64,000 nucleotides of DNA from an uncultured Ruminococcus sp. (GTDB taxonomy: Bacteria > Bacillota > Clostridia > Oscillospirales > Acutalibacteraceae): assembly GCA_902785355.1 (NCBI GenBank), contig CACZYF010000001.1, forward strand, positions 81,497-145,496. Direction: 5' to 3'. Of this stretch, positions 1 to 64,000 are shown piece by piece (within the stretch, counting starts at the first letter, position 1; each line of letters begins with the position of its first letter). Below the pieces are notes generated by a model, which worked only from the letters and a program-made list of their open reading frames with translations, ran no database searches and was not told the origin of the DNA. The translations under genes and the position numbers were made by a program.

Positions 1-1075
1 ATACCATCACCTGAACAAGACTCTTGCCCTCGGGCGCATAGCCCTTTTCATGGGAATCGTTGCGAATCAGCAGATACCTCGCGTGCATCTTCTTCTGATA
101 TATCTGAGGGATATAGAGGGTAACATCGCCGCTGAAAGGCAGTTCTTCAAGCTCTACGCCGAACGCGCAGTGATAGGCGGAGAACCGTCTGAGCTTACGG
201 TATCTCTCACGCAGCATTTGAGGCATCTTGACGTCCGTCAAGGCGCCGAAGATCCGCGCGGGGTCGATCGTGAGGATGAAGCTGTCGGCAAAGAGGATAT
301 CGCCGTCCGCGCAGGTGACAGATACAGCCCTGCGGCGCTCTGTATTCAGTCGGACGGCCTTCTTACCCGTCAGCAGGGTGCCGCCGAGGGAGGTGAAGCG
401 CTCGATCAACCGCTGCGCCATTTGTTCCGACCCGCCGCTGGGCAGATCGGCGCTGGCGCCGCAGTAGTTCGCGATCACATAGAGCAGTCCCAGCACGCCG
501 AAATTCTCAGGCAGGAACGACATGAAGAAATGACGCAGGGTCGGGTGCCTGAAGCGACGGCTCAACTCGCCTAGCGACAGGCGGTAATACTTAATCAGGT
601 TCGGGACGGAGGACACAAGCCGCCTGAGCGGGATCTCCTCGTCGTGATCCTTACCCGCGATCCCCAAAACGCCTTGGAGTACCTTGACCGCCTTGATGAA
701 GGCTGTGATCTCCTTGCCGTCATCGGGAGAGAGCGCGAGCATAGAGGCGTACAGCGCGTCGATATCTCGGTCGAGCGCCATCCGATCCTTGCCGTTGACA
801 AAGGTGTACAGCGCCGAACGGCGGTAGATCTCGCCGTCAGCACCCGTCAGCACGCCGAGGTCGCGCCACAGCTCATACAGGTCGGTATGCGGGTTGGTAC
901 CGGTCAGCCAGTGGATGCAGTTGTCGATATGGTAGCCGCCGCGCTCCCACGCGGTCAGGCAGCCTCCTGCGATCGCATGCTGTTCACAGACGGTTGCATG
1001 AAATCCGCTCAGCTGGGCAAAGATACCCGCCGAGAGTCCCGCAACGCCGCCGCCGATGATCAATACTTCTTTCAT
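1..1075 (-). CDS. NAD(P)/FAD-dependent oxidoreductase, phytoene-desaturase-like (partial)
   Basis: This is the N-terminal 358 residues of a flavoprotein that runs off the left edge. The protein begins MKEVLIIGGGVAGLSAGIFA, a classic Rossmann dinucleotide-binding GxGxxG motif, followed by an E-x7-GG segment (CEQHAIAGGCLTAWERGGY) typical of the phytoene desaturase/CrtI-like amine oxidase superfamily. The start at 1075 is set by GGAGG five bases upstream. Family members oxidise or saturate polyprenyl or other hydrophobic substrates using FAD; the substrate here cannot be told. It has its own promoter and follows the arginine operon terminator, so it is probably a separate transcription unit. Confidence 0.8.
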   Translation of the reverse strand, partial: MKEVLIIGGGVAGLSAGIFAQLSGFHATVCEQHAIAGGCLTAWERGGYHIDNCIHWLTGTNPHTDLYELWRDLGVLTGADGEIYRRSALYTFVNGKDRMALDRDIDALYASMLALSPDDGKEITAFIKAVKVLQGVLGIAGKDHDEEIPLRRLVSSVPNLIKYYRLSLGELSRRFRHPTLRHFFMSFLPENFGVLGLLYVIANYCGASADLPSGGSEQMAQRLIERFTSLGGTLLTGKKAVRLNTERRRAVSVTCADGDILFADSFILTIDPARIFGALTDVKMPQMLRERYRKLRRFSAYHCAFGVELEELPFSGDVTLYIPQIYQKKMHARYLLIRNDSHEKGYAPEGKSLVQVMV

Positions 1076-1105
1076 AAGCGCCTCCGTGATGTGTTTCTGC
1101 CTTTC

Positions 1106-1134
1106 ATGATACCTTTATCCCGCGGTTTTGTCAA
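1106..1134 (-). promoter_or_regulatory. Sigma-A promoter of the FAD oxidoreductase gene
   Basis: Read on the minus strand there is TTGACA (1129-1134), a 17-base spacer and TATCAT (1106-1111), about 30 bases upstream of the start codon at 1075. Confidence 0.7.
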
Positions 1135-1183
1135 TCTTACAATTGTATCGATTGAGGTAGCTGCGATTTCCTAAAAGGAAAAA

Positions 1184-1212
1184 ACGCAGGCTTGCGCTTG
1201 ACAAGCCTGCGT
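1184..1212 (-). terminator. Rho-independent terminator of the arginine operon
   Basis: On the minus strand ACGCAGGCTTG pairs with CAAGCCTGCGT across a 7-base loop and is followed by six T residues, just after the argF stop codon. Confidence 0.85.
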
Positions 1213-1221
1213 ATCTTACAA

Positions 1222-2208
1222 TTATGCCTGCGTTGCGGCGATGACCGCCTTGATGGTGTGCATGCGGTTCTCAGCCTCGTCAAAGACGATGGACCGATCA
1301 CTCTCAAAGACCTCGTCGGTGACCTCCATACAGTCGATACCGAAGCGTTCATGGATCTGCTTACCGATCGTGGTATTCAGATCATGGAAAGCGGGCAGAC
1401 AGTGCATGAAGCGGCACTGCGCGCCGGCGTTATCCATCAGCGCCTTGTTCACCTGATAGGGGCTGAGGTCGCGGATGCGCTCCTCCCAGACTTCATCCGG
1501 CTCTCCCATGCTGACCCATACGTCGGTGTAGATCACGTCGGCGCCCTTGGTGGCAACCATGGGATCCTCGATGAACTCAAGGGTCGCACCGGTCTCTTCG
1601 GCGACAGCCTGACACTGCGCGACGAGCTGAGGATCGGGGAAATACTTTTTCGGCGCGCAGGCGACAAAGTGCATCCCCATCTTGGCACAGCCGACCATCA
1701 GGGAGTTGCCCATGTTATAGCGCGCGTCGCCCATATAAACGAGCTTCTTACCCTCTAAGGAGCCGAAATGCTCGCGGATAGTGAGAAAATCGGCGAGGAT
1801 CTGGGTCGGGTGGAACTCGTTGGTCAAGCCGTTATACACGGGAACGCCCGCGTACTTCGCGAGCTCCTCTACGATCTGCTGACCGTAGCCGCGGTACTCG
1901 ATACCGTCGTACATGCGTCCGAGCACACGCGCGGTATCGGCGATACTCTCCTTCTTACCGATCTGGGAGCCGGAGGGGTCGAGGTAGGTCGGATGCATAC
2001 CGAGATCGGCAGCGGCGACCTCGAACGCACAGCGGGTGCGGGTAGAGGTCTTTTCAAAGATCAGCGCAATACTTTTGCCCTCGCACATACGGTGCGGGAT
2101 ACCCGCCTTCTTCTTCGCCTTCAAATCGGCGGCGAGGTCGAGCAGACCCGCGATCTCGTCGGGGGTAAAGTCCAGCAGCTTTAAGAAATGCTTGTTTTTC
2201 AGGTTCAT
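1222..2208 (-). CDS. argF: Ornithine carbamoyltransferase
   Basis: ArgF condenses ornithine with carbamoyl phosphate to citrulline in the cytoplasm. The 328 residues match the family length. The carbamoyl-phosphate loop is visible as [13 protein letters not shown] (near residue 51), with the ornithine-side HCLPAFHD motif (near 269) and [11 protein letters not shown] (near 133). It is the last gene of the argGHCJBDF cluster and is followed by a strong terminator. A 142-base gap with a heptamer repeat separates it from argD. No carAB genes are in the window, so carbamoyl phosphate must come from elsewhere. Confidence 0.97.
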
Positions 2209-2231
2209 ACTATCACCACCAAATTATTGTA

Positions 2232-2301
2232 GCTTAAAGCTTAAAGCTCAAAACTTAAAGCTCAAAACTTAATGCTTAAAACCCAAAGCTTAAAGTTAGA
2301 A
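2232..2301. repeat. Tandem heptamer repeat (consensus GCTTAAA)
   Basis: Ten near-identical 7-base units lie end to end between argF and argD: GCTTAAA, GCTTAAA, GCTCAAA, ACTTAAA, GCTCAAA, ACTTAAT, GCTTAAA, ACCCAAA, GCTTAAA, GTTAGAA. The region is otherwise noncoding and AT-rich. There is no spacer, so it is not a CRISPR. Confidence 0.85.
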
Positions 2302-2350
2302 ATAATAAAACAATGTGTATATAAAGCTTTCATCATCAGCGCTTTCGGCT

Positions 2351-3505
2351 TTATCCCAGCGCTGCGATGATCACATCGACCGCCTTCTCGAGCAGATCCA
2401 TGGGGATATTCAGCGGGGGGAGCAAACGCAGCTTCTCCTTAGCGGAAAGGCAGAGAACACCGTTCTCCATACAGGCGGCAAGCACCTCGGAGACCGGCTT
2501 TTTCGGCACGATACCGATCATCAGACCCAGTCCGCTGACAGGATATCCCGCCTGCTCGACCCTCTCCTTGATATACCTGCCCTTAGCGGCAACATCAGCC
2601 AAGAACGCCTCGTCCATACGGTTCATAACCGAAATCGCGGCGGCGGCACATACGGGATTGCCGCCGAAGGTGGAGCCGTGGTCGCCGTAGCCGAGCACGC
2701 CGCTGACGCGCTCGCTCATCAGGGTCGCGCCCATCGGCAGACCGCCCGCCAACCCCTTCGCGGTCGATACGACGTCGGGCTGAACGCCGAAGTGCATATA
2801 GGAATAGAGCTTGCCGGTACGTCCGTTGCCGGTCTGCACCTCGTCCACCATAAAGACGAGATCGTTCTCGCGGCAGAGTCGCTCGCAAGCCTGCACAAAT
2901 TCCTTATCAAGGGCGTTCACGCCGCCCTCGCCCTGTACGGTCTCGATCAGGATACCGGCGACCTTGTTATCGGCGACGAGCCGCTCGAGTCCCTCGATAT
3001 CGTTCGCGTCAGCGTACAGGAAGCCCTCGGTGAGAGGGGTGAACTTCGTATGGAAGTTCTCCTGTCCGGTCGCGGCGAGGGTCGTCAGTGTTCTGCCGTG
3101 GAAGCTCTTGTTGAGCGTGATGATGTTGTAATAATCGGCGCCCTTATGCGCGGCGGCATAAGCACGCGCAACCTTCACGGCGCACTCGTTCGCCTCGGCG
3201 CCGGAATTGCAGAAGAACACCTTATCCATCCCGGTGCGGGTGCAGAGAATCTCCGCCAGCTCGGCACAGGGGGAAGCGTAATAGAGGTTGGAGGTGTGCT
3301 GGAGAAGCTTCGCCTGGTTCGCGACAGCCTCCGCCCACACGGGATCGGCATAGCCGAAGGAATTGACGCCGATACCGGAGGTCATGTCAATATAGGTCTT
3401 GCCGTTATCGTCATAGCAGATCGAGCCCTCACCGGCGGCGATCGCGATATCAAAGCGTTTATAGGTATGCGCTACATAGCGCTCATCAGTCTGTTTAATG
3501 CTCAT
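2351..3505 (-). CDS. argD: Acetylornithine aminotransferase
   Basis: ArgD is a class III PLP transaminase converting N-acetylglutamate semialdehyde to N-acetylornithine. The 384-residue protein shows FCNSGAEANECAVK (PLP phosphate site), FMVDEVQTGNGRTGK (PLP ring Asp) and STAKGLAGGLPMGA with the Schiff-base Lys. The start at 3505 is preceded by AAAGGAG. It lies between argB and argF in the arginine operon. The family can also act on succinyl-diaminopimelate precursors, but the neighbourhood argues for arginine. Confidence 0.96.
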   Translation of the reverse strand: MSIKQTDERYVAHTYKRFDIAIAAGEGSICYDDNGKTYIDMTSGIGVNSFGYADPVWAEAVANQAKLLQHTSNLYYASPCAELAEILCTRTGMDKVFFCNSGAEANECAVKVARAYAAAHKGADYYNIITLNKSFHGRTLTTLAATGQENFHTKFTPLTEGFLYADANDIEGLERLVADNKVAGILIETVQGEGGVNALDKEFVQACERLCRENDLVFMVDEVQTGNGRTGKLYSYMHFGVQPDVVSTAKGLAGGLPMGATLMSERVSGVLGYGDHGSTFGGNPVCAAAAISVMNRMDEAFLADVAAKGRYIKERVEQAGYPVSGLGLMIGIVPKKPVSEVLAACMENGVLCLSAKEKLRLLPPLNIPMDLLEKAVDVIIAALG

Positions 3506-3563
3506 TGTTTCTCCTTTAAAGCCGAAGGCAATTTATGATGAAAACGGTCTTTTCCTCGGCGCG

Positions 3564-4433
3564 TTATTTCTCGTCCGCCAGAACCATCGTACCGGCGCCT
3601 TCGTCGGTCATCAGCTCCATAAGGATGGAGTGCGGCACTCTGCCGTCCATGATGATGACCTTCTGGACGCCGCGGTAGATCGCCTCGATACAGCAGCCGA
3701 CCTTGGGGATCATGCCGCCGGAGATGATGCCGTCACGATAGAGGGTCTGCGCCTGAGATACCGTGATCTGGGGGATCAGGCTCGAGGGGTCGTCCTTATC
3801 CTTGAGGATGCCCGCGATATCGGTCATCATAATCAGGCGTTCGGCGTTGATCGCGCCCGCGATATAGGCGGCGGCGGTATCGCCGTTGATGTTATAGGCG
3901 TTGCCGTCCTTGTCACAGCCGATGGTGGACACGACGGGGATATAGCCCTTCTCAAGCAGATCCATGATCGGCTCGGGACGGATCTTCGTAACGTTGCCGA
4001 CGAAGCCGAGGCGCTCATCCTTCATCTCCGCCTCGATCAGTCTGCCGTCCATGCCGGAGATGCCCATCGCTCTGCCGCCCTTGGACTCGATCAGGTTAAC
4101 GAGGGTCTTGTTGACCTTGCCGGAGAGCACCATCTGGACGATCTCGATGGTCTCCTTATCGGTCACGCGCAAGCCGTCTACAAACTCGGGCTTCTTACCG
4201 ACGCGCCGCATGATATCGTTGATCTCGGGACCGCCGCCGTGGACCAGCACGACCTTGATACCGATCAGCCATAACAGAACGATATCCTGCATGACCTGCT
4301 GCTTTAACTCTTCATTGATCATGGCGTTGCCGCCGTACTTGACGACGACGATCTTGCCGGTGTATTTCTTAATATACGGGAGAGCGGCGCACAGTACCTC
4401 CGCCCTCTCCGCATTCGAAAAATCGTTGCTCAT
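3564..4433 (-). CDS. argB: Acetylglutamate kinase
   Basis: ArgB phosphorylates N-acetylglutamate, usually the arginine-feedback-controlled step. The amino-acid kinase fold is clear: VVKYGGNAM near the N terminus, LVHGGGPEI for the glycine-rich loop, and MLSGKVNKTLV. I place the start at 4433 (MSNDFSNAERAEV) because AGAGGT lies just upstream; longer upstream Met codons lack a ribosome site. This gives 289 residues, normal for the family. It sits between argJ and argD. Confidence 0.96.
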   Translation of the reverse strand: MSNDFSNAERAEVLCAALPYIKKYTGKIVVVKYGGNAMINEELKQQVMQDIVLLWLIGIKVVLVHGGGPEINDIMRRVGKKPEFVDGLRVTDKETIEIVQMVLSGKVNKTLVNLIESKGGRAMGISGMDGRLIEAEMKDERLGFVGNVTKIRPEPIMDLLEKGYIPVVSTIGCDKDGNAYNINGDTAAAYIAGAINAERLIMMTDIAGILKDKDDPSSLIPQITVSQAQTLYRDGIISGGMIPKVGCCIEAIYRGVQKVIIMDGRVPHSILMELMTDEGAGTMVLADEK

Positions 4434-4484
4434 AATTACCTCTGTTTTCATGCACAAAGTACAAATCACGGCGAAGCCGATTCA

Positions 4485-5705
4485 TTAAGTCCTATAATCT
4501 CCGTTGATCTTGACATAATCGTATGTTAAATCACAGCCCCAGGCGGTGGAGGAGAAATCGCCGTCGTTCAGGGCGACGAGGATCTCGATCTCCTTCTCGA
4601 GCAGGATCTCCTTCGCCTTTTCTTCGCTGAACGCGACGCCCGCGCCGTCCTTGCAGACGAGGATCTCGCCCTTCTCGCTCTTAAAGCTGACGTCGATCTT
4701 ATTCACGTCGACGGGAGCGCCCGAGTAACCGATCGCGCAGAGCACACGGCCCCAGTTCGCGTCGGCGCCGAACATTGCCGCTTTGAGCAGGCTCGAGCAG
4801 ATAACGGACTTCGCGACGGTCTTGGCGATATCGAGGGAAGCCGCGCCGCTGACCTGACATTCGAGCAGTTTGGTCGCGCCCTCGCCGTCGCCGGCGATCA
4901 TGCGGCACAGCGCTACGGTCACGGTGTTGAGCGCCTGCATAAAGGCGGTGAAATCCTCACCCTCAGCGGTGATCTCGTCGTTGCCCGCCATACCGTTCGC
5001 GAGCACGGTCACCATGTCGTTGGTGGAGGTGTCGCCGTCAATAGAGATCATATTGAATGTATTTTGGATATCGCCCGAAAGCGCCTTCTGCAGCATTTCG
5101 GGAGCGATCGCAACGTCGGTGGTGATGAATACCAGCATAGTCGCCATGTTCGGATGGATCATGCCGCTGCCCTTGGCGATACCGCCGATACGGCAGGTCT
5201 TGCCGCCGCAGGTGAACTCGACCGCGACCTCCTTGGGGATCGTGTCGGTCGTCATGATACCGAGAGCCGCCTCGTGACCGCCCTCAACGCTCAGTCCCGC
5301 GACCAGCTCATCCATTCCGGCCTTGATGGGTTCAAGGCTCAGGGGCTGGCCGATGACGCCGGTAGACGCCACAACGACGTCGGCAGAATCGATATCCAGC
5401 GCGCTTGATACCAGCGCCGCCATACCCTCGGCGATCTCAATACCGTCGGCGTTGCAGGTATTGGCGTTGCCGGAGTTGCAGATCACCGCCTGCGCCTTAC
5501 CGTCGGCGATATGCGCCTTGGTAACGGTCAGGGGAGCGCCCTTGACGAGGTTGGTGGTGTAGACCGCCGCCGCGGAGGCGGGGATCTCGCTGACGATCAG
5601 CGAGAGGTCGTTCTTCGATGTATTTCTGCGGATGCCGCAATGTACGCCCGAGGCGATAAAGCCCTGAGCCGCGGTCACGCCGCCGTCAATCATTTTCATA
5701 TTCAT
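4485..5705 (-). CDS. argJ: Bifunctional glutamate N-acetyltransferase/ornithine acetyltransferase
   Basis: ArgJ moves the acetyl group from N-acetylornithine to glutamate, recycling it, and may also use acetyl-CoA. The family precursor is cleaved autocatalytically at a Thr; the HPNMATMLVF segment carries that site. Start 5705 (MNMKMIDGGVTAA) has AAGGAAGG upstream, giving 406 residues. With argJ present and no argA or argE in the cluster, this is the cyclic version of the pathway. Confidence 0.96.
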   Translation of the reverse strand: MNMKMIDGGVTAAQGFIASGVHCGIRRNTSKNDLSLIVSEIPASAAAVYTTNLVKGAPLTVTKAHIADGKAQAVICNSGNANTCNADGIEIAEGMAALVSSALDIDSADVVVASTGVIGQPLSLEPIKAGMDELVAGLSVEGGHEAALGIMTTDTIPKEVAVEFTCGGKTCRIGGIAKGSGMIHPNMATMLVFITTDVAIAPEMLQKALSGDIQNTFNMISIDGDTSTNDMVTVLANGMAGNDEITAEGEDFTAFMQALNTVTVALCRMIAGDGEGATKLLECQVSGAASLDIAKTVAKSVICSSLLKAAMFGADANWGRVLCAIGYSGAPVDVNKIDVSFKSEKGEILVCKDGAGVAFSEEKAKEILLEKEIEILVALNDGDFSSTAWGCDLTYDYVKINGDYRT

Positions 5706-5723
5706 ATACCTTCCTTTATCATT

Positions 5724-5849
5724 GTCATTCCGAGGAACAGGCAATATACCTGCGACGTGGGAATCCCCCTGTCGGAAATGACGGTTGCAGTGAAAAGCGC
5801 TTTGCTCCTCTTTGTGGGATTGCCACGCCCCGAAGGGGCTCGCAATGAC
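5724..5849. repeat. Intergenic palindromic repeat elements
   Basis: Two hairpin-forming blocks fill the argC-argJ gap. The first (5724-5782) is bounded by GTCATTCCGA and TCGGAAATGAC, which are inverted copies. The second (5814-5849) contains GCCCCGAAGGGGC and ends in GCAATGAC, complementary to the GTCATT ends. Degenerate relatives occur near 12226-12252 and 23228-23285. These look like a small dispersed extragenic repeat family. Confidence 0.6.
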
Positions 5850-5852
5850 GCT

Positions 5853-6776
5853 TTATCGGATCACCAGTCCCGTATCTTCGGGGAGACCCATACGGATATT
5901 CATGTTCTGGATCGCGGCGCCCGAAGCGCCCTTGCCGAGGTTATCGAAGCGCGAGATCAGGGTGATACGGTCGTCGCAGCCGAACGCGGCGACAGCCATA
6001 TCGTCACGGCCGCTGTAGGCGGCGGCGCTGATGAAGCCGTCCTCGGTACTGTCGTCGTAACGGATCAGGCCGCTCTTGTAATAATCTTTATACGCCGTTC
6101 TGATATCCTCCAGGGTGCCGTTCACATCCTCGCGCATAAGGCTCACGCTGACCTCCATACCACTGTAGTACGAGGCGACGATGGGGCTGAAAACCGGCGC
6201 TTTCTCAAGTCCGCAGAGCTTGACCATCTCGGGGAGGTGCTTGTGCGCCTGAGGGAGGGCGTAAACGCGGGGAGCGCTGAGCAGCGGGGAGCGGTCGGGG
6301 CTCTCATACTCGGCGATCATCTTCTTGCCGCCGCCGGAATAACCGGTCAGCGAGTAGCAGAAAAGGGCAATGTCGCTCCCGATGATTCCGAGCTCGACGA
6401 GCGGTCTGACCAGCGAGATGAAGCCGCTGGCGTGACAGCCGGGATTTGCGATACGGGTCGCGGAGCCGAGCTGTTCTCTCAGTCCGCTGAGCTCGGGCAT
6501 GCCGTAGGTCCAGCCCTCGGCGGTACGGTGAGCCGTCGAGGTGTCGATCACCACGGCGTTGGGGTTTTGGATCAGCGAAACCGCCTCCACCGCCGCCGCG
6601 TCGGGCAGGCACAAAAAGCTGATATCGCTGTTGTTGAGCATTTCGGCACGCGCCGAGATATCCTTACGGAGTTCATCGGGCAGAAGCATCAGCTCGATGT
6701 CCTTACGCTCGCTGAGGCGCTCACGGATCCTCAGGCCGGTCGTGCCGGCGCTGCCGTCTATAAAAACTTTTATCAT
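5853..6776 (-). CDS. argC: N-acetyl-gamma-glutamyl-phosphate reductase (short, type 2)
   Basis: ArgC reduces N-acetylglutamyl phosphate to the semialdehyde with NADPH. The N terminus MIKVFIDGSAGTTGLRIRER is the nucleotide-binding region and NPGCHASGFI holds the catalytic Cys. At 307 residues it matches the shorter type 2 ArgC class rather than the roughly 345-residue class. Its ATG overlaps the argH stop as ATGA, implying translational coupling. Confidence 0.95.
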   Translation of the reverse strand: MIKVFIDGSAGTTGLRIRERLSERKDIELMLLPDELRKDISARAEMLNNSDISFLCLPDAAAVEAVSLIQNPNAVVIDTSTAHRTAEGWTYGMPELSGLREQLGSATRIANPGCHASGFISLVRPLVELGIIGSDIALFCYSLTGYSGGGKKMIAEYESPDRSPLLSAPRVYALPQAHKHLPEMVKLCGLEKAPVFSPIVASYYSGMEVSVSLMREDVNGTLEDIRTAYKDYYKSGLIRYDDSTEDGFISAAAYSGRDDMAVAAFGCDDRITLISRFDNLGKGASGAAIQNMNIRMGLPEDTGLVIR

Positions 6777-8146
6777 TGCAATTTCTCTTTCACATATTTA
6801 ATTTGCTGCTCGATCGACTGCACGGAGGTGCCGCCGACGGAGTTGCGCTTATTGACGCAGGTGTACAGGTCGATATCATCGTACAGATCCTGCTCGAACA
6901 GGTCGGAATACTCCTTGTACTTCTCGAGCGGAAGGGTCTCCAGCACCTCGCCGTTCGCGATACAATAGGCGACGATGGAGCCCGAGATCTTATATGCCGA
7001 ACGGAAGGGCATGCCCTTCTTCGTGAGATAATCGGCAAGGTCGGTCGCGTTGATAAACCCGCGCTGAGCCGCCTTCTTCATGTTCTCGGTCTTGACCTTC
7101 ATGGTCGAGATCATGCCGACAAAGATCTGCAGGGACATATAGGCGGTATCGACCGCGTCGAACACGCCCTCCTTATCCTCCTGCATATCCTTGTTATATG
7201 CGAGGGGCAGACCCTTGAGGACGGTCAGAGCGCCCATCAGGTCGCCGTAGACACGTCCGGTCTTGCCGCGTACGAGCTCCGCCATATCGGAGTTCTTCTT
7301 CTGCGGCATGATGGAAGAGCCGGTAGTGTAAGCGTCGGAAAGCTCGACGAAGCCGAACTCCCAGCTCGACCAGAGGATGATCTCCTCCGACAGGCGGGAG
7401 AGGTGCATCATCAGGATGGAGAGATCGGACAGAAGCTCGATCACATAATCGCGGTCGGAAACGCCGTCGAGCGAGTTCATCGCGATATCGTCGAAGCCCA
7501 GCTGCTCCGCCTCAAAGTAACGGTCGGTATCGTAGGTGGTGCCCGCTAAGGCACAGCAGCCGATCGGCGAGATATTCATGCGGCGCTTGCAGTCCGCAAG
7601 GCGCTCGCGGTCACGCAGGAGCATCATGGCGTAGGCTAAGAGGTGATGACCGAACATGATCGGCTGGGCACGCTGCAGATGCGTATAGCCGGGCATGATC
7701 GCCTCTTTATAATTCTCAGCCTGTTCGGTCAGCGCGAGGATCAGGCGCTTTATCTCAGATGAGAGCTCGTCCACACGGTTCATCAGGTACATTCTGAGAT
7801 CGAGTGCAACCTGGTCGTTCCTCGATCTCGCGGTATGGAGCTTCTTGCCGACGTCGCCGACGCGGCGGGTCAGCTCCTCCTCCACGAACATGTGGATATC
7901 CTCGGCGTTCATATCGATCTCGAGCTTACCCGAGGTGATATCGTCGAGGATCTTCAACAGCTCGTCACACAGCGCGTCAGCCTCCCACCGCTCGATGATG
8001 CCCTGCTTCGCAAGCATCTGGGCATGCGCGATAGAGCCCGTGATATCCTCTTTATACATACGACTGTCAAAGCCGATGGAGCTGTTGAATTCGTCAGCCA
8101 GCTTGCTGGTGTCTCCGGCGGTACGTCCCGCCCACATTTTAGCCAT
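6773..8146 (-). CDS. argH: Argininosuccinate lyase
   Basis: ArgH splits argininosuccinate into arginine and fumarate. The 457-residue protein carries the fumarase/aspartase superfamily signature GSSIMPQKKNSD and the TARSRNDQVALD motif. The start MAKMWAGR follows AAAGGAAAG. It sits directly downstream of argG and overlaps argC by four bases. Confidence 0.97.
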   Translation of the reverse strand: MAKMWAGRTAGDTSKLADEFNSSIGFDSRMYKEDITGSIAHAQMLAKQGIIERWEADALCDELLKILDDITSGKLEIDMNAEDIHMFVEEELTRRVGDVGKKLHTARSRNDQVALDLRMYLMNRVDELSSEIKRLILALTEQAENYKEAIMPGYTHLQRAQPIMFGHHLLAYAMMLLRDRERLADCKRRMNISPIGCCALAGTTYDTDRYFEAEQLGFDDIAMNSLDGVSDRDYVIELLSDLSILMMHLSRLSEEIILWSSWEFGFVELSDAYTTGSSIMPQKKNSDMAELVRGKTGRVYGDLMGALTVLKGLPLAYNKDMQEDKEGVFDAVDTAYMSLQIFVGMISTMKVKTENMKKAAQRGFINATDLADYLTKKGMPFRSAYKISGSIVAYCIANGEVLETLPLEKYKEYSDLFEQDLYDDIDLYTCVNKRNSVGGTSVQSIEQQIKYVKEKLQ

Positions 8147-8174
8147 AAGAATCTTTCCTTTATATACGCCGTGA

Positions 8175-8197
8175 GGGTCGGGAGATTATCCCGACCC
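8175..8197 (-). other. Intercistronic hairpin between argG and argH
   Basis: GGGTCGGGA and TCCCGACCC form a perfect 9-bp stem with a 5-base loop and no T-run. It may be an RNA processing or stability element within the operon; termination is unlikely. Confidence 0.5.
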
Positions 8198-8214
8198 AGA
8201 TGGTTGTGTGTAAA

Positions 8215-9444
8215 TTACTTGTTTTTCTCATCAACAACTGCCTGGACCTTGATCGGCAGACCGTAGAGGTTGATGAAGCCCGCGCTGTCCTTCTGGTCAT
8301 AATCGGACTCGCCGAAGGTCGCAATCTCCTCGCTGTAGAGGCTGTAGGGGCTGTCAACGCCCGCCTTGATGATATTGCCCTTGTAGAGCTTGAGCTTGAC
8401 GTAGCCGGTGACCTTCTCCTGGGTCTTATCGACGAAGGCGGAGAGCGCCTCACGCAGGGGGGTGAACCACTGACCGTTGTAGACGAGCTCGGCAAAGGTG
8501 ATGGAAAGCCTCTGCTTCTCATGCATGGTCAGCTTATCGAGGCAGATGGACTCGAGCGCCTCATGCGCCTTGTAGAGGATGGTGCCGCCGGGGGTCTCAT
8601 ATACGCCGCGGCACTTCATGCCGACGAGACGATTCTCGACGATATCGATGATACCGATGCCGTTCTTGCCGCCCAGCTCGTTGAGCTTCAAGATGATATT
8701 CTTCGCGGACATCTTCTCACCGTCGATCGCGACAGGGATGCCCTTCTCGAAGTTGATAGTCACGTATGTGGGCTCGTCGGGGGCGTCGATCGGGGAAACG
8801 CCCATCTCGAGGAAGCCGGGCTTCTCGTATGTCGGCTCGTTGTTGGTATCTTCAAGATCCAGACCCTCATGGGACAGATGCCAGAGGTTCTTGTCCTTGC
8901 TGTAGTTGGTCTCGCGGTTGATCTTCAGGGGGATGTTGTGCGCCTCGGCGTACTCGATCTCCTCCTCACGGGACTTGATCGTCCACTCACGCCACGGAGC
9001 GATGATGGGCATGTTGGGCGCGAAGTGCTTGATCGCCAGTTCAAAACGCACCTGATCGTTACCCTTACCGGTACAGCCGTGGCAGATCGCGTCTGCGCCT
9101 TCCTTGAGGGCGATCTCGACGAGACCCTTCGCGATGCAGGGACGAGCGGTAGAGGTACCCAACAGGTAATCCTCGTAGACAGCGCCCGCCTTCATGGTAG
9201 GGATGATATACTCGTCAACGTACTCCTCGGTCTGATCGAGGATATAGAGCTTGGAGGCGCCGGTCTTGATCGCCTTCTCCTCTAAGCCCCCCAGCTCGTC
9301 GTTCTGACCGACGTTGCCGGATACCGCGATGACCTCGCAGTTATTGTAGTTTTCCTTCAGCCACGGGATGATGATGGATGTATCCAGACCGCCCGAATAA
9401 GCGAGGACGACCTTTTTAATGTTTTCCTTATTGATTGCGTTCAT
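8215..9444 (-). CDS. argG: Argininosuccinate synthase
   Basis: ArgG joins citrulline and aspartate using ATP. The ATP pyrophosphatase P-loop is seen as [12 protein letters not shown], followed by [23 protein letters not shown] is the second conserved block. The 409 residues fit the family. It is the first gene of the operon, with a GGAGG ribosome site and a strong promoter directly upstream. Confidence 0.97.
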
Positions 9445-9491
9445 AATGTACCTCCGAATGAATATGCGTTAGATTTGTTGTTTATGCATTT

Positions 9492-9519
9492 ATTATACAT
9501 CAAATCGCATATTTGTCAA
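9492..9519 (-). promoter_or_regulatory. Promoter of the arginine operon
   Basis: On the minus strand TTGACA (9514-9519), a 16-base spacer and TATAAT (9492-9497) stand about 45 bases upstream of argG. Confidence 0.8.
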
Positions 9520-9527
9520 GGAATATT

Positions 9528-9541
9528 TGCATATTATTGCA
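9528..9541. promoter_or_regulatory. Candidate ArgR operator (ARG box) upstream of argG
   Basis: TGCATATTATTGCA fits the ArgR half-site pattern TGNAT-WWWW-ATNCA with one mismatch and lies just upstream of the argG -35. Related TGCAT words occur at 9485-9489 and 9549-9552. ArgR control of this operon is inference from family knowledge. Confidence 0.4.
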
Positions 9542-9653
9542 GATTTTTGCATTTTCTGTCAGCCTTGACAAATTCCGCCTATTATTATAGCCGACTTTTG
9601 GTGATTAATCAAGTCATCAGAGGGATTTTTCGCGCGCGTATCTTATATAATAC

Positions 9654-9682
9654 TTGACAAAAGCGCATAAAGCCTCTATAAT
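9654..9682 (+). promoter_or_regulatory. Promoter of the preQ0 operon
   Basis: TTGACA (9654-9659), a 17-base spacer and TATAAT (9677-9682) form a consensus promoter 20 bases before the structured leader. Confidence 0.85.
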
Positions 9683-9701
9683 CCATAAGGATAAACACAA
9701 A

Positions 9702-9814
9702 CCGACAGTTCGTTTGCGCCATCCTGTCGTTAAACAAAACCAGGGCATCCAAGGGGCTTACTATGCCCTTATACCGACTCGGATGCGTCTGCGATGGCAG
9801 GCGCTTTTCTTTTT
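9702..9814 (+). ncRNA. preQ1-type riboswitch leader with terminator
   Basis: Stem CGACAG/CTGTCG (9703-9708 with 9724-9729) encloses a loop whose GTTT (9712-9715) can pair with AAAC (9732-9735), giving an H-type pseudoknot. A second stem GGGCAT/ATGCCC (9743-9748 with 9763-9768) follows, then terminator GCGTCTGC/GCAGGCGC (9785-9804) with a T-tract. GCATCC at 9745-9750 is also complementary to GGATGC at 9781-9786, an alternative antiterminator pairing. Pseudoknotted leaders ahead of queuosine genes are preQ1 riboswitches; class III is plausible for this lineage but not proven. Confidence 0.7.
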
Positions 9815-9848
9815 ATCAATCTCAACCGATTTATTACGGAGAAGCATT

Positions 9849-10268
9849 ATGTACACACTGAAAACCTCAGCCGCCTTTGACAGCGCGCACTTTCTCAAGG
9901 GCTACAACGGCAAATGTGCCAATATCCACGGTCACCGCTGGACGATCGAGGTCCGCGCGGGCAGCGATACGCTGATCGACAACGGCGAGAAACGCGGGAT
10001 GGTGATCGACTTCGGCGATCTGAAAAAGGAAGTGCGGGCGCTGGCGGACAGCTTCGATCACGCGCTGATCGTCGAGAAAGATTCCCTGAAGCCGAAAACG
10101 ACTCAGGCGCTCTCGGAAGAGGGCTTCCGCATCATCGAAGTCGAATTTCGTCCGACGGCGGAGAACTTCGCGCGATACTTCTACGATGTGCTGACCGACA
10201 GAAAGCTGCCGGTCACCCGCGTTACCGTCTACGAAACGCCGGATAACTGCGCGAGCTACGAGGCATGA
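9849..10268 (+). CDS. queD: 6-carboxytetrahydropterin synthase
   Basis: QueD converts dihydroneopterin triphosphate to 6-carboxytetrahydropterin, the second step of preQ0 synthesis. The 139-residue protein contains SAAFDSAHFL, catalytic Cys and zinc His residues in CANIHGHRW, and the C-terminal ETPDNCASYE. I start it at the ATG at 9849 after GGAG; a longer in-frame reading would run back through the riboswitch and has no translation signal. Its stop overlaps the queE start as ATGA. Confidence 0.95.
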   Translation: MYTLKTSAAFDSAHFLKGYNGKCANIHGHRWTIEVRAGSDTLIDNGEKRGMVIDFGDLKKEVRALADSFDHALIVEKDSLKPKTTQALSEEGFRIIEVEFRPTAENFARYFYDVLTDRKLPVTRVTVYETPDNCASYEA

Positions 10269-10927
10269 GTATGAAAACAGTCGAAAAATTCATCAGCATC
10301 AACGGCGAGGGCGCTCACGCGGGCGAGCTCTCGGCGTTCGTTCGCTTCAAGGGCTGTAACCTGCGCTGCTCCTACTGCGATACCTCATGGGCGAATAAGC
10401 CCGACGCGCCGTTTACCGAGCAGAAGCCCGACGAGCTGGCGGCATGGGTCAAGGAGAGCGGCGTGATCAACGTCACGCTGACAGGCGGCGAACCGCTGCT
10501 GCAAACGGATATCGCCGAGCTGATCGATCTGCTGATCCTACAGGGCAATCGCGTCGAGATCGAGACCAACGGCAGTATCCCGCTCGAGCGCCTCGCAGCT
10601 CTCCCCCGTCGGCCGGTCTTTACCACGGACTACAAGCTGCCGTCGAGCGGGATGGAGGAACATATGCGAGTCGAGAATTTTGCTCTTCTGAACAAGCACG
10701 ACTCCGTGAAATTCGTCGTCGGGAGTACCGGCGATCTGGAACGTGCGCGAGAAATCATCGGCGCTTACCTGAACGATTCACCCTGTCACATCTTTCTCAG
10801 CCCCGTGTTCGGTCAGATCGAGCCCGCGGCGATGGTTGAATACATGCAACGATATAACATGACAAATGTTCGGCTGCAATTACAGCTGCACAAGTTTATA
10901 TGGGATCCGAACGAAAGAGGGGTATAA
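10265..10927 (+). CDS. queE: 7-carboxy-7-deazaguanine synthase (radical SAM)
   Basis: QueE uses SAM and a 4Fe-4S cluster to rearrange carboxytetrahydropterin into 7-carboxy-7-deazaguanine. The cluster motif is CNLRCSYC (C-x3-C-x2-C) and TGGEPLLQ is the SAM-binding GGE region. The substrate-side ISINGEGAHAG is at the N terminus. At 220 residues it is a normal compact QueE. It overlaps queD and abuts folE, so the three are coupled. Confidence 0.95.
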   Translation: MSMKTVEKFISINGEGAHAGELSAFVRFKGCNLRCSYCDTSWANKPDAPFTEQKPDELAAWVKESGVINVTLTGGEPLLQTDIAELIDLLILQGNRVEIETNGSIPLERLAALPRRPVFTTDYKLPSSGMEEHMRVENFALLNKHDSVKFVVGSTGDLERAREIIGAYLNDSPCHIFLSPVFGQIEPAAMVEYMQRYNMTNVRLQLQLHKFIWDPNERGV

Positions 10928-11494
10928 ATGGATACAAAAGCAATCGAATACCACGTATATGAGATACTCAAGGCGATCGGCGAGGATCCCGGGCGCGAAG
11001 GGCTGGTCGAGACGCCGGCACGGGTCGCGAGGATGCTGGAAGAAACGCTCGCCGGCACCGCCTATACCAATCACGAGATCGCCGAGATGTTCGGCAAGAC
11101 CTTCACGAACGAGGCGGGCAGTGACATCGACAGCGCCGTCGTGATGCGTGATATCACGGTGTTCAGCTACTGTGAGCACCACCTCGCGCTGATGTACGAT
11201 ATGACGGTCAACGTCGCGTACATCCCCCGCGGCAAGGTACTGGGACTGAGCAAGATCGCGCGTATCTGCGACATGGCGGCGAAACGCCTGCAGCTGCAGG
11301 AACGATTAGGCAAGGATATCGCCGAGATCATCGCCGAGGCGGCGGATACACCCGATGTAGGCGTAGTCATCAGCGGCTGTCACAGCTGTATGACGGCGCG
11401 CGGCATCCGCAACCCTTCCGCAAAAACCGTCACCACCACCTATATGGGCGCGTTCAGAACCGATCGCGAGCTGAAAAAACTGGTAGAAGTATAA
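10928..11494 (+). CDS. folE: GTP cyclohydrolase I
   Basis: FolE turns GTP into dihydroneopterin triphosphate, feeding QueD here and also folate synthesis. The 188 residues contain YCEHHLALMYD and GCHSCMTARGI, which hold the zinc Cys/His/Cys ligands. It starts at the first base after the queE stop. Its place inside the que operon suggests a copy dedicated mainly to 7-deazaguanine synthesis. Confidence 0.95.
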   Translation: MDTKAIEYHVYEILKAIGEDPGREGLVETPARVARMLEETLAGTAYTNHEIAEMFGKTFTNEAGSDIDSAVVMRDITVFSYCEHHLALMYDMTVNVAYIPRGKVLGLSKIARICDMAAKRLQLQERLGKDIAEIIAEAADTPDVGVVISGCHSCMTARGIRNPSAKTVTTTYMGAFRTDRELKKLVEV

Positions 11495-11513
11495 TAATTT
11501 CGAGGAGAAAAGT

Positions 11514-12191
11514 ATGAAAGCATTGGTATTATTCAGCGGCGGCGTAGACAGCACCACCTGTCTTGCACTCGCGATAGAAAAATACGGCGCCGACGAGGTG
11601 TTGGCGCTCTCGGTCAGTTACGGACAAAAGCATACAAAGGAGATCGAGGCGGCACAGAAGCTCGCGAAGCACTACGGCGTCAGGCTGATGACGCTCGACC
11701 TCTCTACGATCTTTGAAGGCTCGGACTGCTCCCTGCTGCAAGGCTCCGACGTCGAGATCCCCAAGGAGAGCTACGCCGATCAGCTCGCGCAGACGGACGG
11801 CTCGCCTGTCTCCACCTATGTACCGTTCAGGAACGGTCTGTTCCTCTCGACGGCAGCGAGCATAGCGCTGTCACACGGCTGCAGCGAGATCTACTACGGC
11901 GCTCACAGCGACGACGCGGCGGGCAGCGCCTACCCCGACTGCTCCGCACAGTTCAACGAGAGCATCAACCGCGCGATCTATCTCGGCAGCGGCAATCAGC
12001 TGAGCGTCAAAGCGCCCTTTATCGGCATGAGCAAGGCGCAGGTCGTCGCCGAGGGGCTGCGTTTAGGCGTACCCTACGAGCTGACCTGGAGCTGTTACGA
12101 GGGCGGCGAAAAGCCCTGCGGCGTATGCGGCACCTGCCGCGACAGAGCGGCTGCGTTTGAGGCGAACGGTGTCATAGACCCCGCGCTCTGA
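11514..12191 (+). CDS. queC: 7-cyano-7-deazaguanine (preQ0) synthase
   Basis: QueC converts 7-carboxy-7-deazaguanine to preQ0 using ATP and ammonia. The PP-loop is LVLFSGGVDSTTC near the N terminus, and the zinc site is CGVCGTC near the C terminus. GAGGAG precedes the start. The 225 residues fit the family. Confidence 0.96.
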   Translation: MKALVLFSGGVDSTTCLALAIEKYGADEVLALSVSYGQKHTKEIEAAQKLAKHYGVRLMTLDLSTIFEGSDCSLLQGSDVEIPKESYADQLAQTDGSPVSTYVPFRNGLFLSTAASIALSHGCSEIYYGAHSDDAAGSAYPDCSAQFNESINRAIYLGSGNQLSVKAPFIGMSKAQVVAEGLRLGVPYELTWSCYEGGEKPCGVCGTCRDRAAAFEANGVIDPAL

Positions 12192-12275
12192 TTACATTAA
12201 TCTGTTGAGATCGACACAGCTCCCGACATGCGTGGCAGAAACTCGCAATGACATTTTATTATCACGGAGGACAAT

Positions 12276-12773
12276 ATGACCGGCAGAACCGAGAACGAGC
12301 GCGGTACCATCACCCTGCTCGGAAGAAATCATATAGAATATAAGAGCGACTACAACCCCGAGGTGCTGGAGACCTTCCCCAACAAGCATCCCGACAACGA
12401 CTACTTTGTCAAGTTCAACTGTCCGGAGTTCACGAGCCTGTGTCCCATTACGGGTCAGCCGGACTTCGCGACCGTCTACATCTCCTACATCCCCGACAAG
12501 ATCATGGTCGAGAGCAAATCACTCAAGCTGTATCTGTTCAGCTTCCGCAACCACGGCGACTTCCACGAGGACTGCATGAACATCATCATGAAGGACCTTG
12601 TCAAGCTGATGGATCCCCGCTACATCGAGGTGTGGGGCAAGTTCACCCCCCGCGGCGGTATCTCCATCGACCCCTACTGCAACTACGGAAAGCCGGGCAC
12701 CAAGTTCGAGAAGCTGGCGTGGGACAGACTCGCTCAGCACGACCTCTACCCCGAAAAGATCGACAACCGATAA
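12276..12773 (+). CDS. queF: NADPH-dependent preQ0 reductase (short QueF)
   Basis: QueF reduces the nitrile of preQ0 to the amine preQ1. The 165-residue unimodular form shows the catalytic Cys in [13 protein letters not shown] and the QueF signature [21 protein letters not shown]. It closes the operon, 84 bases after queC, and is followed by a terminator. The tRNA-modifying tgt and queA genes are not in the window. Confidence 0.95.
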
Positions 12774-12785
12774 CCGAATTAACAT

Positions 12786-12824
12786 AAGCTGTCGCGTGAA
12801 ATTCGCGGCGGCTTATTTGTTTTT
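12786..12824 (+). terminator. Terminator of the preQ0 operon
   Basis: AAGCTGTCGCG and CGCGGCGGCTT form an 11-bp stem (two G-T pairs) with a 7-base loop, followed by ATTTGTTTTT. Confidence 0.8.
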
Positions 12825-12912
12825 AAATCGTCATTTTTGATTTACCATTTTAACAAATTGTAAATTTTACGCCGTTTTTATCAATTTTTTGCCATATATA
12901 TGTAAAAAAAGA

Positions 12913-12941
12913 TTGCAAAAAACACAACAGTTTGTTATACT
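12913..12941 (+). promoter_or_regulatory. Promoter upstream of trmB
   Basis: TTGCAA (12913-12918), a 17-base spacer and TATACT (12936-12941) lie 75 bases before the trmB start. Confidence 0.65.
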
Positions 12942-13015
12942 ATTGTAGTGTATATAACTATATCATGGGTTATTAGGGTTATCCCTGATAAAACAGGACA
13001 GGAAAACCAAGGTAT

Positions 13016-13669
13016 ATGAGAATCAGAAAGAAGAAATGGGCGGAGCCCGAGCTGAACGCCTGCCGCTACTACGTCAAGGAGCCCGAGAGCTATCGCGGGC
13101 GCTGGCGGGAGTTCTTCGGCAACGATCATCCCATCGAGCTTGAGATCGGCTGCGGCAAATGTACCTTCATCGCCGAGAAAGCGAAGCGCGATCCCGACAA
13201 GAACTTTATCGCAGTAGATATCAAGAATGATATGCTGGGCGTCGGCAGGCGCAACATCGAACGCATCTTCTCGGAAGAAGGCAGAACGCCGGACAACATC
13301 GCGCTGGCACGCTTCAACGTCGAGCAGCTCGACAGGATCATCGCTCCGGAGGACGGGATCGCGGTGATGTATATCAACTTCTGTAATCCATGGCCGCGCC
13401 TGAAGCATCAAAAGCGCAGGCTGACCTACCCGAAGAAGCTCAGTATGTACCGCGAATTTCTGACAAAGGACGCGGTGATCTACTTCAAGACCGATGACGA
13501 CATGCTCTTCGAGGACAGCGTCGGTTACTTTGAAGAAGCGAAGTATCATATCCGCTTCATCACCCGCGACCTGCACAACAGCGACATCAAGGACAACATT
13601 GTCACCGAGCATGAGCAAATGTTCACCGACGAGGGTATCCCCATCAAATATCTGGAAGCGACCGTATAA
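13016..13669 (+). CDS. trmB: tRNA (guanine-N7)-methyltransferase
   Basis: TrmB methylates G46 of tRNA. The 217-residue protein has the SAM-binding motif ELEIGCGKCTFI, the acidic FIAVDIKND, and the YINFCNPWPRLKHQKRRL block with the family's PDPW-like catalytic loop. AAGG stands four bases before the ATG. It begins a plus-strand series continuing into a lipoprotein and a two-component system. Confidence 0.93.
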   Translation: MRIRKKKWAEPELNACRYYVKEPESYRGRWREFFGNDHPIELEIGCGKCTFIAEKAKRDPDKNFIAVDIKNDMLGVGRRNIERIFSEEGRTPDNIALARFNVEQLDRIIAPEDGIAVMYINFCNPWPRLKHQKRRLTYPKKLSMYREFLTKDAVIYFKTDDDMLFEDSVGYFEEAKYHIRFITRDLHNSDIKDNIVTEHEQMFTDEGIPIKYLEATV

Positions 13670-13738
13670 GCACATTTGGTCAGGCTTGCAGCGGCTCTTT
13701 ACGAGCCCCTACAACGACTACACCAAGGAGGTAGGAGA

Positions 13739-15037
13739 ATGAAACGTTACCGCATGATCGCGGCTGTCACGGCAGTGGCGGCGCTGCTGTCAGGCTGTAC
13801 CTCTCTGAGCCTCAACGGACGCGACATTCTCTCCCCTCCCCACGCCGCGGGTGACCGCGCCGACATCCAGCAGATGATCGAGAAGGACGCGGGCAAAAAC
13901 TACGAACTCATCTATCCCGACGCGGGCGACCGCAAGAGCGGCGTCATCATGCGTGACCTCGACCGCGACGGAACCGACGAGGCGATCGCTCTATATACCG
14001 TCGGCGGCAGCGCGAGGATTCTTGCCGCCGAGAAAAAAGGCGGCAGCTACAAGAGTGTCGGCATCGCCGAGCTGCAGTCGGCGAACATCGGCAGCATGCG
14101 CTTCGCCGATATCGACAGAGACGGCATTGATGAAATCCTCATCAGCTGTGACGCGGGTTTACCCGCCGCCTCGTTGAGTATGTACCTCATGAACTCGGAG
14201 CTCAAGCAGGTCGATATCGCACAAGGCTTCACCGATTACATCACGGGCGATTTTGACGGCGACAGCGGCGAGGACGTGCTGATCCTCACACCCGTCAGTC
14301 CCGAAGCGACTGCTACGGCGAAGCTGCTGAGCTATGACGGAAGCGTCTTTACCGTACGCTCGTCCTGCGAGATCGATCCCGATATAACCGCCTACCCCTT
14401 ACTGCAGTTTTCCGATATCGGCTCGGGTCAAAAGGGTGCTATCGCGGACGGGGTAACCGAGGACGGCAAGTATGCCACCCAACTGATTATGTTTGACCGG
14501 GCGGAAGATGCGCTGACCAATCCGCTGTTCGTATCCGCTAATTATGCGAGCTACGGACGCACCATTCCGCTGCTGTCGAGAGATATAGACGACGACGGAA
14601 TGATCGAATTCCCGCTCTGTTCACTGACGGCACACAGCGGGAAGGAAGATATCTCGCATGTCTGCGCGCTGGCGCAGTGGTGCTGCTACGATCCCTCGAG
14701 CCTGATCCCGCTCTCAAAGGTCACCACCTTTTTGTGCGAACCCGCAGGCTTTATGCTCAAACTCGACGCGGAGCTCTCGACCACCGTCACCGCCCGCTAC
14801 GACGGCGAGAACACCTTCACACTGCATGCGCTGACCTACAAGGGAACCGAGCCTCAGCTCGGCGAAGTTCTCCTGACGATCAAGCGCTATGACGCGGGCG
14901 ACTTTGACAGCTCGACCATCTCCGAGGAGGTCATCCGTGAGAGCGGCTCAGCCGTCTACACCTGCATCAGGAGCGACAAATGTCCCCTGTCCGATAAAGA
15001 AATCAAAAACAGCTTTACGCTGATTGATAATAATTAA
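13739..15037 (+). CDS. Lipoprotein with acidic Asp-rich repeats (FG-GAP/VCBS-like)
   Basis: This 432-residue protein starts MKRYRMIAAVTAVAALLSGC, a signal peptide ending in a lipobox. It contains at least four acidic repeats of the form D-x-D-x-D-G-x-(D/E): DLDRDGTDEAIAL, DIDRDGIDEILIS, DFDGDSGEDVLIL and DIDDDGMIEFPLC, resembling calcium-binding beta-propeller blades. The start follows AAGGAGG. It is immediately upstream of a response regulator and sensor kinase and may act in the same envelope pathway. Specific function is unknown. Confidence 0.75.
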   Translation: MKRYRMIAAVTAVAALLSGCTSLSLNGRDILSPPHAAGDRADIQQMIEKDAGKNYELIYPDAGDRKSGVIMRDLDRDGTDEAIALYTVGGSARILAAEKKGGSYKSVGIAELQSANIGSMRFADIDRDGIDEILISCDAGLPAASLSMYLMNSELKQVDIAQGFTDYITGDFDGDSGEDVLILTPVSPEATATAKLLSYDGSVFTVRSSCEIDPDITAYPLLQFSDIGSGQKGAIADGVTEDGKYATQLIMFDRAEDALTNPLFVSANYASYGRTIPLLSRDIDDDGMIEFPLCSLTAHSGKEDISHVCALAQWCCYDPSSLIPLSKVTTFLCEPAGFMLKLDAELSTTVTARYDGENTFTLHALTYKGTEPQLGEVLLTIKRYDAGDFDSSTISEEVIRESGSAVYTCIRSDKCPLSDKEIKNSFTLIDNN

Positions 15038-15069
15038 AATACAGATAATCCTGAACGGAGGTTATTCTT

Positions 15070-15774
15070 ATGAAAAAGATTTTGGTATGCGAAGATGAAG
15101 CCGCTATCCGCGACTTCGTCGTGATCAATCTCAGAAGAGCCGGCTACGAGGTCGTCGAGGCTGACTGCGGCGAGATGGCTCTGCAGAAGTACGAGGAGCA
15201 AAACGGCGACTTTGACGTCGCGATCCTCGACATCATGATGCCCGGCATCGACGGCTTACAGGTCTGTAAGGAGCTCAGAAACCGCAACTCCGGCATCGGT
15301 ATCATCATGCTCTCCGCACGCACCCAGGAGATGGACAAGGTCACCGGCCTCATGCTGGGCGCCGACGACTACATCACCAAGCCCTTCTCCCCCTCGGAAC
15401 TGACCGCACGCGTCGACTCGCTGTACCGCCGCGTCTCCCTCTCGGAGCAGAAGAACGAGAACAACTTCAAGGAAGAGCTGCAGAGCGGTATCTTCACCCT
15501 CAACCTCAGAAACCGCGCGCTGATGAAGAACGGCAAGATGATCGAGCTGACGCAGGTCGAGTTTCAGATCATGGAATACTTCTTCTCCAATCCCGGCGTT
15601 GCGCTCGACCGTACCGACATCCTTAACCATGTCTGGGGCGAGGCGTATGTCGGCGAGGAAAAGATCGTCGACGTCAACATCCGCCGCCTGCGTATGAAGG
15701 TCGAGGACGAGCCGTCCAACCCCAAGTACATTGTAACCGTATGGGGTCTGGGCTACAAATGGGATACCGTGTGA
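15070..15774 (+). CDS. OmpR/PhoB-family response regulator
   Basis: The 234-residue protein has a receiver domain (about 1-120) with the acidic pair CEDE, phospho-acceptor Asp in VAILDIMMPG, and Lys in YITKPFSP. The C-terminal winged helix (about 135-232) ends with VDVNIRRLRMKVED and VWGLGYKW, typical of OmpR proteins. GGAGG precedes the start. Its partner kinase follows 171 bases downstream. Targets cannot be read from the sequence. Confidence 0.93.
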   Translation: MKKILVCEDEAAIRDFVVINLRRAGYEVVEADCGEMALQKYEEQNGDFDVAILDIMMPGIDGLQVCKELRNRNSGIGIIMLSARTQEMDKVTGLMLGADDYITKPFSPSELTARVDSLYRRVSLSEQKNENNFKEELQSGIFTLNLRNRALMKNGKMIELTQVEFQIMEYFFSNPGVALDRTDILNHVWGEAYVGEEKIVDVNIRRLRMKVEDEPSNPKYIVTVWGLGYKWDTV

Positions 15775-15890
15775 TTTGTCAAAGACAGATCAATGAATAA
15801 TGAGTACTGAAATACAGAAGAAAGCATCATGTCGGTCATTCCCTTCCCCGGGGAGAGGGATGCCGTCTCCGGCTGAGGAAAAGCCCTCCC

Positions 15891-15925
15891 TTCACCATTC
15901 ACTATTCACTATTCACCATTAACCA
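15891..15925. repeat. Short tandem heptamer repeat (TTCACYA)
   Basis: Five units TTCACCA, TTCACTA, TTCACTA, TTCACCA and TTAACCA run in tandem in the gap between the response regulator and the kinase. Loose relatives (TTCACC words) occur near 19370 and 23680. Confidence 0.75.
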
Positions 15926-15945
15926 AAACGAGAGGGAGTGAATAC

Positions 15946-17409
15946 ATGTTTAAGGGTATCAACCGGCGCTGGCTGATCAATACCTTCTGCGTCATATTAG
16001 CCATCATAATTCTGCTGGTCATAACCTTATCCGTTTCCGTACACTCCTTATGCTACAATACGGTTGAAGCTGCGCTGACGACTCACGGCGAGGAGCTCGC
16101 GTCCGTTTTTCCCGGCTATACCGCTGAGAACGCCGAGCTCTTTCAGTCGGCGGCTTCCGTTTACGCAGCTGACTTTGACTACAAGGATGAAATGGAGATC
16201 GAGGTCATTAACGCTGACGGTAAGGTAGTAACGTCGTCCACCGGCTTCGGCACTGATGAAGAGGACATACCGGATTACAAGAACGCGCTCAGGAACAGTG
16301 ACGGAAAGGCGCGCTACATCGGACGTAATCCGTCGGGTGAGAAGATCATGGCTGTCAGCCGCGTAATCCGCAACGCACAAGGAGCGGAACTGGGCGCGGT
16401 TCGCTATATATCCTCTCTGCGTAATGCCGACGCTAAGGTGCTCATCTACACCCTAATCGCTGCTGCGGTTGGTCTGATTATCATCGCGGTCGTCGCGGTA
16501 TCGGGCTACTACTTCATCCGTTCCATCGTAAAGCCCGTGAATGAGATGAGCGACACCGCCCGTCGCATCGCACAAGGCGACTTTACCGCAAAAATCGATA
16601 AAATGTACGACGATGAGATCGGCGATCTGTGCGACAGCATCAACGACATGGCGAAGGAGCTCGATGCGAATGAAAAGCTCAAGAACGACTTTATCTCGCG
16701 CGTATCGCACGAGCTGCGCACTCCGCTGACCGCCATCAAGGGCTGGGCGGAGACCATGCAGTACGGCGTACCCGACCGCATCACGCTCGAGAAGGGTATG
16801 AGCGTCATCGTCAAGGAGAGCTCGCGCCTGACCTCGCTGGTCGAGGAGCTGCTGGACTTCTCGAAGCTTCAGAGCGGCAGACTGACTATGCAGATGGCGC
16901 GTATGGATATCCTCGCCGAGATCGACGAGGCAGTCTATATGCTCAAGGAACGCGCCCTATCGGAGGGCAAGCACCTGCTGTATGACGATCCCGAGGAGAT
17001 GCCGATCATCTACGGCGATCGCAACCGACTCAAGCAGGTATTCCTCAACGTAATCGACAACGCGCTGAAATACACCCCCGAGGGCGGTATGATCGGCGTG
17101 CAGGTATATCAGGACTTTAAGGAGCACACCGTCAAGGTCGTCGTCGCCGACAACGGCTGCGGCATCGCGGCGGAGGATCTGCCTAAGGTCAAAGAAAAAT
17201 TCTATAAAGCGAATCAGAAGATCAACGGCTCCGGCATCGGACTGGCGGTAGCCGACGAGATCATCAAGATGCATAAGGGCTCGCTTGAGCTCGAGAGCTC
17301 GCCCGAGGTCGGCACCACCGTCACCATCACCATCCCGATCTATAACGAGGCGGCAGCGCTGGACGACGACTCTCAGCCGCTGGGAGGCATCACCCCGCCT
17401 ACAGCGTAA
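15946..17409 (+). CDS. Sensor histidine kinase
   Basis: This 487-residue membrane kinase has one membrane helix at about 10-32, an extracytoplasmic sensor region of about 135 residues, a second helix at about 168-192, a HAMP linker, the phospho-acceptor His in FISRVSHELRTPLTAIKGW (near 255), and an HATPase domain with NVIDNALKYTPEGG, VADNGCGI and GSGIGLAVADEI. The order matches WalK/PhoR/ResE-like kinases. It pairs with the response regulator upstream. Confidence 0.93.
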   Translation: MFKGINRRWLINTFCVILAIIILLVITLSVSVHSLCYNTVEAALTTHGEELASVFPGYTAENAELFQSAASVYAADFDYKDEMEIEVINADGKVVTSSTGFGTDEEDIPDYKNALRNSDGKARYIGRNPSGEKIMAVSRVIRNAQGAELGAVRYISSLRNADAKVLIYTLIAAAVGLIIIAVVAVSGYYFIRSIVKPVNEMSDTARRIAQGDFTAKIDKMYDDEIGDLCDSINDMAKELDANEKLKNDFISRVSHELRTPLTAIKGWAETMQYGVPDRITLEKGMSVIVKESSRLTSLVEELLDFSKLQSGRLTMQMARMDILAEIDEAVYMLKERALSEGKHLLYDDPEEMPIIYGDRNRLKQVFLNVIDNALKYTPEGGMIGVQVYQDFKEHTVKVVVADNGCGIAAEDLPKVKEKFYKANQKINGSGIGLAVADEIIKMHKGSLELESSPEVGTTVTITIPIYNEAAALDDDSQPLGGITPPTA

Positions 17410-17433
17410 AACATCAACGATAAGAAGGTACTT

Positions 17434-18465
17434 ATGAAAGAACAAGACAGAAAACAGCAAAAACGCATCACCTCCATCGGCGGTTCCGCGCTGATCGAAG
17501 GCATCATGATGCGCGGTCCCAAGCGCACCACCGTAGCGTGCAGGATCGATAAGGATCATATCTACACCGAGGATATCGAGGTCAAGCCGCTGTTCAAGGC
17601 GAAGTTCTGGAAGCTGCCGCTGATCCGCGGTATCGCGGGTATGATCGACAGCATGCGCCTGAGCTACAAGGCGCTGGGGCTCGCCGCGGACAAGGCGCTC
17701 GAGGCGGGTACCGTCGAGGAGGAGGAACCCTCCAAATTTGAAAAGTGGCTCGAAAAAACCTTTGGTGACAAGCTAATGAACGTCGTCATGGTCATCGCCT
17801 CCGTCTTAGGCATAGCGCTGGCGCTGGGACTCTTCGTGTTTCTGCCGGCGGCGCTCTTTGACTGGACGCTGGGCGGCGCCTTCAAGGTCGTCGACCCCGC
17901 GACGCAGGCGGTCTCCTACACCGTGGCGGGTCAGTTCGTGAAATCCGCCTTCTGCGGCGTTTTGAAGATCGCACTGTTCATCGGCTATATGCTGCTGGTG
18001 TCCCAGATGGCGGATATGAAGCGCGTGTTCAAATATCACGGCGCGGAACATAAAACCATCTTTTGTTATGAAAACGACGAGGAGCTGACCGTAGAGAACG
18101 TACGTAAGCAGTCCCGCTTCCATCCCCGCTGCGGCACCTCGTTCCTCGTGGTCACGCTCTTAGTCAGCATCTTCGTCGGACTGTTCATTCCCGTCGCTCC
18201 CTTCGGCGTCAAGCTGCTCAACCCCGTTTTCCGTCTGCTGCTCCTGCCGGTCATGGTGGGGCTCGGATATGAGTTCATCAAGCTCTGCGGCAGACACGAC
18301 AACAAGCTGACCCGTATCCTCGCGACTCCCGGTCTCTGGGCTCAGCGTATCACTACCAAGGAACCCGAGGACGAGATGATCGAGTGCGCGATCGAAGCCA
18401 TGAAGGCGGTGATCCCCGATGATGGCTCCGACATCGTCAACAACTGCGCTTGCGCAACTCCGTAA
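17434..18465 (+). CDS. DUF1385 family membrane protein (YqhQ-like)
   Basis: The 343-residue protein starts with a conserved GGSALIEGIMMRGP block, followed by PLIRGIAGMIDSM, two long hydrophobic segments (about 110-135 and 165-190), a conserved YHGAEHKTIFCYE motif, SRFHPRCGTSF, and more membrane helices. These are the hallmarks of DUF1385/YqhQ. Biochemical function is not established. It overlaps prmC by 47 bases, a common linkage in Clostridia. Confidence 0.88.
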   Translation: MKEQDRKQQKRITSIGGSALIEGIMMRGPKRTTVACRIDKDHIYTEDIEVKPLFKAKFWKLPLIRGIAGMIDSMRLSYKALGLAADKALEAGTVEEEEPSKFEKWLEKTFGDKLMNVVMVIASVLGIALALGLFVFLPAALFDWTLGGAFKVVDPATQAVSYTVAGQFVKSAFCGVLKIALFIGYMLLVSQMADMKRVFKYHGAEHKTIFCYENDEELTVENVRKQSRFHPRCGTSFLVVTLLVSIFVGLFIPVAPFGVKLLNPVFRLLLLPVMVGLGYEFIKLCGRHDNKLTRILATPGLWAQRITTKEPEDEMIECAIEAMKAVIPDDGSDIVNNCACATP

Positions 18466-19303
18466 GCTTGAAATAATACTCGCCCATGCGGGGACAGAGA
18501 ATCCCGCAGGCGACGCGAGAGAGATCCTGGCGGCGGTCATGAGCTGTCAGCCGAATCTTCTGCGATTAAAATATGAAACGATCCTGTCCTCCGAACAGCT
18601 CGACAGGTCGGTCTCGATGGCGAAAAGACGCGCGTCGGGCGAGCCGATCCAGTATGTGCTTGGTATGTGGAGCTTCATGGGCAGAGATTATAAGGTTGGA
18701 CAGGGCGTGCTGATCCCCCGCGACGACACCGAGGTGCTCGTCGGTGAAGCGCTGCGCATGATAAGGTCCGTTCCCCGTCCGCGTATCGTTGATCTGTGCT
18801 CGGGTTCGGGCATCATTGCGATCACGCTCGCAAAGGAGCTTGACGCAACGGTTTACGCCGTGGAGAAAAGCGGCGAGGCGTTCGCCTATCTTAAAGAAAA
18901 CATCACACTGAATCAGGCGGACGTCAAGGCAATCCGCGCCGATATAAAGGATTGTGTCGTCGATTTCGGCGACTGTTCACTCGATATGATCGTATCGAAC
19001 CCGCCCTACATCCGCTCGAACGATATCGCCGACTTGCAAAATGAGGTTCAGTATGAGCCGAGGCTCGCGCTGGACGGCGGCGAAAGCGGGTACGATTTCT
19101 ACGAGCTGATCATCCGATTATGGACGCCGAAGCTGAAAGACGGCGGAACTATCGCCTTCGAGCTAGGTGAAGGGCAGTTCGACTATGTCGCAAACCTGCT
19201 GAAAGCCGCCGGATATACCAATATAATAGGTTACCCCGATATCCAGGGCATCACCCGCGCGGTAACAGCCGAATATGGAGAACGGTTAACGAAGAATGGT
19301 TAA
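18419..19303 (+). CDS. prmC: Peptide chain release factor N5-glutamine methyltransferase
   Basis: PrmC methylates the GGQ glutamine of release factors. The 294-residue protein shows the helical N-terminal domain, YVLGMWSFMGRDYKV, SAM motif VDLCSGSGIIAI and the catalytic SNPPYIRS motif. The start at 18419, or 18422, lies inside the end of the DUF1385 gene; the N-terminal domain would be incomplete with a later start. No prfA is present nearby. Confidence 0.9.
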   Translation: MMAPTSSTTALAQLRKLEIILAHAGTENPAGDAREILAAVMSCQPNLLRLKYETILSSEQLDRSVSMAKRRASGEPIQYVLGMWSFMGRDYKVGQGVLIPRDDTEVLVGEALRMIRSVPRPRIVDLCSGSGIIAITLAKELDATVYAVEKSGEAFAYLKENITLNQADVKAIRADIKDCVVDFGDCSLDMIVSNPPYIRSNDIADLQNEVQYEPRLALDGGESGYDFYELIIRLWTPKLKDGGTIAFELGEGQFDYVANLLKAAGYTNIIGYPDIQGITRAVTAEYGERLTKNG

Positions 19304-19415
19304 GGGAACGCTTCGCGTTTGGGTTCCTTTAAATCGTATGCGAACAGAACCCCCTTTCACCGTTCATCAATCACCTTTCACTGTTTGCTGAAAATAGATT
19401 TTTTGTTCGAAAATC

Positions 19416-19444
19416 TTGATTATTTCAAACATATATGCTATAAT
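19416..19444 (+). promoter_or_regulatory. Promoter upstream of recA
   Basis: TTGATT (19416-19421), a 17-base spacer and TATAAT (19439-19444) lie about 83 bases before recA. No convincing SOS box is present. Confidence 0.65.
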
Positions 19445-19526
19445 TTCATCAGTTGAGATCACTACAGGCGAATAATCTTCGCCCTCACAATGCTATTTGA
19501 ATCAGAAACCAAAGGAGAGATTTTTC

Positions 19527-20642
19527 ATGGCTCTGGATAAGAACAAAGCTCTGGAAACCGCGTTATCACAAATCGAGAAGCAGTTCGGCAAGGGTGCTGT
19601 CATGCGCCTGGGTCAGAACACGCATATGAATGTCGAGCATATTTCGACAGGCTCGCTGAGCCTGGATATCGCGCTGGGTATCGGCGGTCTGCCCCGCGGC
19701 AGAATCGTCGAGATCTACGGACCCGAGAGTTCGGGTAAGACCACCCTGTCCCTGCACTGTATCGCGGAGGGTCAGAAGAACGGCGGCAACGTCGCCTTCA
19801 TCGACGTAGAGCATGCGCTCGACCCGGTCTACGCCGCCGCCTTAGGCGTCGACGTCGACAGCCTGCTGGTCTCTCAGCCCGATACCGGTGAGGACGCGCT
19901 CGAGATCGCCGAGGCGCTGATCCGCTCCGGCGCGATCGACGTCATCGTCATCGACTCGGTCGCCGCGCTGGTCCCCAAGGCGGAGATCGAGGGCGAGATG
20001 GGCGACAGCCACGTCGGTCTGCACGCCCGGCTGATGTCTCAGGCGCTGCGTAAGCTTGCCGGCGCGATCAACAAGTCCAACTGCGTCGCGATCTTCATCA
20101 ACCAGCTGCGTGAGAAGGTCGGCGTCGTTTACGGTAATCCCGAGGTCACCACGGGCGGCAGAGCGCTGAAGTTCTACTCCTCCGTTCGTATCGACATCCG
20201 CCGCATCGAGACCCTCAAGTCCAACGGCGAGATGGTCGGCTCCCGCACCCGCGCCAAGGTCGTCAAGAACAAGATCGCCCCTCCCTTCAAGGAAGCAGAG
20301 TTCGATATTATGTACGGCGAAGGCATCAGCCGCGTCGGCGAGCTGATTGACCTTGCGGTGAAAGCAGACGTCGTACAGAAGAGCGGCGCATGGTTCTATT
20401 ACGGTGAGACCCGTTTGGGTCAGGGCCGCGACAACGTCAAGGAGCTGCTGAAAAACGACGACGCGCTCCGTAACGAGATCGAAGCTAAGCTCTGGGAGAA
20501 TGTCGACAAGCTCACTTCCCGCGCGAAGAAGCCCGCAAAGGCTGCCGCGAAGCCGGTAGCCGCCGAGCCTGCTCCGGCTCCCGCCGCTCCCGCCGAGAAG
20601 AAGAAAAAGAGCGCTAAGATCGACATTCTGGTCGAGGATTGA
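19527..20642 (+). CDS. recA: Recombinase RecA
   Basis: RecA drives strand exchange and SOS co-protease activity. The 371-residue sequence contains Walker [10 protein letters not shown], Walker [20 protein letters not shown] (loop L1 region) and [12 protein letters not shown] (loop L2 region). I start at [13 protein letters not shown] (19527) after AAAGGAG. The C-terminal tail is Ala/Pro/Lys-rich (about 335-360), as in many high-GC relatives. recX follows directly. Confidence 0.98.
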
Positions 20643-20650
20643 TCAATAAA

Positions 20651-21271
20651 ATGCAAATAACCGCTGTTGAGCCCCGTCGTAAGGGGCTCTCTGCGCTCTA
20701 TATCGACGGTGAAGAGGCGATGAAGCTCGACACCGAGGTGCTCCTGTCCCATCGCTTCGACGTGGGGCGCGAGATCACCGACGAGGAACTGCACGACTGT
20801 GTGCAAGCCTCCGATAAAAAGCGCTGTAAGGACAAGGCGATGTGGCTGATCTCCTTCCGCGATCACTCACGGCACGAGCTTTTAACGAAGCTCAGACGCG
20901 ATTACAGGGAGGATACCTGCGAGGCGGCGGTCGGACGGCTGGAGGAACTCGGGCTGATCGATGACGGGCGTTACGCGCGCCGATATGCCGCCGATCTCGT
21001 GAACCTCAAGCATCTCTCCGAGCGCGGCGTTCGCGAGAAGCTGCGCGAGAAGGGCATCGACCGTGACCTGATCGATGAAGTAGTCGACGATCTCGTCATC
21101 GACGAAAAAGATCAGATTCGCCTTGTGATAGAGAGAAAATACGCGCGCGCGATCCTTGACGAGAAGGATCAGCGCCGCGCCGCCAACGCGCTGGCGCGCA
21201 TGGGCTTCCGCTACGCGGACATAAAAAGCGTGCTGCGTGAATATACAGAGATAGAGGACGATTATGAGTAG
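20651..21271 (+). CDS. recX: Regulatory protein RecX
   Basis: RecX binds and modulates RecA filaments. The 206-residue helical protein carries DHSRHELLTKLRRDY, LEELGLIDDGRYARRYAADLV and LREKGIDRDLI, the tandem three-helix RecX repeats. I place the start at ATG 20651 (MQITAVEPRRKG) because the family begins at this point; a TTG overlapping the recA stop at 20639 is the alternative. Position just after recA supports the call. Confidence 0.92.
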   Translation: MQITAVEPRRKGLSALYIDGEEAMKLDTEVLLSHRFDVGREITDEELHDCVQASDKKRCKDKAMWLISFRDHSRHELLTKLRRDYREDTCEAAVGRLEELGLIDDGRYARRYAADLVNLKHLSERGVREKLREKGIDRDLIDEVVDDLVIDEKDQIRLVIERKYARAILDEKDQRRAANALARMGFRYADIKSVLREYTEIEDDYE

Positions 21272-22589
21272 CGTAGGAATCGTATCCCTCGGCTGCGCCA
21301 AAAACCGCGTAGACGCCGAGATGATGATGTATCAATTGAATCAGGCGGGCTTCCAGCTCAAGGAAGACCCCGCGATGGCGGACGCCGTCATCGTCAATAC
21401 CTGCGGCTTCATCGAAAGCGCCAAACAGGAAAGCATCGACGAAATTTTGGAGCTTGCTCAACTGAAAAAGGAAGGCAAGATCAAAGCGATCATCGTCACC
21501 GGATGCCTCGCCGAGCGCTATAATACCGAAATCATGAAGGAGCTCGAGGAGGTCGACGCGGTCATCGGTATCGGCAAGAACGCCGATATCGCCGATGTGG
21601 TGCAAAAGGCACTCGACGGCGAGAAGACCGAGGTTTTTCCCGACAAGATGGAACTGCCGATGGAGGGCGGCCGCGTACAGAGCACCGAGCGCCACTGGGC
21701 GTACCTCAAGATCGCCGACGGCTGTGACAACTGCTGCACCTACTGCGCGATCCCGCTGATCCGCGGCTCGTTCCGCTCCCGAAGAATGGAGAACATCATC
21801 GAAGAAGCCGAGCGCCTCGTCAGAAACGGCGTCAAAGAGCTCAACGTCATCGCGCAGGACACCACCCGCTACGGCGAGGATCTCTACGGTGAGCTAAAGC
21901 TCGCGGAGCTGCTCAGAAAGCTCTGCAAAATCGACGGTCTGCAGTGGATCCGCGTGCTCTACTGCTACCCCGACCGTATCACCGACGAGCTTCTCGACAC
22001 CATCCGCGAGGAAGAAAAAATCGTCAAATATATCGACCTGCCGCTGCAGCACTGTAACGGCAGAGTGCTGCGCGCAATGAACCGCCGCGGCGATAAGGAA
22101 AGCCTTCTGACGCTCGTGAGCCATATCCGCGAGAAGATCCCCGGCGTCGTGCTGCGAACCACCCTGATCGCGGGCTTCCCCGGTGAGACGGAGGAGGACT
22201 TTGAGGAGCTGAGCGACTTTGTCGCACAGACGCGCTTTGAGCGGCTCGGATGCTTCGCCTACTCACAGGAGGAGGATACGCCCGCCGCTCTGCTGCCGGA
22301 TCAGATCGACGAGGATGTCAAGAACCGCCGCGCTGAGATCATCAGCGAGCAGGAGGCGCTGATCATCGACAGCTGGTGCGAGGATCAGGTCGGCAAGGAA
22401 CTCGACGTACTGGTCGACGGCTTCGACCGCTATGCCGACTGCTGGTTCGGACGCTCGCTGTTTGACGCGCCGGAGGTCGACCCCTGCGTATTCTTCACCG
22501 TCGGCGAGACAAAGCCTCGCCCGGGCGACATTGTTCGCGTACACATCACCGACCATATCGACTGTGATCTGACAGGAGAGATGTTATGA
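21264..22589 (+). CDS. rimO: Ribosomal protein S12 methylthiotransferase
   Basis: RimO adds a methylthio group to Asp of ribosomal protein S12. The 441-residue enzyme has an N-terminal UPF0004 domain with three cluster cysteines (SLGCAKN, NTCGFIESAKQES, VTGCLAERY), the radical SAM motif CDNCCTYC (C-x3-C-x2-C), and a C-terminal TRAM domain. The SLGCAKNRVDAE start distinguishes RimO from MiaB. It overlaps recX by eight bases. Confidence 0.95.
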   Translation: MSSVGIVSLGCAKNRVDAEMMMYQLNQAGFQLKEDPAMADAVIVNTCGFIESAKQESIDEILELAQLKKEGKIKAIIVTGCLAERYNTEIMKELEEVDAVIGIGKNADIADVVQKALDGEKTEVFPDKMELPMEGGRVQSTERHWAYLKIADGCDNCCTYCAIPLIRGSFRSRRMENIIEEAERLVRNGVKELNVIAQDTTRYGEDLYGELKLAELLRKLCKIDGLQWIRVLYCYPDRITDELLDTIREEEKIVKYIDLPLQHCNGRVLRAMNRRGDKESLLTLVSHIREKIPGVVLRTTLIAGFPGETEEDFEELSDFVAQTRFERLGCFAYSQEEDTPAALLPDQIDEDVKNRRAEIISEQEALIIDSWCEDQVGKELDVLVDGFDRYADCWFGRSLFDAPEVDPCVFFTVGETKPRPGDIVRVHITDHIDCDLTGEML

Positions 22590-23227
22590 AAAAAATGAAC
22601 CTGCCCAACAAGCTGACCATGCTGCGGATCCTGCTGGTACCCGCCGTGATCGCGTGTATCCTGATCGACTTTCCGTTCCACCTTTTAGCGGCGGCAGTCC
22701 TGTTCGGGATCGCCTCGATCACCGACGCGCTGGACGGAAAGATCGCGCGCAGGGATAACCTGATCACCGACTTCGGTAAATTCGCCGATCCGCTGGCGGA
22801 TAAGATCCTCGTGATCTCGGTGCTGGTGTGCTTCGTCAAGCTCGGGCTGTGCGGCGCCGTCCCGCTGATCATCATCATCTTCCGCGAGTTCGCCGTGACC
22901 TCGGTAAGGCTCGTCGCCGCCGCGAAGGGCAAGGTCATCGCCGCCAATATGTGGGGCAAGGTCAAGACCGTGTCCCAGATCGTCGCGATCGGCGCGATCT
23001 TCCTGATGCAGACCGCTTTGGATATAATCTCACTCGCTATGGTGGGCTGGGTCGTACCCTTCGGTCATCTTCAGTCGTATAACTGGACCGCGTACTGGAC
23101 CCTCGATACTATATATAATGTATTCAACATCATCGGTCAGGTGCTCATATGGATCGTTGCGGTCGTCACCGTGATCTCCGGCGTGAAGTACCTGAAAGAT
23201 AATATAGAAGTCATCAGCGATATGTAA
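22586..23227 (+). CDS. pgsA: CDP-diacylglycerol--glycerol-3-phosphate 3-phosphatidyltransferase
   Basis: PgsA makes phosphatidylglycerol phosphate in the membrane. The CDP-alcohol phosphotransferase motif D-G-x2-A-R-x8-G-x3-D-x3-D is complete (ALDGKIARRDNLITDFGKF, then ADPLADK). The 213-residue protein has several membrane helices. It overlaps the rimO stop by four bases. C-terminal sequence is slightly extended with an extra hydrophobic hairpin. Confidence 0.93.
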   Translation: MKKMNLPNKLTMLRILLVPAVIACILIDFPFHLLAAAVLFGIASITDALDGKIARRDNLITDFGKFADPLADKILVISVLVCFVKLGLCGAVPLIIIIFREFAVTSVRLVAAAKGKVIAANMWGKVKTVSQIVAIGAIFLMQTALDIISLAMVGWVVPFGHLQSYNWTAYWTLDTIYNVFNIIGQVLIWIVAVVTVISGVKYLKDNIEVISDM

Positions 23228-23293
23228 ATCGGTTGCGATTGCCGCGTCGTCGGCTTGACCCCCGACTTCTCACAATAACATTTATAATAATAG

Positions 23294-23322
23294 TTGCAAA
23301 ATCCGAAGATATCGTATATAAT
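23294..23322 (+). promoter_or_regulatory. Promoter of the cysE-cysS operon
   Basis: TTGCAA (23294-23299), a 17-base spacer and TATAAT (23317-23322) lie just ahead of the T-box leader. Confidence 0.75.
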
Positions 23323-23337
23323 AGGATAGATATATAA

Positions 23338-23588
23338 AAAGGCAGCGATTAGGAGAAGTAATCCCGCAGAAGCTGACAGAGAGGACGGCATATGCTGAAA
23401 GCCGTCTGAGTGGACGCCGGATGAAATGCGCCTATGAGCCCGCGACGGGAAAGGATACAGGTATTATGATCCCGAGTATCGCCGCGCGTCAGCCCGCGTT
23501 AAGGGCTAGAGGGCATTATACCTTATATAATGCCAAATTTGGGTGGAACCACGGCGCTGTCGTCCCTATGGGATGACGGCGCTTTTTT
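23338..23588 (+). ncRNA. T-box leader, cysteine specific
   Basis: The hallmark T-box sequence GGGTGGAACCACGG (23541-23554) is followed by a terminator hairpin GCGCTGTCGTCCC/GGGATGACGGCGC (23554-23582) and a T-run. Stem I features precede it: GAAGTAATC, then AGAGAGGACGGC pairing with GCCGTCT. The likely specifier is TGC at 23427-23429 within GAAATGCGCC, a Cys codon, agreeing with the cysE and cysS genes downstream. Uncharged tRNA-Cys should favour antitermination. Confidence 0.93.
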
Positions 23589-23710
23589 CAGATTACAGCG
23601 ATAGATGAAGGATGGGTTATCCCACTACGATTGATAATCATTCAAAAAGCGAAGCTTTTCCGCAACCGTTCTCTGTTCTCCGTTCACCATGATAAAAGGA
23701 TTTGATCACA

Positions 23711-24442
23711 ATGTTCGACACACTGAAAGCCGACCTGAACGCTGTAATGCAGCGCGACCCGGCGGCACGCAACCGGATGGAGGTATTCTTCCTCTACTCA
23801 GGCTACAAGGCGGTACGCAAATACCGCCGTGCCCACTGGTTTCATATCCACAACATGAAGTTCATCGCCCGGTGGCTGAGCCAGCGCGCCCGCCACAAAA
23901 CGGGCGTAGAGATACACCCCGGCGCCACCATCGGCAAGGGACTTGTCATCGACCACGGTATGGGCGTCGTTATCGGCGAGACCACCATCATCGGCGACAA
24001 CTGCCTGATCTACCAGAACGTCACCCTCGGCGGCACCGGTAAAGATCAAGGCAAGCGCCATCCGACCCTCGGCGACAATGTGATGGTTGGTTCGGGCGCT
24101 AAGGTTCTCGGTCCGTTCAAGGTCGGCGATAACTCGCGTATCGCCGCGGGAGCCGTGGTACTCTCCGAGATCCCGCCGAACAGCACCGCTGTCGGCGTAC
24201 CCGCCCGCGTAGTAAGGATCAACGGCGTACGCCCCGACCTACTCGACCAGATCCACTACTCCGATCCCGTCGCGCAGGAGCTGTGCCGTATGCATAACGA
24301 GATCCAGCAGTTAGGACTGGAGGTACAATATCTGAAAAACAGGTTGAACAAAAATGCCGATCGTCTCAAAAACAATGCTCAGTCACCTACAGTGACAGCT
24401 CCCCAAGGATTGGGAAGCGATGAAAAAGGAAAGGAAGATTAA
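23711..24442 (+). CDS. cysE: Serine O-acetyltransferase
   Basis: CysE acetylates serine to O-acetylserine for cysteine synthesis. Left-handed hexapeptide repeats are clear: IHPGATIGKGLVIDHGMGVV, IGETTIIGDNCLIYQNVTLG and VGSGAKVLGPFKVG. The 243-residue form, starting at ATG 23711, has the shorter N-terminal helical domain seen in Firmicutes. It shares the T-box operon with cysS, one base apart. Confidence 0.94.
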   Translation: MFDTLKADLNAVMQRDPAARNRMEVFFLYSGYKAVRKYRRAHWFHIHNMKFIARWLSQRARHKTGVEIHPGATIGKGLVIDHGMGVVIGETTIIGDNCLIYQNVTLGGTGKDQGKRHPTLGDNVMVGSGAKVLGPFKVGDNSRIAAGAVVLSEIPPNSTAVGVPARVVRINGVRPDLLDQIHYSDPVAQELCRMHNEIQQLGLEVQYLKNRLNKNADRLKNNAQSPTVTAPQGLGSDEKGKED

Positions 24443-24443
24443 A

Positions 24444-25856
24444 ATGATTCTATACAATACACTCGGCGGTACAAAACAGGAATTCATTCCGCACGAAGCA
24501 GGCAAGGTCAAGATGTACACCTGCGGACCGACCGTCTACCACTACGCTCACATCGGCAACCTGCGCACCTACATCATGGAAGATGTGCTGGAAAAGTATT
24601 TCCGCTATATCGGTTACGACGTTCTGCGCATCATGAACATCACCGACGTCGGTCACTTAAGCTCCGACGCGGATACCGGAGAGGATAAAATGCTCGCGGG
24701 CGCAAAGCGCGAGCACAAGACCGTCATGGAGATCGCGCAGTTCTACACGGACGCGTTCTTCTCCGACACCGCGAAGCTCAACATCAAGACCCCCGACGTC
24801 GTCGAACCCGCTACCCACTGCATCCCCGAGTTCATCGAGATGGTACAGACCCTGATCGACAAGGGCTACGCGTACCTTTCGGGCGGCAACGTCTACTTCG
24901 ACACCTCCAAGCTCGACAGCTACTATGTCTTCGGCAACATGAACGAGGATGAGCTGCAGGTCGGCGTGCGCGAGGACGTCACCGAGGACGAGAACAAACG
25001 CAACAAGAACGACTTCGTCCTCTGGTTCACCCAGAGTAAGTTTGAGGATCAGGCGCTCAAGTGGGAGTCGCCGTGGGGCTTAGGCTACCCGGGCTGGCAT
25101 ATCGAGTGCTCCGCCATCTCCATTAAGCACGCGGGCGAGTACCTCGACATCCACTGCGGCGGCGTGGACAACGCTTTCCCCCATCACACCAACGAGATCG
25201 CCCAGAGCGAAGCGTACCTCGGCCATCAGTGGTGCCCGTACTGGTTCCATGTGCTCCATCTGCTCGACAAGCGCGGCAAGATGTCGAAATCCAAGGGTGG
25301 TTTCCTGACCGTTTCTTTGCTCGAAGAGAAGGGCTACGATCCGCTGGCATACCGCTTCTTCTGCCTGCAGTCACACTACCGCAAGCCGCTGGTATTCAGC
25401 TTTGAGAACCTCGACAATACCGTACAGGCGTACAATAAGCTGGTCGCGCGTATCGCGAAGCTCAGCGCCGACGGCGAGCCCGACCTCGAGGCGGCAAAGG
25501 CGTATCAGGAGAAGTTCAGAGAAGCGCTCGACAACGACCTGAACACCTCACTCGCGATCACGGCGCTGTACGACGTCTTAAAGGGCGATATCTCCGACGC
25601 GACCAAGCGTTATCTGATTGCGGACTTCGACAAGGTGCTGTCGCTGGGGCTGATCGAAGCGGCTGAGAAGAAAGCCGCGGATACAGCACCCGCAGAGGGC
25701 GTAGACGTCGCAAAGATCGAGGCACTGATCGAGAAACGCAAAGATGCCAAGGCAGCCAAAAACTGGGCGGAAGCCGACCGGATCCGTGACGAGCTGAAGG
25801 CTTCGGGGATCATATTGAAGGACAGCAAAGAGGGTACGACCTGGAGTATCGAATAA
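24444..25856 (+). CDS. cysS: Cysteinyl-tRNA synthetase
   Basis: CysS charges tRNA-Cys. The class I signature appears as YAHIGNLRTY and KMSKSKGG; zinc ligands lie in TCGPTVYHY, WHIECSAIS and HCGGVDNAFPHH. I start at MILYNTLGG (24444) with AAGGAAG upstream, giving 470 residues. It is followed by a terminator, closing the T-box operon. Confidence 0.97.
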   Translation: MILYNTLGGTKQEFIPHEAGKVKMYTCGPTVYHYAHIGNLRTYIMEDVLEKYFRYIGYDVLRIMNITDVGHLSSDADTGEDKMLAGAKREHKTVMEIAQFYTDAFFSDTAKLNIKTPDVVEPATHCIPEFIEMVQTLIDKGYAYLSGGNVYFDTSKLDSYYVFGNMNEDELQVGVREDVTEDENKRNKNDFVLWFTQSKFEDQALKWESPWGLGYPGWHIECSAISIKHAGEYLDIHCGGVDNAFPHHTNEIAQSEAYLGHQWCPYWFHVLHLLDKRGKMSKSKGGFLTVSLLEEKGYDPLAYRFFCLQSHYRKPLVFSFENLDNTVQAYNKLVARIAKLSADGEPDLEAAKAYQEKFREALDNDLNTSLAITALYDVLKGDISDATKRYLIADFDKVLSLGLIEAAEKKAADTAPAEGVDVAKIEALIEKRKDAKAAKNWAEADRIRDELKASGIILKDSKEGTTWSIE

Positions 25857-25860
25857 TATC

Positions 25861-25897
25861 ATACCGCAGTTCTCAAGTGAGGGCTGCGGTATTTTTT
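25861..25897 (+). terminator. Terminator of cysE-cysS
   Basis: ATACCGCAG pairs with CTGCGGTAT around a 14-base loop, followed by a run of T. Confidence 0.8.
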
Positions 25898-25931
25898 GCG
25901 TCGAGAGGACATATACTGTATCGGTGATAAT

Positions 25932-26720
25932 ATGAAATTTCTGGTACTGACAAAACGGCGGCTCATGATCCTACTCTCATGCGTAATGATCGGTGCAGTG
26001 GCGATGGTCGTCGCAAGCTCCACTGCGGGACAGATCGTCGCAACCATGAGCGAGCCTCGCGAGATCCCGATCTACTATGTCGATACACAGGAGAAGGTCT
26101 GCGCCATCTCGTTCGACGCGGCTTGGGGGAACGAACAGACCGTGACCCTGCTGGATATCCTCGATAAATACGAGATCAAGAGCACCTTTTTCCTCGTCAA
26201 GCAGTGGGTCGACAAATACCCCGACGACGTTAGGGAAATCGCCGCGCGCGGCCACGACGTCGGCAACCACAGCGCGACCCATCCCCATATGGCGCGGCTC
26301 AGCGTAGAGGATCAGCTTAAAGAGATCCGCGCCTGTAATGAGGCGGTCGAAAAGCTGACGGGCAGCTGCCCGACTCTGTTTCGTCCACCCTACGGAGAAT
26401 ACGACAACAAGCTCGTGCAGAACCTGAGGGATGAAGGGATGTACTGCGTACAGTGGAACATCGACAGTCTCGACTGGAAGAACCCTTCCCCCGATGAAAT
26501 GGTCAGCCGCATCCAAAGTAAGCTCGTGCCCGGTTCGATCATCCTTCTGCACAACGGCGCCGAGAACACACCCGAGGCACTGCCGCGTATCATCGAAGCG
26601 ATCCGCGCCGAGGGTTATACCATTGTCCCGATCTCACAAATCATTCCCGAAGGCGATTATACGACCGATCACGAGGGAAAAATGATACTGACTCAGCATG
26701 AAAAAAGCACCTCCGATTAA
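25932..26720 (+). CDS. Polysaccharide deacetylase, PdaB-like
   Basis: The 262-residue protein has an N-terminal membrane anchor (about 9-30) and a NodB domain: ISFDAAWGNEQT (metal Asp), HDVGNHSATHPHM (H-S-x3-H), RPPYGEYDN and IILLHNGAENT. The ordering resembles the sporulation PdaB deacetylase. It would act on peptidoglycan or a surface glycan outside the membrane. The ATG at 25932 is chosen because no earlier ATG exists; the ribosome site is weak (GGTGA). Confidence 0.85.
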   Translation: MKFLVLTKRRLMILLSCVMIGAVAMVVASSTAGQIVATMSEPREIPIYYVDTQEKVCAISFDAAWGNEQTVTLLDILDKYEIKSTFFLVKQWVDKYPDDVREIAARGHDVGNHSATHPHMARLSVEDQLKEIRACNEAVEKLTGSCPTLFRPPYGEYDNKLVQNLRDEGMYCVQWNIDSLDWKNPSPDEMVSRIQSKLVPGSIILLHNGAENTPEALPRIIEAIRAEGYTIVPISQIIPEGDYTTDHEGKMILTQHEKSTSD

Positions 26721-26740
26721 CTCGGAAGTGCTTTACTTTT
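26704..26740. terminator. Bidirectional terminator
   Basis: AAAGCACCTCCGA pairs with TCGGAAGTGCTTT with one mismatched pair; T-runs flank it on both strands. It separates convergent genes. Confidence 0.75.
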
Positions 26741-26751
26741 TTATAAAAAGA

Positions 26752-27147
26752 TTATTTTGAATCCGCCGTGCTATTAGCAGGCTTTTTTGACTTTGCCGGC
26801 GTATCTAGCCGCTCGAACACCATCTCGGAGCCTGCAGAGCTGGTCAGCGTCAGCGTGCCATTCTCATAGAGATAAGGCGCAGACAAGCCCTCCTCATCCG
26901 TGAAAACTTTCTTTCTGTAATCAACGGTCAAAGCGATTGTATCGTCGGGCAGAGCCAGCGTCGCCTCTTTATCTTTAACGGTCAGAATGATATCATCGAG
27001 CATATCGAGGCTCGGATCGAGATTCCAGTCATAAGCGCTCGCGCTCAGAGAAATCAGCTGATAGCTCCCGGAGATATCGACCTTACCGCAGGCGGAAAAG
27101 CCGAGCGCCGCGCACAAAACGACAATCAGTACAATCAGCTTCTTCAT
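26752..27147 (-). CDS. Small lipoprotein
   Basis: The 131-residue protein begins with a lipoprotein signal peptide ending in GFSACG. The rest is a short beta-rich region (GSYQLISLSASAYDW through SEMVFERLD) and a Lys/Pro/Ser tail. The pattern G-x-Y-x-L near the start and M-x-F-x-R at the end also occurs in the extracellular part of the gene just upstream (27144-27803), so the two look like related small beta-barrel or sandwich domains. Its ATG overlaps that gene's stop. Function unknown. Confidence 0.7.
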   Translation of the reverse strand: MKKLIVLIVVLCAALGFSACGKVDISGSYQLISLSASAYDWNLDPSLDMLDDIILTVKDKEATLALPDDTIALTVDYRKKVFTDEEGLSAPYLYENGTLTLTSSAGSEMVFERLDTPAKSKKPANSTADSK

Positions 27148-27803
27148 CGTTTTGTGAAGGTCATCACGCTGTCATCCGACTGAATGGTGATAGACTTGCC
27201 CGCAGCGGAATCGCTGACTGTAAAGCTCGTCACACCGGTGCCGTTCGACAGGGTATGAGCACTTTGATCGATGGTATAGTGATAGGTGTCGCTCCCCTCG
27301 CCAAGGGTCATCGTACACTCATTTCCGCGGACGGTCAGCGTATAACTGCCGCTGACGGAAGCGATCGACGCGGAAAAATCCTCGCCGCCGCTGACAAAAC
27401 CGCTCAAGGTATAATCACCGTCAAGGCTGTGTTTATCTGTAAACCATCCCCATGATATGGCAAAAAAAGCGAGGCTTGCGATCAACGCTGCTAAAAAGGC
27501 AACCAAAAAAGCCAATCGTCCGGTGTGCTTCTTTCGTACGGGCGGCATAGATTCTGCCGGAGCGGGATAGGGCGTAGGAGCGCTGTACTGTTCATGCGGT
27601 GCGGTATAATGCGACTCGGCGGGACGTAAGGTGTTGACGCTGTAGACGGGGCGCTCGTTCAGTACGGGCATAACAGGCTGCTGAGGGCTATGGGACGGCT
27701 CCTGCGGAAGCGGTTGAGCTTCCATCGGCGTACCGCAGACGGTACAAAACACATTCTGCTCACTGACCTCGGCGCCGCAGTTCGGACAGAATCTCGCCAT
27801 CAT
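27144..27803 (-). CDS. Zinc-ribbon membrane protein
   Basis: The 219-residue protein starts with a double-CxxC zinc ribbon (FCPNCGAEVSEQNVFCTVCG), followed by a Pro-rich linker, one membrane helix (about 98-120) and a beta-rich outer domain. The start at 27803 is supported by AGAGAGG. The architecture is common in Clostridia, where cytoplasmic zinc ribbons are tethered to surface domains of unknown role. It is translationally coupled to the lipoprotein downstream. Confidence 0.75.
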   Translation of the reverse strand: MMARFCPNCGAEVSEQNVFCTVCGTPMEAQPLPQEPSHSPQQPVMPVLNERPVYSVNTLRPAESHYTAPHEQYSAPTPYPAPAESMPPVRKKHTGRLAFLVAFLAALIASLAFFAISWGWFTDKHSLDGDYTLSGFVSGGEDFSASIASVSGSYTLTVRGNECTMTLGEGSDTYHYTIDQSAHTLSNGTGVTSFTVSDSAAGKSITIQSDDSVMTFTKR

Positions 27804-27851
27804 GAAACCTCTCTTTCTGTTATGCAACTCGATTTACGTAATATTGATTCG

Positions 27852-28307
27852 TTAATATCCGCCGTTCATGACGGCTTCCTTAACCTGTTCCTTCAGGCTG
27901 TCCAGCGGCGACTTATCGGGGATCAGGGGAACGTTCTGCTTGGGCAGGCACGACGCGCTCTGCTGGCTCTTCATCTGTATCACGATATTATGGCGCTGCA
28001 CCAGCTGGAATATCTGGATGATCGTGTTGCAGCTGTCGATCTGTTTGAGGATATCCTCACGCTTCTCACGGTGATCCGCCTCGTAGATCGCCGCCTTCAC
28101 CTGACGTTTGAGGCTGTCGAGAGGGGCAAGCTGAGGCATCGGCACCGGAGCGGGCTTCGGGAGAGAAGAGGCGCTCTGCTGGCTCTTCATCCCTATCACG
28201 AGTCCGGTATGCTTCACAAAAGAAAATATCTGCTCGATGGTCTGACAGTTATCGACTGCTCTGATCAAGTCTTCGGTTGACAGGTCGGGATGTCCGGGTA
28301 TATGCAA
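27852..28307 (-). CDS. Unrecognised protein with two tandem ~70-residue repeats
   Basis: I do not recognise a family. The 151 residues are two copies of a unit: DLIRAVDNCQTIEQIF..VIGMKSQQSASSLPK..PLDSLKRQVKAA and DILKQIDSCNTIIQIF..VIQMKSQQSASCLPK..PLDSLKEQVKEA. I place the start at a TTG (28307), because AAAGGAGG stands seven bases before it, while upstream ATGs lack a ribosome site. The MKSQQSAS core is the strongest conserved block. No signal peptide or membrane helix is present, so it is probably cytoplasmic. Confidence 0.7.
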   Translation of the reverse strand: MHIPGHPDLSTEDLIRAVDNCQTIEQIFSFVKHTGLVIGMKSQQSASSLPKPAPVPMPQLAPLDSLKRQVKAAIYEADHREKREDILKQIDSCNTIIQIFQLVQRHNIVIQMKSQQSASCLPKQNVPLIPDKSPLDSLKEQVKEAVMNGGY

Positions 28308-28402
28308 GCGTACGCCTCCTTTCAATTTCATCACATTATCGGTAATATTATAAACGACCTTGAACATTTTTTCAAGTAAAAGTAAACTTATTATGAAGTT
28401 TA

Positions 28403-28431
28403 TTTACAATAATCGCGATTTGTGGTATTCT
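28403..28431 (+). promoter_or_regulatory. Promoter of the GH25 gene
   Basis: TTTACA (28403-28408), a 17-base spacer and TATTCT (28426-28431) lie 33 bases before the start codon. Confidence 0.6.
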
Positions 28432-28464
28432 ATTCGTATATTTTTTCAGAATACGGAGCGATTT

Positions 28465-29616
28465 ATGGCTTATTTAGACGATAATAACGAGAATCTGTAC
28501 ACCGCGGGCGATCCGCTGGAGGCGCTCGACCGCGAGCTGGCGGAGCTGAAAAGCACTCTCGGCGAGATGGAGGAACAATCCGCTCCCGCCGATGATCCGA
28601 CATCTGAGCCTGAGGAGAACACCTCCGAGGATAAGGCGCAGCCCGAACCGACAGCCGAGGAGATTCCCGCAGAAGAACCCGTTAAACCCAAAACAGAGGA
28701 AGATATGAAGAATCCAAAGAATAAAGAGAAGAACCGCACGCCGCTGATCGCTGTGCTGATCATCCTGACCGTTTTGCTGATCGGCAGCATCGGCTTCGGC
28801 GTGTACCGTATGGTCGCGCCGGGGAACGTCGACAGTACCGCCGAGCCTACCGCAAGCGGCAAGGTCGTCACCGTCACCGACTCGGAGATGGGCGAGCTCG
28901 AGATACAGACCGCCAAGGGCGCCAAGCTGAATACCCTCACCAAAGAAAATCTGACCACAGAGAAGGACGGCACCTATGCCTACTATGAGGACGGGGTGAA
29001 GATCTCACACCTCGGCGCCGATCTGAGCGAATTCCAGTCCGGCGTCGACTTTGAAGCGCTGAAAAACGCCGGCGTCGAATTCGTTATGCTTCGCGTCGGC
29101 GGCAGATATTACGGTGAAAAGGGCACCATGTATGAGGACACCGTCTTTGAGGACTTCTACGAGAAGGCTCAGGCGGCGGGGCTGAAGATCGGCGCTTACT
29201 TCCTCTCACAGGCGACCACCGTCGAGGAAGCCAAGGAAGAAGCGAACTTCATCCTAAAAAAGCTGAACGGCAGAAAGCTCAGCTATCCGATCGCCTTTGA
29301 CTGGGAGAATATCGGCGACGATGAAGCGCGTACCGACAATGTGACCGGCGAGACGCTGACGCTGATGGCGGAGGCGTTCTGCGATACCATCAGCGAATCA
29401 GGCTACAAGCCGATCGTTTACTCCAATACCGACCAGATGTTCACCCGCTACGACTTCGAGACCATGAAGGACTACGACTTCTGGCTCGCCGACTACCGCG
29501 ACTTCCCGAACATGTACTACAAATTTGACATGTGGCAATATACCAAGGAGGGCACGATCGACGGCATAGAAGGCACGGTCGATCTGAACCTAAGCTTCAC
29601 CGATTTCAGCGAGTGA
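28465..29616 (+). CDS. Membrane-anchored GH25 lysozyme-like muramidase
   Basis: The 383-residue protein has an acidic, Pro/Glu-rich N terminus (1-90), one membrane helix (about 92-114) and a C-terminal GH25 domain: LGADLSEFQSGVDFEALKNA, FVMLRVGGRYYG, KIGAYFLSQATTVEEA, PIAFDWENIGDDEAR and DFWLADYRDFPN. The D-x-E pair in FDWEN fits the GH25 catalytic site. It would cleave peptidoglycan glycan strands outside the cell. GGAG precedes the ATG. Confidence 0.9.
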   Translation: MAYLDDNNENLYTAGDPLEALDRELAELKSTLGEMEEQSAPADDPTSEPEENTSEDKAQPEPTAEEIPAEEPVKPKTEEDMKNPKNKEKNRTPLIAVLIILTVLLIGSIGFGVYRMVAPGNVDSTAEPTASGKVVTVTDSEMGELEIQTAKGAKLNTLTKENLTTEKDGTYAYYEDGVKISHLGADLSEFQSGVDFEALKNAGVEFVMLRVGGRYYGEKGTMYEDTVFEDFYEKAQAAGLKIGAYFLSQATTVEEAKEEANFILKKLNGRKLSYPIAFDWENIGDDEARTDNVTGETLTLMAEAFCDTISESGYKPIVYSNTDQMFTRYDFETMKDYDFWLADYRDFPNMYYKFDMWQYTKEGTIDGIEGTVDLNLSFTDFSE

Positions 29617-29715
29617 TCCGGGTGAGATCGCCGCGTAGTGACAAACGGTAGAGTGCTTTTTGGAATATTTACAACAAACAAAAGCGCCTACGGATGTAAG
29701 CGCTTTTTAAAACGG

Positions 29716-30240
29716 TTATGAATCGAAGAAGTGCTGACCGTCGTCGGTGACGAGCCGCTCCGTCTTAGGATACTCGAAGATCTCCGGATTATCGCGGTTC
29801 GCTTCCAGATAGGTGACAAACTCCGCCGCGTACCACTTCGCCATACCGAGATTATGCATAAGGTAATGGCCGCAGTTGACAGGCGTCGCGCCGGGAACCT
29901 CCTCGGTATCATCCACCGACTTAAAGGCGCTCAGGAGCAGTCCATAGATCTCCTGAGGCGTTCTGTCGCCCTTCATGATCAGATAGAAGCCTGTCAGGCA
30001 GCCCATCGGACCCCAATAGACGATCTCGTCCTTGTACTCCGGATCGTTGCGCAGATAAGTGGCAATGATATGCTCGAGCGAGTGCATCGCCGCTACGTCG
30101 ATCACCGGCTCCCTGTTCGGTCTTTTGAGCCGGATATCATAGGTCGTGACCGAAGCGCCCGCGACGGTATCTACCCTGCTGACAAAAATACCGGGGATGA
30201 TGCGTGTATGATCGACCGAAAAGCTTTGTATCAGTTCCAT
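29716..30240 (-). CDS. luxS: S-ribosylhomocysteine lyase
   Basis: LuxS cleaves S-ribosylhomocysteine to homocysteine and the autoinducer-2 precursor. Metal ligands are visible in HSLEHIIATYLRN and the Cys in VNCGHYLMHNLGM; MGCLTGFYL is also conserved. The start at 30240 (MELIQSFSVDHT) follows AAAGGAG. The 174-residue length is slightly longer than usual. It stands alone, followed by a palindromic repeat on its upstream side. Confidence 0.95.
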   Translation of the reverse strand: MELIQSFSVDHTRIIPGIFVSRVDTVAGASVTTYDIRLKRPNREPVIDVAAMHSLEHIIATYLRNDPEYKDEIVYWGPMGCLTGFYLIMKGDRTPQEIYGLLLSAFKSVDDTEEVPGATPVNCGHYLMHNLGMAKWYAAEFVTYLEANRDNPEIFEYPKTERLVTDDGQHFFDS

Positions 30241-30325
30241 CTTGCTGTCTCCTTTACACTTTATCATTCTAAGTCTAAGTGTAACATAAAAAGCTCAAAT
30301 AAGCAAGATTGAAAAAACGCACTTT

Positions 30326-30496
30326 ATACTAAGTATCCATTAAACGCTTTAACAAATTTGTTAGCGAGAAATTTCGCAGAGCAAGGCGGAGGACGCAGGC
30401 ATACTGGCGTATGTCAAGGACGATGTCAAGGACGACAACACCGCTATGCGGAATTTAACGCAATAAATGTTAAAGTGTTTTAATGATACTTAGTAT
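30326..30496. repeat. Long-hairpin mobile-like repeat, copy A (171 bp)
   Basis: Terminal inverted repeats ATACTAAGTATC and GATACTTAGTAT bound the element, and pairing continues inwards (ATTAAACGCTTTAAC with GTTAAAGTGTTTTAAT; GCGAGAAATTTCGCAGAGC with GCTATGCGGAATTTAACGC). The core GACGCAGGCATACTGGCG is shared in form with copies at 50018 and 54727. It has no coding capacity, consistent with a MITE-like or REP-like unit. Confidence 0.8.
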
Positions 30497-30513
30497 GAAG
30501 CTCCGAAAAGCCG

Positions 30514-30711
30514 TTACTGGAACATATCCTTCGCGCTGTCGACCAGATCGCCCAGTGCGTCGGCGACCTTATCCGCCTTCTTCTGCAGGGTCTTCTTGTT
30601 GTTCTGCATCATGGCGACCCCGACAAGACTGACCGCCGCTCCCGCGAGCATACCGCCGATGATGCACCACAAGCTTCCGCCCTTCTTCTCACACGACATA
30701 TTTTTATTCAT
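30514..30711 (-). CDS. Small single-pass membrane protein
   Basis: A 65-residue protein starts at ATG 30711, seven bases after AAAGGAGG. It has one membrane helix (SLWCIIGGMLAGAAVSLVGV), then a basic/amphipathic tail (KKTLQKKADKVADALGDLVD). The shape recalls YtxH-like small membrane proteins but similarity is weak. It is transcribed away from trmL and next to repeat copy A. Confidence 0.65.
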   Translation of the reverse strand: MNKNMSCEKKGGSLWCIIGGMLAGAAVSLVGVAMMQNNKKTLQKKADKVADALGDLVDSAKDMFQ

Positions 30712-30795
30712 CTTCAAACCTCCTTTGCACATCATTTCATCATTATTGTCTGCAAAGGGATTCGGTATATACTAAGATAAAAGAGGGAATTTCTT

Positions 30796-31338
30796 TTGGA
30801 AAAAACTGACAAAAAAGTACTGAACATCGTGCTCTTTGAGCCCGAGATCCCGCAGAACACCGGCAACATCGCCCGCACCTGCGCCGCCACCGGCGCGAGG
30901 CTCCATCTCGTGCGCCCGTTCGGCTTCGAGATCACCGACCGCAATCTGAAAAGAGCCGGGCTGGACTACTGGTATCTCGTCGACATCACCTACTACGATT
31001 CGATCGACGACTTCTTCAAAAAGACCGACGGCGGAGAATACTTTTTCTTCTCCACCAAGGCGCGCCATACGCACAGCGAGGTCAGCTACCCCGACGGCGC
31101 GTACATCATCTTCGGCAAGGAGACCCGCGGCATCCCCGAGCATGTTCTCATGAAGTACCCCGATCGCTGTGTACGCATCCCGATGATTGACGAAGCAAGG
31201 TCGCTGAACCTTGCGAACTCCGTCGCCGTCGGCTGCTACGAGGTACTCCGCCAGTGGAACTACCCCGAGCTCCTCACCAAAGGCGAGCTCCACCGCCACC
31301 ACTGGGAGGACGCGGAACAGCCGACGACGACCTTATGA
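30796..31338 (+). CDS. trmL: tRNA (cytidine(34)-2'-O)-methyltransferase
   Basis: TrmL methylates the ribose of the wobble base in tRNA-Leu species. The 180-residue SPOUT protein has EIPQNTGNIARTCAATG, LVRPFGFEI, IIFGKETRGIP and ARSLNLANSVAVGCYE, the deep-trefoil-knot motifs. The start is a TTG at 30796 with GAGGG upstream; there is no ATG before the first conserved strand. Confidence 0.92.
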   Translation: MEKTDKKVLNIVLFEPEIPQNTGNIARTCAATGARLHLVRPFGFEITDRNLKRAGLDYWYLVDITYYDSIDDFFKKTDGGEYFFFSTKARHTHSEVSYPDGAYIIFGKETRGIPEHVLMKYPDRCVRIPMIDEARSLNLANSVAVGCYEVLRQWNYPELLTKGELHRHHWEDAEQPTTTL

Positions 31339-31343
31339 TTACT

Positions 31344-31370
31344 GCCCGCTTGAAAACAGCGGGCTTTTTT
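31344..31370 (+). terminator. Terminator of trmL
   Basis: GCCCGCT and AGCGGGC form the stem, followed by six T residues. Confidence 0.8.
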
Positions 31371-31402
31371 GTACATCTGTGCATAAAACTTACATTTTCC
31401 TA

Positions 31403-31431
31403 TTGCATGGATTGGTGTTTTGTTATATAAT
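31403..31431 (+). promoter_or_regulatory. Promoter of the pgk-tpiA-gpmI operon
   Basis: TTGCAT (31403-31408), a 17-base spacer and TATAAT (31426-31431) lie about 110 bases before pgk. Confidence 0.7.
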
Positions 31432-31542
31432 TATGAAGTAAAATTATGGTATCGGAAGTTTGCGGTTAGCTTTAAGTAACCACTATTGCTTTCTTGGCTT
31501 AGAATTCGCGGACGTCCGATATACAGAAAGGATGTTTTTATC

Positions 31543-32692
31543 ATGAAACTCAACAAGTACACCGTTGATGACATCAACTTCGCGGGCAAAAAGGTACTCT
31601 GCCGCTGTGACTTCAACGTCCCGCTCAAGGACGGCGTTATCACCAACGACAACCGTATCACCGCAGCACTCCCCACTATCAAGAAGATCATTGCCGACGG
31701 CGGCAAGCTGATCCTGTGCTCTCACCTGGGCAAGCCGAAGAACGGCCCCGAGGAGAAGTTCTCTCTGGCTCCCGTTGCCGCTCGTCTTAGTGAGCTGCTG
31801 GGTCAGGACGTCGTCTTCGCGAACGACGACGAGGTCGTCGGCGAGAACGCCAAGGCTGCTGTTGCCGCTATGAAGGACGGCGACGTCGTTCTGCTCCAGA
31901 ACACCCGTTTCCGCAAGGAAGAGACCAAGAACCTCCGCTCACCGCGCTCACTGCTCCACCGTCGGCGTTACCGACCACATCAAGGAGACCGCTGTCGGTT
32001 ACCTGATGCAGAAGGAGATCGACTACCTCGGCAACGCGGTAGAGGCTCCCGTACGCCCCTTCGTCGCGATCCTCGGCGGCGCTAAGGTTGCTGACAAGCT
32101 GAACGTTATCTCGAACCTGCTCGAGAAGTGCGACACCCTGATCATCGGCGGCGGCATGGCTTACACCTTCGCTAAGGCGCAGGGTAAGGCGATCGGCACT
32201 TCCCTCGTAGACGACACCAAGCTCGACTACTGCAACGAGATGATCAAGAAGGCGGAGGAGCTCGGCAAGAAGCTGCTCCTGCCCATCGACACCGTCTGCA
32301 CCAAGAGCTTTCCCGATCCGATCGACGCTCCCATCGAGACCGAGGTCTATGCTTCGGGCGAGATCCCCGAGGACTGCATGGGTCTGGACATCGGTCCCGC
32401 TACCCGCGAGCTCTATGCCGAGGCTGTTAAGTCCGCTAAGACCGTCGTATGGAACGGTCCTATGGGCGTATTCGAGAACCCGATCCTCGCTGAGGGCACG
32501 ATCGCTGTCGCAAAGGCTCTGGCTGAGACCGACGCTACCACCATCATCGGCGGCGGCGACTCCGCTGCGGCTGTCGTCAACCTCGGCTTCGCCGACAAGA
32601 TGAGCCACATCTCCACCGGCGGCGGCGCTTCTCTCGAGTATCTCGAGGGCAAGGTTCTGCCCGGTATCGCGGCTATCGCCGACAAAGACTAA
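31543..32692 (+). pseudogene. pgk: Phosphoglycerate kinase, disrupted by internal deletion and frameshift
   Basis: The first frame reads [20 protein letters not shown] to [11 protein letters not shown], then turns to nonsense ([16 protein letters not shown]). The downstream frame resumes with [20 protein letters not shown] and continues intact to the end ([29 protein letters not shown]). About 20-25 residues, including the usual DVYVNDAFG part, are missing near 31932, and the two halves differ by one in frame. Pgk is a core glycolytic enzyme, so this is either a real lesion covered by another copy or a sequence/assembly error. Confidence 0.9.
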
Positions 32693-32752
32693 TCAACATT
32701 GAATGAGGGCGGCTCTCGTCGCCCTCTATTACCATACGAAAGGAATTTTATT

Positions 32753-33544
32753 ATGATACTTGACGCTTTAACCAAAAGTATGAGAAAAACCATCATCGCG
32801 GGCAACTGGAAGATGAACAAAACCCCCTCCGAGGCGAAGGCGCTGCTCGAGGAGATCATCCCCCTCGTATCCGACGCTGCGTGTGAGGTTGTCGCCTGCG
32901 TTCCTTACGTAGACCTTGCGACCGCTGTCGAGGCGACCAAGGGAACCAATATCAAGATCGGCGCCGAGAACTGCCACTGGGCTGAGAGCGGCGCGTTCAC
33001 CGGCGAGATCAGCACCGGTATGCTCAAGGAGATCGGCGTAGAATACGTCGTGATCGGTCACTCCGAGCGCAGACAGTACTTCGGCGAGACCGACGAGACC
33101 GTCAACAAGCGCGTCAAGGCGGCTCTTGCGGCGGGACTCAAGCCCATCGTCTGCGTCGGCGAGCTGCTGTGGGAGCGCGAGTGCAACATCACCAACGAGG
33201 TCATCGCGCGTCAGATCAAGCTCGACCTGTGGGATGTCACCCCCGAGGAGATGGCGAACGTCGTCATCGCTTACGAGCCTGTATGGGCGATTGGCACCGG
33301 CAAGACCGCTACTGCTGAGCAGGCGGAGGAAGTCTGTGAGTTTATCCGTATGTGCTTAAAGACTCTGTATGGTCTGGAGATCGCTTCGGGCGTTACCATC
33401 CAGTACGGCGGTTCCATGAACGACAAGAACGCTGCCGAGCTGCTGGCTAAGACCAACGTTGACGGCGGCCTGATTGGCGGCGCTTCTCTGGTTGCTGAGA
33501 AGTTCGCGGCGATCGTCGCGGCGACTAAGCCCGCGGAGTTCTGA
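32753..33544 (+). CDS. tpiA: Triosephosphate isomerase
   Basis: TpiA interconverts dihydroxyacetone phosphate and glyceraldehyde 3-phosphate. Motifs are IIAGNWKMNKT (Lys), VIGHSERRQYFGE (His), AYEPVWAIGTGKTA (Glu, flexible loop) and GGLIGGASL. The start at 32753 is chosen by AAAGGA upstream, which gives a nine-residue extension before MRKTIIAGNWK; the later Met lacks a ribosome site. Length 263. It sits between pgk and gpmI. Confidence 0.95.
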   Translation: MILDALTKSMRKTIIAGNWKMNKTPSEAKALLEEIIPLVSDAACEVVACVPYVDLATAVEATKGTNIKIGAENCHWAESGAFTGEISTGMLKEIGVEYVVIGHSERRQYFGETDETVNKRVKAALAAGLKPIVCVGELLWERECNITNEVIARQIKLDLWDVTPEEMANVVIAYEPVWAIGTGKTATAEQAEEVCEFIRMCLKTLYGLEIASGVTIQYGGSMNDKNAAELLAKTNVDGGLIGGASLVAEKFAAIVAATKPAEF

Positions 33545-33603
33545 TTTTGACACTTCGGTGAGGGTTCAAGACTTTATCACCCCACCACAGAGAGGACTAT
33601 TAT

Positions 33604-35124
33604 ATGAAAAAACCGATTGCATTAATCATTATGGACGGCTTCGGCATCGCGCCCAAGTACGGCAACGCCATCACCTATGCGCGTACCCCGTATCTTGATC
33701 AGCTGTTCTTCAAGAATCCCGTTACCATGATCGGCGCGTCGGGTCTGGACGTAGGTCTGCCGCACGGTCAGATGGGTAACAGCGAGGTCGGACACACCAA
33801 CATGGGCGCGGGCCGCATCGTCTACCAGGAGCTCACCCGCATCACCAAGTCCATCGAGGACGGCGACTTTTTCGAGAATGAAGCCATGAACAAGGCGGTC
33901 GACAACGCGCTCGAGCACAACAGCTCGCTGCACCTGTTCGGTCTGCTGTCCCCCGGCGGCGTCCACAGCCACAACACCCACCTCTACGGCATCCTGGAGC
34001 TGTGCAAGCGCAAGGGACTCGATAAGGTTTACATCCACGCTTTCCTCGACGGTCGTGACGTACCGCCCTCCAGCGCCAAGGAATATGTCGCTGAGGCTGT
34101 CGCGAAGTGCGAGGAGATCGGCGTAGGTAAGATCGCCACCATCGAGGGCAGATACTACGCGATGGACAGAGATAACCGCTGGGAGCGCGTCGAGAAGGCG
34201 TATTCCGCGATCGTCTACGGCGAGGGCGTACAGGAGACCGATCCCGTACAAGCTGTACAAAACAGCTATGACAACGGCGTGACCGATGAGTTCATGCTCC
34301 CCGCAGTCATCGCAGGCGGCGACACCGTCAAGGCGAACGACAGCGTGATCTTCTACAATTTCCGTCCCGACAGAGCGCGCGAGATCACCCGCACCTTTGT
34401 CGATCCCGCGTTCTCGGGCTTTGAGCGTAAGAACGGCTTCTTCCCCGTCTGCTACGTCTGCATGACCCAGTACGACGCGACCATGCCGAATGTCGAGATC
34501 GCGTTCAAGCCGCAGAAGCTCGTCAACACCCTCGGCGAGTATCTCTCTAAGAACGGCTTGACCCAGCTGCGTATCGCCGAGACCGAGAAGTACGCTCACG
34601 TCACCTTCTTCTTCAACGGCGGCGTCGAGAAGCAGTACGACGGCGAGGATCGCATCCTTGTTAAATCCCCTGCTGTCGCGACCTACGACATGCAGCCCCA
34701 TATGAGCGCGTACGAGGTCACCGAGAAGTGCGTAGACGCCATCAAGAGCGGCAAGTACGACGTCGTGATCCTCAACTTCGCCAACTGCGACATGGTCGGT
34801 CATACCGGCGTATTCGAGGCGGCTGTCAAGGCTGTCGAGGCTGTCGACTGGGGCGTCAAGAAGGTATCTGACGCCATTGCCGAGATGGGCGGCGTGACCT
34901 GCATCACTGCCGACCACGGCAACGCCGATCGCATGATCGACAAGGACGGTACTCCCTTCACCGCCCACACCACCAACCCCGTTCCCTTCTGCGTCGTCGG
35001 CTACGACGAGTGCAAGGAGCTCAGAGCGGGCGGCGTGCTCGCGGACATCGCGCCCACTATGCTCGACATCATGGGTCTGCCTCAGCCCGAGGAGATGACC
35101 GGCAAGAGCATGATCATGCGCTGA
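33604..35124 (+). CDS. gpmI: 2,3-bisphosphoglycerate-independent phosphoglycerate mutase
   Basis: GpmI moves the phosphate between C3 and C2 of glycerate using two Mn ions. The 506-residue protein shows IMDGFGIAP, the catalytic Ser region MGNSEVGHTNMGAGR, HAFLDGRDVPPSSA, YNFRPDRAREI, NFANCDMVGHTGV and TADHGNADRMID. It ends the glycolytic operon and is followed by a terminator. Confidence 0.97.
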   Translation: MKKPIALIIMDGFGIAPKYGNAITYARTPYLDQLFFKNPVTMIGASGLDVGLPHGQMGNSEVGHTNMGAGRIVYQELTRITKSIEDGDFFENEAMNKAVDNALEHNSSLHLFGLLSPGGVHSHNTHLYGILELCKRKGLDKVYIHAFLDGRDVPPSSAKEYVAEAVAKCEEIGVGKIATIEGRYYAMDRDNRWERVEKAYSAIVYGEGVQETDPVQAVQNSYDNGVTDEFMLPAVIAGGDTVKANDSVIFYNFRPDRAREITRTFVDPAFSGFERKNGFFPVCYVCMTQYDATMPNVEIAFKPQKLVNTLGEYLSKNGLTQLRIAETEKYAHVTFFFNGGVEKQYDGEDRILVKSPAVATYDMQPHMSAYEVTEKCVDAIKSGKYDVVILNFANCDMVGHTGVFEAAVKAVEAVDWGVKKVSDAIAEMGGVTCITADHGNADRMIDKDGTPFTAHTTNPVPFCVVGYDECKELRAGGVLADIAPTMLDIMGLPQPEEMTGKSMIMR

Positions 35125-35226
35125 GTGCGTGCTCACTTCTCCGCCTTTTGATGTGATTACTCTGTCACGTTGACGAACGGCGGGACAAAAGTAATTATTA
35201 TTTCACTATTTCAATGATTCTATAAA

Positions 35227-35254
35227 GAAAGCTCCCGAGCGATCGGGAGCTTTC
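35227..35254. terminator. Bidirectional terminator after gpmI
   Basis: GAAAGCTCCCGA and TCGGGAGCTTTC form a perfect 12-bp stem with loop GCGA between convergent genes. Confidence 0.85.
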
Positions 35255-35264
35255 TTTCACCGTT

Positions 35265-35750
35265 TTAACTATTCAGACTCAGGCAAAACGCCTGTATCTT
35301 CTTTTCATTATCACCGGAAGGCTTATCCTTGGGATCGATCAGTACAAGCTGAGCGTCAAATTCTTTAATATCCAAAAACTGTTTAAGCTTTTCGATCGCC
35401 TTGTTCGCTCCGCCGCCGGAACAACAAAGGAACGCAGCTACGGTCTTCCCTTTGAGCGCTTCACGATTCTCTTCGATAAAGGTTCTCAGCGGCGGCGTAA
35501 AGCTGCTTGCCCAGACAGGCGTTCCGAATATGATCCTGTCGAACTCACCGTCAAAGCGATAAGGCATCAGCGCGGGCTTGTCGCCCATCACGGCGCTTTT
35601 GCCGCCCCATAAAAACTTGCGGAAACCGGCAGTCGGATACGCCTTTTTCGGCTCGATACGAATCAGCTCGGCACTAGTTTGAGCAGCGATTTTTTCGGCG
35701 GTCAACTGTGTATTGCCACTCATAGAATAGTAAACAACTGCTGTTTTCAT
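35265..35750 (-). CDS. Flavodoxin
   Basis: The 161-residue protein begins MKTAVVYYSMSGNTQLTAEK, the FMN phosphate loop of flavodoxins, then FGTPVWASSFTPPLRTF and AAFLCCSGGGANKA for the isoalloxazine and beta-strand regions. It is a small cytoplasmic electron carrier or flavoreductase. GGAGG precedes the start. It is downstream of, and may be co-transcribed with, the XRE regulator pair. Confidence 0.88.
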   Translation of the reverse strand: MKTAVVYYSMSGNTQLTAEKIAAQTSAELIRIEPKKAYPTAGFRKFLWGGKSAVMGDKPALMPYRFDGEFDRIIFGTPVWASSFTPPLRTFIEENREALKGKTVAAFLCCSGGGANKAIEKLKQFLDIKEFDAQLVLIDPKDKPSGDNEKKIQAFCLSLNS

Positions 35751-35772
35751 AACGAATCCTCCTCAGTATTAC

Positions 35773-35979
35773 TCAGAAATAAAATAATTCTTCAAACTTT
35801 TTATCCAGCGCGATACAGAGAATCAGAGCCAGCTTGGCGGTCGGATTGAACTGCCCCGTCTCAATAGAGCTGATCGTGTTGCGAGATACGCCGACCATCT
35901 GCGCCAACTCCGACTGCGAGAGCTTCTGCTCCTTGCGAACGGCGGCAAGGTTATTTTTCAGAATCAACTCATTATCCAT
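35773..35979 (-). CDS. XRE-family helix-turn-helix regulator
   Basis: The 68-residue protein is a single HTH: LKNNLAAVRKEQKLSQSELAQMVGVSRNTISSIETGQFNPT, ending FEELFYF. The start at 35979 overlaps the stop of the upstream DUF6442-like gene (TAATG), so the pair is coupled. Proteins of this size often repress their own operon; the matched inverted repeats at 36371-36456 are the likely operators. Confidence 0.9.
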   Translation of the reverse strand: MDNELILKNNLAAVRKEQKLSQSELAQMVGVSRNTISSIETGQFNPTAKLALILCIALDKKFEELFYF

Positions 35980-36308
35980 TACGCCATCACCCCGCAGAGC
36001 TGCAGAATCCAAATCACCAACATCATCAGTGCCAGTAAGCCCCACATAATGGTGACGAACAGCTCGTGCCGCTTGCGAAGTATAATATACTTGGTCAGAA
36101 AAGCGACAAATGCCATCGTAAAAAGAACAAAGTCCATACCGCGATTGACATATCCAAGAACAAAACCGTTAACCGTATCAACGAAAATAACCAGTAACAC
36201 TGCGACAAAATAAGCAGTACGGGTTCCGCTCTTTTGCGCTTCAATGTCGGCATAATCCTTGCCTTTGTTCTCCGTTTGTGCTTTTTTCAAAATATCTTCT
36301 CTGTTCAT
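35979..36308 (-). CDS. DUF6442-like small membrane protein
   Basis: The 109-residue protein starts MNREDILKKAQTENKGKDY, followed by an EAQKSGTRTAYF region and three hydrophobic helices (about 35-55, 58-78 and 85-105). It is typically found just upstream of a small XRE regulator in Clostridia. AAAGGAG supports the start at 36308. Function is unknown. Confidence 0.75.
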   Translation of the reverse strand: MNREDILKKAQTENKGKDYADIEAQKSGTRTAYFVAVLLVIFVDTVNGFVLGYVNRGMDFVLFTMAFVAFLTKYIILRKRHELFVTIMWGLLALMMLVIWILQLCGVMA

Positions 36309-36370
36309 AACAACATCTCCTTTTTCATTGTCATTCAACCATGAAAATCTCAGCCGAATGAATCAATTTT

Positions 36371-36456
36371 TGACAAGTTTACTTGTCATTTCTGATGTTG
36401 TCATTATAGCACTGCCAAGTTTACTTGTCAATACTTTTTGCAAAGTTTTCTTGTCA
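36371..36456 (-). promoter_or_regulatory. Autoregulated promoter with three inverted-repeat operators
   Basis: A minus-strand promoter TTGACA (36426-36431), 17-base spacer, TATAAT (36403-36408) is overlapped by repeated 18-base dyads: TGACAAGTTTACTTGTCA (36371-36388, perfect), TGCCAAGTTTACTTGTCA (36413-36430) and TGCAAAGTTTTCTTGTCA (36439-36456). A further half site is near 36460. The spacing suggests cooperative binding by the XRE protein it drives. Confidence 0.85.
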
Positions 36457-36544
36457 ATTATCAAGTTTATTCCTGTTTTCATGCCTTTCTTGTGTTTTAT
36501 CAACTTTCATGATATAATGACTGCAATAAAGAGGTGATATACCT

Positions 36545-38098
36545 ATGAAAAGAATCCTTTCTCTCCTGTTCTGCGGACTGCTCCTGTTTTCCGCTTGCGT
36601 AACGGCTCATGCGGCGGAAAACGAGCCGCCGTATGAGGCGGTCATCTGTAACGATGATCCTGACCTTGCCGTAACAGGCGCCGTGCCTGAGCTATCCGAC
36701 GAAGGCGCGACAGCGGTACCGAAGATCGAGATCGACACCGCCGACGGCAACGGCGCGACCCTGCAGAAGGAGGACGGCTACGTCAACGCGCAGATCAGCA
36801 TCACTGATACAGACGGCAGCGCACTCAGCGGCACGGTACAGTTCAAGGTACGCGGCAACAGCACCGCTATCGCCTCCATCCCGAAGAAGGGCTTCACCTT
36901 CAAATTTGCGAAAAAGACCGATGTTCTCGGCATGGGGAAGGGGAAGAAATGGGCGCTGCTCGCAAACTGCTTCGACCCCACCCTTCTGCGCAACTATCTC
37001 ATGTTTGACCTAGCCGAAAAACTCGGTCTGCCTTATGTATCCCGTCAAAAATTCGTTGAGCTGTGGCTCGACGGCTCCTACCGCGGCTGCTACACCGTCT
37101 ACGAGCCCGTTCAGGCTGGCGGCGACAGGGTGGATATCGACACGGACGGCAACAAGGACTTTTTGCTCGAATACGAGGCGACCCGAAGTGAAGCCGACAT
37201 CGTCTACATTAACATCAGCGGCGTGCGGTTCGCGGTCAGCGAGCCCGACCCGCCCGACAGTGACCAGACCGCCTACATCACGGGCGTCATGACGGATATC
37301 GTTACGACCCTGCGCTACGGTACACAGGAACAGATCCGCGAGAGGCTCGACATCGACTCATTTGCGAAATACTACCTGCTCAATGAGTACGCCAAGACCC
37401 TCGACTTCGGCATGTCGTCGGTATTCTTCTTCTACAAGGACGGCAAGCTATACGCGGGGCCTCCGTGGGACTATGACCTCGCCTTAGGCAACGCCAACGC
37501 GGATATCCAATCCACCGCCGCGAAGGAAGGCGCACGCTCGGACGGCATCATGCAGACGACAAAGAACCTGTACCGTTGGCTCTGTGATAAGGACTGGTTC
37601 ATCGACGAGATTAAGCGCGTCTACGCTGCGCACTACGATGAGATCGCGTCGATCTCCGCCGACGGCGGTACGCTTGATACGCTGAGGAATGAATATCAGG
37701 CGTTATTCAACCGTAACTTCGGAATATGGAAGGTCAGCCGCTGGTGGCTGAATTACCAGAAGGTGCCGCTCGCGACCTACGAGGAGAACTATACCTTCCT
37801 CAAGAACTGGTGCGGCGATCGCAACGAATGGCTGAGAACCTACTACGGTCTGACCCCCTACACCTACGTCATCGGCGATACCGACGGAAACGGTGAAGTG
37901 GAGGCAGTAGACGTCACGCTGATCCAGCGATGTCTCTCGAACATCCCACCCACACCTGACAGCCGCGCGATCACCCGCGCATCGGTAACGGGAGAGGAAC
38001 TCGACGTCATCGACGCAACCATGATCCAGCGATACCTTGCTCAGATCAGCACGCCCTACCCGATCGGTGAACAAAAGACCATCATGGTCTATCACTGA
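36545..38098 (+). CDS. CotH-family protein with C-terminal dockerin
   Basis: The 517-residue secreted protein has a signal peptide (1-23), an Ig-like N-terminal segment, a CotH kinase-like domain (about 95-400) with QFKVRGNSTA, KKWALLANCFDPTLLRNYL and AGPPWDYDLALGNAN, and a C-terminal dockerin (about 441-510). The first dockerin repeat is GDTDGNGEVEAVDVTLIQR; the second keeps LDVIDATMIQRYL but has a degenerate calcium loop (ASVTGEE). CotH domains with dockerins are known from ruminococcal cellulosomes. Confidence 0.88.
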   Translation: MKRILSLLFCGLLLFSACVTAHAAENEPPYEAVICNDDPDLAVTGAVPELSDEGATAVPKIEIDTADGNGATLQKEDGYVNAQISITDTDGSALSGTVQFKVRGNSTAIASIPKKGFTFKFAKKTDVLGMGKGKKWALLANCFDPTLLRNYLMFDLAEKLGLPYVSRQKFVELWLDGSYRGCYTVYEPVQAGGDRVDIDTDGNKDFLLEYEATRSEADIVYINISGVRFAVSEPDPPDSDQTAYITGVMTDIVTTLRYGTQEQIRERLDIDSFAKYYLLNEYAKTLDFGMSSVFFFYKDGKLYAGPPWDYDLALGNANADIQSTAAKEGARSDGIMQTTKNLYRWLCDKDWFIDEIKRVYAAHYDEIASISADGGTLDTLRNEYQALFNRNFGIWKVSRWWLNYQKVPLATYEENYTFLKNWCGDRNEWLRTYYGLTPYTYVIGDTDGNGEVEAVDVTLIQRCLSNIPPTPDSRAITRASVTGEELDVIDATMIQRYLAQISTPYPIGEQKTIMVYH

Positions 38099-38147
38099 CA
38101 GAAAGCCCCCTCGAGAGAGGGAGCTCGATCTATCTTGCATACAAAAA

Positions 38148-38174
38148 GGGGGTTGACTTCTTGAGTCGACCCCC
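38148..38174. terminator. Terminator between convergent genes
   Basis: GGGGGTTGACT pairs with AGTCGACCCCC (one G-T pair); a T-run follows on the minus strand. Confidence 0.8.
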
Positions 38175-38197
38175 TTCGATTATCCTCTATTGATTGT

Positions 38198-39130
38198 TCA
38201 AACCGGCAGAGAGCAGAGATATGCACCAATTACATAAGTGATGAGATTCGCAATAACAGCATAGAGTACTGCGAGCCACGGACGGTAGGTTTCCCGATAC
38301 TCATACCGCTTGAAAGCAATCGCATATACCGTGCCTTCGACTGCCGCGACAGCAATCTCAAAAAAGGCGAACGGAAAACTCAGCAAGCCGTTGTATCGCA
38401 GCGGATTAATCAGTATCGTACTGACAGTCAGCAGGGCGAGGGTCACTATATTCGTAATTACAATCGTGAGGATGTGTCCCCGTTTTCGATAGCCGAAAAT
38501 AAGTGCAATCAAAATCTCAACCACAAGATTGATACCGAGACAGAGAACAAATTTTACCGCAAGCCTCTCTTGATAATAAGGCGCATAACCCTTCACGGTA
38601 GGTTGGTATTCGCCGATGGTGTGACTATCCTGATCGTATCTTGCTGTCTGAACATCAGCGATCCTCTTGCCATCCATCGTCAAAAGGAAAACCTGTATAT
38701 ACTTATCCTTTATCAGTACATCCGTTTTCACCAGTAAATCGGAGTCGGGATAATACAGCGCGATCTTGAACGAATCATACGGATACTCCACATACGTTTC
38801 CCCGTCTGTCTTATTAAAGTGATCAAGCTCTACAATATAGCCATAGCCGTCCTGATCACCTGAGCTCTTCAGCTTGCGAATCGCCGCCTGTTCCGTTTTC
38901 GTATATTGATCTTCGTAACCTTTTCCATCGAACCACTCGCTATAATGCCTGAATCTATGAATGTTGCTGAGCACGATGACACAATAGTCGCCGTCATAGG
39001 GCCGGTCGAGCCTGATGATAATATCCGGAGTTACCGGAGCATTTGCCGATACCGAGATGGAACATAAAGACAGCATGATCACAGTCAAAAGGATCATACA
39101 AAAGCCTTTGGTAAAACGCTTAACCCTCAT
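38198..39130 (-). CDS. Unrecognised membrane protein with extracytoplasmic domain
   Basis: The 310-residue protein begins with a signal-like helix (MRVKRFTKGFCMILLTVIML), an outer domain of about 170 residues (PYDGDYCVIVLSN, YIVELDHFNKTDGE, DVLIKDKYIQVFLLT), then four to five membrane helices from about 190 on. GGAG supports the start. I do not recognise a named family, though membrane proteins of this shape recur in Clostridia. It lies between the CotH gene and the EF-G-like gene. Confidence 0.7.
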   Translation of the reverse strand: MRVKRFTKGFCMILLTVIMLSLCSISVSANAPVTPDIIIRLDRPYDGDYCVIVLSNIHRFRHYSEWFDGKGYEDQYTKTEQAAIRKLKSSGDQDGYGYIVELDHFNKTDGETYVEYPYDSFKIALYYPDSDLLVKTDVLIKDKYIQVFLLTMDGKRIADVQTARYDQDSHTIGEYQPTVKGYAPYYQERLAVKFVLCLGINLVVEILIALIFGYRKRGHILTIVITNIVTLALLTVSTILINPLRYNGLLSFPFAFFEIAVAAVEGTVYAIAFKRYEYRETYRPWLAVLYAVIANLITYVIGAYLCSLPV

Positions 39131-39152
39131 GATCAATCTCCATAAAGGATAA

Positions 39153-39182
39153 CACACCCTGCATGACGATATGCAGGGTGTG
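39153..39182 (-). terminator. Terminator of the EF-G-like gene
   Basis: CACACCCTGCAT and ATGCAGGGTGTG form a perfect 12-bp stem, with TTATCCTTT after it on the minus strand. Confidence 0.75.
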
Positions 39183-39207
39183 ATTCTATACATTGTTTAA
39201 CTCTTGA

Positions 39208-41277
39208 TTATTCGTCAGCCTTCGCTTCTTCGATGACCTTCTGGGCTACCTGAGCGGGAGCGTCCTCATAGCGCTCGAACTCAAAGCTGAAGGTGCCGCG
39301 GCCCTGGGTGCACTGGCGCATGAACACGGAGAAGTCAGCCATCTCAGCCATCGGGACCTCAGCCTCGACGATCTGCATGCCGCTCTCACCCGCGTTCATA
39401 CCGAGAACACGACCGCGGCGCTTGTTGACCTCGCCCATGATATCGCCCATGTTAGCGTCCGGAACGTTCGCCTTCAAGGTACCGACCGGCTCCAGGAGAG
39501 CGGGCTTCGCCTGCGGGATACCCGCCTTGAACGCCAACTGAGCGGCGGTCTTGAACGCCATTTCGTTGGAGTCAACGGGATGGTACTTACCATCGTAGAG
39601 AGTCGCCTTGACGCCGACGACCGGGTAACCTGCCAGCGGGCCCTTCTTGATGGATTCCATCAGACCCTTTTCAACCGCGGGGAAGAACTGCTTCGGTACA
39701 GAACCGCCGACGACGGCGATCTCGAACTCCAGACCCTCGCTGTCGCAGGGCTCGAACTTGATCCAGACGTCACCGTACTGACCGGAACCGCCGGACTGCT
39801 TCTTATGCTTACCTTCTACGTCGGACTTGCCGCGAATGGTCTCGCGGTAAGCGACCTTAGGCTGCTTTAACTCAACCTCGACATTGAACTTCGCCTTCAG
39901 CTTGCTGACGACAACGTCCAGATGCTGCTCGCCCATACCGGAGAGCACCATTTCCTTGGTCTCGGGGTTGCTGACATACTTGATGGTGGGATCTTCCTCA
40001 GCCAGACGCGCCAGACCCTGAGCGACCTTATCCTCCTCGCCCTTCTTCTTCGGATATACCGCCATAGAGAAGGAAGGAGCGGGATAATCGATGCCGTCGA
40101 GGATGACCTTGCGGGTCGGGGAACAGAGGGTATCACCGGTATTGGCGGAGGTCAGCTTCGGGATCGCGCCGATATCGCCGGCGACGACAGCGGAGGCGTC
40201 CTCCTGCTTCTTACCGCGGACGGTGAGCACCTTGGTGATGCGCTCCTGGTTACCGGTGCGCATGTTGATCAGCGGCGCGTCGGTGGAGACCTTTCCGGAA
40301 ACGACCTTGAAGTAGCTCAGCTTACCGACGAACGGGTCGGCAACGGTCTTGAAGATGATCGCAGCGGTAGCGCCCTGCTCGTTGCAGGCGATCTCTACGG
40401 GGTCGCCGTTGACATCGACAGCGGTCTCGCCGCCGTTATCGGCAGCGGTGGGAGCCAGCCATGTAATGCTGTTCAGGAACTGCTCGATACCGAAGGTGGT
40501 GGAAGCGTCGCCGCAGAACACGGGGCACAGAGAGCCGTCCTTGACGCCCTGAGATACGCCGGTGATAATCTCCTCGGGGGTGAACTCTTCCTCCATGAAG
40601 AACTTCTCCATCAATTCCTCAGAGGTCTCGGCTACGGCTTCCTTGATCGCCTCACGCAGACCCTCAAAGCGGTCGCCCATCTCGGGGATGATGGGGGTAG
40701 GCGTCACGTTGCCCTTCGCGTCATACTTATAAGCCTTATATTCGAGCAGGTTGATGTAGGTATTCGCCTGACCGTTCTCGATATGGGGAACGATTACAGG
40801 GCATACAGAGGGACCGAAGGTCGCCTTCAGATCCTCGAGAACGCGATAGAAGCGCGCATCCTCATCACAAACACCGTTGACGAAGAAGATCTTGGTCAGA
40901 CCTTCCTTATCGGCAGCCTTGACTGCCTTCTCGGTACCGACGTTGACGCCGTCCTTGGCGGATACGACGATGACCGCGGTCTCGGCGGCACGATAGCCCT
41001 CATATACGCCGCCCTCAAAGTCAAACAGACCGGGGGTGTCAATGATATTGATCTTGGTATTCTTCCACTCCACGGGAGCCACGGCGGTAACGATCGATAC
41101 CTTGCGGCGGATCTCCTCGGGATCATAGTCGAGCTGGGTGTTGCCGTCGGCGATCTTACCCAGACGGTCGCTCGCCTTGGAAAGATACAGCATCGCCTCG
41201 GCGACAGAGGTCTTGCCCGCGCCGGAGTGACCCGCCATAGCGATGTTTAAGATGTGTTTCGCGTCATACTGTTTCAA
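39208..41277 (-). CDS. EF-G-like translation GTPase
   Basis: The 689-residue protein has all EF-G domains, but its P-loop is GHSGAGKTS rather than the AHIDAGKTT of canonical FusA, placing it with EF-G-like/FusA2 paralogs. DTPGLFDFEGG is the G3 motif. The usual NKxD G4 motif reads FVNGVCDED, an unusual change. The start is TTG at 41277 (LKQYDAKHILNI), eight bases after AAAGGAG; an ATG six codons earlier overlaps that ribosome site. Its role may be in a specialised elongation or ribosome-recovery step. Confidence 0.88.
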   Translation of the reverse strand: MKQYDAKHILNIAMAGHSGAGKTSVAEAMLYLSKASDRLGKIADGNTQLDYDPEEIRRKVSIVTAVAPVEWKNTKINIIDTPGLFDFEGGVYEGYRAAETAVIVVSAKDGVNVGTEKAVKAADKEGLTKIFFVNGVCDEDARFYRVLEDLKATFGPSVCPVIVPHIENGQANTYINLLEYKAYKYDAKGNVTPTPIIPEMGDRFEGLREAIKEAVAETSEELMEKFFMEEEFTPEEIITGVSQGVKDGSLCPVFCGDASTTFGIEQFLNSITWLAPTAADNGGETAVDVNGDPVEIACNEQGATAAIIFKTVADPFVGKLSYFKVVSGKVSTDAPLINMRTGNQERITKVLTVRGKKQEDASAVVAGDIGAIPKLTSANTGDTLCSPTRKVILDGIDYPAPSFSMAVYPKKKGEEDKVAQGLARLAEEDPTIKYVSNPETKEMVLSGMGEQHLDVVVSKLKAKFNVEVELKQPKVAYRETIRGKSDVEGKHKKQSGGSGQYGDVWIKFEPCDSEGLEFEIAVVGGSVPKQFFPAVEKGLMESIKKGPLAGYPVVGVKATLYDGKYHPVDSNEMAFKTAAQLAFKAGIPQAKPALLEPVGTLKANVPDANMGDIMGEVNKRRGRVLGMNAGESGMQIVEAEVPMAEMADFSVFMRQCTQGRGTFSFEFERYEDAPAQVAQKVIEEAKADE

Positions 41278-41344
41278 TGTAAAAACTCCTTTCAAGAGTA
41301 CTGAGTACAGATTTGCACTTGTCCGATTTCCGAACTACCATATC

Positions 41345-41373
41345 ATTATATAACAAATTTGTAAACCATACAA
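41345..41373 (-). promoter_or_regulatory. Promoter of the EF-G-like gene
   Basis: On the minus strand TTGTAT (41368-41373), 17 bases and TATAAT (41345-41350) lie about 70 bases upstream of the start. Confidence 0.6.
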
Positions 41374-41421
41374 TAAAAAACATGCTCCGAAAGAGAAAAT
41401 CCACTAAACATATAAAAACGG

Positions 41422-41458
41422 AGCGCAACTTTTGTGCAATTCGCTAAAAAGTTGCGCT
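41422..41458 (-). terminator. Terminator of the kinase gene
   Basis: AGCGCAACTTTT and AAAAGTTGCGCT form a 12-bp stem with a 13-base loop; CCGTTTTTAT follows on the minus strand. Confidence 0.8.
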
Positions 41459-41500
41459 GTTTCTTATGATATACTCCTGTATATTAAGGCAATAATCAAA

Positions 41501-42856
41501 TTATTTTATCTCGGTGTACCGCGCAAAGGTCTCAAACGCCCTTCCATAATCACCGTTCGCGATATCAGATTCCATCGCGTCAAAGATTTCGTTGAGCGAA
41601 TCATCCGGGAACATGGTTATAGCGGAGCCTGTAGTCGTAATATACATCTTTTTATCCTCGACGCCGATCAACAACATGATGCCGTCTGAATTGTCGCTGA
41701 AGCCGGAAAGATGGTTCTCATAATAATCAATCGAATAATCCTTGATATCCTTACCGCCCAGCGAGTTAGTTGTCACAACCGCCGTAACAAAATGATCATG
41801 GGAATAGGAGCGATCAAGCATCTGCGCAAGCCGCGCTTCTTCTTCGGTTGTGATCAGATCGGCAAAATCCGCTACGCTGGAATAGGGTACGGTCGAAGCG
41901 GATGACGTTGTAGTTTTTTCAGTCCGGTTCTGTACGATTATACCCATCCCAACCAGGAAGGCGAGTATCGACAAAACCATGATCACCACCGGCCATGGGT
42001 TCGATCGTTTCACGGGCTTTGAAGGGATATAACGTACCGCAGGCTGAACCGTTTGCGCTTTCCTGACAGGATGATCCGTCGATAAATAGAGGTTTTGCAG
42101 CGCATATGCAAGCTCCTGACAGCTCCGGAATCGCTGCTCGGGATAGAACGCGGTACATCGGCTGATTACCGCCGCCATATTCGGCGACATTCTGCCGTTC
42201 TCCTGAGGCGTACTGTTGTCCCATGGGGTAATGCCCGTAATCAGATATTTAATGGTCACGCCCAAGGCATAGATATCGGATCGAGCGTCGGTTCGTCCGT
42301 GATACTGCTCCGGCGGCGCAAAACCGCCCGTTCCCAGCGCAATCGTATCGTTCGCCTTATCAGGGTTGAAAACTCGGGCGGTACCAAAGTCGATGATCTT
42401 AAGGCTCCCGTCGTTCTTGAGTATCACGTTGGAGGGCTTCATATCACGGTATATGATCGGTGGTTGCTGTCCATGAAGATAACTAAGCGCCTCACACAAC
42501 TGTATTGCCCATTCCCGGACGGTCTCCTCGGATTGAGGACCCTCCTGTGACAGGACGTCCTGCAGCGTGCGTCCTTCGATGTAATCCATCACCAGATACA
42601 GCGCCTCAGAATCCTCGATGATATCGACGATTCTCGGAAAGGCAGGGTAATCAAGATTTTTCATCATCTCCGCCTCGCTCTTAAGACCGTTAATGAACAA
42701 CTCATTGTTATGTTCTCCGGTCTTGCAAATCTCCTTAACAGCCCAAAGATTGCCGAGGCGTATATTCTCAGCCAAATAGACCTTAGAGGTGCCGCCTTTA
42801 CTGATATAACGTATCAGCCGATATCTGTCGTCGATCAAACTTCCGATCTCAGCCAT
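41501..42856 (-). CDS. Membrane Ser/Thr protein kinase fused to a TPM-type domain
   Basis: This 451-residue protein has an N-terminal protein kinase (about 10-255): ISKGGTSKVYLAE (Gly loop), LWAVKEI (Lys), IIYRDMKPSNVIL (catalytic loop, YRD rather than HRD), IIDFGTARV (DFG) and GGFAPPEQYHG. One membrane helix follows (about 287-310). The outer part (about 328-437) resembles the TPM fold: LITTEEEARLAQML, VVTTNSLGGKDIKDY and DGIMLLIGVEDKKMYI. Usual bacterial partners are PASTA or other sensors, so a TPM module is notable. The start at 42856 follows GGGAGAG. Confidence 0.85.
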   Translation of the reverse strand: MAEIGSLIDDRYRLIRYISKGGTSKVYLAENIRLGNLWAVKEICKTGEHNNELFINGLKSEAEMMKNLDYPAFPRIVDIIEDSEALYLVMDYIEGRTLQDVLSQEGPQSEETVREWAIQLCEALSYLHGQQPPIIYRDMKPSNVILKNDGSLKIIDFGTARVFNPDKANDTIALGTGGFAPPEQYHGRTDARSDIYALGVTIKYLITGITPWDNSTPQENGRMSPNMAAVISRCTAFYPEQRFRSCQELAYALQNLYLSTDHPVRKAQTVQPAVRYIPSKPVKRSNPWPVVIMVLSILAFLVGMGIIVQNRTEKTTTSSASTVPYSSVADFADLITTEEEARLAQMLDRSYSHDHFVTAVVTTNSLGGKDIKDYSIDYYENHLSGFSDNSDGIMLLIGVEDKKMYITTTGSAITMFPDDSLNEIFDAMESDIANGDYGRAFETFARYTEIK

Positions 42857-42973
42857 TAACGACACTCTCCCTTCTCCTTGTATAAAAAAGTATATCATTC
42901 AGTCTGTAAAAAGTCAACGGAGTATCGTCAGGTACAGTGCCGCAGGTTATCGGGAAAAATTTTGTCAAATCTA

Positions 42974-43029
42974 TTGACAACCGACGCGAAGCTCGCTATA
43001 ATAGGTATGTGGGTTAGCTTGAGCTAACC
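42974..43029 (+). promoter_or_regulatory. feo promoter with DtxR-like operator
   Basis: TTGACA (42974-42979), a 17-base spacer and TATAAT (42997-43002) are followed by the perfect dyad GGTTAGCTTGAGCTAACC (43012-43029), placed about 10 bases past the -10 where a repressor would block transcription. The dyad resembles the GGTTAG/CTAACC operators of DtxR/IdeR-type iron repressors. Confidence 0.8.
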
Positions 43030-43061
43030 ATCTGCAATTATCTTCATAAAGGAGAATACAC

Positions 43062-43271
43062 ATGCCACTTACACTCGCAGCGCTCGGCGAAGAATATATC
43101 ATCAAGCGAATCGGCGGAAACGCAGAGGTACGTACGCATCTGCAGAATCTGGGCTTTGTCCCCGGAGGCACCGTCACGGTCGTCAGCTCCATGGGCGGCA
43201 ACCTGATCGTCAATGTAAAGGGCGCGCGCATCGCCGTCAGTAAAGAGATGGCGCAAAAGATCATGATATAA
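43062..43271 (+). CDS. feoA: Ferrous iron transport protein A (first copy)
   Basis: This 69-residue SH3-like protein has MPLTLAALGEEYIIKRIGG, LQNLGFVPGGTVTVVSS and GARIAVSKEMAQKIMI, the FeoA pattern. FeoA is thought to bind and tune the GTPase part of FeoB at the inner face of the membrane. It is the first gene after the iron-responsive promoter; a second feoA lies 82 bases downstream. Confidence 0.9.
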   Translation: MPLTLAALGEEYIIKRIGGNAEVRTHLQNLGFVPGGTVTVVSSMGGNLIVNVKGARIAVSKEMAQKIMI

Positions 43272-43353
43272 TATCAAGAATCGGTGAAAGAAAACATGCG
43301 AGGCAAAGCCATAATGTTACTCACCGCTTTCCAATAAAAAGGAGGCAAAACAC

Positions 43354-43575
43354 ATGAAAACTCTTAGAGATGTCGCGATCGGCGGCTCCGCAAAGGTCAA
43401 AAAGCTCCACGGTGAGGGCGCCGTCAAACGCCGCATCATGGATATGGGTATCACCAAGGGCGTCGAGGTTACTGTGCAGAAGGTAGCGCCGCTGGGCGAT
43501 CCGCTCGAGATCACCGTGCGCGGCTATCAGCTGTCCATCCGCAAGGCGGACGCAGCGATGGTTGAGGTGGAATAA
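43354..43575 (+). CDS. feoA: Ferrous iron transport protein A (second copy)
   Basis: The 73-residue protein reads MKTLRDVAIGGSAKVKKLHG, KRRIMDMGITKGVEVTVQKV and PLEITVRGYQLSIRKADA, a typical FeoA. It differs strongly from the first copy, so they are not a recent duplication. AAAGGAGG precedes the ATG. A hairpin with T-run overlaps its stop codon, which may reduce read-through into feoB. Confidence 0.92.
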   Translation: MKTLRDVAIGGSAKVKKLHGEGAVKRRIMDMGITKGVEVTVQKVAPLGDPLEITVRGYQLSIRKADAAMVEVE

Positions 43576-43596
43576 GCGGTCTCCGCTTATTTTTTT
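43571..43596 (+). terminator. Terminator-like hairpin between feoA and feoB
   Basis: AATAAGCGG and CCGCTTATT form a 9-bp stem with loop TCT and a following T-run. The feoA stop codon is inside the stem. Confidence 0.7.
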
Positions 43597-43603
43597 GACA
43601 AAC

Positions 43604-43639
43604 GATTAGCTTATGTTAACCGAATTAGCCTAAGCTTAC
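43604..43639 (+). promoter_or_regulatory. Candidate iron-repressor sites ahead of feoB
   Basis: Two degenerate dyads lie side by side: GATTAGCTTATGTTAACC and AATTAGCCTAAGCTTA. They share the TTAG/CTAA half sites of the palindrome at 43012-43029. A TTGACA stands at 43595-43600 but no good -10 is seen, so feoB may have a weak separate promoter. Confidence 0.5.
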
Positions 43640-43662
43640 ATCTTATGAAATGAGGTAAGGAA

Positions 43663-46140
43663 ATGAATCTGACAATTGCTTTAGCGGGTAACCCGAACAG
43701 CGGTAAAACCACTCTGTTTAACTCGCTGACAGGCTCCAACCAGTTCGTCGGTAACTGGCCGGGCGTTACGGTCGAAAAGAAGGAGGGTAAGCTCAAGAAG
43801 CACAGCGACGTGACCATCACGGACCTGCCGGGCATCTACTCGCTCTCCCCCTACACCATGGAGGAGGTCGTCGCGCGTAACTACCTGATCGAAGAACGCC
43901 CCGACGCGATCCTCAACATCGTCGACGGCACCAACCTCGAGCGCAATCTCTATTTGACGACGCAGCTGTGCGAGCTGGGCATCCCGGTCGTGGTCGCGAT
44001 CAACATGATGGACGTCGTAGAGAAAAACGGCTACAAGATCAACACCGCCGAGCTCAGCCGCGCCTTAGGCTGCAAGGTCGTGGAGATCTCTGCCTTAAAG
44101 GGCAGCGGCGTTCTGGATGCGGCAGAAGCCGCCATCAAGGCAGCCGAAGACAAGAAACCCGTCCCGAAGCACCCCTTCGACGGTACCGTCGAGCACGCGA
44201 TCGCTCATATCGAGGAAGCGTGCGTACACGATATGCCCGAGGAACAGCAGCGCTGGTACGCGGTCAAGATCTTTGAGCGCGACGACAAGGTGATCGAGAA
44301 GCTCGGCATCAGTGAACAGACCCGCGCTCATATCGAGAAGGATATCAAGGCGGTCGAGGATGAATACGACGACGACGCGGAGTCCATCATCACCAACGAA
44401 CGCTACGTATATATCGGAAAAATCATCAACGGCGTTTATAAAAACAAGCAAAAGGGGCAGCTTTCGACCTCCGATAAGATCGACAAGGTCGTCACCAACC
44501 GCTGGCTGGGTCTGCCGATTTTCCTCGTCATCATGTTCCTCGTCTACTATATCTCGATGGTCACCGTCGGATCATGGGCGACCGACTGGGCGAACGACGG
44601 ACTGTTCGGCGACGGCTGGCACCTCTTCGGTATCGGTACCGCTCAGGCGGAGGAGCAGGCTGACGCTGTCGGTGTTCTGGTCGGCTCGGCTGAAGCCTCC
44701 GGTAATGAAGCGATACTCGAGGCGCTCGACTTCGAAAGCGAGAGCTACGATCCCGCTAAGGCGGTATCGACCGTCAAGGACTTCGCGGCAGGCGTCAAGA
44801 CCACCGACGAGTTCACCTTTGAGGTAGAGGACGAAGAGACCCTCGAGGTCAGCGAAGAGACCGTCACCGGCGAGGACGTCAAGTCAGCCGCCGAGATATT
44901 CGTCAAGAATGAGGGCAAGACCGACGATCCCGCCGAATTCGGCGTATGGGTACCCGGTATCCCGGTTCTGGTCGGCAGAGGACTCGACGCACTCAACACA
45001 CCCACATGGCTGTCAAGTCTGATCCTCGACGGTATCATCGCGGGCGTCGGAGCAGTACTGGGCTTTGTACCCCAGTTGCTGGTATTGTTCCTCCTACTGG
45101 CGTTCCTCGAGGCGTGCGGCTACATGGCGCGTATCGCCTTTGTACTCGACCGTATCTTCCGCCGCTTCGGTCTCAGCGGTAAGTCCTTTATCCCGATCCT
45201 GATCGGTACCGGCTGCGGTATTCCCGGCATCATGGCGTCGCGTACAATCGAGAACGAGCGCGACCGACGCATGACCATCATGACCACCACCTTCATCCCC
45301 TGCGGCGCGAAGATCCCCTTCATCGCGATGATCGCGGGCGCGATCTTCGGCGGCTCGCCGTGGGTCAGCACCGGCGCATACTTCATCGGTATGGCGGCGA
45401 TCATCTGCTCGGGTATCATGCTCAAGAAAACCAAACCCTTCGCGGGTGAACCCGCTCCCTTCGTTATGGAGCTGCCCACGTACCATATGCCGACTCTCGG
45501 CAACGTCCTGCGCTCGATGTGGGAGCGCGGCTGGTCGTTCATCAAGAAGGCGGGTACCATCATTCTGCTGTCCACCATCGTGCTGTGGTTCCTGAGCCGC
45601 TTCGGCTTTGTCGACGGTACATTCACGATGCTCGGTGAGGAAGAGATCGGAAACAGCATGCTCGCGGCGTTCGGCAACGCGATCGCATGGATCTTCGCTC
45701 CGCTCGGCTGGGGCAACTGGCAGGCGGCTGTCGCCTCGATCACCGGTCTGATCGCAAAGGAGAACATCGTCGCGACCATGGGTACGCTGTACGGCGGCGG
45801 TCAGCTCAACACATGGGCGGCTATCGCTCAGGTATTCACCGGCGTGACAGGTTTCTCGTTCCTGGTATTCAACCTGCTTTGCGCGCCGTGCTTTGCAGCG
45901 ATGGGTGCGATCAAGCGTGAGATGAACTCCGGCAAGTGGACCGCCTTCGCGATCACTTACCAGTGCCTGTTCGCCTATGCTGTCGCCCTGTGCATCAACC
46001 AGATCGGCGGCGCGTTCACCGGTAATCTGAACGTGATCGGTCTGATCATCGCGATCCTGCTGATCGCGGGCATGATCTTCATGCTGTTCAAGCCCTACAA
46101 AGAGGCGGATAAGCTCACCAAGAAGGTCAAGATCAAGTGA
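43663..46140 (+). CDS. feoB: Ferrous iron transporter FeoB
   Basis: FeoB imports Fe(II). The N-terminal G domain has GNPNSGKTT, VTVEKKEG, DLPGIYSLSP and NMMD; the membrane part has two Gate motifs (GTGCGIPGIMASRT, LLCAPCFAAMGAIKRE). At 825 residues it is longer than the usual 650-770: an acidic insertion of about 120 residues (about 310-430, rich in Glu/Asp/Val) lies after the first membrane helix, presumably outside the cell. It is in operon with two feoA genes and the Cys-rich partner. Confidence 0.96.
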   Translation: MNLTIALAGNPNSGKTTLFNSLTGSNQFVGNWPGVTVEKKEGKLKKHSDVTITDLPGIYSLSPYTMEEVVARNYLIEERPDAILNIVDGTNLERNLYLTTQLCELGIPVVVAINMMDVVEKNGYKINTAELSRALGCKVVEISALKGSGVLDAAEAAIKAAEDKKPVPKHPFDGTVEHAIAHIEEACVHDMPEEQQRWYAVKIFERDDKVIEKLGISEQTRAHIEKDIKAVEDEYDDDAESIITNERYVYIGKIINGVYKNKQKGQLSTSDKIDKVVTNRWLGLPIFLVIMFLVYYISMVTVGSWATDWANDGLFGDGWHLFGIGTAQAEEQADAVGVLVGSAEASGNEAILEALDFESESYDPAKAVSTVKDFAAGVKTTDEFTFEVEDEETLEVSEETVTGEDVKSAAEIFVKNEGKTDDPAEFGVWVPGIPVLVGRGLDALNTPTWLSSLILDGIIAGVGAVLGFVPQLLVLFLLLAFLEACGYMARIAFVLDRIFRRFGLSGKSFIPILIGTGCGIPGIMASRTIENERDRRMTIMTTTFIPCGAKIPFIAMIAGAIFGGSPWVSTGAYFIGMAAIICSGIMLKKTKPFAGEPAPFVMELPTYHMPTLGNVLRSMWERGWSFIKKAGTIILLSTIVLWFLSRFGFVDGTFTMLGEEEIGNSMLAAFGNAIAWIFAPLGWGNWQAAVASITGLIAKENIVATMGTLYGGGQLNTWAAIAQVFTGVTGFSFLVFNLLCAPCFAAMGAIKREMNSGKWTAFAITYQCLFAYAVALCINQIGGAFTGNLNVIGLIIAILLIAGMIFMLFKPYKEADKLTKKVKIK

Positions 46141-46217
46141 TCGGCTGAGAGTGTCAACAAGCTAAAGCGTCCTCAAAACAAAAATAAAAATGACGATTCA
46201 AAAAAGGAGATGACAAA

Positions 46218-46397
46218 ATGCTTACATGGATCAGCGAGAATATCGGTACGATCTTTGTCTGTGCCGTACTGATCGCGATCGTCACGGCGATCATCGTCAG
46301 TATGGTCAGGAAGAAGAAGCAGGGCAAGTCGGTCGTGTGCAATTGCGGCAACTGCAAGACCTGCGCGATGTCAGGCTCCTGTCATAAATCTTCCTAA
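46218..46397 (+). CDS. FeoB-associated Cys-rich membrane protein
   Basis: This 59-residue protein has one membrane helix (GTIFVCAVLIAIVTAIIVSM), a KKKQGK basic stretch, and a Cys-rich tail (CNCGNCKTCAMSGSCHKSS). AAAAAGGAG precedes the ATG. Small proteins of this design occur just after feoB in Firmicutes and may hand iron on or help assemble the complex. Confidence 0.85.
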   Translation: MLTWISENIGTIFVCAVLIAIVTAIIVSMVRKKKQGKSVVCNCGNCKTCAMSGSCHKSS

Positions 46398-46417
46398 TAC
46401 ATATCTATATTACATCA

Positions 46418-46454
46418 AGGCAGCCCGCGGAATCCCTCCGCAGGCTGCCTTTTT
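46418..46454 (+). terminator. Terminator of the feo operon
   Basis: AGGCAGCC-GCGGA pairs with TCCGC-GGCTGCCT (one bulge each side) followed by TTTTT. Confidence 0.8.
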
Positions 46455-46570
46455 GGTTACAATTATATGACAAAACGCCTATTTTCTCTCCGTAAAGTTG
46501 ACAAATGATATAAAAAAAGGTAAATTTATAGTGTATATTCTCATCTATATTATATCAAAGGAGTATTCGG

Positions 46571-49500
46571 ATGAAACCAATCATAAAGCACGCGCTTTCC
46601 CTTTTGCTTTCTCTGGTCATGGCGGTCAGCGTCGCGACAGCCGCCGTACCCGCAGCCGAGTTTAATGGTACCGGGTCATCGTCAGCCGTGATCAACGTCA
46701 GCGCGGAAGATATCGAGACGCTGGGGCCGATCGAAGCGATCCAGAGCGCTCTGGACACGGCACGCGATAACGCGACCGAGAATGATCCCTACACGGTCGT
46801 CATCCCCGCCGGCACATACGGTCTGAACACCCTGCTGCGCATCTACGACAATACCACGCTCGATATGCGCGGCGTCACCCTCGTCCACGAGAGCGACACT
46901 AACATCATCAAGGTCGGCGCAAAGGATACCAACGAGGAGGGTCCCGAGGGCTACTGCTACCAAAACATCCACCTGGTCGGCGGCGTACTGGACGGTAACC
47001 AGGGCTCGAACACGCTGATCAAGGTTTTCCACGCGAAGAACTTCACCATGGACGGCGTAACCCTGTGCAACGACCACAACGCGCATATGATGGAGGTCGC
47101 GGGCGTAGACGGCATGACCATCCGCAACTGCACCTTCCGCGATCAGATCCTTGAGAAGGGCAACTTCGGCTATGAGGCGCTCCAGCTGGACGTCCTCTAC
47201 CCCTTCCATATCTATGAGGCGCATGCCGAGGCGCTGAGCATGAAGAACGTGCTGATCGAGGGCTGTACCTTCGATAACGTCCCCCGCGGCATCGGATCCC
47301 ACACCAATATCCTCAATAACCCGCACAGCGGCATCACCATCCGCAACAACTCCTTTACCAATATCAAGAGTATCGCCATCCAGGGCATGGGATGGTCGAA
47401 CACCAATATCACCAACAACTACATCGACAACGCGCCCCGCGGCATCACGGTCTACTCCATCATGTACCGCGGCAACGGCACCTATCTCGCCTCCGACTTC
47501 TACAAGATCGGTCATGTCGAATCGGACAAGAACATCTCCGAGAAGTATATCGCTCCGGTGAACTCGAACATCAATATATGCTACAATGAGCTGCACAACA
47601 TCGGCACACTCGACGATATCTATGCCTCCTACGAGAGCCACGGCATCGCCGTACTGGGCACCAACCTGACCGCTCTCTACCCCAAGAACACTTCCGACAG
47701 CTCCGCGGGACTGCCCGTAGGCGAATACTATAACGATACCGTCAACATCCGCGACAACTATATCGACGTCCGCGGTCACGGTATCCGCGTAGAGTACGGC
47801 AGGAACGTTGTCATCAAGGGCAACGAGCTCATCCACACGAAGAACACCGTCCATGCCTCCGCCTCCGGATACATGGGCATGCTGCTCAGATACAACTCCA
47901 AGTTCACCGCCGTGAACAACAACACCATTATCAAGCCCGAGACGGACGGCATCCAGCTGCGCTCGAGCACCGCGAGCAGCGTGAGCAACAACTATATCGA
48001 GAATACCGGCAAGTACGGTATCTGCTCCTATACCTGTACGCTCGGCAACGTGAACAATAACGACGTCAACACCACCGCCAATCAGGGTATCTGCCTGATG
48101 GAAAGCACCAAGGCGACCGCCGTCAGGAACAACCGCGTCAAAAAGACCGGCAAACACGGCATCTACTTCACCGCCAATACGAGCGCCGCTGACGTATCCG
48201 GCAACACGACCCTCAGCTGCGCCAACAACCTCACCTACTACAAGAGCTACAACCTCGTCAAGGCGGGCACCAATTACACTAAGTCCGCCACCCTCGAGAA
48301 GTTCAGCCTTGAGAAGGAAGGCGTCATCATGGGCGTAGGCACCGCCTTTATGCTGGTACCCGAGGTCTATCCCGTCAACGCCTTCTCCACCTTCACCTAC
48401 AAGAGCGGCAATACCGATATCGTCACCGTCGACAAGTACGGAAGAATCAAGGCTGTCGGCACCGGCTCGACCACCGTTAAGGTGACCGCCAACACCGGCG
48501 GCTCAAAGAGCTATCCCGTCACCGTCGACAACAGCGGTACCGTCAAGATCATCGACACACAATCCATCGCGACCCCCGCCATCAGCTCCCTAACCGCCGT
48601 AACGAACGGAATAAAGCTCAAATGGAGCGCGGTAAGCGGCGCAAAGGGCTACCGCATATACCGTCTTGACGGAGCGGGATGGGTCGGACTGGGTAATGTC
48701 ACAACGACCGAATATACCGATACGAACGTCGCCTTCGGCAACACCTATACCTACACGCTCAGATGCCTTGACGGGAACCATAATCCGATCAGCGACTATA
48801 ATCATACCGGCTGGAAGATCGCCTACGGGCTGTCTACCCCGAAGATCACCTCCGCTGTATCCGCCGCCAACGGCGTCGTCGTAAGCTGGGGTAAGGTACC
48901 GGGCGCCTTCGCCTACCGCGTCTACTGTAAGAACGCGACAGGCTGGACAAATCTCGGCACCGTCACGACCACATCCTTCACCGATACCAAGATCAAGTCC
49001 GGCGAGACCCGCACCTATACCGTACGCTGCGTCGATAATAAGGGCGTATTCACCAGCGACTTTGACCGCACCGGCGTAAAGGGCAGCAGACCCGCCGCAC
49101 CGAAGGTCAACAGCATCTCGAGCTCAATCGACGGCGTGCTGCTCAAGTGGAACGCGATCAGCGGCGTTTACGGCTACCGCATCTTTAAGAAGAACAGCGC
49201 CGGCAGCTGGGTACGACTCGGCACTACCACTGCGAACACCTTCACCGACACTGCCGCCGTCAGCGGTACGACCTACATCTATACCGTCCGCTGTATCGAC
49301 AAGAATGACAGCTACATCAGCGACTTCAACCATACCGGCTTCAAGATCACCTATATCGCCGCACCGATAGTCAGCAATATCGTTGTCGTCAACAACGGTG
49401 TCACCCTGAGCTGGGGCGCTGTCAAGGGAGCGAGCAGCTACCGCGTCTTTTACAAGAACGCCTCGGGCGACTGGATCAGGCTCGCAAAGGTGACCGGTAC

Positions 49501-49957
49501 CTCTTACACCGACACCGCGATCCAGCAGGGCGAGACCCGCGTCTACACCGTCCGCTGTATGAATGCGAAGGAGGCCTACATCAGCGATTTCGTCCACGAC
49601 GGATTTACGGTGACCCGCTACGCGACGCCCGACTTCACGCTGACGAATGAAGCAACCGGCGTAAGGATCAGCTGGACTCCCGACAGCAACATCGACCGCT
49701 ACCGCGTATATCTGCACAACGGCAAGAGCTGGACGGCACTCGATACGGTTTACGGCGACAGCTACCTCGATGAGAATGTCCGCGCAGGCGGCGCCTACAC
49801 CTACACGGTACGCGGCATCGGCGCAAACGGCTACCCCGACAGCTTCGCGACCGGCCACCAAAGCCCGGGCAAGAAAATCACCTATCAGCCCGCCGTCATC
49901 CCGACCGGAACAGATGTAACCGAAGGATCGATCCCCGAAGAAACAACCGAATCATGA
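46571..49957 (+). CDS. Large secreted beta-helix protein with Ig-like and FnIII-like repeats
   Basis: The 1128-residue protein has a signal peptide (1-28), a right-handed parallel beta-helix (about 60-560; repeated ITIRNNSFTNI, VNIRDNYIDVRG, SVSNNYIENTGKYGI units), a bacterial Ig-like (Big_2) domain (about 595-660; VDKYGRIKAVGTGSTTVKV), then five FnIII-like repeats of 85-95 residues each with WSAVSGAKGYRIYR and YTYTLRC-type strands. It ends in a Thr/Glu-rich tail with no sortase or dockerin signal. Beta-helix domains of this type often bind or cleave polysaccharides; no catalytic residues can be assigned. Confidence 0.88.
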   Translation: MKPIIKHALSLLLSLVMAVSVATAAVPAAEFNGTGSSSAVINVSAEDIETLGPIEAIQSALDTARDNATENDPYTVVIPAGTYGLNTLLRIYDNTTLDMRGVTLVHESDTNIIKVGAKDTNEEGPEGYCYQNIHLVGGVLDGNQGSNTLIKVFHAKNFTMDGVTLCNDHNAHMMEVAGVDGMTIRNCTFRDQILEKGNFGYEALQLDVLYPFHIYEAHAEALSMKNVLIEGCTFDNVPRGIGSHTNILNNPHSGITIRNNSFTNIKSIAIQGMGWSNTNITNNYIDNAPRGITVYSIMYRGNGTYLASDFYKIGHVESDKNISEKYIAPVNSNINICYNELHNIGTLDDIYASYESHGIAVLGTNLTALYPKNTSDSSAGLPVGEYYNDTVNIRDNYIDVRGHGIRVEYGRNVVIKGNELIHTKNTVHASASGYMGMLLRYNSKFTAVNNNTIIKPETDGIQLRSSTASSVSNNYIENTGKYGICSYTCTLGNVNNNDVNTTANQGICLMESTKATAVRNNRVKKTGKHGIYFTANTSAADVSGNTTLSCANNLTYYKSYNLVKAGTNYTKSATLEKFSLEKEGVIMGVGTAFMLVPEVYPVNAFSTFTYKSGNTDIVTVDKYGRIKAVGTGSTTVKVTANTGGSKSYPVTVDNSGTVKIIDTQSIATPAISSLTAVTNGIKLKWSAVSGAKGYRIYRLDGAGWVGLGNVTTTEYTDTNVAFGNTYTYTLRCLDGNHNPISDYNHTGWKIAYGLSTPKITSAVSAANGVVVSWGKVPGAFAYRVYCKNATGWTNLGTVTTTSFTDTKIKSGETRTYTVRCVDNKGVFTSDFDRTGVKGSRPAAPKVNSISSSIDGVLLKWNAISGVYGYRIFKKNSAGSWVRLGTTTANTFTDTAAVSGTTYIYTVRCIDKNDSYISDFNHTGFKITYIAAPIVSNIVVVNNGVTLSWGAVKGASSYRVFYKNASGDWIRLAKVTGTSYTDTAIQQGETRVYTVRCMNAKEAYISDFVHDGFTVTRYATPDFTLTNEATGVRISWTPDSNIDRYRVYLHNGKSWTALDTVYGDSYLDENVRAGGAYTYTVRGIGANGYPDSFATGHQSPGKKITYQPAVIPTGTDVTEGSIPEETTES

Positions 49958-49964
49958 TACACAA

Positions 49965-49999
49965 AGCCCGCGGCTCAATAAACCGCGGGCTGATTTTTT
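49965..49999 (+). terminator. Terminator after the beta-helix gene
   Basis: AGCCCGCGG and CCGCGGGCT form a 9-bp stem, followed by GATTTTTT. Confidence 0.8.
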
Positions 50000-50017
50000 C
50001 ATCAAATTCTATTATTA

Positions 50018-50140
50018 ATACTAATCCTTGATAAAAAGATTTAATCAGATATTAGTGATATATTTCGGATAGCGCGACGGGAGACGCAGACAGGCTGGCG
50101 CCTGTCAAGGAGGATAAAGGTTTTTATTAAGGATTAGTAT
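50018..50140. repeat. Long-hairpin mobile-like repeat, copy B (123 bp, internally deleted)
   Basis: Terminal inverted repeats ATACTAATCCTTGATAAAAA and its inverted partner ending GGATTAGTAT bound it. The left arm TATATTTCGGATAGCGCGAC and core GACGCAGACAGGCTGGCG match copy C at 54727 almost base for base, but the right inner arm is missing, so this copy is a deletion derivative. It overlaps the 3' end of the yccF gene. Confidence 0.85.
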
Positions 50141-50504
50141 AAATATAGCGGATCTCCGCGCCGAAGGGAGCTAGGGAGAGCTTCGCAAGCTTAAAGAACT
50201 GCAAGCCAAAGGGGATACCAATGATGGTAACGCACCACAGCAGTCCGAGCGTCGCGTTTAGCATCGCCATCAAAAATCCGCCGAAGAGGAACCACAGCAC
50301 GTTGACAAGGAACGAAACTGCGCCGCCTGCGTAGACGATCTCCTTACCGAACGGAAAGAAGGACATACCCGACAGCTTGAAGCACTGGAGCCCGATCGGG
50401 ATACCGATGATCGTGACGCACCACAGAAGCCCCGTCAAACACCAGGCAAGTCCGCTGAGAATCCCGCCGAAGAGGAACCATATAACATTACCGATCGTAC
50501 GCAC
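50127..50504 (-). CDS. YccF-family membrane protein (C terminus supplied by repeat)
   Basis: The 125-residue protein has two copies of a pattern typical of YccF/DUF307: TIGNVIWFLFGGILSGLAW...LLWCVTIIGIPIGLQCFKLSG and LVNVLWFLFGGFLMAML...LLWCVTIIGIPFGLQFFKLA. I start at GTG 50504 (family begins MRTIGN) because AAAGGCGG lies eight bases upstream. The last residues (YTNP) and the stop codon come from the terminal repeat of element copy B. It is two bases from the Nudix gene stop. Function is unknown. Confidence 0.88.
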   Translation of the reverse strand: MRTIGNVIWFLFGGILSGLAWCLTGLLWCVTIIGIPIGLQCFKLSGMSFFPFGKEIVYAGGAVSFLVNVLWFLFGGFLMAMLNATLGLLWCVTIIGIPFGLQFFKLAKLSLAPFGAEIRYIYTNP

Positions 50505-50505
50505 C

Positions 50506-51060
50506 TCATACACCGCCTTTACTTCTGTGTCTGAGATAGAACATCAGCGCCGTACCCATCAGGGCATGACCGTACTCCGCGTTACCGAAGGAGCGGATCA
50601 CCTCATCGACGGGCTTGAGCTCATAGGTCAACAGCTCATCATCATCGAGAGCCTGTTCTCCTGTCGGCTGTAAATCCTCCGCCAGATAGACGTGGTAACG
50701 GTTCTTGAACAGCGCCGGATTCGGGTAGACGGTACCCAGATGAATCAGACTGTTCGCCTTGAAGCCCGTTTCCTCATAGAGCTCTCTCGCCGCCGCCTGA
50801 GCGGGGTCTTCACCCGCGTCCGCGACGCCGCCGGGGAACTCTACGCTGATCGCCTCTGCCGCGTGCCGCCACTGGCGCACGGTCACGAAGCAGCCTTTGT
50901 ACTCGGCGATCACCATGACCCAGTCGGGCGCGTCCATCGCGATATAATCGCCCTCGAGTCCGTTCGGCGAAACCTCATGCTGTTCGTTGACGTCGAACAC
51001 CGGCGTATGCAGGAGCATACGGCTGTCGGTCGTCGTCCATTTCAGCTGTTCATCCTTCAC
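50506..51060 (-). CDS. NUDIX hydrolase, ADP-ribose pyrophosphatase-like
   Basis: The 184-residue protein holds a complete Nudix box starting GGVADAGEDPAQAAARELYE and ending ETGF (G-x5-E-x7-R-E-U-x-E-E-x-G-U). EFPGG before it and PNPALFKNRYHVYLA after it fit ADP-ribose/NDP-sugar pyrophosphatases. Substrate is inferred only. It overlaps the zinc-ribbon gene upstream and abuts yccF. Confidence 0.88.
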   Translation of the reverse strand: MKDEQLKWTTTDSRMLLHTPVFDVNEQHEVSPNGLEGDYIAMDAPDWVMVIAEYKGCFVTVRQWRHAAEAISVEFPGGVADAGEDPAQAAARELYEETGFKANSLIHLGTVYPNPALFKNRYHVYLAEDLQPTGEQALDDDELLTYELKPVDEVIRSFGNAEYGHALMGTALMFYLRHRSKGGV

Positions 51061-51317
51061 CGTGAACGCCCCTTTCGCTTATCTGCGTACTCCATATCAA
51101 AGCCGCATTGTTCACAGTAATAATACTGCCTTCTCCTCGCCTTTCTGCCCATGGAGCCGCCGATCAGACTCAGCGGTCCTAGCAGCAGAATACCGATCGA
51201 CGCCTGCTTGACGCTGAAGCCCTTGTGGCTCTTAGGGTCAACGGGCGCCCAAGTAAATTTATTTCCGCATCGAGGACACTTATCGGGGGCTTCGGTCAAT
51301 TTTCTTCGTTTCTTCAT
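51057..51317 (-). CDS. Small zinc-ribbon protein
   Basis: The 86-residue basic protein has two CxxC pairs (DKCPRCGNKF and YYCEQCGFDM) separated by a hydrophobic, Gly-rich stretch (ASIGILLLGPLSLIGGSMG) that could be a membrane hairpin. Start 51317 follows GAGG; a GTG three codons earlier is the alternative. It overlaps the Nudix gene by four bases. Confidence 0.7.
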   Translation of the reverse strand: MKKRRKLTEAPDKCPRCGNKFTWAPVDPKSHKGFSVKQASIGILLLGPLSLIGGSMGRKARRRQYYYCEQCGFDMEYADKRKGRSR

Positions 51318-51327
51318 CCGTATCACC

Positions 51328-51771
51328 TCAGGGCTGTACGAGCTTCAGGATCGCGTCATACTCATTTTTATCACAAGTGAAGGTATGCATATAGCTGTCA
51401 ACGGGCGATGTCAGGAATAGGATCATGCCGTTGTCCTGTACGGTATAATCACCCAACCATGCGGTCTCCGAATCCAAAGTCGTACTGAAGTTTAAATGTA
51501 TCAGATTAGCCGACGGCTCGGGGGTTTCACTCTCCCCGGTACACAAGCCGCGTATATAATCAAAAAGCTGCTGCGCCTCTTCCCCCTCAATCAAAAAATC
51601 CTGTTCGCCGTTGACAGAGCCTGCGCACTTGATGCCCGTAATGTCTTGACGGTTCACGTCGATTTGCGTTCCGCCCGCCGTAGTGAGCAACACAGTATCG
51701 GACTGACATCCGGTCAGTACAACTGCCATCAGTATCAGCGCCGTCAAAAGGCAGACTATCCGTTTCTTCAT
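51328..51771 (-). CDS. Lipoprotein
   Basis: The 147-residue protein begins with a signal peptide and lipobox VVLTGCQ. The mature part is a small beta-rich domain (GGTQIDVNRQDITGIKC, LIHLNFSTTLDSETAWLGDY, FTCDKNEYDAILKLV). No family is recognised. It follows the membrane protein gene by 11 bases and is likely in the same operon as the acyltransferase. Confidence 0.7.
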   Translation of the reverse strand: MKKRIVCLLTALILMAVVLTGCQSDTVLLTTAGGTQIDVNRQDITGIKCAGSVNGEQDFLIEGEEAQQLFDYIRGLCTGESETPEPSANLIHLNFSTTLDSETAWLGDYTVQDNGMILFLTSPVDSYMHTFTCDKNEYDAILKLVQP

Positions 51772-51782
51772 TCATACCTCCG

Positions 51783-52655
51783 TTATTTCTTCTTTACTTC
51801 GTAAGTATTGCGCTCAATCATAATGTCATAGTTCAGCTTGCTGCCGTCGGGCGCTTCCAATACAAACGCCGCCTGACCGCTGTGCGTCAGCTCGGCATGT
51901 ACCAGATAATCCTCGGTGGCTTCTTCATAGCGGATCGAAAGATCACCGTGGGAGTCGCTGTCCCAATAGACCTTATAGCTGTCGTCAAAGGTCGTCGCAG
52001 CGGTCTCTCCCCCGCTCGACAAAATATCAGTGATGTAAACAGGGGGCTTGACGAAATTGTACACCGTCCCGCCGACGATCATCAGACCGCTGATGATCAG
52101 CGCGGCGAGCTTCACCCGCTTATCGGAAAAGATACAGAGCGAATAAAGTACCAACGAACCCGCGCAGAAGATCACGCTGTACAGGTGGAACGGGAACGAG
52201 AACAGCATCTGTCCGAAGTATAGGTTATAATGAAATCCGACCAGAAGCAGCATCAGCGCGAGGATGATCAGTCCCCACGGACGATCCTTCTTCATATAAT
52301 AGCCGATAAAACCCATCGGAAGGGTCAGGATCGTCCACAAGATCCAGTTGCGGTAGTACTGCATGACCGACCACCCGAGGAAGGGTACTTCGACCAGATA
52401 GATCAGCGGCTGGCTGATCAGGAAGAACACAAAGCATTTAAGCGCTGAATCGACGTTGCTCTTTGAGTTCATGATAATTAGAATACCGAACAGTACCCAG
52501 CGGTCAAAAAATATCGCCGGATCACGCAGGGAGGTGTCATACAAGAACGGCACCTGATTGATCAAACCGGTATATACGCCGATCGCTACAGCGAAGATGA
52601 TCAGCTTCGGCCATGTCAGATTGATACCGCCGAAGAGCTTTTTGAGCACTTTCAT
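51783..52655 (-). CDS. Multi-pass membrane protein
   Basis: The 290-residue protein has about seven membrane helices (about 15-210) and a soluble C-terminal beta domain (GGETAATTFDDSYKVYWDSD, AELTHSGQAAFVLEAPDG). It overlaps the acyltransferase stop by four bases, so both probably act together on a surface polymer. The first half resembles TraX-like membrane proteins only loosely. Function is unknown. Confidence 0.7.
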   Translation of the reverse strand: MKVLKKLFGGINLTWPKLIIFAVAIGVYTGLINQVPFLYDTSLRDPAIFFDRWVLFGILIIMNSKSNVDSALKCFVFFLISQPLIYLVEVPFLGWSVMQYYRNWILWTILTLPMGFIGYYMKKDRPWGLIILALMLLLVGFHYNLYFGQMLFSFPFHLYSVIFCAGSLVLYSLCIFSDKRVKLAALIISGLMIVGGTVYNFVKPPVYITDILSSGGETAATTFDDSYKVYWDSDSHGDLSIRYEEATEDYLVHAELTHSGQAAFVLEAPDGSKLNYDIMIERNTYEVKKK

Positions 52656-53707
52656 GAGGCTTTCTCCTTTGAGTTTTTAGGAGTGATTTTCTTGAAGATC
52701 ACCCGCTGGATCAGCGAGGCGAGATATGCCGCGACCATGAACGGGATCATGAACAAGAGATAGTTGCGGTACACATGACCGCTGTAGAACGAGGTAGTCG
52801 CGTAGACCTTTCTGCCGATGCTCGTCGCAATGTAGATCTCGAGCGAAAACCCGCCGAAGAACGCCATCAGCTTATCGAGCTTGAGCTTGGAGAGGGTCAC
52901 GAACGCCTGCGCCATCACGAAGGTCAGAGCGATACCCGTCAGCGAACCGTAATAGCGGTAGTAAAAGCCGTGCAGAGTCGAGCCGCCGTACAGCGGGACA
53001 CCCAGCCCGATCACCACCATGCACACGATCAAAAACAGCGGCGAAAACCTGCGCTTCTCTTTAACGAGCCTGCCCATATACATGCCGATGATGAACACCG
53101 TCAAGCGTGGCAGAATCTTATCGAAGTTATCCCACGCGACCGGGAACAGCCGATACACGGCGTAGGTCAGCCCTACCGTCACGAGCGCGAGGAGCACCGT
53201 GCGGAGCAGGGCGAAGCGCTCCTTATAATGGATGAAGCGGTAGATCAGGGGAGAAAGCAGATAAAACGCGATGATCGACGGCACATACCAGAAGACGATC
53301 GGGTCGTCCTCGCCTGTCCAGTAATTCACCGCCAACGCCGCCTTGAAGAACAAGCCGACCTGATGACTCGCGATCAGGCACATATAGAAGATATACGGTA
53401 CAGCGAGCAGCAGATACGGCAGATAGATCCTCAGCAGCCGCCTGAGGTAGAAGCTTCCGAGCCGCGGCTTCTTAGACAGCGAGAAATACAGTCCGATACC
53501 CGACAGCAAAACGAAGATATCGACGCCGATGTTGCCCATCGACAGGACCTCGGCGATCAGCTTGCCCGATTCGCCGAAATGCACCTTACCCAGCGCCATG
53601 CCGTGGAACAGTACGATCCACAGTGCCGACAAACCATAGATGGCGTTGCGGTATGTGCTCAGCGACGAGAAGCAAAGCTCATCGCGCCTGAGAGATTGTT
53701 CCTCCAC
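52652..53707 (-). CDS. Acyltransferase family 3 membrane protein
   Basis: The 351-residue protein has about ten membrane helices with IYGLSALWIVLFHGMALG (catalytic-type His), GNIGVDIFVLLSGIGLYFS and FYLRRLLRIYLPYL, the pattern of OafA/acyltransferase-3 proteins that O-acetylate or otherwise acylate surface sugars. It is the first gene of the operon with the membrane protein and lipoprotein. Substrate unknown. Confidence 0.88.
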   Translation of the reverse strand: MEEQSLRRDELCFSSLSTYRNAIYGLSALWIVLFHGMALGKVHFGESGKLIAEVLSMGNIGVDIFVLLSGIGLYFSLSKKPRLGSFYLRRLLRIYLPYLLLAVPYIFYMCLIASHQVGLFFKAALAVNYWTGEDDPIVFWYVPSIIAFYLLSPLIYRFIHYKERFALLRTVLLALVTVGLTYAVYRLFPVAWDNFDKILPRLTVFIIGMYMGRLVKEKRRFSPLFLIVCMVVIGLGVPLYGGSTLHGFYYRYYGSLTGIALTFVMAQAFVTLSKLKLDKLMAFFGGFSLEIYIATSIGRKVYATTSFYSGHVYRNYLLFMIPFMVAAYLASLIQRVIFKKITPKNSKEKAS

Positions 53708-53780
53708 TCGGATCCTCCCTTTCCGTTTACATAATCTAATTCATTATACATCAAAGAATGTTGTTTGTCTATGAAAAAAG

Positions 53781-53803
53781 CCCCGAAAGACTCACTTTCG
53801 GGG
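53781..53803 (-). terminator. Terminator of the DUF1275 gene
   Basis: CCCCGAAAG and CTTTCGGGG form a perfect stem with loop ACTCA; CTTTTTT follows on the minus strand. Confidence 0.85.
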
Positions 53804-53819
53804 AACATTTACAATTGAT

Positions 53820-54503
53820 TCATTCCTTCGGCTCTTTGGCATCACGGCTGCTGCCTTCCCACGACTCGCGGAACATCATCGCGCCCGCGATCAGGAGGAG
53901 CGCAACCGAGATCCAGATCGTGCGGATACCGAGCCATCCCGACAGCATGCCGCCGACGCCCGCGCCAATCGCAAATATCAGGATAATGCCGAAGAAGTGC
54001 AGGGCTTTATACAAAGCGGGTTTCTCATGCGTGCGCATAAACTGCGAGAGGCTCTCAGTACCGCTGCGGAGATTGCCGATGCACATGGTACTCGCGTAGC
54101 CGAAGCCGTGTACCTTGCGGAAGGTCTGCACCTGCATCGCACAGGTGAACGAGACCAGCATATTTGCGACCATATGGTACTCCCGCGGCATAAAGCCGAC
54201 CGCCGCGAGCACGAACGCCTCGATCAGGATAACGATCTGGCGCCAATGGATACGGTTCTTCTCCTTGAAGAAATGCTCGATCCTCTCGGCGGCGAAGATA
54301 CCAAGCGCGAACGACAGCAGCGGCAGCATATACCGCAGACCGCCCGCGGGATCGCCGGACATGAAGTTCTGGCTCATCAGGACAACGTTGCCCGTCTGGG
54401 CATTGGCAAAAACGCCGTCCCTGACATTATACGTGTAGGCGTCCTGCAGTCCTCCCGAGAAGGACAGCACGGCGCTCAGCCGAAAGCTCTCCGATGTCTG
54501 CAT
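53820..54503 (-). CDS. DUF1275 (YoaK-like) membrane protein
   Basis: The 227-residue protein has six or so membrane helices and the conserved FSGGLQDAYTY, VFANAQTGNVVLMSQ and TFRKVHGFGYASTMCIGNLRSGTESL blocks of the YoaK/DUF1275 family. Members are suspected transporters or stress-linked membrane proteins. It is monocistronic with its own terminator. Confidence 0.88.
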   Translation of the reverse strand: MQTSESFRLSAVLSFSGGLQDAYTYNVRDGVFANAQTGNVVLMSQNFMSGDPAGGLRYMLPLLSFALGIFAAERIEHFFKEKNRIHWRQIVILIEAFVLAAVGFMPREYHMVANMLVSFTCAMQVQTFRKVHGFGYASTMCIGNLRSGTESLSQFMRTHEKPALYKALHFFGIILIFAIGAGVGGMLSGWLGIRTIWISVALLLIAGAMMFRESWEGSSRDAKEPKE

Positions 54504-54726
54504 ATAAAGCCACCTCGCTTTTTATCATAATCCATCATACCTGTCACTTCGCTTTCTGCTAATATACTACCACAACCGACGCGATTAATCAATCTGCTGA
54601 ACGTATAAAAGCTCCCCGAAAGCCTCGCTCTCGGAGAGCAGTGTATTGATTGATTTCCTTATCCGGACGTTTCGTGATCGAGTTTGGTAAACGTCAGACT
54701 TATAACCCCTCATATAATGACTGTTT
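54504..54726. other. Noncoding gap left of repeat copy C
   Basis: No gene is seen. It contains an imperfect hairpin near 54611-54640 (CTCCCCGAAAG with CTCTCGGAGAG) and AT-rich sequence. The gap continues as repeat copy C and then about 125 plain bases to the sirtuin stop. Confidence 0.5.
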
Positions 54727-54921
54727 ATACTAATCCTTGATAAAAAGATTTAATCAGATATTAGTGATATATTTCGGATAGCGCGACGGGAGACGCAGAC
54801 AGGCTGGCGCCTGTCACTTCCGAACCGGATATGCCTACCGAGTACAGCGAACGACGACGACAACAAAGCTATACGAAATATAGCGCAATAGATGATAAAG
54901 GTTTTTATTAAGGATTAGTAT
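54727..54921. repeat. Long-hairpin mobile-like repeat, copy C (195 bp, full length)
   Basis: Ends are ATACTAATCC and GGATTAGTAT. Inner arms GATATATTTCGGATAGCGC and GCTATACGAAATATAGCGC are inverted partners, so most of the element can fold into one long hairpin. The apical part carries GACGCAGACAGGCTGGCG and ACGACGACAACAAAGC, shared in form with copy A (GACGCAGGCATACTGGCG, ACGACAACACCGC). No open reading frame. Confidence 0.85.
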
Positions 54922-55046
54922 TATACCGGCCGCTTAAAACACAGCCGATACTAATATCGTTCATAACGTCGCCGCCCGATATAAAAAAGAATATCAAATC
55001 ATTTCTTTCTATGAATAGCTCCGCGCTTTTTTACGTAAGGCTTTCA

Positions 55047-55919
55047 TTAATTCAAATCTTTTATCACCTTACCGATGTCGGCGTTGATACAAATCGACTG
55101 ATCGGCGATTTCATCGGGGCAGTAGCTCTCGCCGAGATTTACACAGATATATGCGGCGTTCTCGTTCTGCGCCGTCAGCTGCCAGAACGGATATTTTATG
55201 ATGACGGGGGTATTTCCGCCTACACCCAGTTCAAGATAAACGATGAGTTTATTCTTATTCTCGGCAATGAAATCATTATACCTTCCAGCCGCTTTGTGCC
55301 AACCCGTATCCTCGACGAATTTATCATCTGAGCGAAGATTCATTGTCATCGGTTTGCCGCAGACAGGACAACGCGGGATCAACTCCGACGGAATTCTCAT
55401 ATCCTTTTGCTGCTCAATCATCGCAATGACCGTATCATGGTTGTCATAGGTCTTATCGTGACAGGGAACAGAGCACTGAAACAAACCGTAATCGCCCTGC
55501 GTATAAAACAGCCTGTTCTTATCAAAGCCTGAAAGCTGGAATTGGTGATCGACGTTCGTAGTCAGGACAAAGTAGTTTTTATTTGAAACCAACTTTAACA
55601 GATCATCATATACGGGCTTGGGCGCTTTTTCATAGCGATTGATCAAGATTGAACGACTCCAATATGCCCAGAACACCTCCGGGGGATACCTCATCACCAT
55701 AAAGCCGCCCGAGTACATATCGGTAATGCCGTATCTCTCGGAAAAGTCGGAAAAATAGCGGTAAAAACGCTCGCCCGAATAGGTAAATCCCGCAGAAGTT
55801 GACAGCCCTGCCCCCGCGCCGATTACTACCGCGTCGGCGTTATTGAGCTTTTCTTTGACTTGCTCAATTTGTTGAGAGTAATTCCCGGTAAATTTGTTTA
55901 TCTGATTTTTTGATAACAT
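55047..55919 (-). CDS. Class M sirtuin (SirTM-like protein ADP-ribosyltransferase)
   Basis: The 290-residue Sir2-fold protein has VVIGAGAGLSTSAGFTYSGE, RYFSDFSERYGITDMYSGGF, VLTTNVDHQFQLSGF and LFYTQGDYGLFQCSVPCHDK, plus a CPVCGKPM zinc knuckle half. The usual deacetylase His is replaced (TQGDYG), as in SirTM enzymes that ADP-ribosylate lipoylated GcvH-like proteins. SirTM genes are normally paired with a macrodomain hydrolase. Here the start ATG lies inside the 3' end of a broken macrodomain gene (55864-55944), with GAGGTG as ribosome site. GcvH-L and lipoate ligase genes are not seen. Confidence 0.88.
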   Translation of the reverse strand: MLSKNQINKFTGNYSQQIEQVKEKLNNADAVVIGAGAGLSTSAGFTYSGERFYRYFSDFSERYGITDMYSGGFMVMRYPPEVFWAYWSRSILINRYEKAPKPVYDDLLKLVSNKNYFVLTTNVDHQFQLSGFDKNRLFYTQGDYGLFQCSVPCHDKTYDNHDTVIAMIEQQKDMRIPSELIPRCPVCGKPMTMNLRSDDKFVEDTGWHKAAGRYNDFIAENKNKLIVYLELGVGGNTPVIIKYPFWQLTAQNENAAYICVNLGESYCPDEIADQSICINADIGKVIKDLN

Positions 55920-55944
55920 TGAATATCACCTCGATCTCATGTTC
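55864..55944 (-). pseudogene. 3' remnant of a macrodomain gene overlapping the sirtuin start
   Basis: In a second frame this stretch reads EHEIEVIFNVIKKSDKQIYR then ELLSTN and stop, closely matching the last residues of the intact macrodomain protein at 59042-59818 (SDIKVIFNVFKDEDLMIYR then NLLNC). Upstream of it the similarity ends and no macrodomain core is present. It overlaps the sirtuin gene by 56 bases, as expected of an ancestral macrodomain-sirtuin operon. Confidence 0.75.
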
Positions 55945-56515
55945 TTTCTGATACATCCCTGTTTCTCCTGCCCTGTGAGAACTTGGGATTGAAGAATGTG
56001 GAATCATCGTCCTCGATCTTATACTGATCAGTTCTATTATACACCGAAATGCCCGAATGTCCATCATAATCTGATGATTCTCCGTAAACATTCGCGTCTT
56101 GATCGAGAAAGTATTGATAGGCGCTCTGCTTGAACTGAACGCCGATACTGTCGCCTTTATGAGTGATTCTTGATTTTCTGGCGTAGATGGCTGCCTTACG
56201 GTCGTCGTCCGCAAAAGAGATCCTGTTTTTCTTCGATAACTCTCCTCCATGTGCGGGGCAGATACAAACCTGCCCTACTTGAATTCTTTATGCGGCAATC
56301 GGTAATTGAAATTCCTTTCTGCCTAGCTTCCAAAATGAACGAGAAATCCATCAGCCTGTTCAAAAAACTAATGAAACCCTTTTTCGCAAAGGGTTGCTTA
56401 TCTCACTTTTCAGGGAAAACTGCCCGTTGTTTTTTTCCGAATACCGATTTATAATATAAGCAAGATAAGAAACTAAAGTTGCTAAAATTAATTTCAAGAA
56501 ATACAGGAGGACAAT
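55945..56515. other. Degraded noncoding stretch with promoter for flavodoxin
   Basis: No credible gene is seen; open frames here lack ribosome sites and family-like sequence. The right end carries a plus-strand promoter: TTGTTT (56427-56432), a 17-base spacer and TATAAT (56450-56455), 61 bases before the flavodoxin-like gene. Confidence 0.5.
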
Positions 56516-57031
56516 ATGAAGAGTTTAGTAATTTATTATTCCAGACGCGGACAGAACTATGTTAACGGTTCTGTCAAAAACCTTGTCAAAGGTAACGCCG
56601 AAATTATCACAGAATTTATTAAAGACGCCGTTGACGCCGATGTGTTCGAGGTTGATACCGTCAAGCCGTATGACAAGGATTATATGGTTTGTATTGAGGA
56701 AGCAAAAGCGGAGCTGAGAGCAAAGGCTCGTCCCGAACTCAAAGAAATGCTCAACGATATTTCGGAGTACGACAACATCTTCATCGTCGGTCCCAACTGG
56801 TGGGGTATCTATCCGATGGCATTATACACCCAGCTCGAGGCCCTTGACTTCACCGGCAAGACCGTCCACTATGTCGTCACGCATGAGGGCTCGGCTCTCG
56901 GCGGCGTGCCGAAAACCATATCTGCATCCTGCAAGGGCGCGAAGATCGGCGCAAGCCTCGCCGTTCACGGCGGCAGCGCTTCCGGCTCGGAAAAACAGGT
57001 AACAGATTGGGCGACAAAAGCTGTTAGATAA
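56516..57031 (+). CDS. Flavodoxin-like protein
   Basis: The 171-residue protein begins MKSLVIYYSRRGQNYVNGSV, has IFIVGPNWWGIYPMALYTQL and VVTHEGSALGGVPKTI, fitting the flavodoxin/NAD(P)H-quinone reductase-like fold. AGGAGG precedes the ATG. It is followed 29 bases later by an aldo-keto reductase, so the two form a small redox operon. Confidence 0.88.
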   Translation: MKSLVIYYSRRGQNYVNGSVKNLVKGNAEIITEFIKDAVDADVFEVDTVKPYDKDYMVCIEEAKAELRAKARPELKEMLNDISEYDNIFIVGPNWWGIYPMALYTQLEALDFTGKTVHYVVTHEGSALGGVPKTISASCKGAKIGASLAVHGGSASGSEKQVTDWATKAVR

Positions 57032-57060
57032 TTTGAAGAAAATATAAAGGAGAATGACCG

Positions 57061-57903
57061 ATGGAAACTATTAAACTCAACAACGGAATCGAATGTCCCG
57101 TAATCGGGATCGGAACCTTTATGCTCAAGCCCGCGGACGCACAGAACAGCGTGCGCGAGGCGCTGAAGATGGGCTACTCGCTGGTCGATACGGCGAACGC
57201 TTATGTCAACGAGCGCGCGGTGGGTCGCGGCATTAAAGAGAGCGGTCTCAAAAGAGAAGAAGTATTCATCTCCACCAAGCTTTGGCCCAGTGAATACGAG
57301 AACGAGAATGCGGTCGATGAAACGCTCGAACGCCTCGGCGTTAATTATGTCGATCTGCTCTATATCCACCAGCCGGCAGGCAACTGGCTCGCAGGCTACC
57401 GTCAGCTTGAAAAGGCGTACAAGGAGGGCAAGGCGAAGTCGATCGGTATCTCAAACTTTGAGGGCAAATACATCGACGAATTACAGCACAAATGGGAGAT
57501 CGCACCCCAGTTTATTCAGGTGGAGGCGCACCCGTATTTTACTCAAAAGGAGCTCAGAAAAACCCTTGACAAGTACGACATCAAGCTGATGAGCTGGTAT
57601 CCGCTCGGTCACGGCGACAAGAGCCTGATGGAAGAGCCGATCTTTGTCAAGCTCGGTGAAAAGTACGGCAAGTCACCCGCTCAGGTCATCCTCCGCTGGC
57701 ACACGCAGATGGGTTTTGTCGTTATCCCCGGTAGTAAGAATGTTGCGCACATCAAAGATAACCTCGACATTCTCGACTTTACGCTCACCGATGATGAGAT
57801 GAATGAGATCGCAAAGCTCGATAAGGATACGCGCTACTACCACCGTACCGACGAACAGCTAAACAGCTTCGCGGCATGGCGTCCCGAATTTGAAAGAGTA
57901 TAA
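57061..57903 (+). CDS. Aldo-keto reductase
   Basis: The 280-residue TIM-barrel enzyme has LVDTANAYVNERAVGRGI (catalytic Asp and Tyr), VFISTKLWPSEYEN (Lys), VDLLYIHQPAGNW (His), AKSIGISNFEGKYIDE and VVIPGSKNVAHIKDN for NADPH binding. It reduces carbonyl compounds with NADPH; the substrate is unknown. GGAG precedes the start. It ends at a terminator. Confidence 0.93.
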   Translation: METIKLNNGIECPVIGIGTFMLKPADAQNSVREALKMGYSLVDTANAYVNERAVGRGIKESGLKREEVFISTKLWPSEYENENAVDETLERLGVNYVDLLYIHQPAGNWLAGYRQLEKAYKEGKAKSIGISNFEGKYIDELQHKWEIAPQFIQVEAHPYFTQKELRKTLDKYDIKLMSWYPLGHGDKSLMEEPIFVKLGEKYGKSPAQVILRWHTQMGFVVIPGSKNVAHIKDNLDILDFTLTDDEMNEIAKLDKDTRYYHRTDEQLNSFAAWRPEFERV

Positions 57904-57907
57904 CAAC

Positions 57908-57939
57908 AAGGCGTGACGGAATTTCCGCCGCGCCTTTTT
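57908..57939 (+). terminator. Terminator of the redox operon
   Basis: AAGGCG-TGA-CGGAA pairs with TTCCG-CCG-CGCCTT, with a T-run after it. Confidence 0.7.
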
Positions 57940-57948
57940 GAAAAACGC

Positions 57949-57977
57949 TTGAAAGATAATTCGGGATTTGTTATTAT
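57949..57977 (+). promoter_or_regulatory. Promoter of the TetR gene
   Basis: TTGAAA (57949-57954), a 17-base spacer and TATTAT (57972-57977) lie about 30 bases before the start codon. Confidence 0.65.
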
Positions 57978-58007
57978 GTAACTATCGTTGCGATACGGAG
58001 GGCTGTT

Positions 58008-58577
58008 ATGATATTAACCGGAAATGAAGATTTAAGAGTGATTAAAACGATCGAAGCCATCAAGAGCGCGTTTGAAGCGCTGATCTGCGAAAAGGACTAT
58101 GAGAAGATCACGGTCAAGGAGCTTTGCGACCGCGCGAAGATCAATAAAAAGACCTTTTATCATTACTATGAAACGCTGGATATGCTGCTTGCGGAAATGC
58201 AGGAGGAGCTGTCCGCGGGATTTCTTGAACGCGTGAAGGACTACGCGCTGCCCGACGACCTCGACAAGGTGAACCGCGAGTTCTTCCTCTACGCGTCCGA
58301 ACAGGGGCTTGCTTATGAGAAGATCACCTGCGGCGGAACATATCACGCGATCCGCGACGAGATGACCGATCAGGTCAACGGTGCGGCGTGGAGCAGATCG
58401 AAGAAGTATCAGAAGCTCAACGGCTATGAAAAGAAAGTCCTGATGGGCTTCATCAACAACGCTGTGCTGAATGCCTACCGCGAGTGGGTGCAGGACGGAA
58501 AGAAGATCCCGATGGACGAGGTGATCGAGATCACCAACAAGCTCGTCCTCGGCTGCGTGAAAGAATTCTTTAAATGA
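58008..58577 (+). CDS. TetR/AcrR family regulator
   Basis: The 189-residue protein has a TetR HTH at the N terminus: IEAIKSAFEALICEKDYEKI, ITVKELCDRAKINKKTFYHY and YETLDMLLAEM. The C-terminal ligand domain is not recognisable. GGAGG precedes the ATG. It lies just downstream of the flavodoxin/aldo-keto reductase pair and may control it, though no shared operator is evident. Confidence 0.88.
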   Translation: MILTGNEDLRVIKTIEAIKSAFEALICEKDYEKITVKELCDRAKINKKTFYHYYETLDMLLAEMQEELSAGFLERVKDYALPDDLDKVNREFFLYASEQGLAYEKITCGGTYHAIRDEMTDQVNGAAWSRSKKYQKLNGYEKKVLMGFINNAVLNAYREWVQDGKKIPMDEVIEITNKLVLGCVKEFFK

Positions 58578-59015
58578 GCTGGGAACCCGGTCAGCCAATT
58601 CCGCCTTTTTATGCGTTTCATTTTACAGAAAACAACCTCAACAGCATAATAATATGTTAAGTATAAAACGCCGCTGATGTAGTCCAAAGCAGCTCTAAAA
58701 CGTCCGGATCTCAGCCGTGTCGCGTTTTTGTGAGAAAGTAGGGTAATATGACTTCCTTTTCGGATTTCAAGCAAAAAGTGCTGATTTAAAGTGCGATTTC
58801 AGCTTAGAAAGTCAGTGTTTAAGCCATTTATATAATAAGGCTGTTTGATAATTTCACTTGAAGCTAAACAAAAATGTTAGTCACAGTATCACCGTTTCTT
58901 TATACAAGAAAGCGCGCTCTGCGCGCATTTCGCATAGCCATCGCTCGTTGTTGCGTAGCAACAAACTGAGCGGGCATACAAATCTTTTTTACTTTATTAG
59001 AAATAAAGTAAAAAA
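58578..59015. other. Noncoding gap between TetR and macrodomain genes
   Basis: No gene is supported. It holds several hairpins: GCGCGCTCTGCGCGC near 58912-58926, a CGCTC..GAGCG dyad with inner TTGTTGC/GCAACAA near 58933-58963, and TTTTTTACTTTAT/AATAAAGTAAAAAA near 58985-59015. Confidence 0.5.
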
Positions 59016-59036
59016 GGAGCCGGGGAAACCGGCTCC
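59016..59036 (-). terminator. Terminator of the macrodomain gene
   Basis: GGAGCCGG and CCGGCTCC form a perfect 8-bp stem with a 5-base loop; TTTTTTACTTT follows on the minus strand. Confidence 0.8.
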
Positions 59037-59041
59037 GAAAA

Positions 59042-59818
59042 TCAGCAATTCAACAAGTTGCGATAAATCATCAGATCCTCATCCTTGAACACATTGAAGA
59101 TGACCTTGATATCGCTGCTTGTTGTTTTTTTGTAGTCTTTCACAGTTGATATGGCGATCTCAGCCGCCTTATGCTGCGGGAATCCGAACACACCTGTGGA
59201 GATACAGCAGAACGCGATGCTTTTACAGCCGTTTTCTTCGGCAAGCTTCAAGCAGGAGAGGTAACAGCTTTTCAACAGCTCACAGTGCCGCTCATTCAAT
59301 CTGCCGCTGACGATCGGTCCCACGGTATGAATGACATATTTGCTCGGCAAATTGTAGCCGGGAGTTATCTTAGCCTGACCTGTAGGCTCCTCGTGCCCCT
59401 GCTCGCGCATGATCTCAAAGCACCGGTATCTCAGAGATAATCCGGCAGCGCTATGCAAGCAGTTGTCGATGCAGGAATGTAAGATCCTGAAGCAGCCCAA
59501 AAGCTGGGCGTTGGCGGCGTTCACCACCGCGTCGCAGGAGAGCGTTGTGATGTTGCCCTGCCATAAATAGAGGTCTTTTTCAACAGGGGTGAGGTCAGAT
59601 ATTTTTGTGATACCCTTTGCTTCGTTTTCAGCTCTGAGATATTCGCTTTCAATTCGTAGATATTCCTCGCTGATAGGCTTCGGCATCCAAATATTCATCA
59701 ATCCACGAAGCAGATCCTTCTGCCCCTGCTCATCATTCGGGATTCTGTAATGGCTGAGTTGGGAACGATCCTTTTGCAGTTCTTTGATCAACCAGATACG
59801 TTGTTCTTCATGCGTCAT
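59042..59818 (-). CDS. Zinc-type macrodomain protein-ADP-ribose hydrolase
   Basis: The 258-residue protein has a helical N-terminal part (about 1-85) and a macrodomain: LYLWQGNITTLSCDAVVNAA, NAQLLGCFRILHSCIDNCLH, GHEEPTGQAKITPGYNLPSK, YVIHTVGPIVSG and AFCCISTGVFGFPQHKAAEI. The GCF..HSCIDNC Cys/His cluster is the zinc site of the SirTM-linked macrodomain class, which removes ADP-ribose placed by the sirtuin. Unusually it is 3.1 kb away from the sirtuin gene. The family GCW(x)PCH motif reads GCFRILH, a Pro/Cys change beside the zinc site. Confidence 0.92.
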   Translation of the reverse strand: MTHEEQRIWLIKELQKDRSQLSHYRIPNDEQGQKDLLRGLMNIWMPKPISEEYLRIESEYLRAENEAKGITKISDLTPVEKDLYLWQGNITTLSCDAVVNAANAQLLGCFRILHSCIDNCLHSAAGLSLRYRCFEIMREQGHEEPTGQAKITPGYNLPSKYVIHTVGPIVSGRLNERHCELLKSCYLSCLKLAEENGCKSIAFCCISTGVFGFPQHKAAEIAISTVKDYKKTTSSDIKVIFNVFKDEDLMIYRNLLNC

Positions 59819-60005
59819 ACAGCTTGGCGAAGTGTTCCCTGTCGGGGATCACACGCCGCGTTCATTTGCTCTCTCGTCATACCGTGCGCCTCACGGTAAT
59901 GCCGAAGAATATGGCAATAATCCTTTTGCCGTAGTAACGGATTGAAAGTATATATTAAATGTATCAGGCACTTGCCTTGAATGATGTGATAGGTTTGTGT
60001 GTGAT
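59819..60005. other. Noncoding or degraded stretch
   Basis: No intact gene. On the minus strand about 40 codons just before the macrodomain gene read LRQKDYCHILRHYREAHGMT then REQMNAACDPRQ, somewhat like the start of an HTH domain but without start signal or length. It is reported as a possible relic only. Confidence 0.35.
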
Positions 60006-60149
<144 letters not shown>

Positions 60150-60226
60150 TTAAAGATAATATGAGCAGTTTAACTGGTATTCTGATTTGAACTTCAAAAT
60201 CATTATTCTATATTTAAACGTATAGT

Positions 60227-60280
60227 ATTCTTGATATATATCAAGAATATCTTGACTTTTAAACATCTTGTGGGTATTAT
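60227..60280 (+). promoter_or_regulatory. Operator-promoter of the methyltransferase arm
   Basis: A perfect 22-base palindrome (60227-60248; arms ATTCTTGATAT and ATATCAAGAAT) directly precedes TTGACT (60252-60257), a 17-base spacer and TATTAT (60275-60280). A third half site TCTTGA overlaps the -35, giving TCAAGA-ATA-TCTTGA. The arrangement suggests cooperative repression by the HTH protein encoded just downstream. Confidence 0.85.
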
Positions 60281-60304
60281 ATGAAAGGATGGAGGCTTAT
60301 TATA

Positions 60305-60568
60305 ATGAATGAAAAAGCTCTTTTAAGCTATGCTAAATTATGGAAATTAATGATTGATAAAAACATTAATAAAACACAATTAAAAGAAATGGCTAATATA
60401 AGCACAAACGCTGTTGCAAAAATGAGCAAAAATGAACCTGTTTCTTTAGATACCTTGTCAAAAATTTGTTTTGTATTGGAATGTGGAATCGGCGATGTGA
60501 TTGAAATTACATTCGATAAATACAATGATTCTGGAGGAAATTATGATGATAACGAAGAAGTACTTTGA
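60305..60568 (+). CDS. Cro/CI-type HTH regulator of the methyltransferase arm
   Basis: The 87-residue protein has an HTH of the type AKLWKLMIDKNINKTQLKEM and ANISTNAVAKMSKNEPVSLD, ending LECGIGDVIEI, followed by an acidic tail. I start at ATG 60305 after GGAGG; an earlier ATG abuts the -10 and is unlikely. It leads an AT-rich operon with a 71-residue protein and a DNA methyltransferase, so it probably controls them. Composition differs strongly from the host genes to the left. Confidence 0.85.
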   Translation: MNEKALLSYAKLWKLMIDKNINKTQLKEMANISTNAVAKMSKNEPVSLDTLSKICFVLECGIGDVIEITFDKYNDSGGNYDDNEEVL

Positions 60569-60758
60569 TGTTCATATGCATATAGATAATGATAGTAAAG
60601 AAGGGTACTCCATTTTTTTAATGGCTGACTCTATAAAACAAGCACTCGATATTATACGAAGAGAAGCTTTGTATGAAGACGAAAAAGATTTAAACAACAT
60701 TGATTATATAGGTGAAATCACAGAACAAGAATTCAAATTATCGAATATGAGGAAATAA
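60543..60758 (+). CDS. Unrecognised small protein between regulator and methyltransferase
   Basis: The 71-residue protein starts at ATG 60543 with GGAGG five bases upstream and overlaps the HTH gene by 26 bases. It is acidic, with KKYFDVHMHIDNDSKEGYSI, a short helix SIKQALDIIRREALYE and DYIGEITEQEFKL. No known family is recognised. The tight overlap and two-base gap to the methyltransferase make it part of that operon. Confidence 0.75.
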   Translation: MMITKKYFDVHMHIDNDSKEGYSIFLMADSIKQALDIIRREALYEDEKDLNNIDYIGEITEQEFKLSNMRK

Positions 60759-60760
60759 TA

Positions 60761-62281
60761 ATGGAAAAAGAGATAGAATATACATTAACGACAGACAATA
60801 ACCATATTAAAGAATATGGTCAATACTTTACAAATTTTGACGTAGCAAAATTTATGGCTACGTGGGTTTGCACAGCTGCAGGAAGCCTTTTAGATCCTGC
60901 AGCCGGCAATAGTGTATTTCTCAAATACGCTAAAGAATCAAATCCTAATTGTACTTTAATTGGTTATGAAATCGACCCGAACATTCTTGGTTTTTTTGGA
61001 AATCCAACAAATGCTTCGCTCAAAAACGAAGATTACCTAATGACTGGTTGGGAAGATAAATACGACGCTATAATATGTAACCCCCCCTATAACCGTTTTC
61101 AGGCAGTTGCAAACAGAAATGAAATAATAAGAGAAATTGAGAAACACACTGGAATCAAATATAGCAGTTATACAAATCTCTATATTCTTTTCCTTTTGAA
61201 AAGCCTTCATCAATTATCAGACAAAGGAAAACTCGCTTATATAGTACCAACAGAATTTTTAAATTCCAAATATGGCACACCTATAAAGGAAAAACTTGTT
61301 AACGAAAAACTATTACGTGCCATTATAAATTTCAAAAACGACCAAGAAATGTTTTTTAATTCAACAACCACTTGTTGCATATTATTAATTGATAAAGAAG
61401 AAAAAGATGGCGTACAATTCTATAATTTAGAATGCATTTCCCAATTATTTGAGATAAATCTAAACAGCGCCAATGGATATCATCTTGTCCTTTATAAAAA
61501 TCTATCTCCCGAAAAAAAATGGCGAGAATATATCCAGCACGAACAAGCAATAGTGTATTGCAATTTAAAAGAGATTTCAGAGTTTTGCAATATATCTAGA
61601 GGAATCGCCACCGGTGCTAATGAGTTTTTCTGTTTATCTAAATCTAAAATAGAAAAAAACGAACTACCATATACCAATATTGATGAGTGTATATGTAGGT
61701 CTGCCGATGTCAAGAACATAATCTTCACTCACGATGATTTTATTAAATTGGCCGACGCTGACAAAACTGTTTTTTTACTTGATATAAAAGACATAAACAG
61801 CATCACAACAAAGAAATATATTACAAACGGTGAGGAAAAGGAAATCAATAAAAAATATCTATTATCCCGTAGGAAGCCCTGGTATTCTATGGAACAAAAA
61901 CCAATTGCACCAATTTGGGTTTCTTCTGCATGCAGAGATAAGATAAAATTCATAAGAAACATTGCAGGAGTAAAATCTTTAACAACATTCCATTCTATTT
62001 TTATTAATAAAAATTACGAAGCTGATATTGACATCATTTTTTGCTATTTTTTGACTCCTATCGCACAAGAGATAATACGTCAAAACAGGAAAGAATTAGG
62101 TAATGGTTTAGAAAAATTCCAACCAAATGATTTAAAAACGGCAAAAATGCTTGATATTACAATAATATCCGATGAAGATAAGCAAGAAATAATCAATATT
62201 TATCATATGATGATAGATAAACCAAATGATTCATACATAGAATCATTAAATGATATTTTTGAAAAATATTTATGTGCATAA
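60761..62281 (+). CDS. N6-adenine DNA methyltransferase (TaqI/Eco57I-like class)
   Basis: The 506-residue protein has motif X KEYGQYFTNFDVAKFMATWV, motif I LLDPAAGNSVFL, acidic GYEIDPN and catalytic motif IV ICNPPYNRF, then a long C-terminal region (about 270-500) fitting a TaqI-like target recognition domain. It methylates adenine within a recognition site, which cannot be read from sequence. It is convergent with the putative endonuclease gene. Confidence 0.92.
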   Translation: MEKEIEYTLTTDNNHIKEYGQYFTNFDVAKFMATWVCTAAGSLLDPAAGNSVFLKYAKESNPNCTLIGYEIDPNILGFFGNPTNASLKNEDYLMTGWEDKYDAIICNPPYNRFQAVANRNEIIREIEKHTGIKYSSYTNLYILFLLKSLHQLSDKGKLAYIVPTEFLNSKYGTPIKEKLVNEKLLRAIINFKNDQEMFFNSTTTCCILLIDKEEKDGVQFYNLECISQLFEINLNSANGYHLVLYKNLSPEKKWREYIQHEQAIVYCNLKEISEFCNISRGIATGANEFFCLSKSKIEKNELPYTNIDECICRSADVKNIIFTHDDFIKLADADKTVFLLDIKDINSITTKKYITNGEEKEINKKYLLSRRKPWYSMEQKPIAPIWVSSACRDKIKFIRNIAGVKSLTTFHSIFINKNYEADIDIIFCYFLTPIAQEIIRQNRKELGNGLEKFQPNDLKTAKMLDITIISDEDKQEIINIYHMMIDKPNDSYIESLNDIFEKYLCA

Positions 62282-62320
62282 TTAATAAGATAAAAGCCAT
62301 CAACGTAAAAGATGGCTTTT

Positions 62321-62620
62321 TTACTGTACAATATATTCCTTTAAAGAAATATCCTGATCCGAGGGAACTTTTTTTACAAGAATAAGACTTTCCTCTGGAA
62401 TAATAGCTTTTATCTTTTTTTGCACTTGCCCTGTTTGCAACGAGTATCGAGTCACATTAAAAATATATTTTGAATCTAGTCGTTCTAGAATTGGTGTATT
62501 ATAATGAATCAGCTGATTACCCACAATTCTTAAAGTGCCCGGATTCTTAGGAGTACCTGAAATTGCATCCGTTTCTCCATCAAGGAACATTTCTATCAAT
62601 TGTTGAAATGTAATAGTCAT
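62321..62620 (-). CDS. Unrecognised small protein of the restriction arm
   Basis: The 99-residue protein starts MTITFQQLIEMFLDGETDAI and contains SGTPKNPGTLRIVGNQLIHY and FNVTRYSLQTGQVQKKIKAI. It begins five bases after the putative endonuclease gene, so it is the last gene of that operon. The region GNQLIHYNTPILER recurs in small proteins near restriction systems in my memory, but I cannot name a family. It may be an inhibitor or accessory factor; this is speculation. Confidence 0.7.
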   Translation of the reverse strand: MTITFQQLIEMFLDGETDAISGTPKNPGTLRIVGNQLIHYNTPILERLDSKYIFNVTRYSLQTGQVQKKIKAIIPEESLILVKKVPSDQDISLKEYIVQ

Positions 62621-62624
62621 TAGA

Positions 62625-63272
62625 TCACCCCCTACTTTTATTTTTTTTCTTAACTAACGCTATTTCATTTGCTTCTTTTAAAACAATTAAAAATTCCTGC
62701 GGCGTTCTTTTAACAGCATTAGATAATTCTTTGTATTGCGATGATTGCAGATTACCATTATTACTTGGATTAACATATACATCAGGAATCCATGCAGTAG
62801 GAAAAACAATGCATTTTTCTAAACCAATTGTCATATTAGGTTTAAAACTAATTACAAAAGTGGTAACGTATAGATTTGCGTTCGGTTCTGAATTATAGAA
62901 ATCAATTAATCCTACCGCCTTTGAAATATCATCCTTATTTGTACGTCCACCCTTTACAGATGATTTTATATTTACATATGACGTTTTATTCCCATCATAT
63001 TGAAATTTAAAATCATATACTCCAACTTCCGAATCCGCTGGAGCAACGCTATCAAATCCCAACGATTTTACTTGTGATTCAAGACCTTGACTTATTACTT
63101 CTTCTACTATTCGCCATACCGTTCTTCCTTTTGCCGCTTTTCTCCACCCATACGGCATAATTTTATTATTCGCAATCGGAATATCCCCTATATTTTTAAT
63201 AAGCTGGTTTAGCTTATCTTCTAGAAACTTTCTTTCTGTTTCAACTGCTAAATACTTTTGTTCGTTTGACAT
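62625..63272 (-). CDS. Putative type II restriction endonuclease (PD-(D/E)xK-like)
   Basis: The 215-residue protein has no strong overall similarity I can name, but GVYDFKFQYDGNKTSYVNIK followed by SSVKGG fits a PD-(D/E)xK core: an Asp in one strand and a xIK lysine in the next after a hairpin. Its place between a controller gene and an opposing adenine methyltransferase is that of a type II endonuclease. Recognition sequence unknown. Confidence 0.75.
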   Translation of the reverse strand: MSNEQKYLAVETERKFLEDKLNQLIKNIGDIPIANNKIMPYGWRKAAKGRTVWRIVEEVISQGLESQVKSLGFDSVAPADSEVGVYDFKFQYDGNKTSYVNIKSSVKGGRTNKDDISKAVGLIDFYNSEPNANLYVTTFVISFKPNMTIGLEKCIVFPTAWIPDVYVNPSNNGNLQSSQYKELSNAVKRTPQEFLIVLKEANEIALVKKKNKSRG

Positions 63273-63289
63273 AGTAATTCCACCTATTG

Positions 63290-63499
63290 TTAATCTATAC
63301 CCTCAAACAGTTCACTTAAACTTACTTCTAAGCCATCTGCTATCTTTTTAATATTATTAATAGAAATATTTCGTTTGCCAGCTTCAACAGATGCAAAATA
63401 AGTCCTGTCCATGTTAATATGAAGTGCAAATTTCTCTTGACTTAACCCTTTTTGTTTCCTTAACACCTGAATTCGATTTCCGAGTTTCCTTGTAACCAT
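63290..63499 (-). CDS. Controller (C) protein of the restriction arm
   Basis: The 69-residue protein is a single XRE HTH: LGNRIQVLRKQKGLSQEKFA, LHINMDRTYFASVEAGKRNI, SINNIKKIADGL, ending LSELFEGID. The MDRTYFASVEAGKRN helix matches C proteins of type II systems such as C.AhdI/C.Esp1396I. GGAGG is seven bases before the ATG. C proteins delay endonuclease expression until methylation is complete; operators are seen upstream. Confidence 0.9.
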   Translation of the reverse strand: MVTRKLGNRIQVLRKQKGLSQEKFALHINMDRTYFASVEAGKRNISINNIKKIADGLEVSLSELFEGID

Positions 63500-63520
63500 A
63501 CCTCAACCTCCACTCTGTAA

Positions 63521-63560
63521 TAATATAAGCACACGGACTTTATAACAACGGGATATAAGT
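63521..63560 (-). promoter_or_regulatory. C-box operators upstream of the controller gene
   Basis: Minus-strand reading gives ACTTATATCCCGTTGTTATA then AAGTCCGTGTGCTTATATTA. GTCCGTGTG flanked by TTATA words closely resembles the C-box of Esp1396I-type controller systems, and two dyads (ACTTATA with TATAAAGT; ATAAAGT with GCTTATA) fit the usual left and right operator pair. Confidence 0.7.
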
Positions 63561-63584
63561 AACAATGCGAATTTAAAAAACAAA

Positions 63585-63610
63585 AGATTCCATAAATGCA
63601 TATGGAATCT
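63585..63610 (-). terminator. Rho-independent terminator right of the controller region
   Basis: AGATTCCATA and TATGGAATCT form a perfect 10-bp stem with a 6-base loop; TTTGTTTTTT follows on the minus strand. No gene ending here can be identified; it may isolate the controller promoter from read-through. Confidence 0.75.
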
Positions 63611-63939
63611 TCTGAAACATTATATATTCGTTTTTATGAACGTGTTCTCTTATTTGGTCGTAAATTGGTTGTAAGTTTCGACATTACCTACTTGTAACTG
63701 CTGATATTGCGCCATTCCTTACGATCAGGATTTCATTGTCGGGACTTCCGATACATCATGCGAAAAACCGTTCATAACCATCCATAGCCCTTTATTTAAG
63801 CCATTTTCGATTTTGCCACTTGAATATTAAAGTAAAGGGAGTTATTAGGGAGATGTTATCTCCCTGAAAAAACAAAAAGACCTTGATGAAAACGAATCCA
63901 CCAAGGTCAAATTCATTAAATATGCGTCAGTACAAGTTG
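63611..63939. other. Noncoding stretch at right end
   Basis: No credible gene. A second terminator lies at 63879-63908 (GACCTTG with CAAGGTC, then TTTTTGTTTTTT on the minus strand), and a small hairpin GGGAGATGTTATCTCCC at 63848-63864. A 33-codon minus-strand open stretch (63707-63808 approximately) has no start signal. Confidence 0.6.
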
Positions 63940-64000
63940 CTAAATACATTTGAGAATAGGATCGATATATTTTTTATCAGTCCAATCACACTTGTTTTCT
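63940..64000 (-). CDS. Last codons of an unidentified minus-strand gene
   Basis: The edge reads ENKCDWTDKKYIDPILKCI followed by a TAG stop at 63940-63942, and a terminator follows 31 bases later. The sequence is too short to name. The stop-plus-terminator layout is the only support. Confidence 0.35.
   Translation of the reverse strand, partial: ENKCDWTDKKYIDPILKCI

Follow-up and report, generated by a model that had tools for sequence, protein, structure and literature searches.

A putative restriction-modification island with a separate regulator on each of two convergent arms in an uncultured Ruminococcus

A naive cell can survive the arrival of a restriction-modification (R-M) system, and how it does so has, as far as we know, been elucidated chiefly in systems with a single regulator. 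The locus analysed here, a 3.4-kb, AT-rich island of two convergent operons in a 64,000-nucleotide stretch from an uncultured Ruminococcus sp. (the window), raises the question whether methylation and cutting may each be placed under a regulator of their own. The plus-strand operon (M arm) encodes an HTH_26 regulator, a 71-aa protein (p71) and an N6-adenine methyltransferase, in that order, and the minus-strand operon encodes a controller (C) protein, a 215-aa protein and a 99-aa protein (p99); all six genes of the two arms are present as earlier described. The GC content falls from 45-50% at 56-60 kb to 30-34% at 60-64 kb, and at 60130..60131 host sequence stops in a truncated second macro-domain gene. 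Similarity to a same-genus genome (G810) ends at 60130 in the middle of an open reading frame that runs on in G810, and likeness to the neighbouring macro gene stops at the same position. The right edge of the island is out of view because the window ends where the contig ends. The island was apparently acquired from elsewhere. No Rfam match was found for the sequence under study.

The methyltransferase (506 aa, 60761..62281, plus strand) is of the Eco57I/TaqI type, presumably the gamma class of N6-adenine enzymes. Its Pfam N6_Mtase and Eco57I domains score 69.8 and 67 bits against cut-offs of 20.4 and 25.3, PADLOC assigns it to MTase_II (1.7e-111), an NPPY motif is present, the C-terminal domain is M_Eco57I and M.TaqI is among its PDB matches. 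No relatives were found in viral contigs, and plasmids and phages gave only relatives of less than 60% identity, about 25% being the best among the matches listed. The enzyme carries no fused HTH domain; the HTH is encoded separately, with p71 between the two. The HTH gene (87 aa, 60305..60568, plus strand) starts at the ATG at 60305 and not at 60281, most protein searches having used the query 60308-60565, which leaves out the first Met. The protein matches Pfam HTH_26 (5.7e-19), and its best solved relative is PDB 3tyr (2.9e-14), which we take to be VanU. The best NCBIfam model is the VanU model NF000090, and because the score of 64.6 bits lies far under the cut-off of 150 we regard the regulator as kin of VanU and not as VanU itself. 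By its sequence, the M-arm HTH is a member of a VanU-like family and no C protein.

Of the 59 matches to this regulator, one of which is the window's own copy, 29 loci outside the window were retrieved, best first and with a single locus for each genome; 28 were scanned, the remaining one (L042) being excluded for an unclear open frame. An R-M gene is the next long gene, or is fused, in 13 of the 28 scanned loci and in six of the eight fetched loci that are at least 49% identical. These 13 account for all R-M family counts in the tally (per-protein Pfam tables cover 21 of the 28 loci, the remaining seven being represented by the tally only). Two relatives are fusions: in L025 (61% identical) the partner is a C5 methyltransferase, and the gene 3' of the fusion is a REase_II (PADLOC, 9.2e-16); in L034 (43% identical) the partner is an N6 methyltransferase. 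In L044 an HsdM gene lies 250 nt downstream, with a 50-aa ORF between. Eight HTH_26 loci were checked for a C partner by BLASTP. Within this bacterial family, an HTH_26-type gene is often found at the head of R-M genes; what is unusual here is only that a C-R arm accompanies it. In the earlier note each arm begins with an HTH gene and a distinct operator of its own; this stands, but the M-arm gene is not special in its position at the head of R-M genes.

The putative operator of the M-arm regulator is a perfect palindrome, TATTCTTGATATATATCAAGAATA, which had been given as 22 bases at 60227-60248 and in fact extends over 24 bp (60226..60249). Nowhere else in the window is there an ungapped perfect palindrome as long, and when the island was simulated 500 times with a first-order Markov model, a palindrome of at least 24 bp never arose and one of at least 22 bp arose in three runs. 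Two TCTTGA/TCAAGA half-sites lie within it (60229-60234 and 60241-60246), and a third (60250..60255, plus strand), 21 bp from the first, overlaps the -35 box of the putative M-arm promoter (TTGACT-17-TATTAT, 60252..60280, plus strand, 10/12 consensus matches). Only six such half-sites occur over 60151-64000, and three within 30 bp appeared in none of 1000 simulations. In L002, the one close relative compared, the palindrome is imperfect, and the first and third half-sites are retained with identical 21-bp spacing, one of them overlapping the -35. The promoter assignment rests on position and not on score, because the region has no more promoter-like sites than shuffles do (20 observed versus 22.0 expected). 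We also looked for a shared operator in the upstream regions of HTH_26 relatives and found nothing obvious.

The palindrome is centred some 49 bp ahead of the inferred start, a position that an activator could use too. In that case the HTH_26 protein would act from the palindrome at 60226-60249, just upstream of the -35 box at 60252, and switch on the M arm in a self-amplifying methylation burst. We consider this unlikely, because the half-site pair common to both copies includes one that overlaps the -35 box, the M promoter already comes close to consensus, and the HTH-carrying methyltransferases that PMC3874152 reviews repress their own gene.

On the opposite arm, the C protein (69 aa, 63290..63499, minus strand) matches PADLOC Control_protein at 6.1e-23, has an SQE stretch and shows the features of the controller family. 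Its best PDB matches are C.AhdI (9.1e-12), C.BclI (2.7e-11) and the R-M controller 3clc (2.1e-9), the last being C.Esp1396I according to PMC4041747. The C-boxes, earlier placed at 63521-63560, proved real and lie together with the C promoter at about 63520-63561 (minus strand; TTGTTA-17-TATTAT at 63548-63520, 9/12). The left operator (22 bp, 63540-63561) scores 23.3 bits on a matrix built from four sites of which it is itself one, and no other site in the window exceeds 6.2. The same left C-box lies upstream of the C genes in L002, L082 and L083, eight other C loci being outside this comparison. On sequence grounds, the C protein and its C-boxes are canonical. The convergent C-R/M layout is also found in L083 and L090, and probably in L082; the REase gene beside the C relative is of HindIII type (4.5e-37) in L083, which shares the C-box, and of MjaI type (2.1e-59) in L090.

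Does this C protein also govern the M arm? In Esp1396I, where the C-R operon is likewise convergent with M, the M promoter has a site from which the one C protein represses M as well (PMC4041747). With the same convergent layout, the island could be a plain system of this kind, in which the C protein reaches the M promoter by a weak, divergent site and the HTH_26 gene is a passenger or fine-tuner. We think this rather improbable: the best C-box score at the M promoter is -4.6 bits, against a null median of -4.5 for 200 bp, in a scan that may miss a very divergent site, and in both copies the HTH_26 gene lies beside TCTTGA half-sites. Conversely, no TCTTGA half-site was found in the C promoter. 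With no computational cross-match between the arms, and with both arms together in L002, the proposal that each arm has a separate regulator and a distinct operator appears sound. L002, the only close relative found, has both regulators, p71, both enzyme genes and recognisable operators; it retains the convergent pairing, and both arms are under purifying selection.

The putative restriction endonuclease (215 aa, 62625..63272, minus strand) lies 17 nt behind the C gene. It is 93% identical in L002 with a dN/dS of 0.031, the lowest of the four genes computable (C protein, 0.07; methyltransferase, 0.10; HTH_26 regulator, 74% identical, 0.18). When the protein was checked by profile and structure methods, its earlier reading as an endonuclease gained a marginal Pfam HSDR_N match (E 0.07, 13.4 bits versus a cut-off of 25.1) but no family match above cut-off in Pfam, NCBIfam or PADLOC, and its AF2 model, with a pLDDT of 38, was too poor for a meaningful fold search; the PDB search made with it gave no match at E 0.001. 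The stretch D87...N101-I-K103 seems to resemble a PD-(D/E)xK variant. We call the protein an endonuclease because of its place behind the C gene, the purifying selection and the marginal HSDR_N match. No relatives were found in plasmids and phages (tblastn) or in viral contigs, and the 398 phylum genomes gave its own copy and one weak match with internal stops. The 200 family genomes likewise gave its own copy and one weak match (G050), which we rejected as a relative: it covers 42-43 residues inside a 2686-aa protein that is YD/RHS-repeat-like by eye.

The failed model and the lack of a family match above cut-off would also suit a locus that is no restriction system at all, in which an orphan methyltransferase lies beside a C-215-99 arm that forms some other kind of module. 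This seems to us very improbable, as relatives of the C protein adjoin REase genes at L083 and L090, and the convergent pairing is retained in L002 together with the lowest dN/dS of the four in the 215-aa protein. We hold it probable, on balance, that the island is a type II R-M system of Esp1396I-like convergent C-R/M layout, whose M arm has its own autoregulator and whose two arms have separate regulators.

Both small proteins had been suggested as added control parts. The p71 gene (71 aa, family unassigned, 60543..60758, plus strand) shares 26 nt with the HTH gene and is a real, conserved gene, kept in L002 at 75% identity with 32 of the 54 base differences on codon position 3. Among 200 family genomes we found only its own copy and six matches at E 0.009-0.03, judged to be chance, and in viral contigs no relatives were found. 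An assignment to DpnD-PcfM (PF14207) was rejected after two profile searches without a match at E 10, although HMMER filters may drop weak ones. The AF2 model (mean pLDDT 75) has a beta-beta-alpha-alpha-beta-alpha arrangement. This predicted fold weakly resembles ribosomal LX, the best PDB match (E 0.03, none reaching E 0.001), and the RNA polymerase-interacting protein YkzG (4njc; rank 10, E 0.3); 7ckq chain H, which we take to be epsilon, stands at rank 19 (E 0.77), and two uncharacterised phage proteins match at E <0.001. We treat these fold matches as leads only, because unrelated folds score alike. p71 may be a conserved partner of the M arm and, on weak grounds, might modulate the regulator or transcription itself.

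For p99 (99 aa, 62321..62620, minus strand) a control role has become less plausible. Known from this copy alone, its gene starts 4 nt past the upstream stop, with a Shine-Dalgarno-like stretch, AGGGGGTGATC, read by eye; no family was found by Pfam, NCBIfam or PADLOC, and a resemblance to DUF8033 gained no support from the Pfam search. Because the gene is missing from L002 and no relative was found in the 200 family genomes (nor in viral contigs), p99 looks like an add-on, added later in this copy or else lost from L002. Between the convergent arms lies a hairpin with an A-run and a T-run (62292..62320), a likely terminator read by eye; its loop of 9 nt exceeds the 8-nt limit of the terminator scan, in whose output it is missing.

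Csp231I likewise has a putative terminator between the arms (PMC4824078), and the island shares with Esp1396I and Csp231I a C-R operon convergent with M and left and right C operators. In the text consulted on both, however, the C protein is the sole regulator described (PMC4041747, PMC4824078), whereas the M arm of the island has an unrelated HTH_26 protein and no C-box that we could find. That protein can also be compared with the N-terminal HTH of M.SsoII-type methyltransferases, which autorepresses through an operator at the M promoter (PMC3874152, PMC6100179; EcoRII, Ecl18kI and ScrFI are named alongside as autoregulated methyltransferases in PMC3874152), and relatives of the island HTH are fused to methyltransferases in L025 and L034. 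The island differs in that its HTH is a separate gene, its enzyme is N6-adenine specific and R is under its own C protein. RptR, as described in PMC12255303, is also a small regulator first in an R-M operon with repeated short sites in its own promoter, but its TAGCTA repeats lie over the -10 and it is associated with type I systems, in contrast to the TCTTGA half-sites and putative type II system here. At title and abstract level, with most subscription papers beyond coverage, we recognised no earlier type II system that carries two regulators. The island seems to be an uncommon joining of two otherwise known control styles in one R-M system.

Under the reading with a separate regulator on each arm, the M promoter (10/12 consensus) would be free on entry into a new cell, so that the HTH_26 regulator, p71 and the methyltransferase would be made at once. 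The weaker C promoter would wait for the C protein, which, in the manner known for C proteins, would first bind the left box and activate C and R, and later act at the right box to repress them. The HTH_26 regulator would meanwhile accumulate, bind the TCTTGA half-sites running into its own -35 and throttle the M arm; with two independent circuits, the cutting delay and the methylation ceiling could be set separately. A more specific version, with a detached SsoII-like M autoregulator, a C-controlled endonuclease of an unnamed family, p71 modulating the M switch and independent timing, we offer tentatively, and would not expect all of its parts to hold together. If true, the methylation and cutting circuits would be separable, and deleting the regulators singly would allow the contribution of each to be tested; in addition, the island provides a candidate endonuclease that has no recognised relatives.

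The window covers positions 81497-145496 of a contig of 145496 bases from a 2.23 Mb genome in 73 contigs, so that window and contig stop together on the right. GC content falls from 45-50% at 56-60 kb to 30-34% from about 60130 rightward, and this AT-rich segment has the convergent two-arm layout described in the earlier note, with three plus-strand genes opposing three minus-strand genes. The methyltransferase (M) arm begins on the plus strand with an HTH gene of the HTH_26 family (start ATG 60305); next come a 71-aa gene (p71), which shares 26 nt with the HTH gene, and the gene of a 506-aa methyltransferase. The C-R arm on the minus strand opens with a 69-aa C-protein HTH gene; 17 nt further on comes the gene of a 215-aa protein and, 4 nt past the end of that gene, one for a 99-aa protein (p99). 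A hairpin, read by eye, lies where the arms converge (62292-62320). A hairpin scan found 5 terminator-like sites versus 1.8 expected. Two terminator-like hairpins on the minus strand right of the C promoter (63581-63614 and 63879-63908) suggest that genes past the contig end may be transcribed toward the island.

In the one same-genus genome read at the left edge, the homologous sequence does not stop at the counterpart of window position 60130 but leads into the beginning of a 138-aa ORF of macro-domain type; in the window this ORF is cut at 60130. The methyltransferase was absent from five same-genus genomes searched at 1e-20, and we infer that this lineage acquired the island. Two adjoining macro-domain (ADP-ribose hydrolase) genes occupy the minus strand at 59042-59818 and 59997-60146, the second being a fragment cut at the island edge and 70% identical to the first over 110 nt. 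At about 58904-58997 lies a ~95-bp repeat that recurs several times elsewhere in this genome and many times in those of other genus members (counted from at most 15 candidates per genome); it resembles a family of dispersed non-coding repeats.

The methyltransferase matches Pfam N6_Mtase, Eco57I and M_Eco57I_C as well as PADLOC MTase_II (1.7e-111), with M.TaqI among its solved-structure matches. The plus-strand HTH protein belongs to HTH_26 (Pfam, 5.7e-19), a different family from that of the minus-strand HTH; its nearest solved protein is 3tyr (2.9e-14), which we take to be VanU, and the VanU model is also its nearest, yet with a score far below the VanU cut-off. The minus-strand HTH is, from its sequence matches, a controller (C) protein (PADLOC Control_protein, 6.1e-23), whose best solved relatives are C.AhdI, C.BclI and the R-M controller 3clc, named as C.Esp1396I in a portion of PMC4041747. 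Family searches including Pfam and PADLOC gave no match above cut-off for the 215-, 71- and 99-aa proteins. For the 215-aa protein the one lead is a match to HSDR_N (E 0.07, residues 84-142), spanning D87 and N101-I-K103.

Each arm also carries its own distinct putative operator, as the earlier note proposed. At the M arm, a 24-bp palindrome exceeds chance expectation, and two TCTTGA half-sites with a spacing of 21 bp, of which the second overlaps the -35 box, are kept in both the window and L002, the only close relative found for the island; in L002 the palindrome is reduced to its left arm and a portion of its right arm. The left C-box is common to the window, L002 and both phylum-sample C loci compared for it, L082 and L083, which are the nearest of the ten. 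A matrix built from these four sites, the window's own included, scored 23.3 at the C promoter, with a runner-up of 6.2 elsewhere in the window, whereas its best score at the M promoter (-4.6) was no better than the median for random 200-bp stretches (-4.5). Matrix scan and pattern searches agreed that neither arm's operator is seen at the other arm's promoter.

A relative is encoded in one of 20 pattern-matched stretches of the genome collection, namely L002 (contig CADBNZ010000018.1, 3278 bases, labelled "uncultured proteobacterium"). It has the island's gene order of HTH_26, p71, methyltransferase, 215-aa protein and C, with identities of 74%, 75%, 81%, 93% and 90%, respectively. dN/dS was 0.18 for HTH_26, 0.10 for the methyltransferase, 0.03 for the 215-aa protein and 0.07 for C. 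Saturation of synonymous sites precludes a ratio for p71, but codon position 3 takes 32 of its 54 base differences, and the part outside the HTH gene has stops in the other two frames in both copies. No ORF similar to the 99-aa gene was found in L002, whose shorter inter-arm gap does not align with p99. Across 60305-63499 the C-R arm is the better conserved (dN 0.04-0.07 versus 0.10-0.16 for the HTH-p71-M arm), and dS is about 0.8-1.3 for genes where computable.

BLASTP with the C protein revealed no convincing C partner in 8 HTH_26 R-M loci (11-15 kb each), giving weak general HTH matches in L063 (30%, E 2e-5) and L069 (25%, E 0.002). C relatives at 1e-10 occur in 11 of 398 phylum genomes, own included, and no HTH_26 relative was found in 10 other C loci (7-14 kb each, E 0.05). 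Among the loci surveyed, an HTH_26 M arm and a C-R arm are therefore seen together in the window and L002 only. Convergent C-R/M layouts also occur in L083 (HindIII-type REase), L090 (MjaI-type REase) and L082, where a 241-aa gene without family assignment lies behind C; in L082 and L083 a small gene without family assignment precedes M. The L082 M arm is headed by a 72-aa gene, with TTAGACT-like repeated stretches before it by eye (minus strand, 6739-6954 and 6990-7140), and L082 is possibly another two-regulator design.

HTH_26 relatives (E 1e-8 or better) were present in 40 of 100 family genomes, the window's own counted. The 58 non-window matches yielded 29 fetched loci, of which 28 were scanned; 13 (L025, L027, L028, L029, L032, L034, L035, L036, L037, L038, L039, L044 and L046) carried a Pfam domain of an R-M family either in the long gene that follows or, by fusion, in the HTH gene itself. 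At 49% or more identity the proportion was 6 of 8, the exceptions being L026 (no Pfam hit) and L030 (TetR gene). HTH_26 is fused to a C5 methyltransferase in L025, where the following gene is a type II REase (PADLOC), and to an N6 methyltransferase in L034. An HTH_26-type gene also lies near 4 of 8 loci retrieved with the methyltransferase. Such an M-arm regulator is ordinary for this bacterial family.

Sections of PMC4041747 and PMC4824078 describe C proteins as activating at low C and repressing at high C, a scheme that the C-R arm would follow. The M arm may resemble M.SsoII-type self-control, in which, according to parts of PMC3874152 and PMC6100179, an N-terminal HTH represses its own gene via an operator at the M promoter, although there the HTH is part of the enzyme and in the island it is a free-standing gene. 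The HTH_26 regulator would likewise repress the M arm from the half-sites, a reading favoured because one of the half-sites kept in both copies overlaps the -35 box; that it activates the M arm instead is a live rival. The earlier proposal of two independent switches is plausible on co-inheritance in L002 and operator separation, and separate timing of methylation and cutting would be a further step of this scheme. The M-arm regulator alone is ordinary in this family; what is new here is the combination of an M arm and a C-R arm of these kinds, together with a candidate endonuclease.
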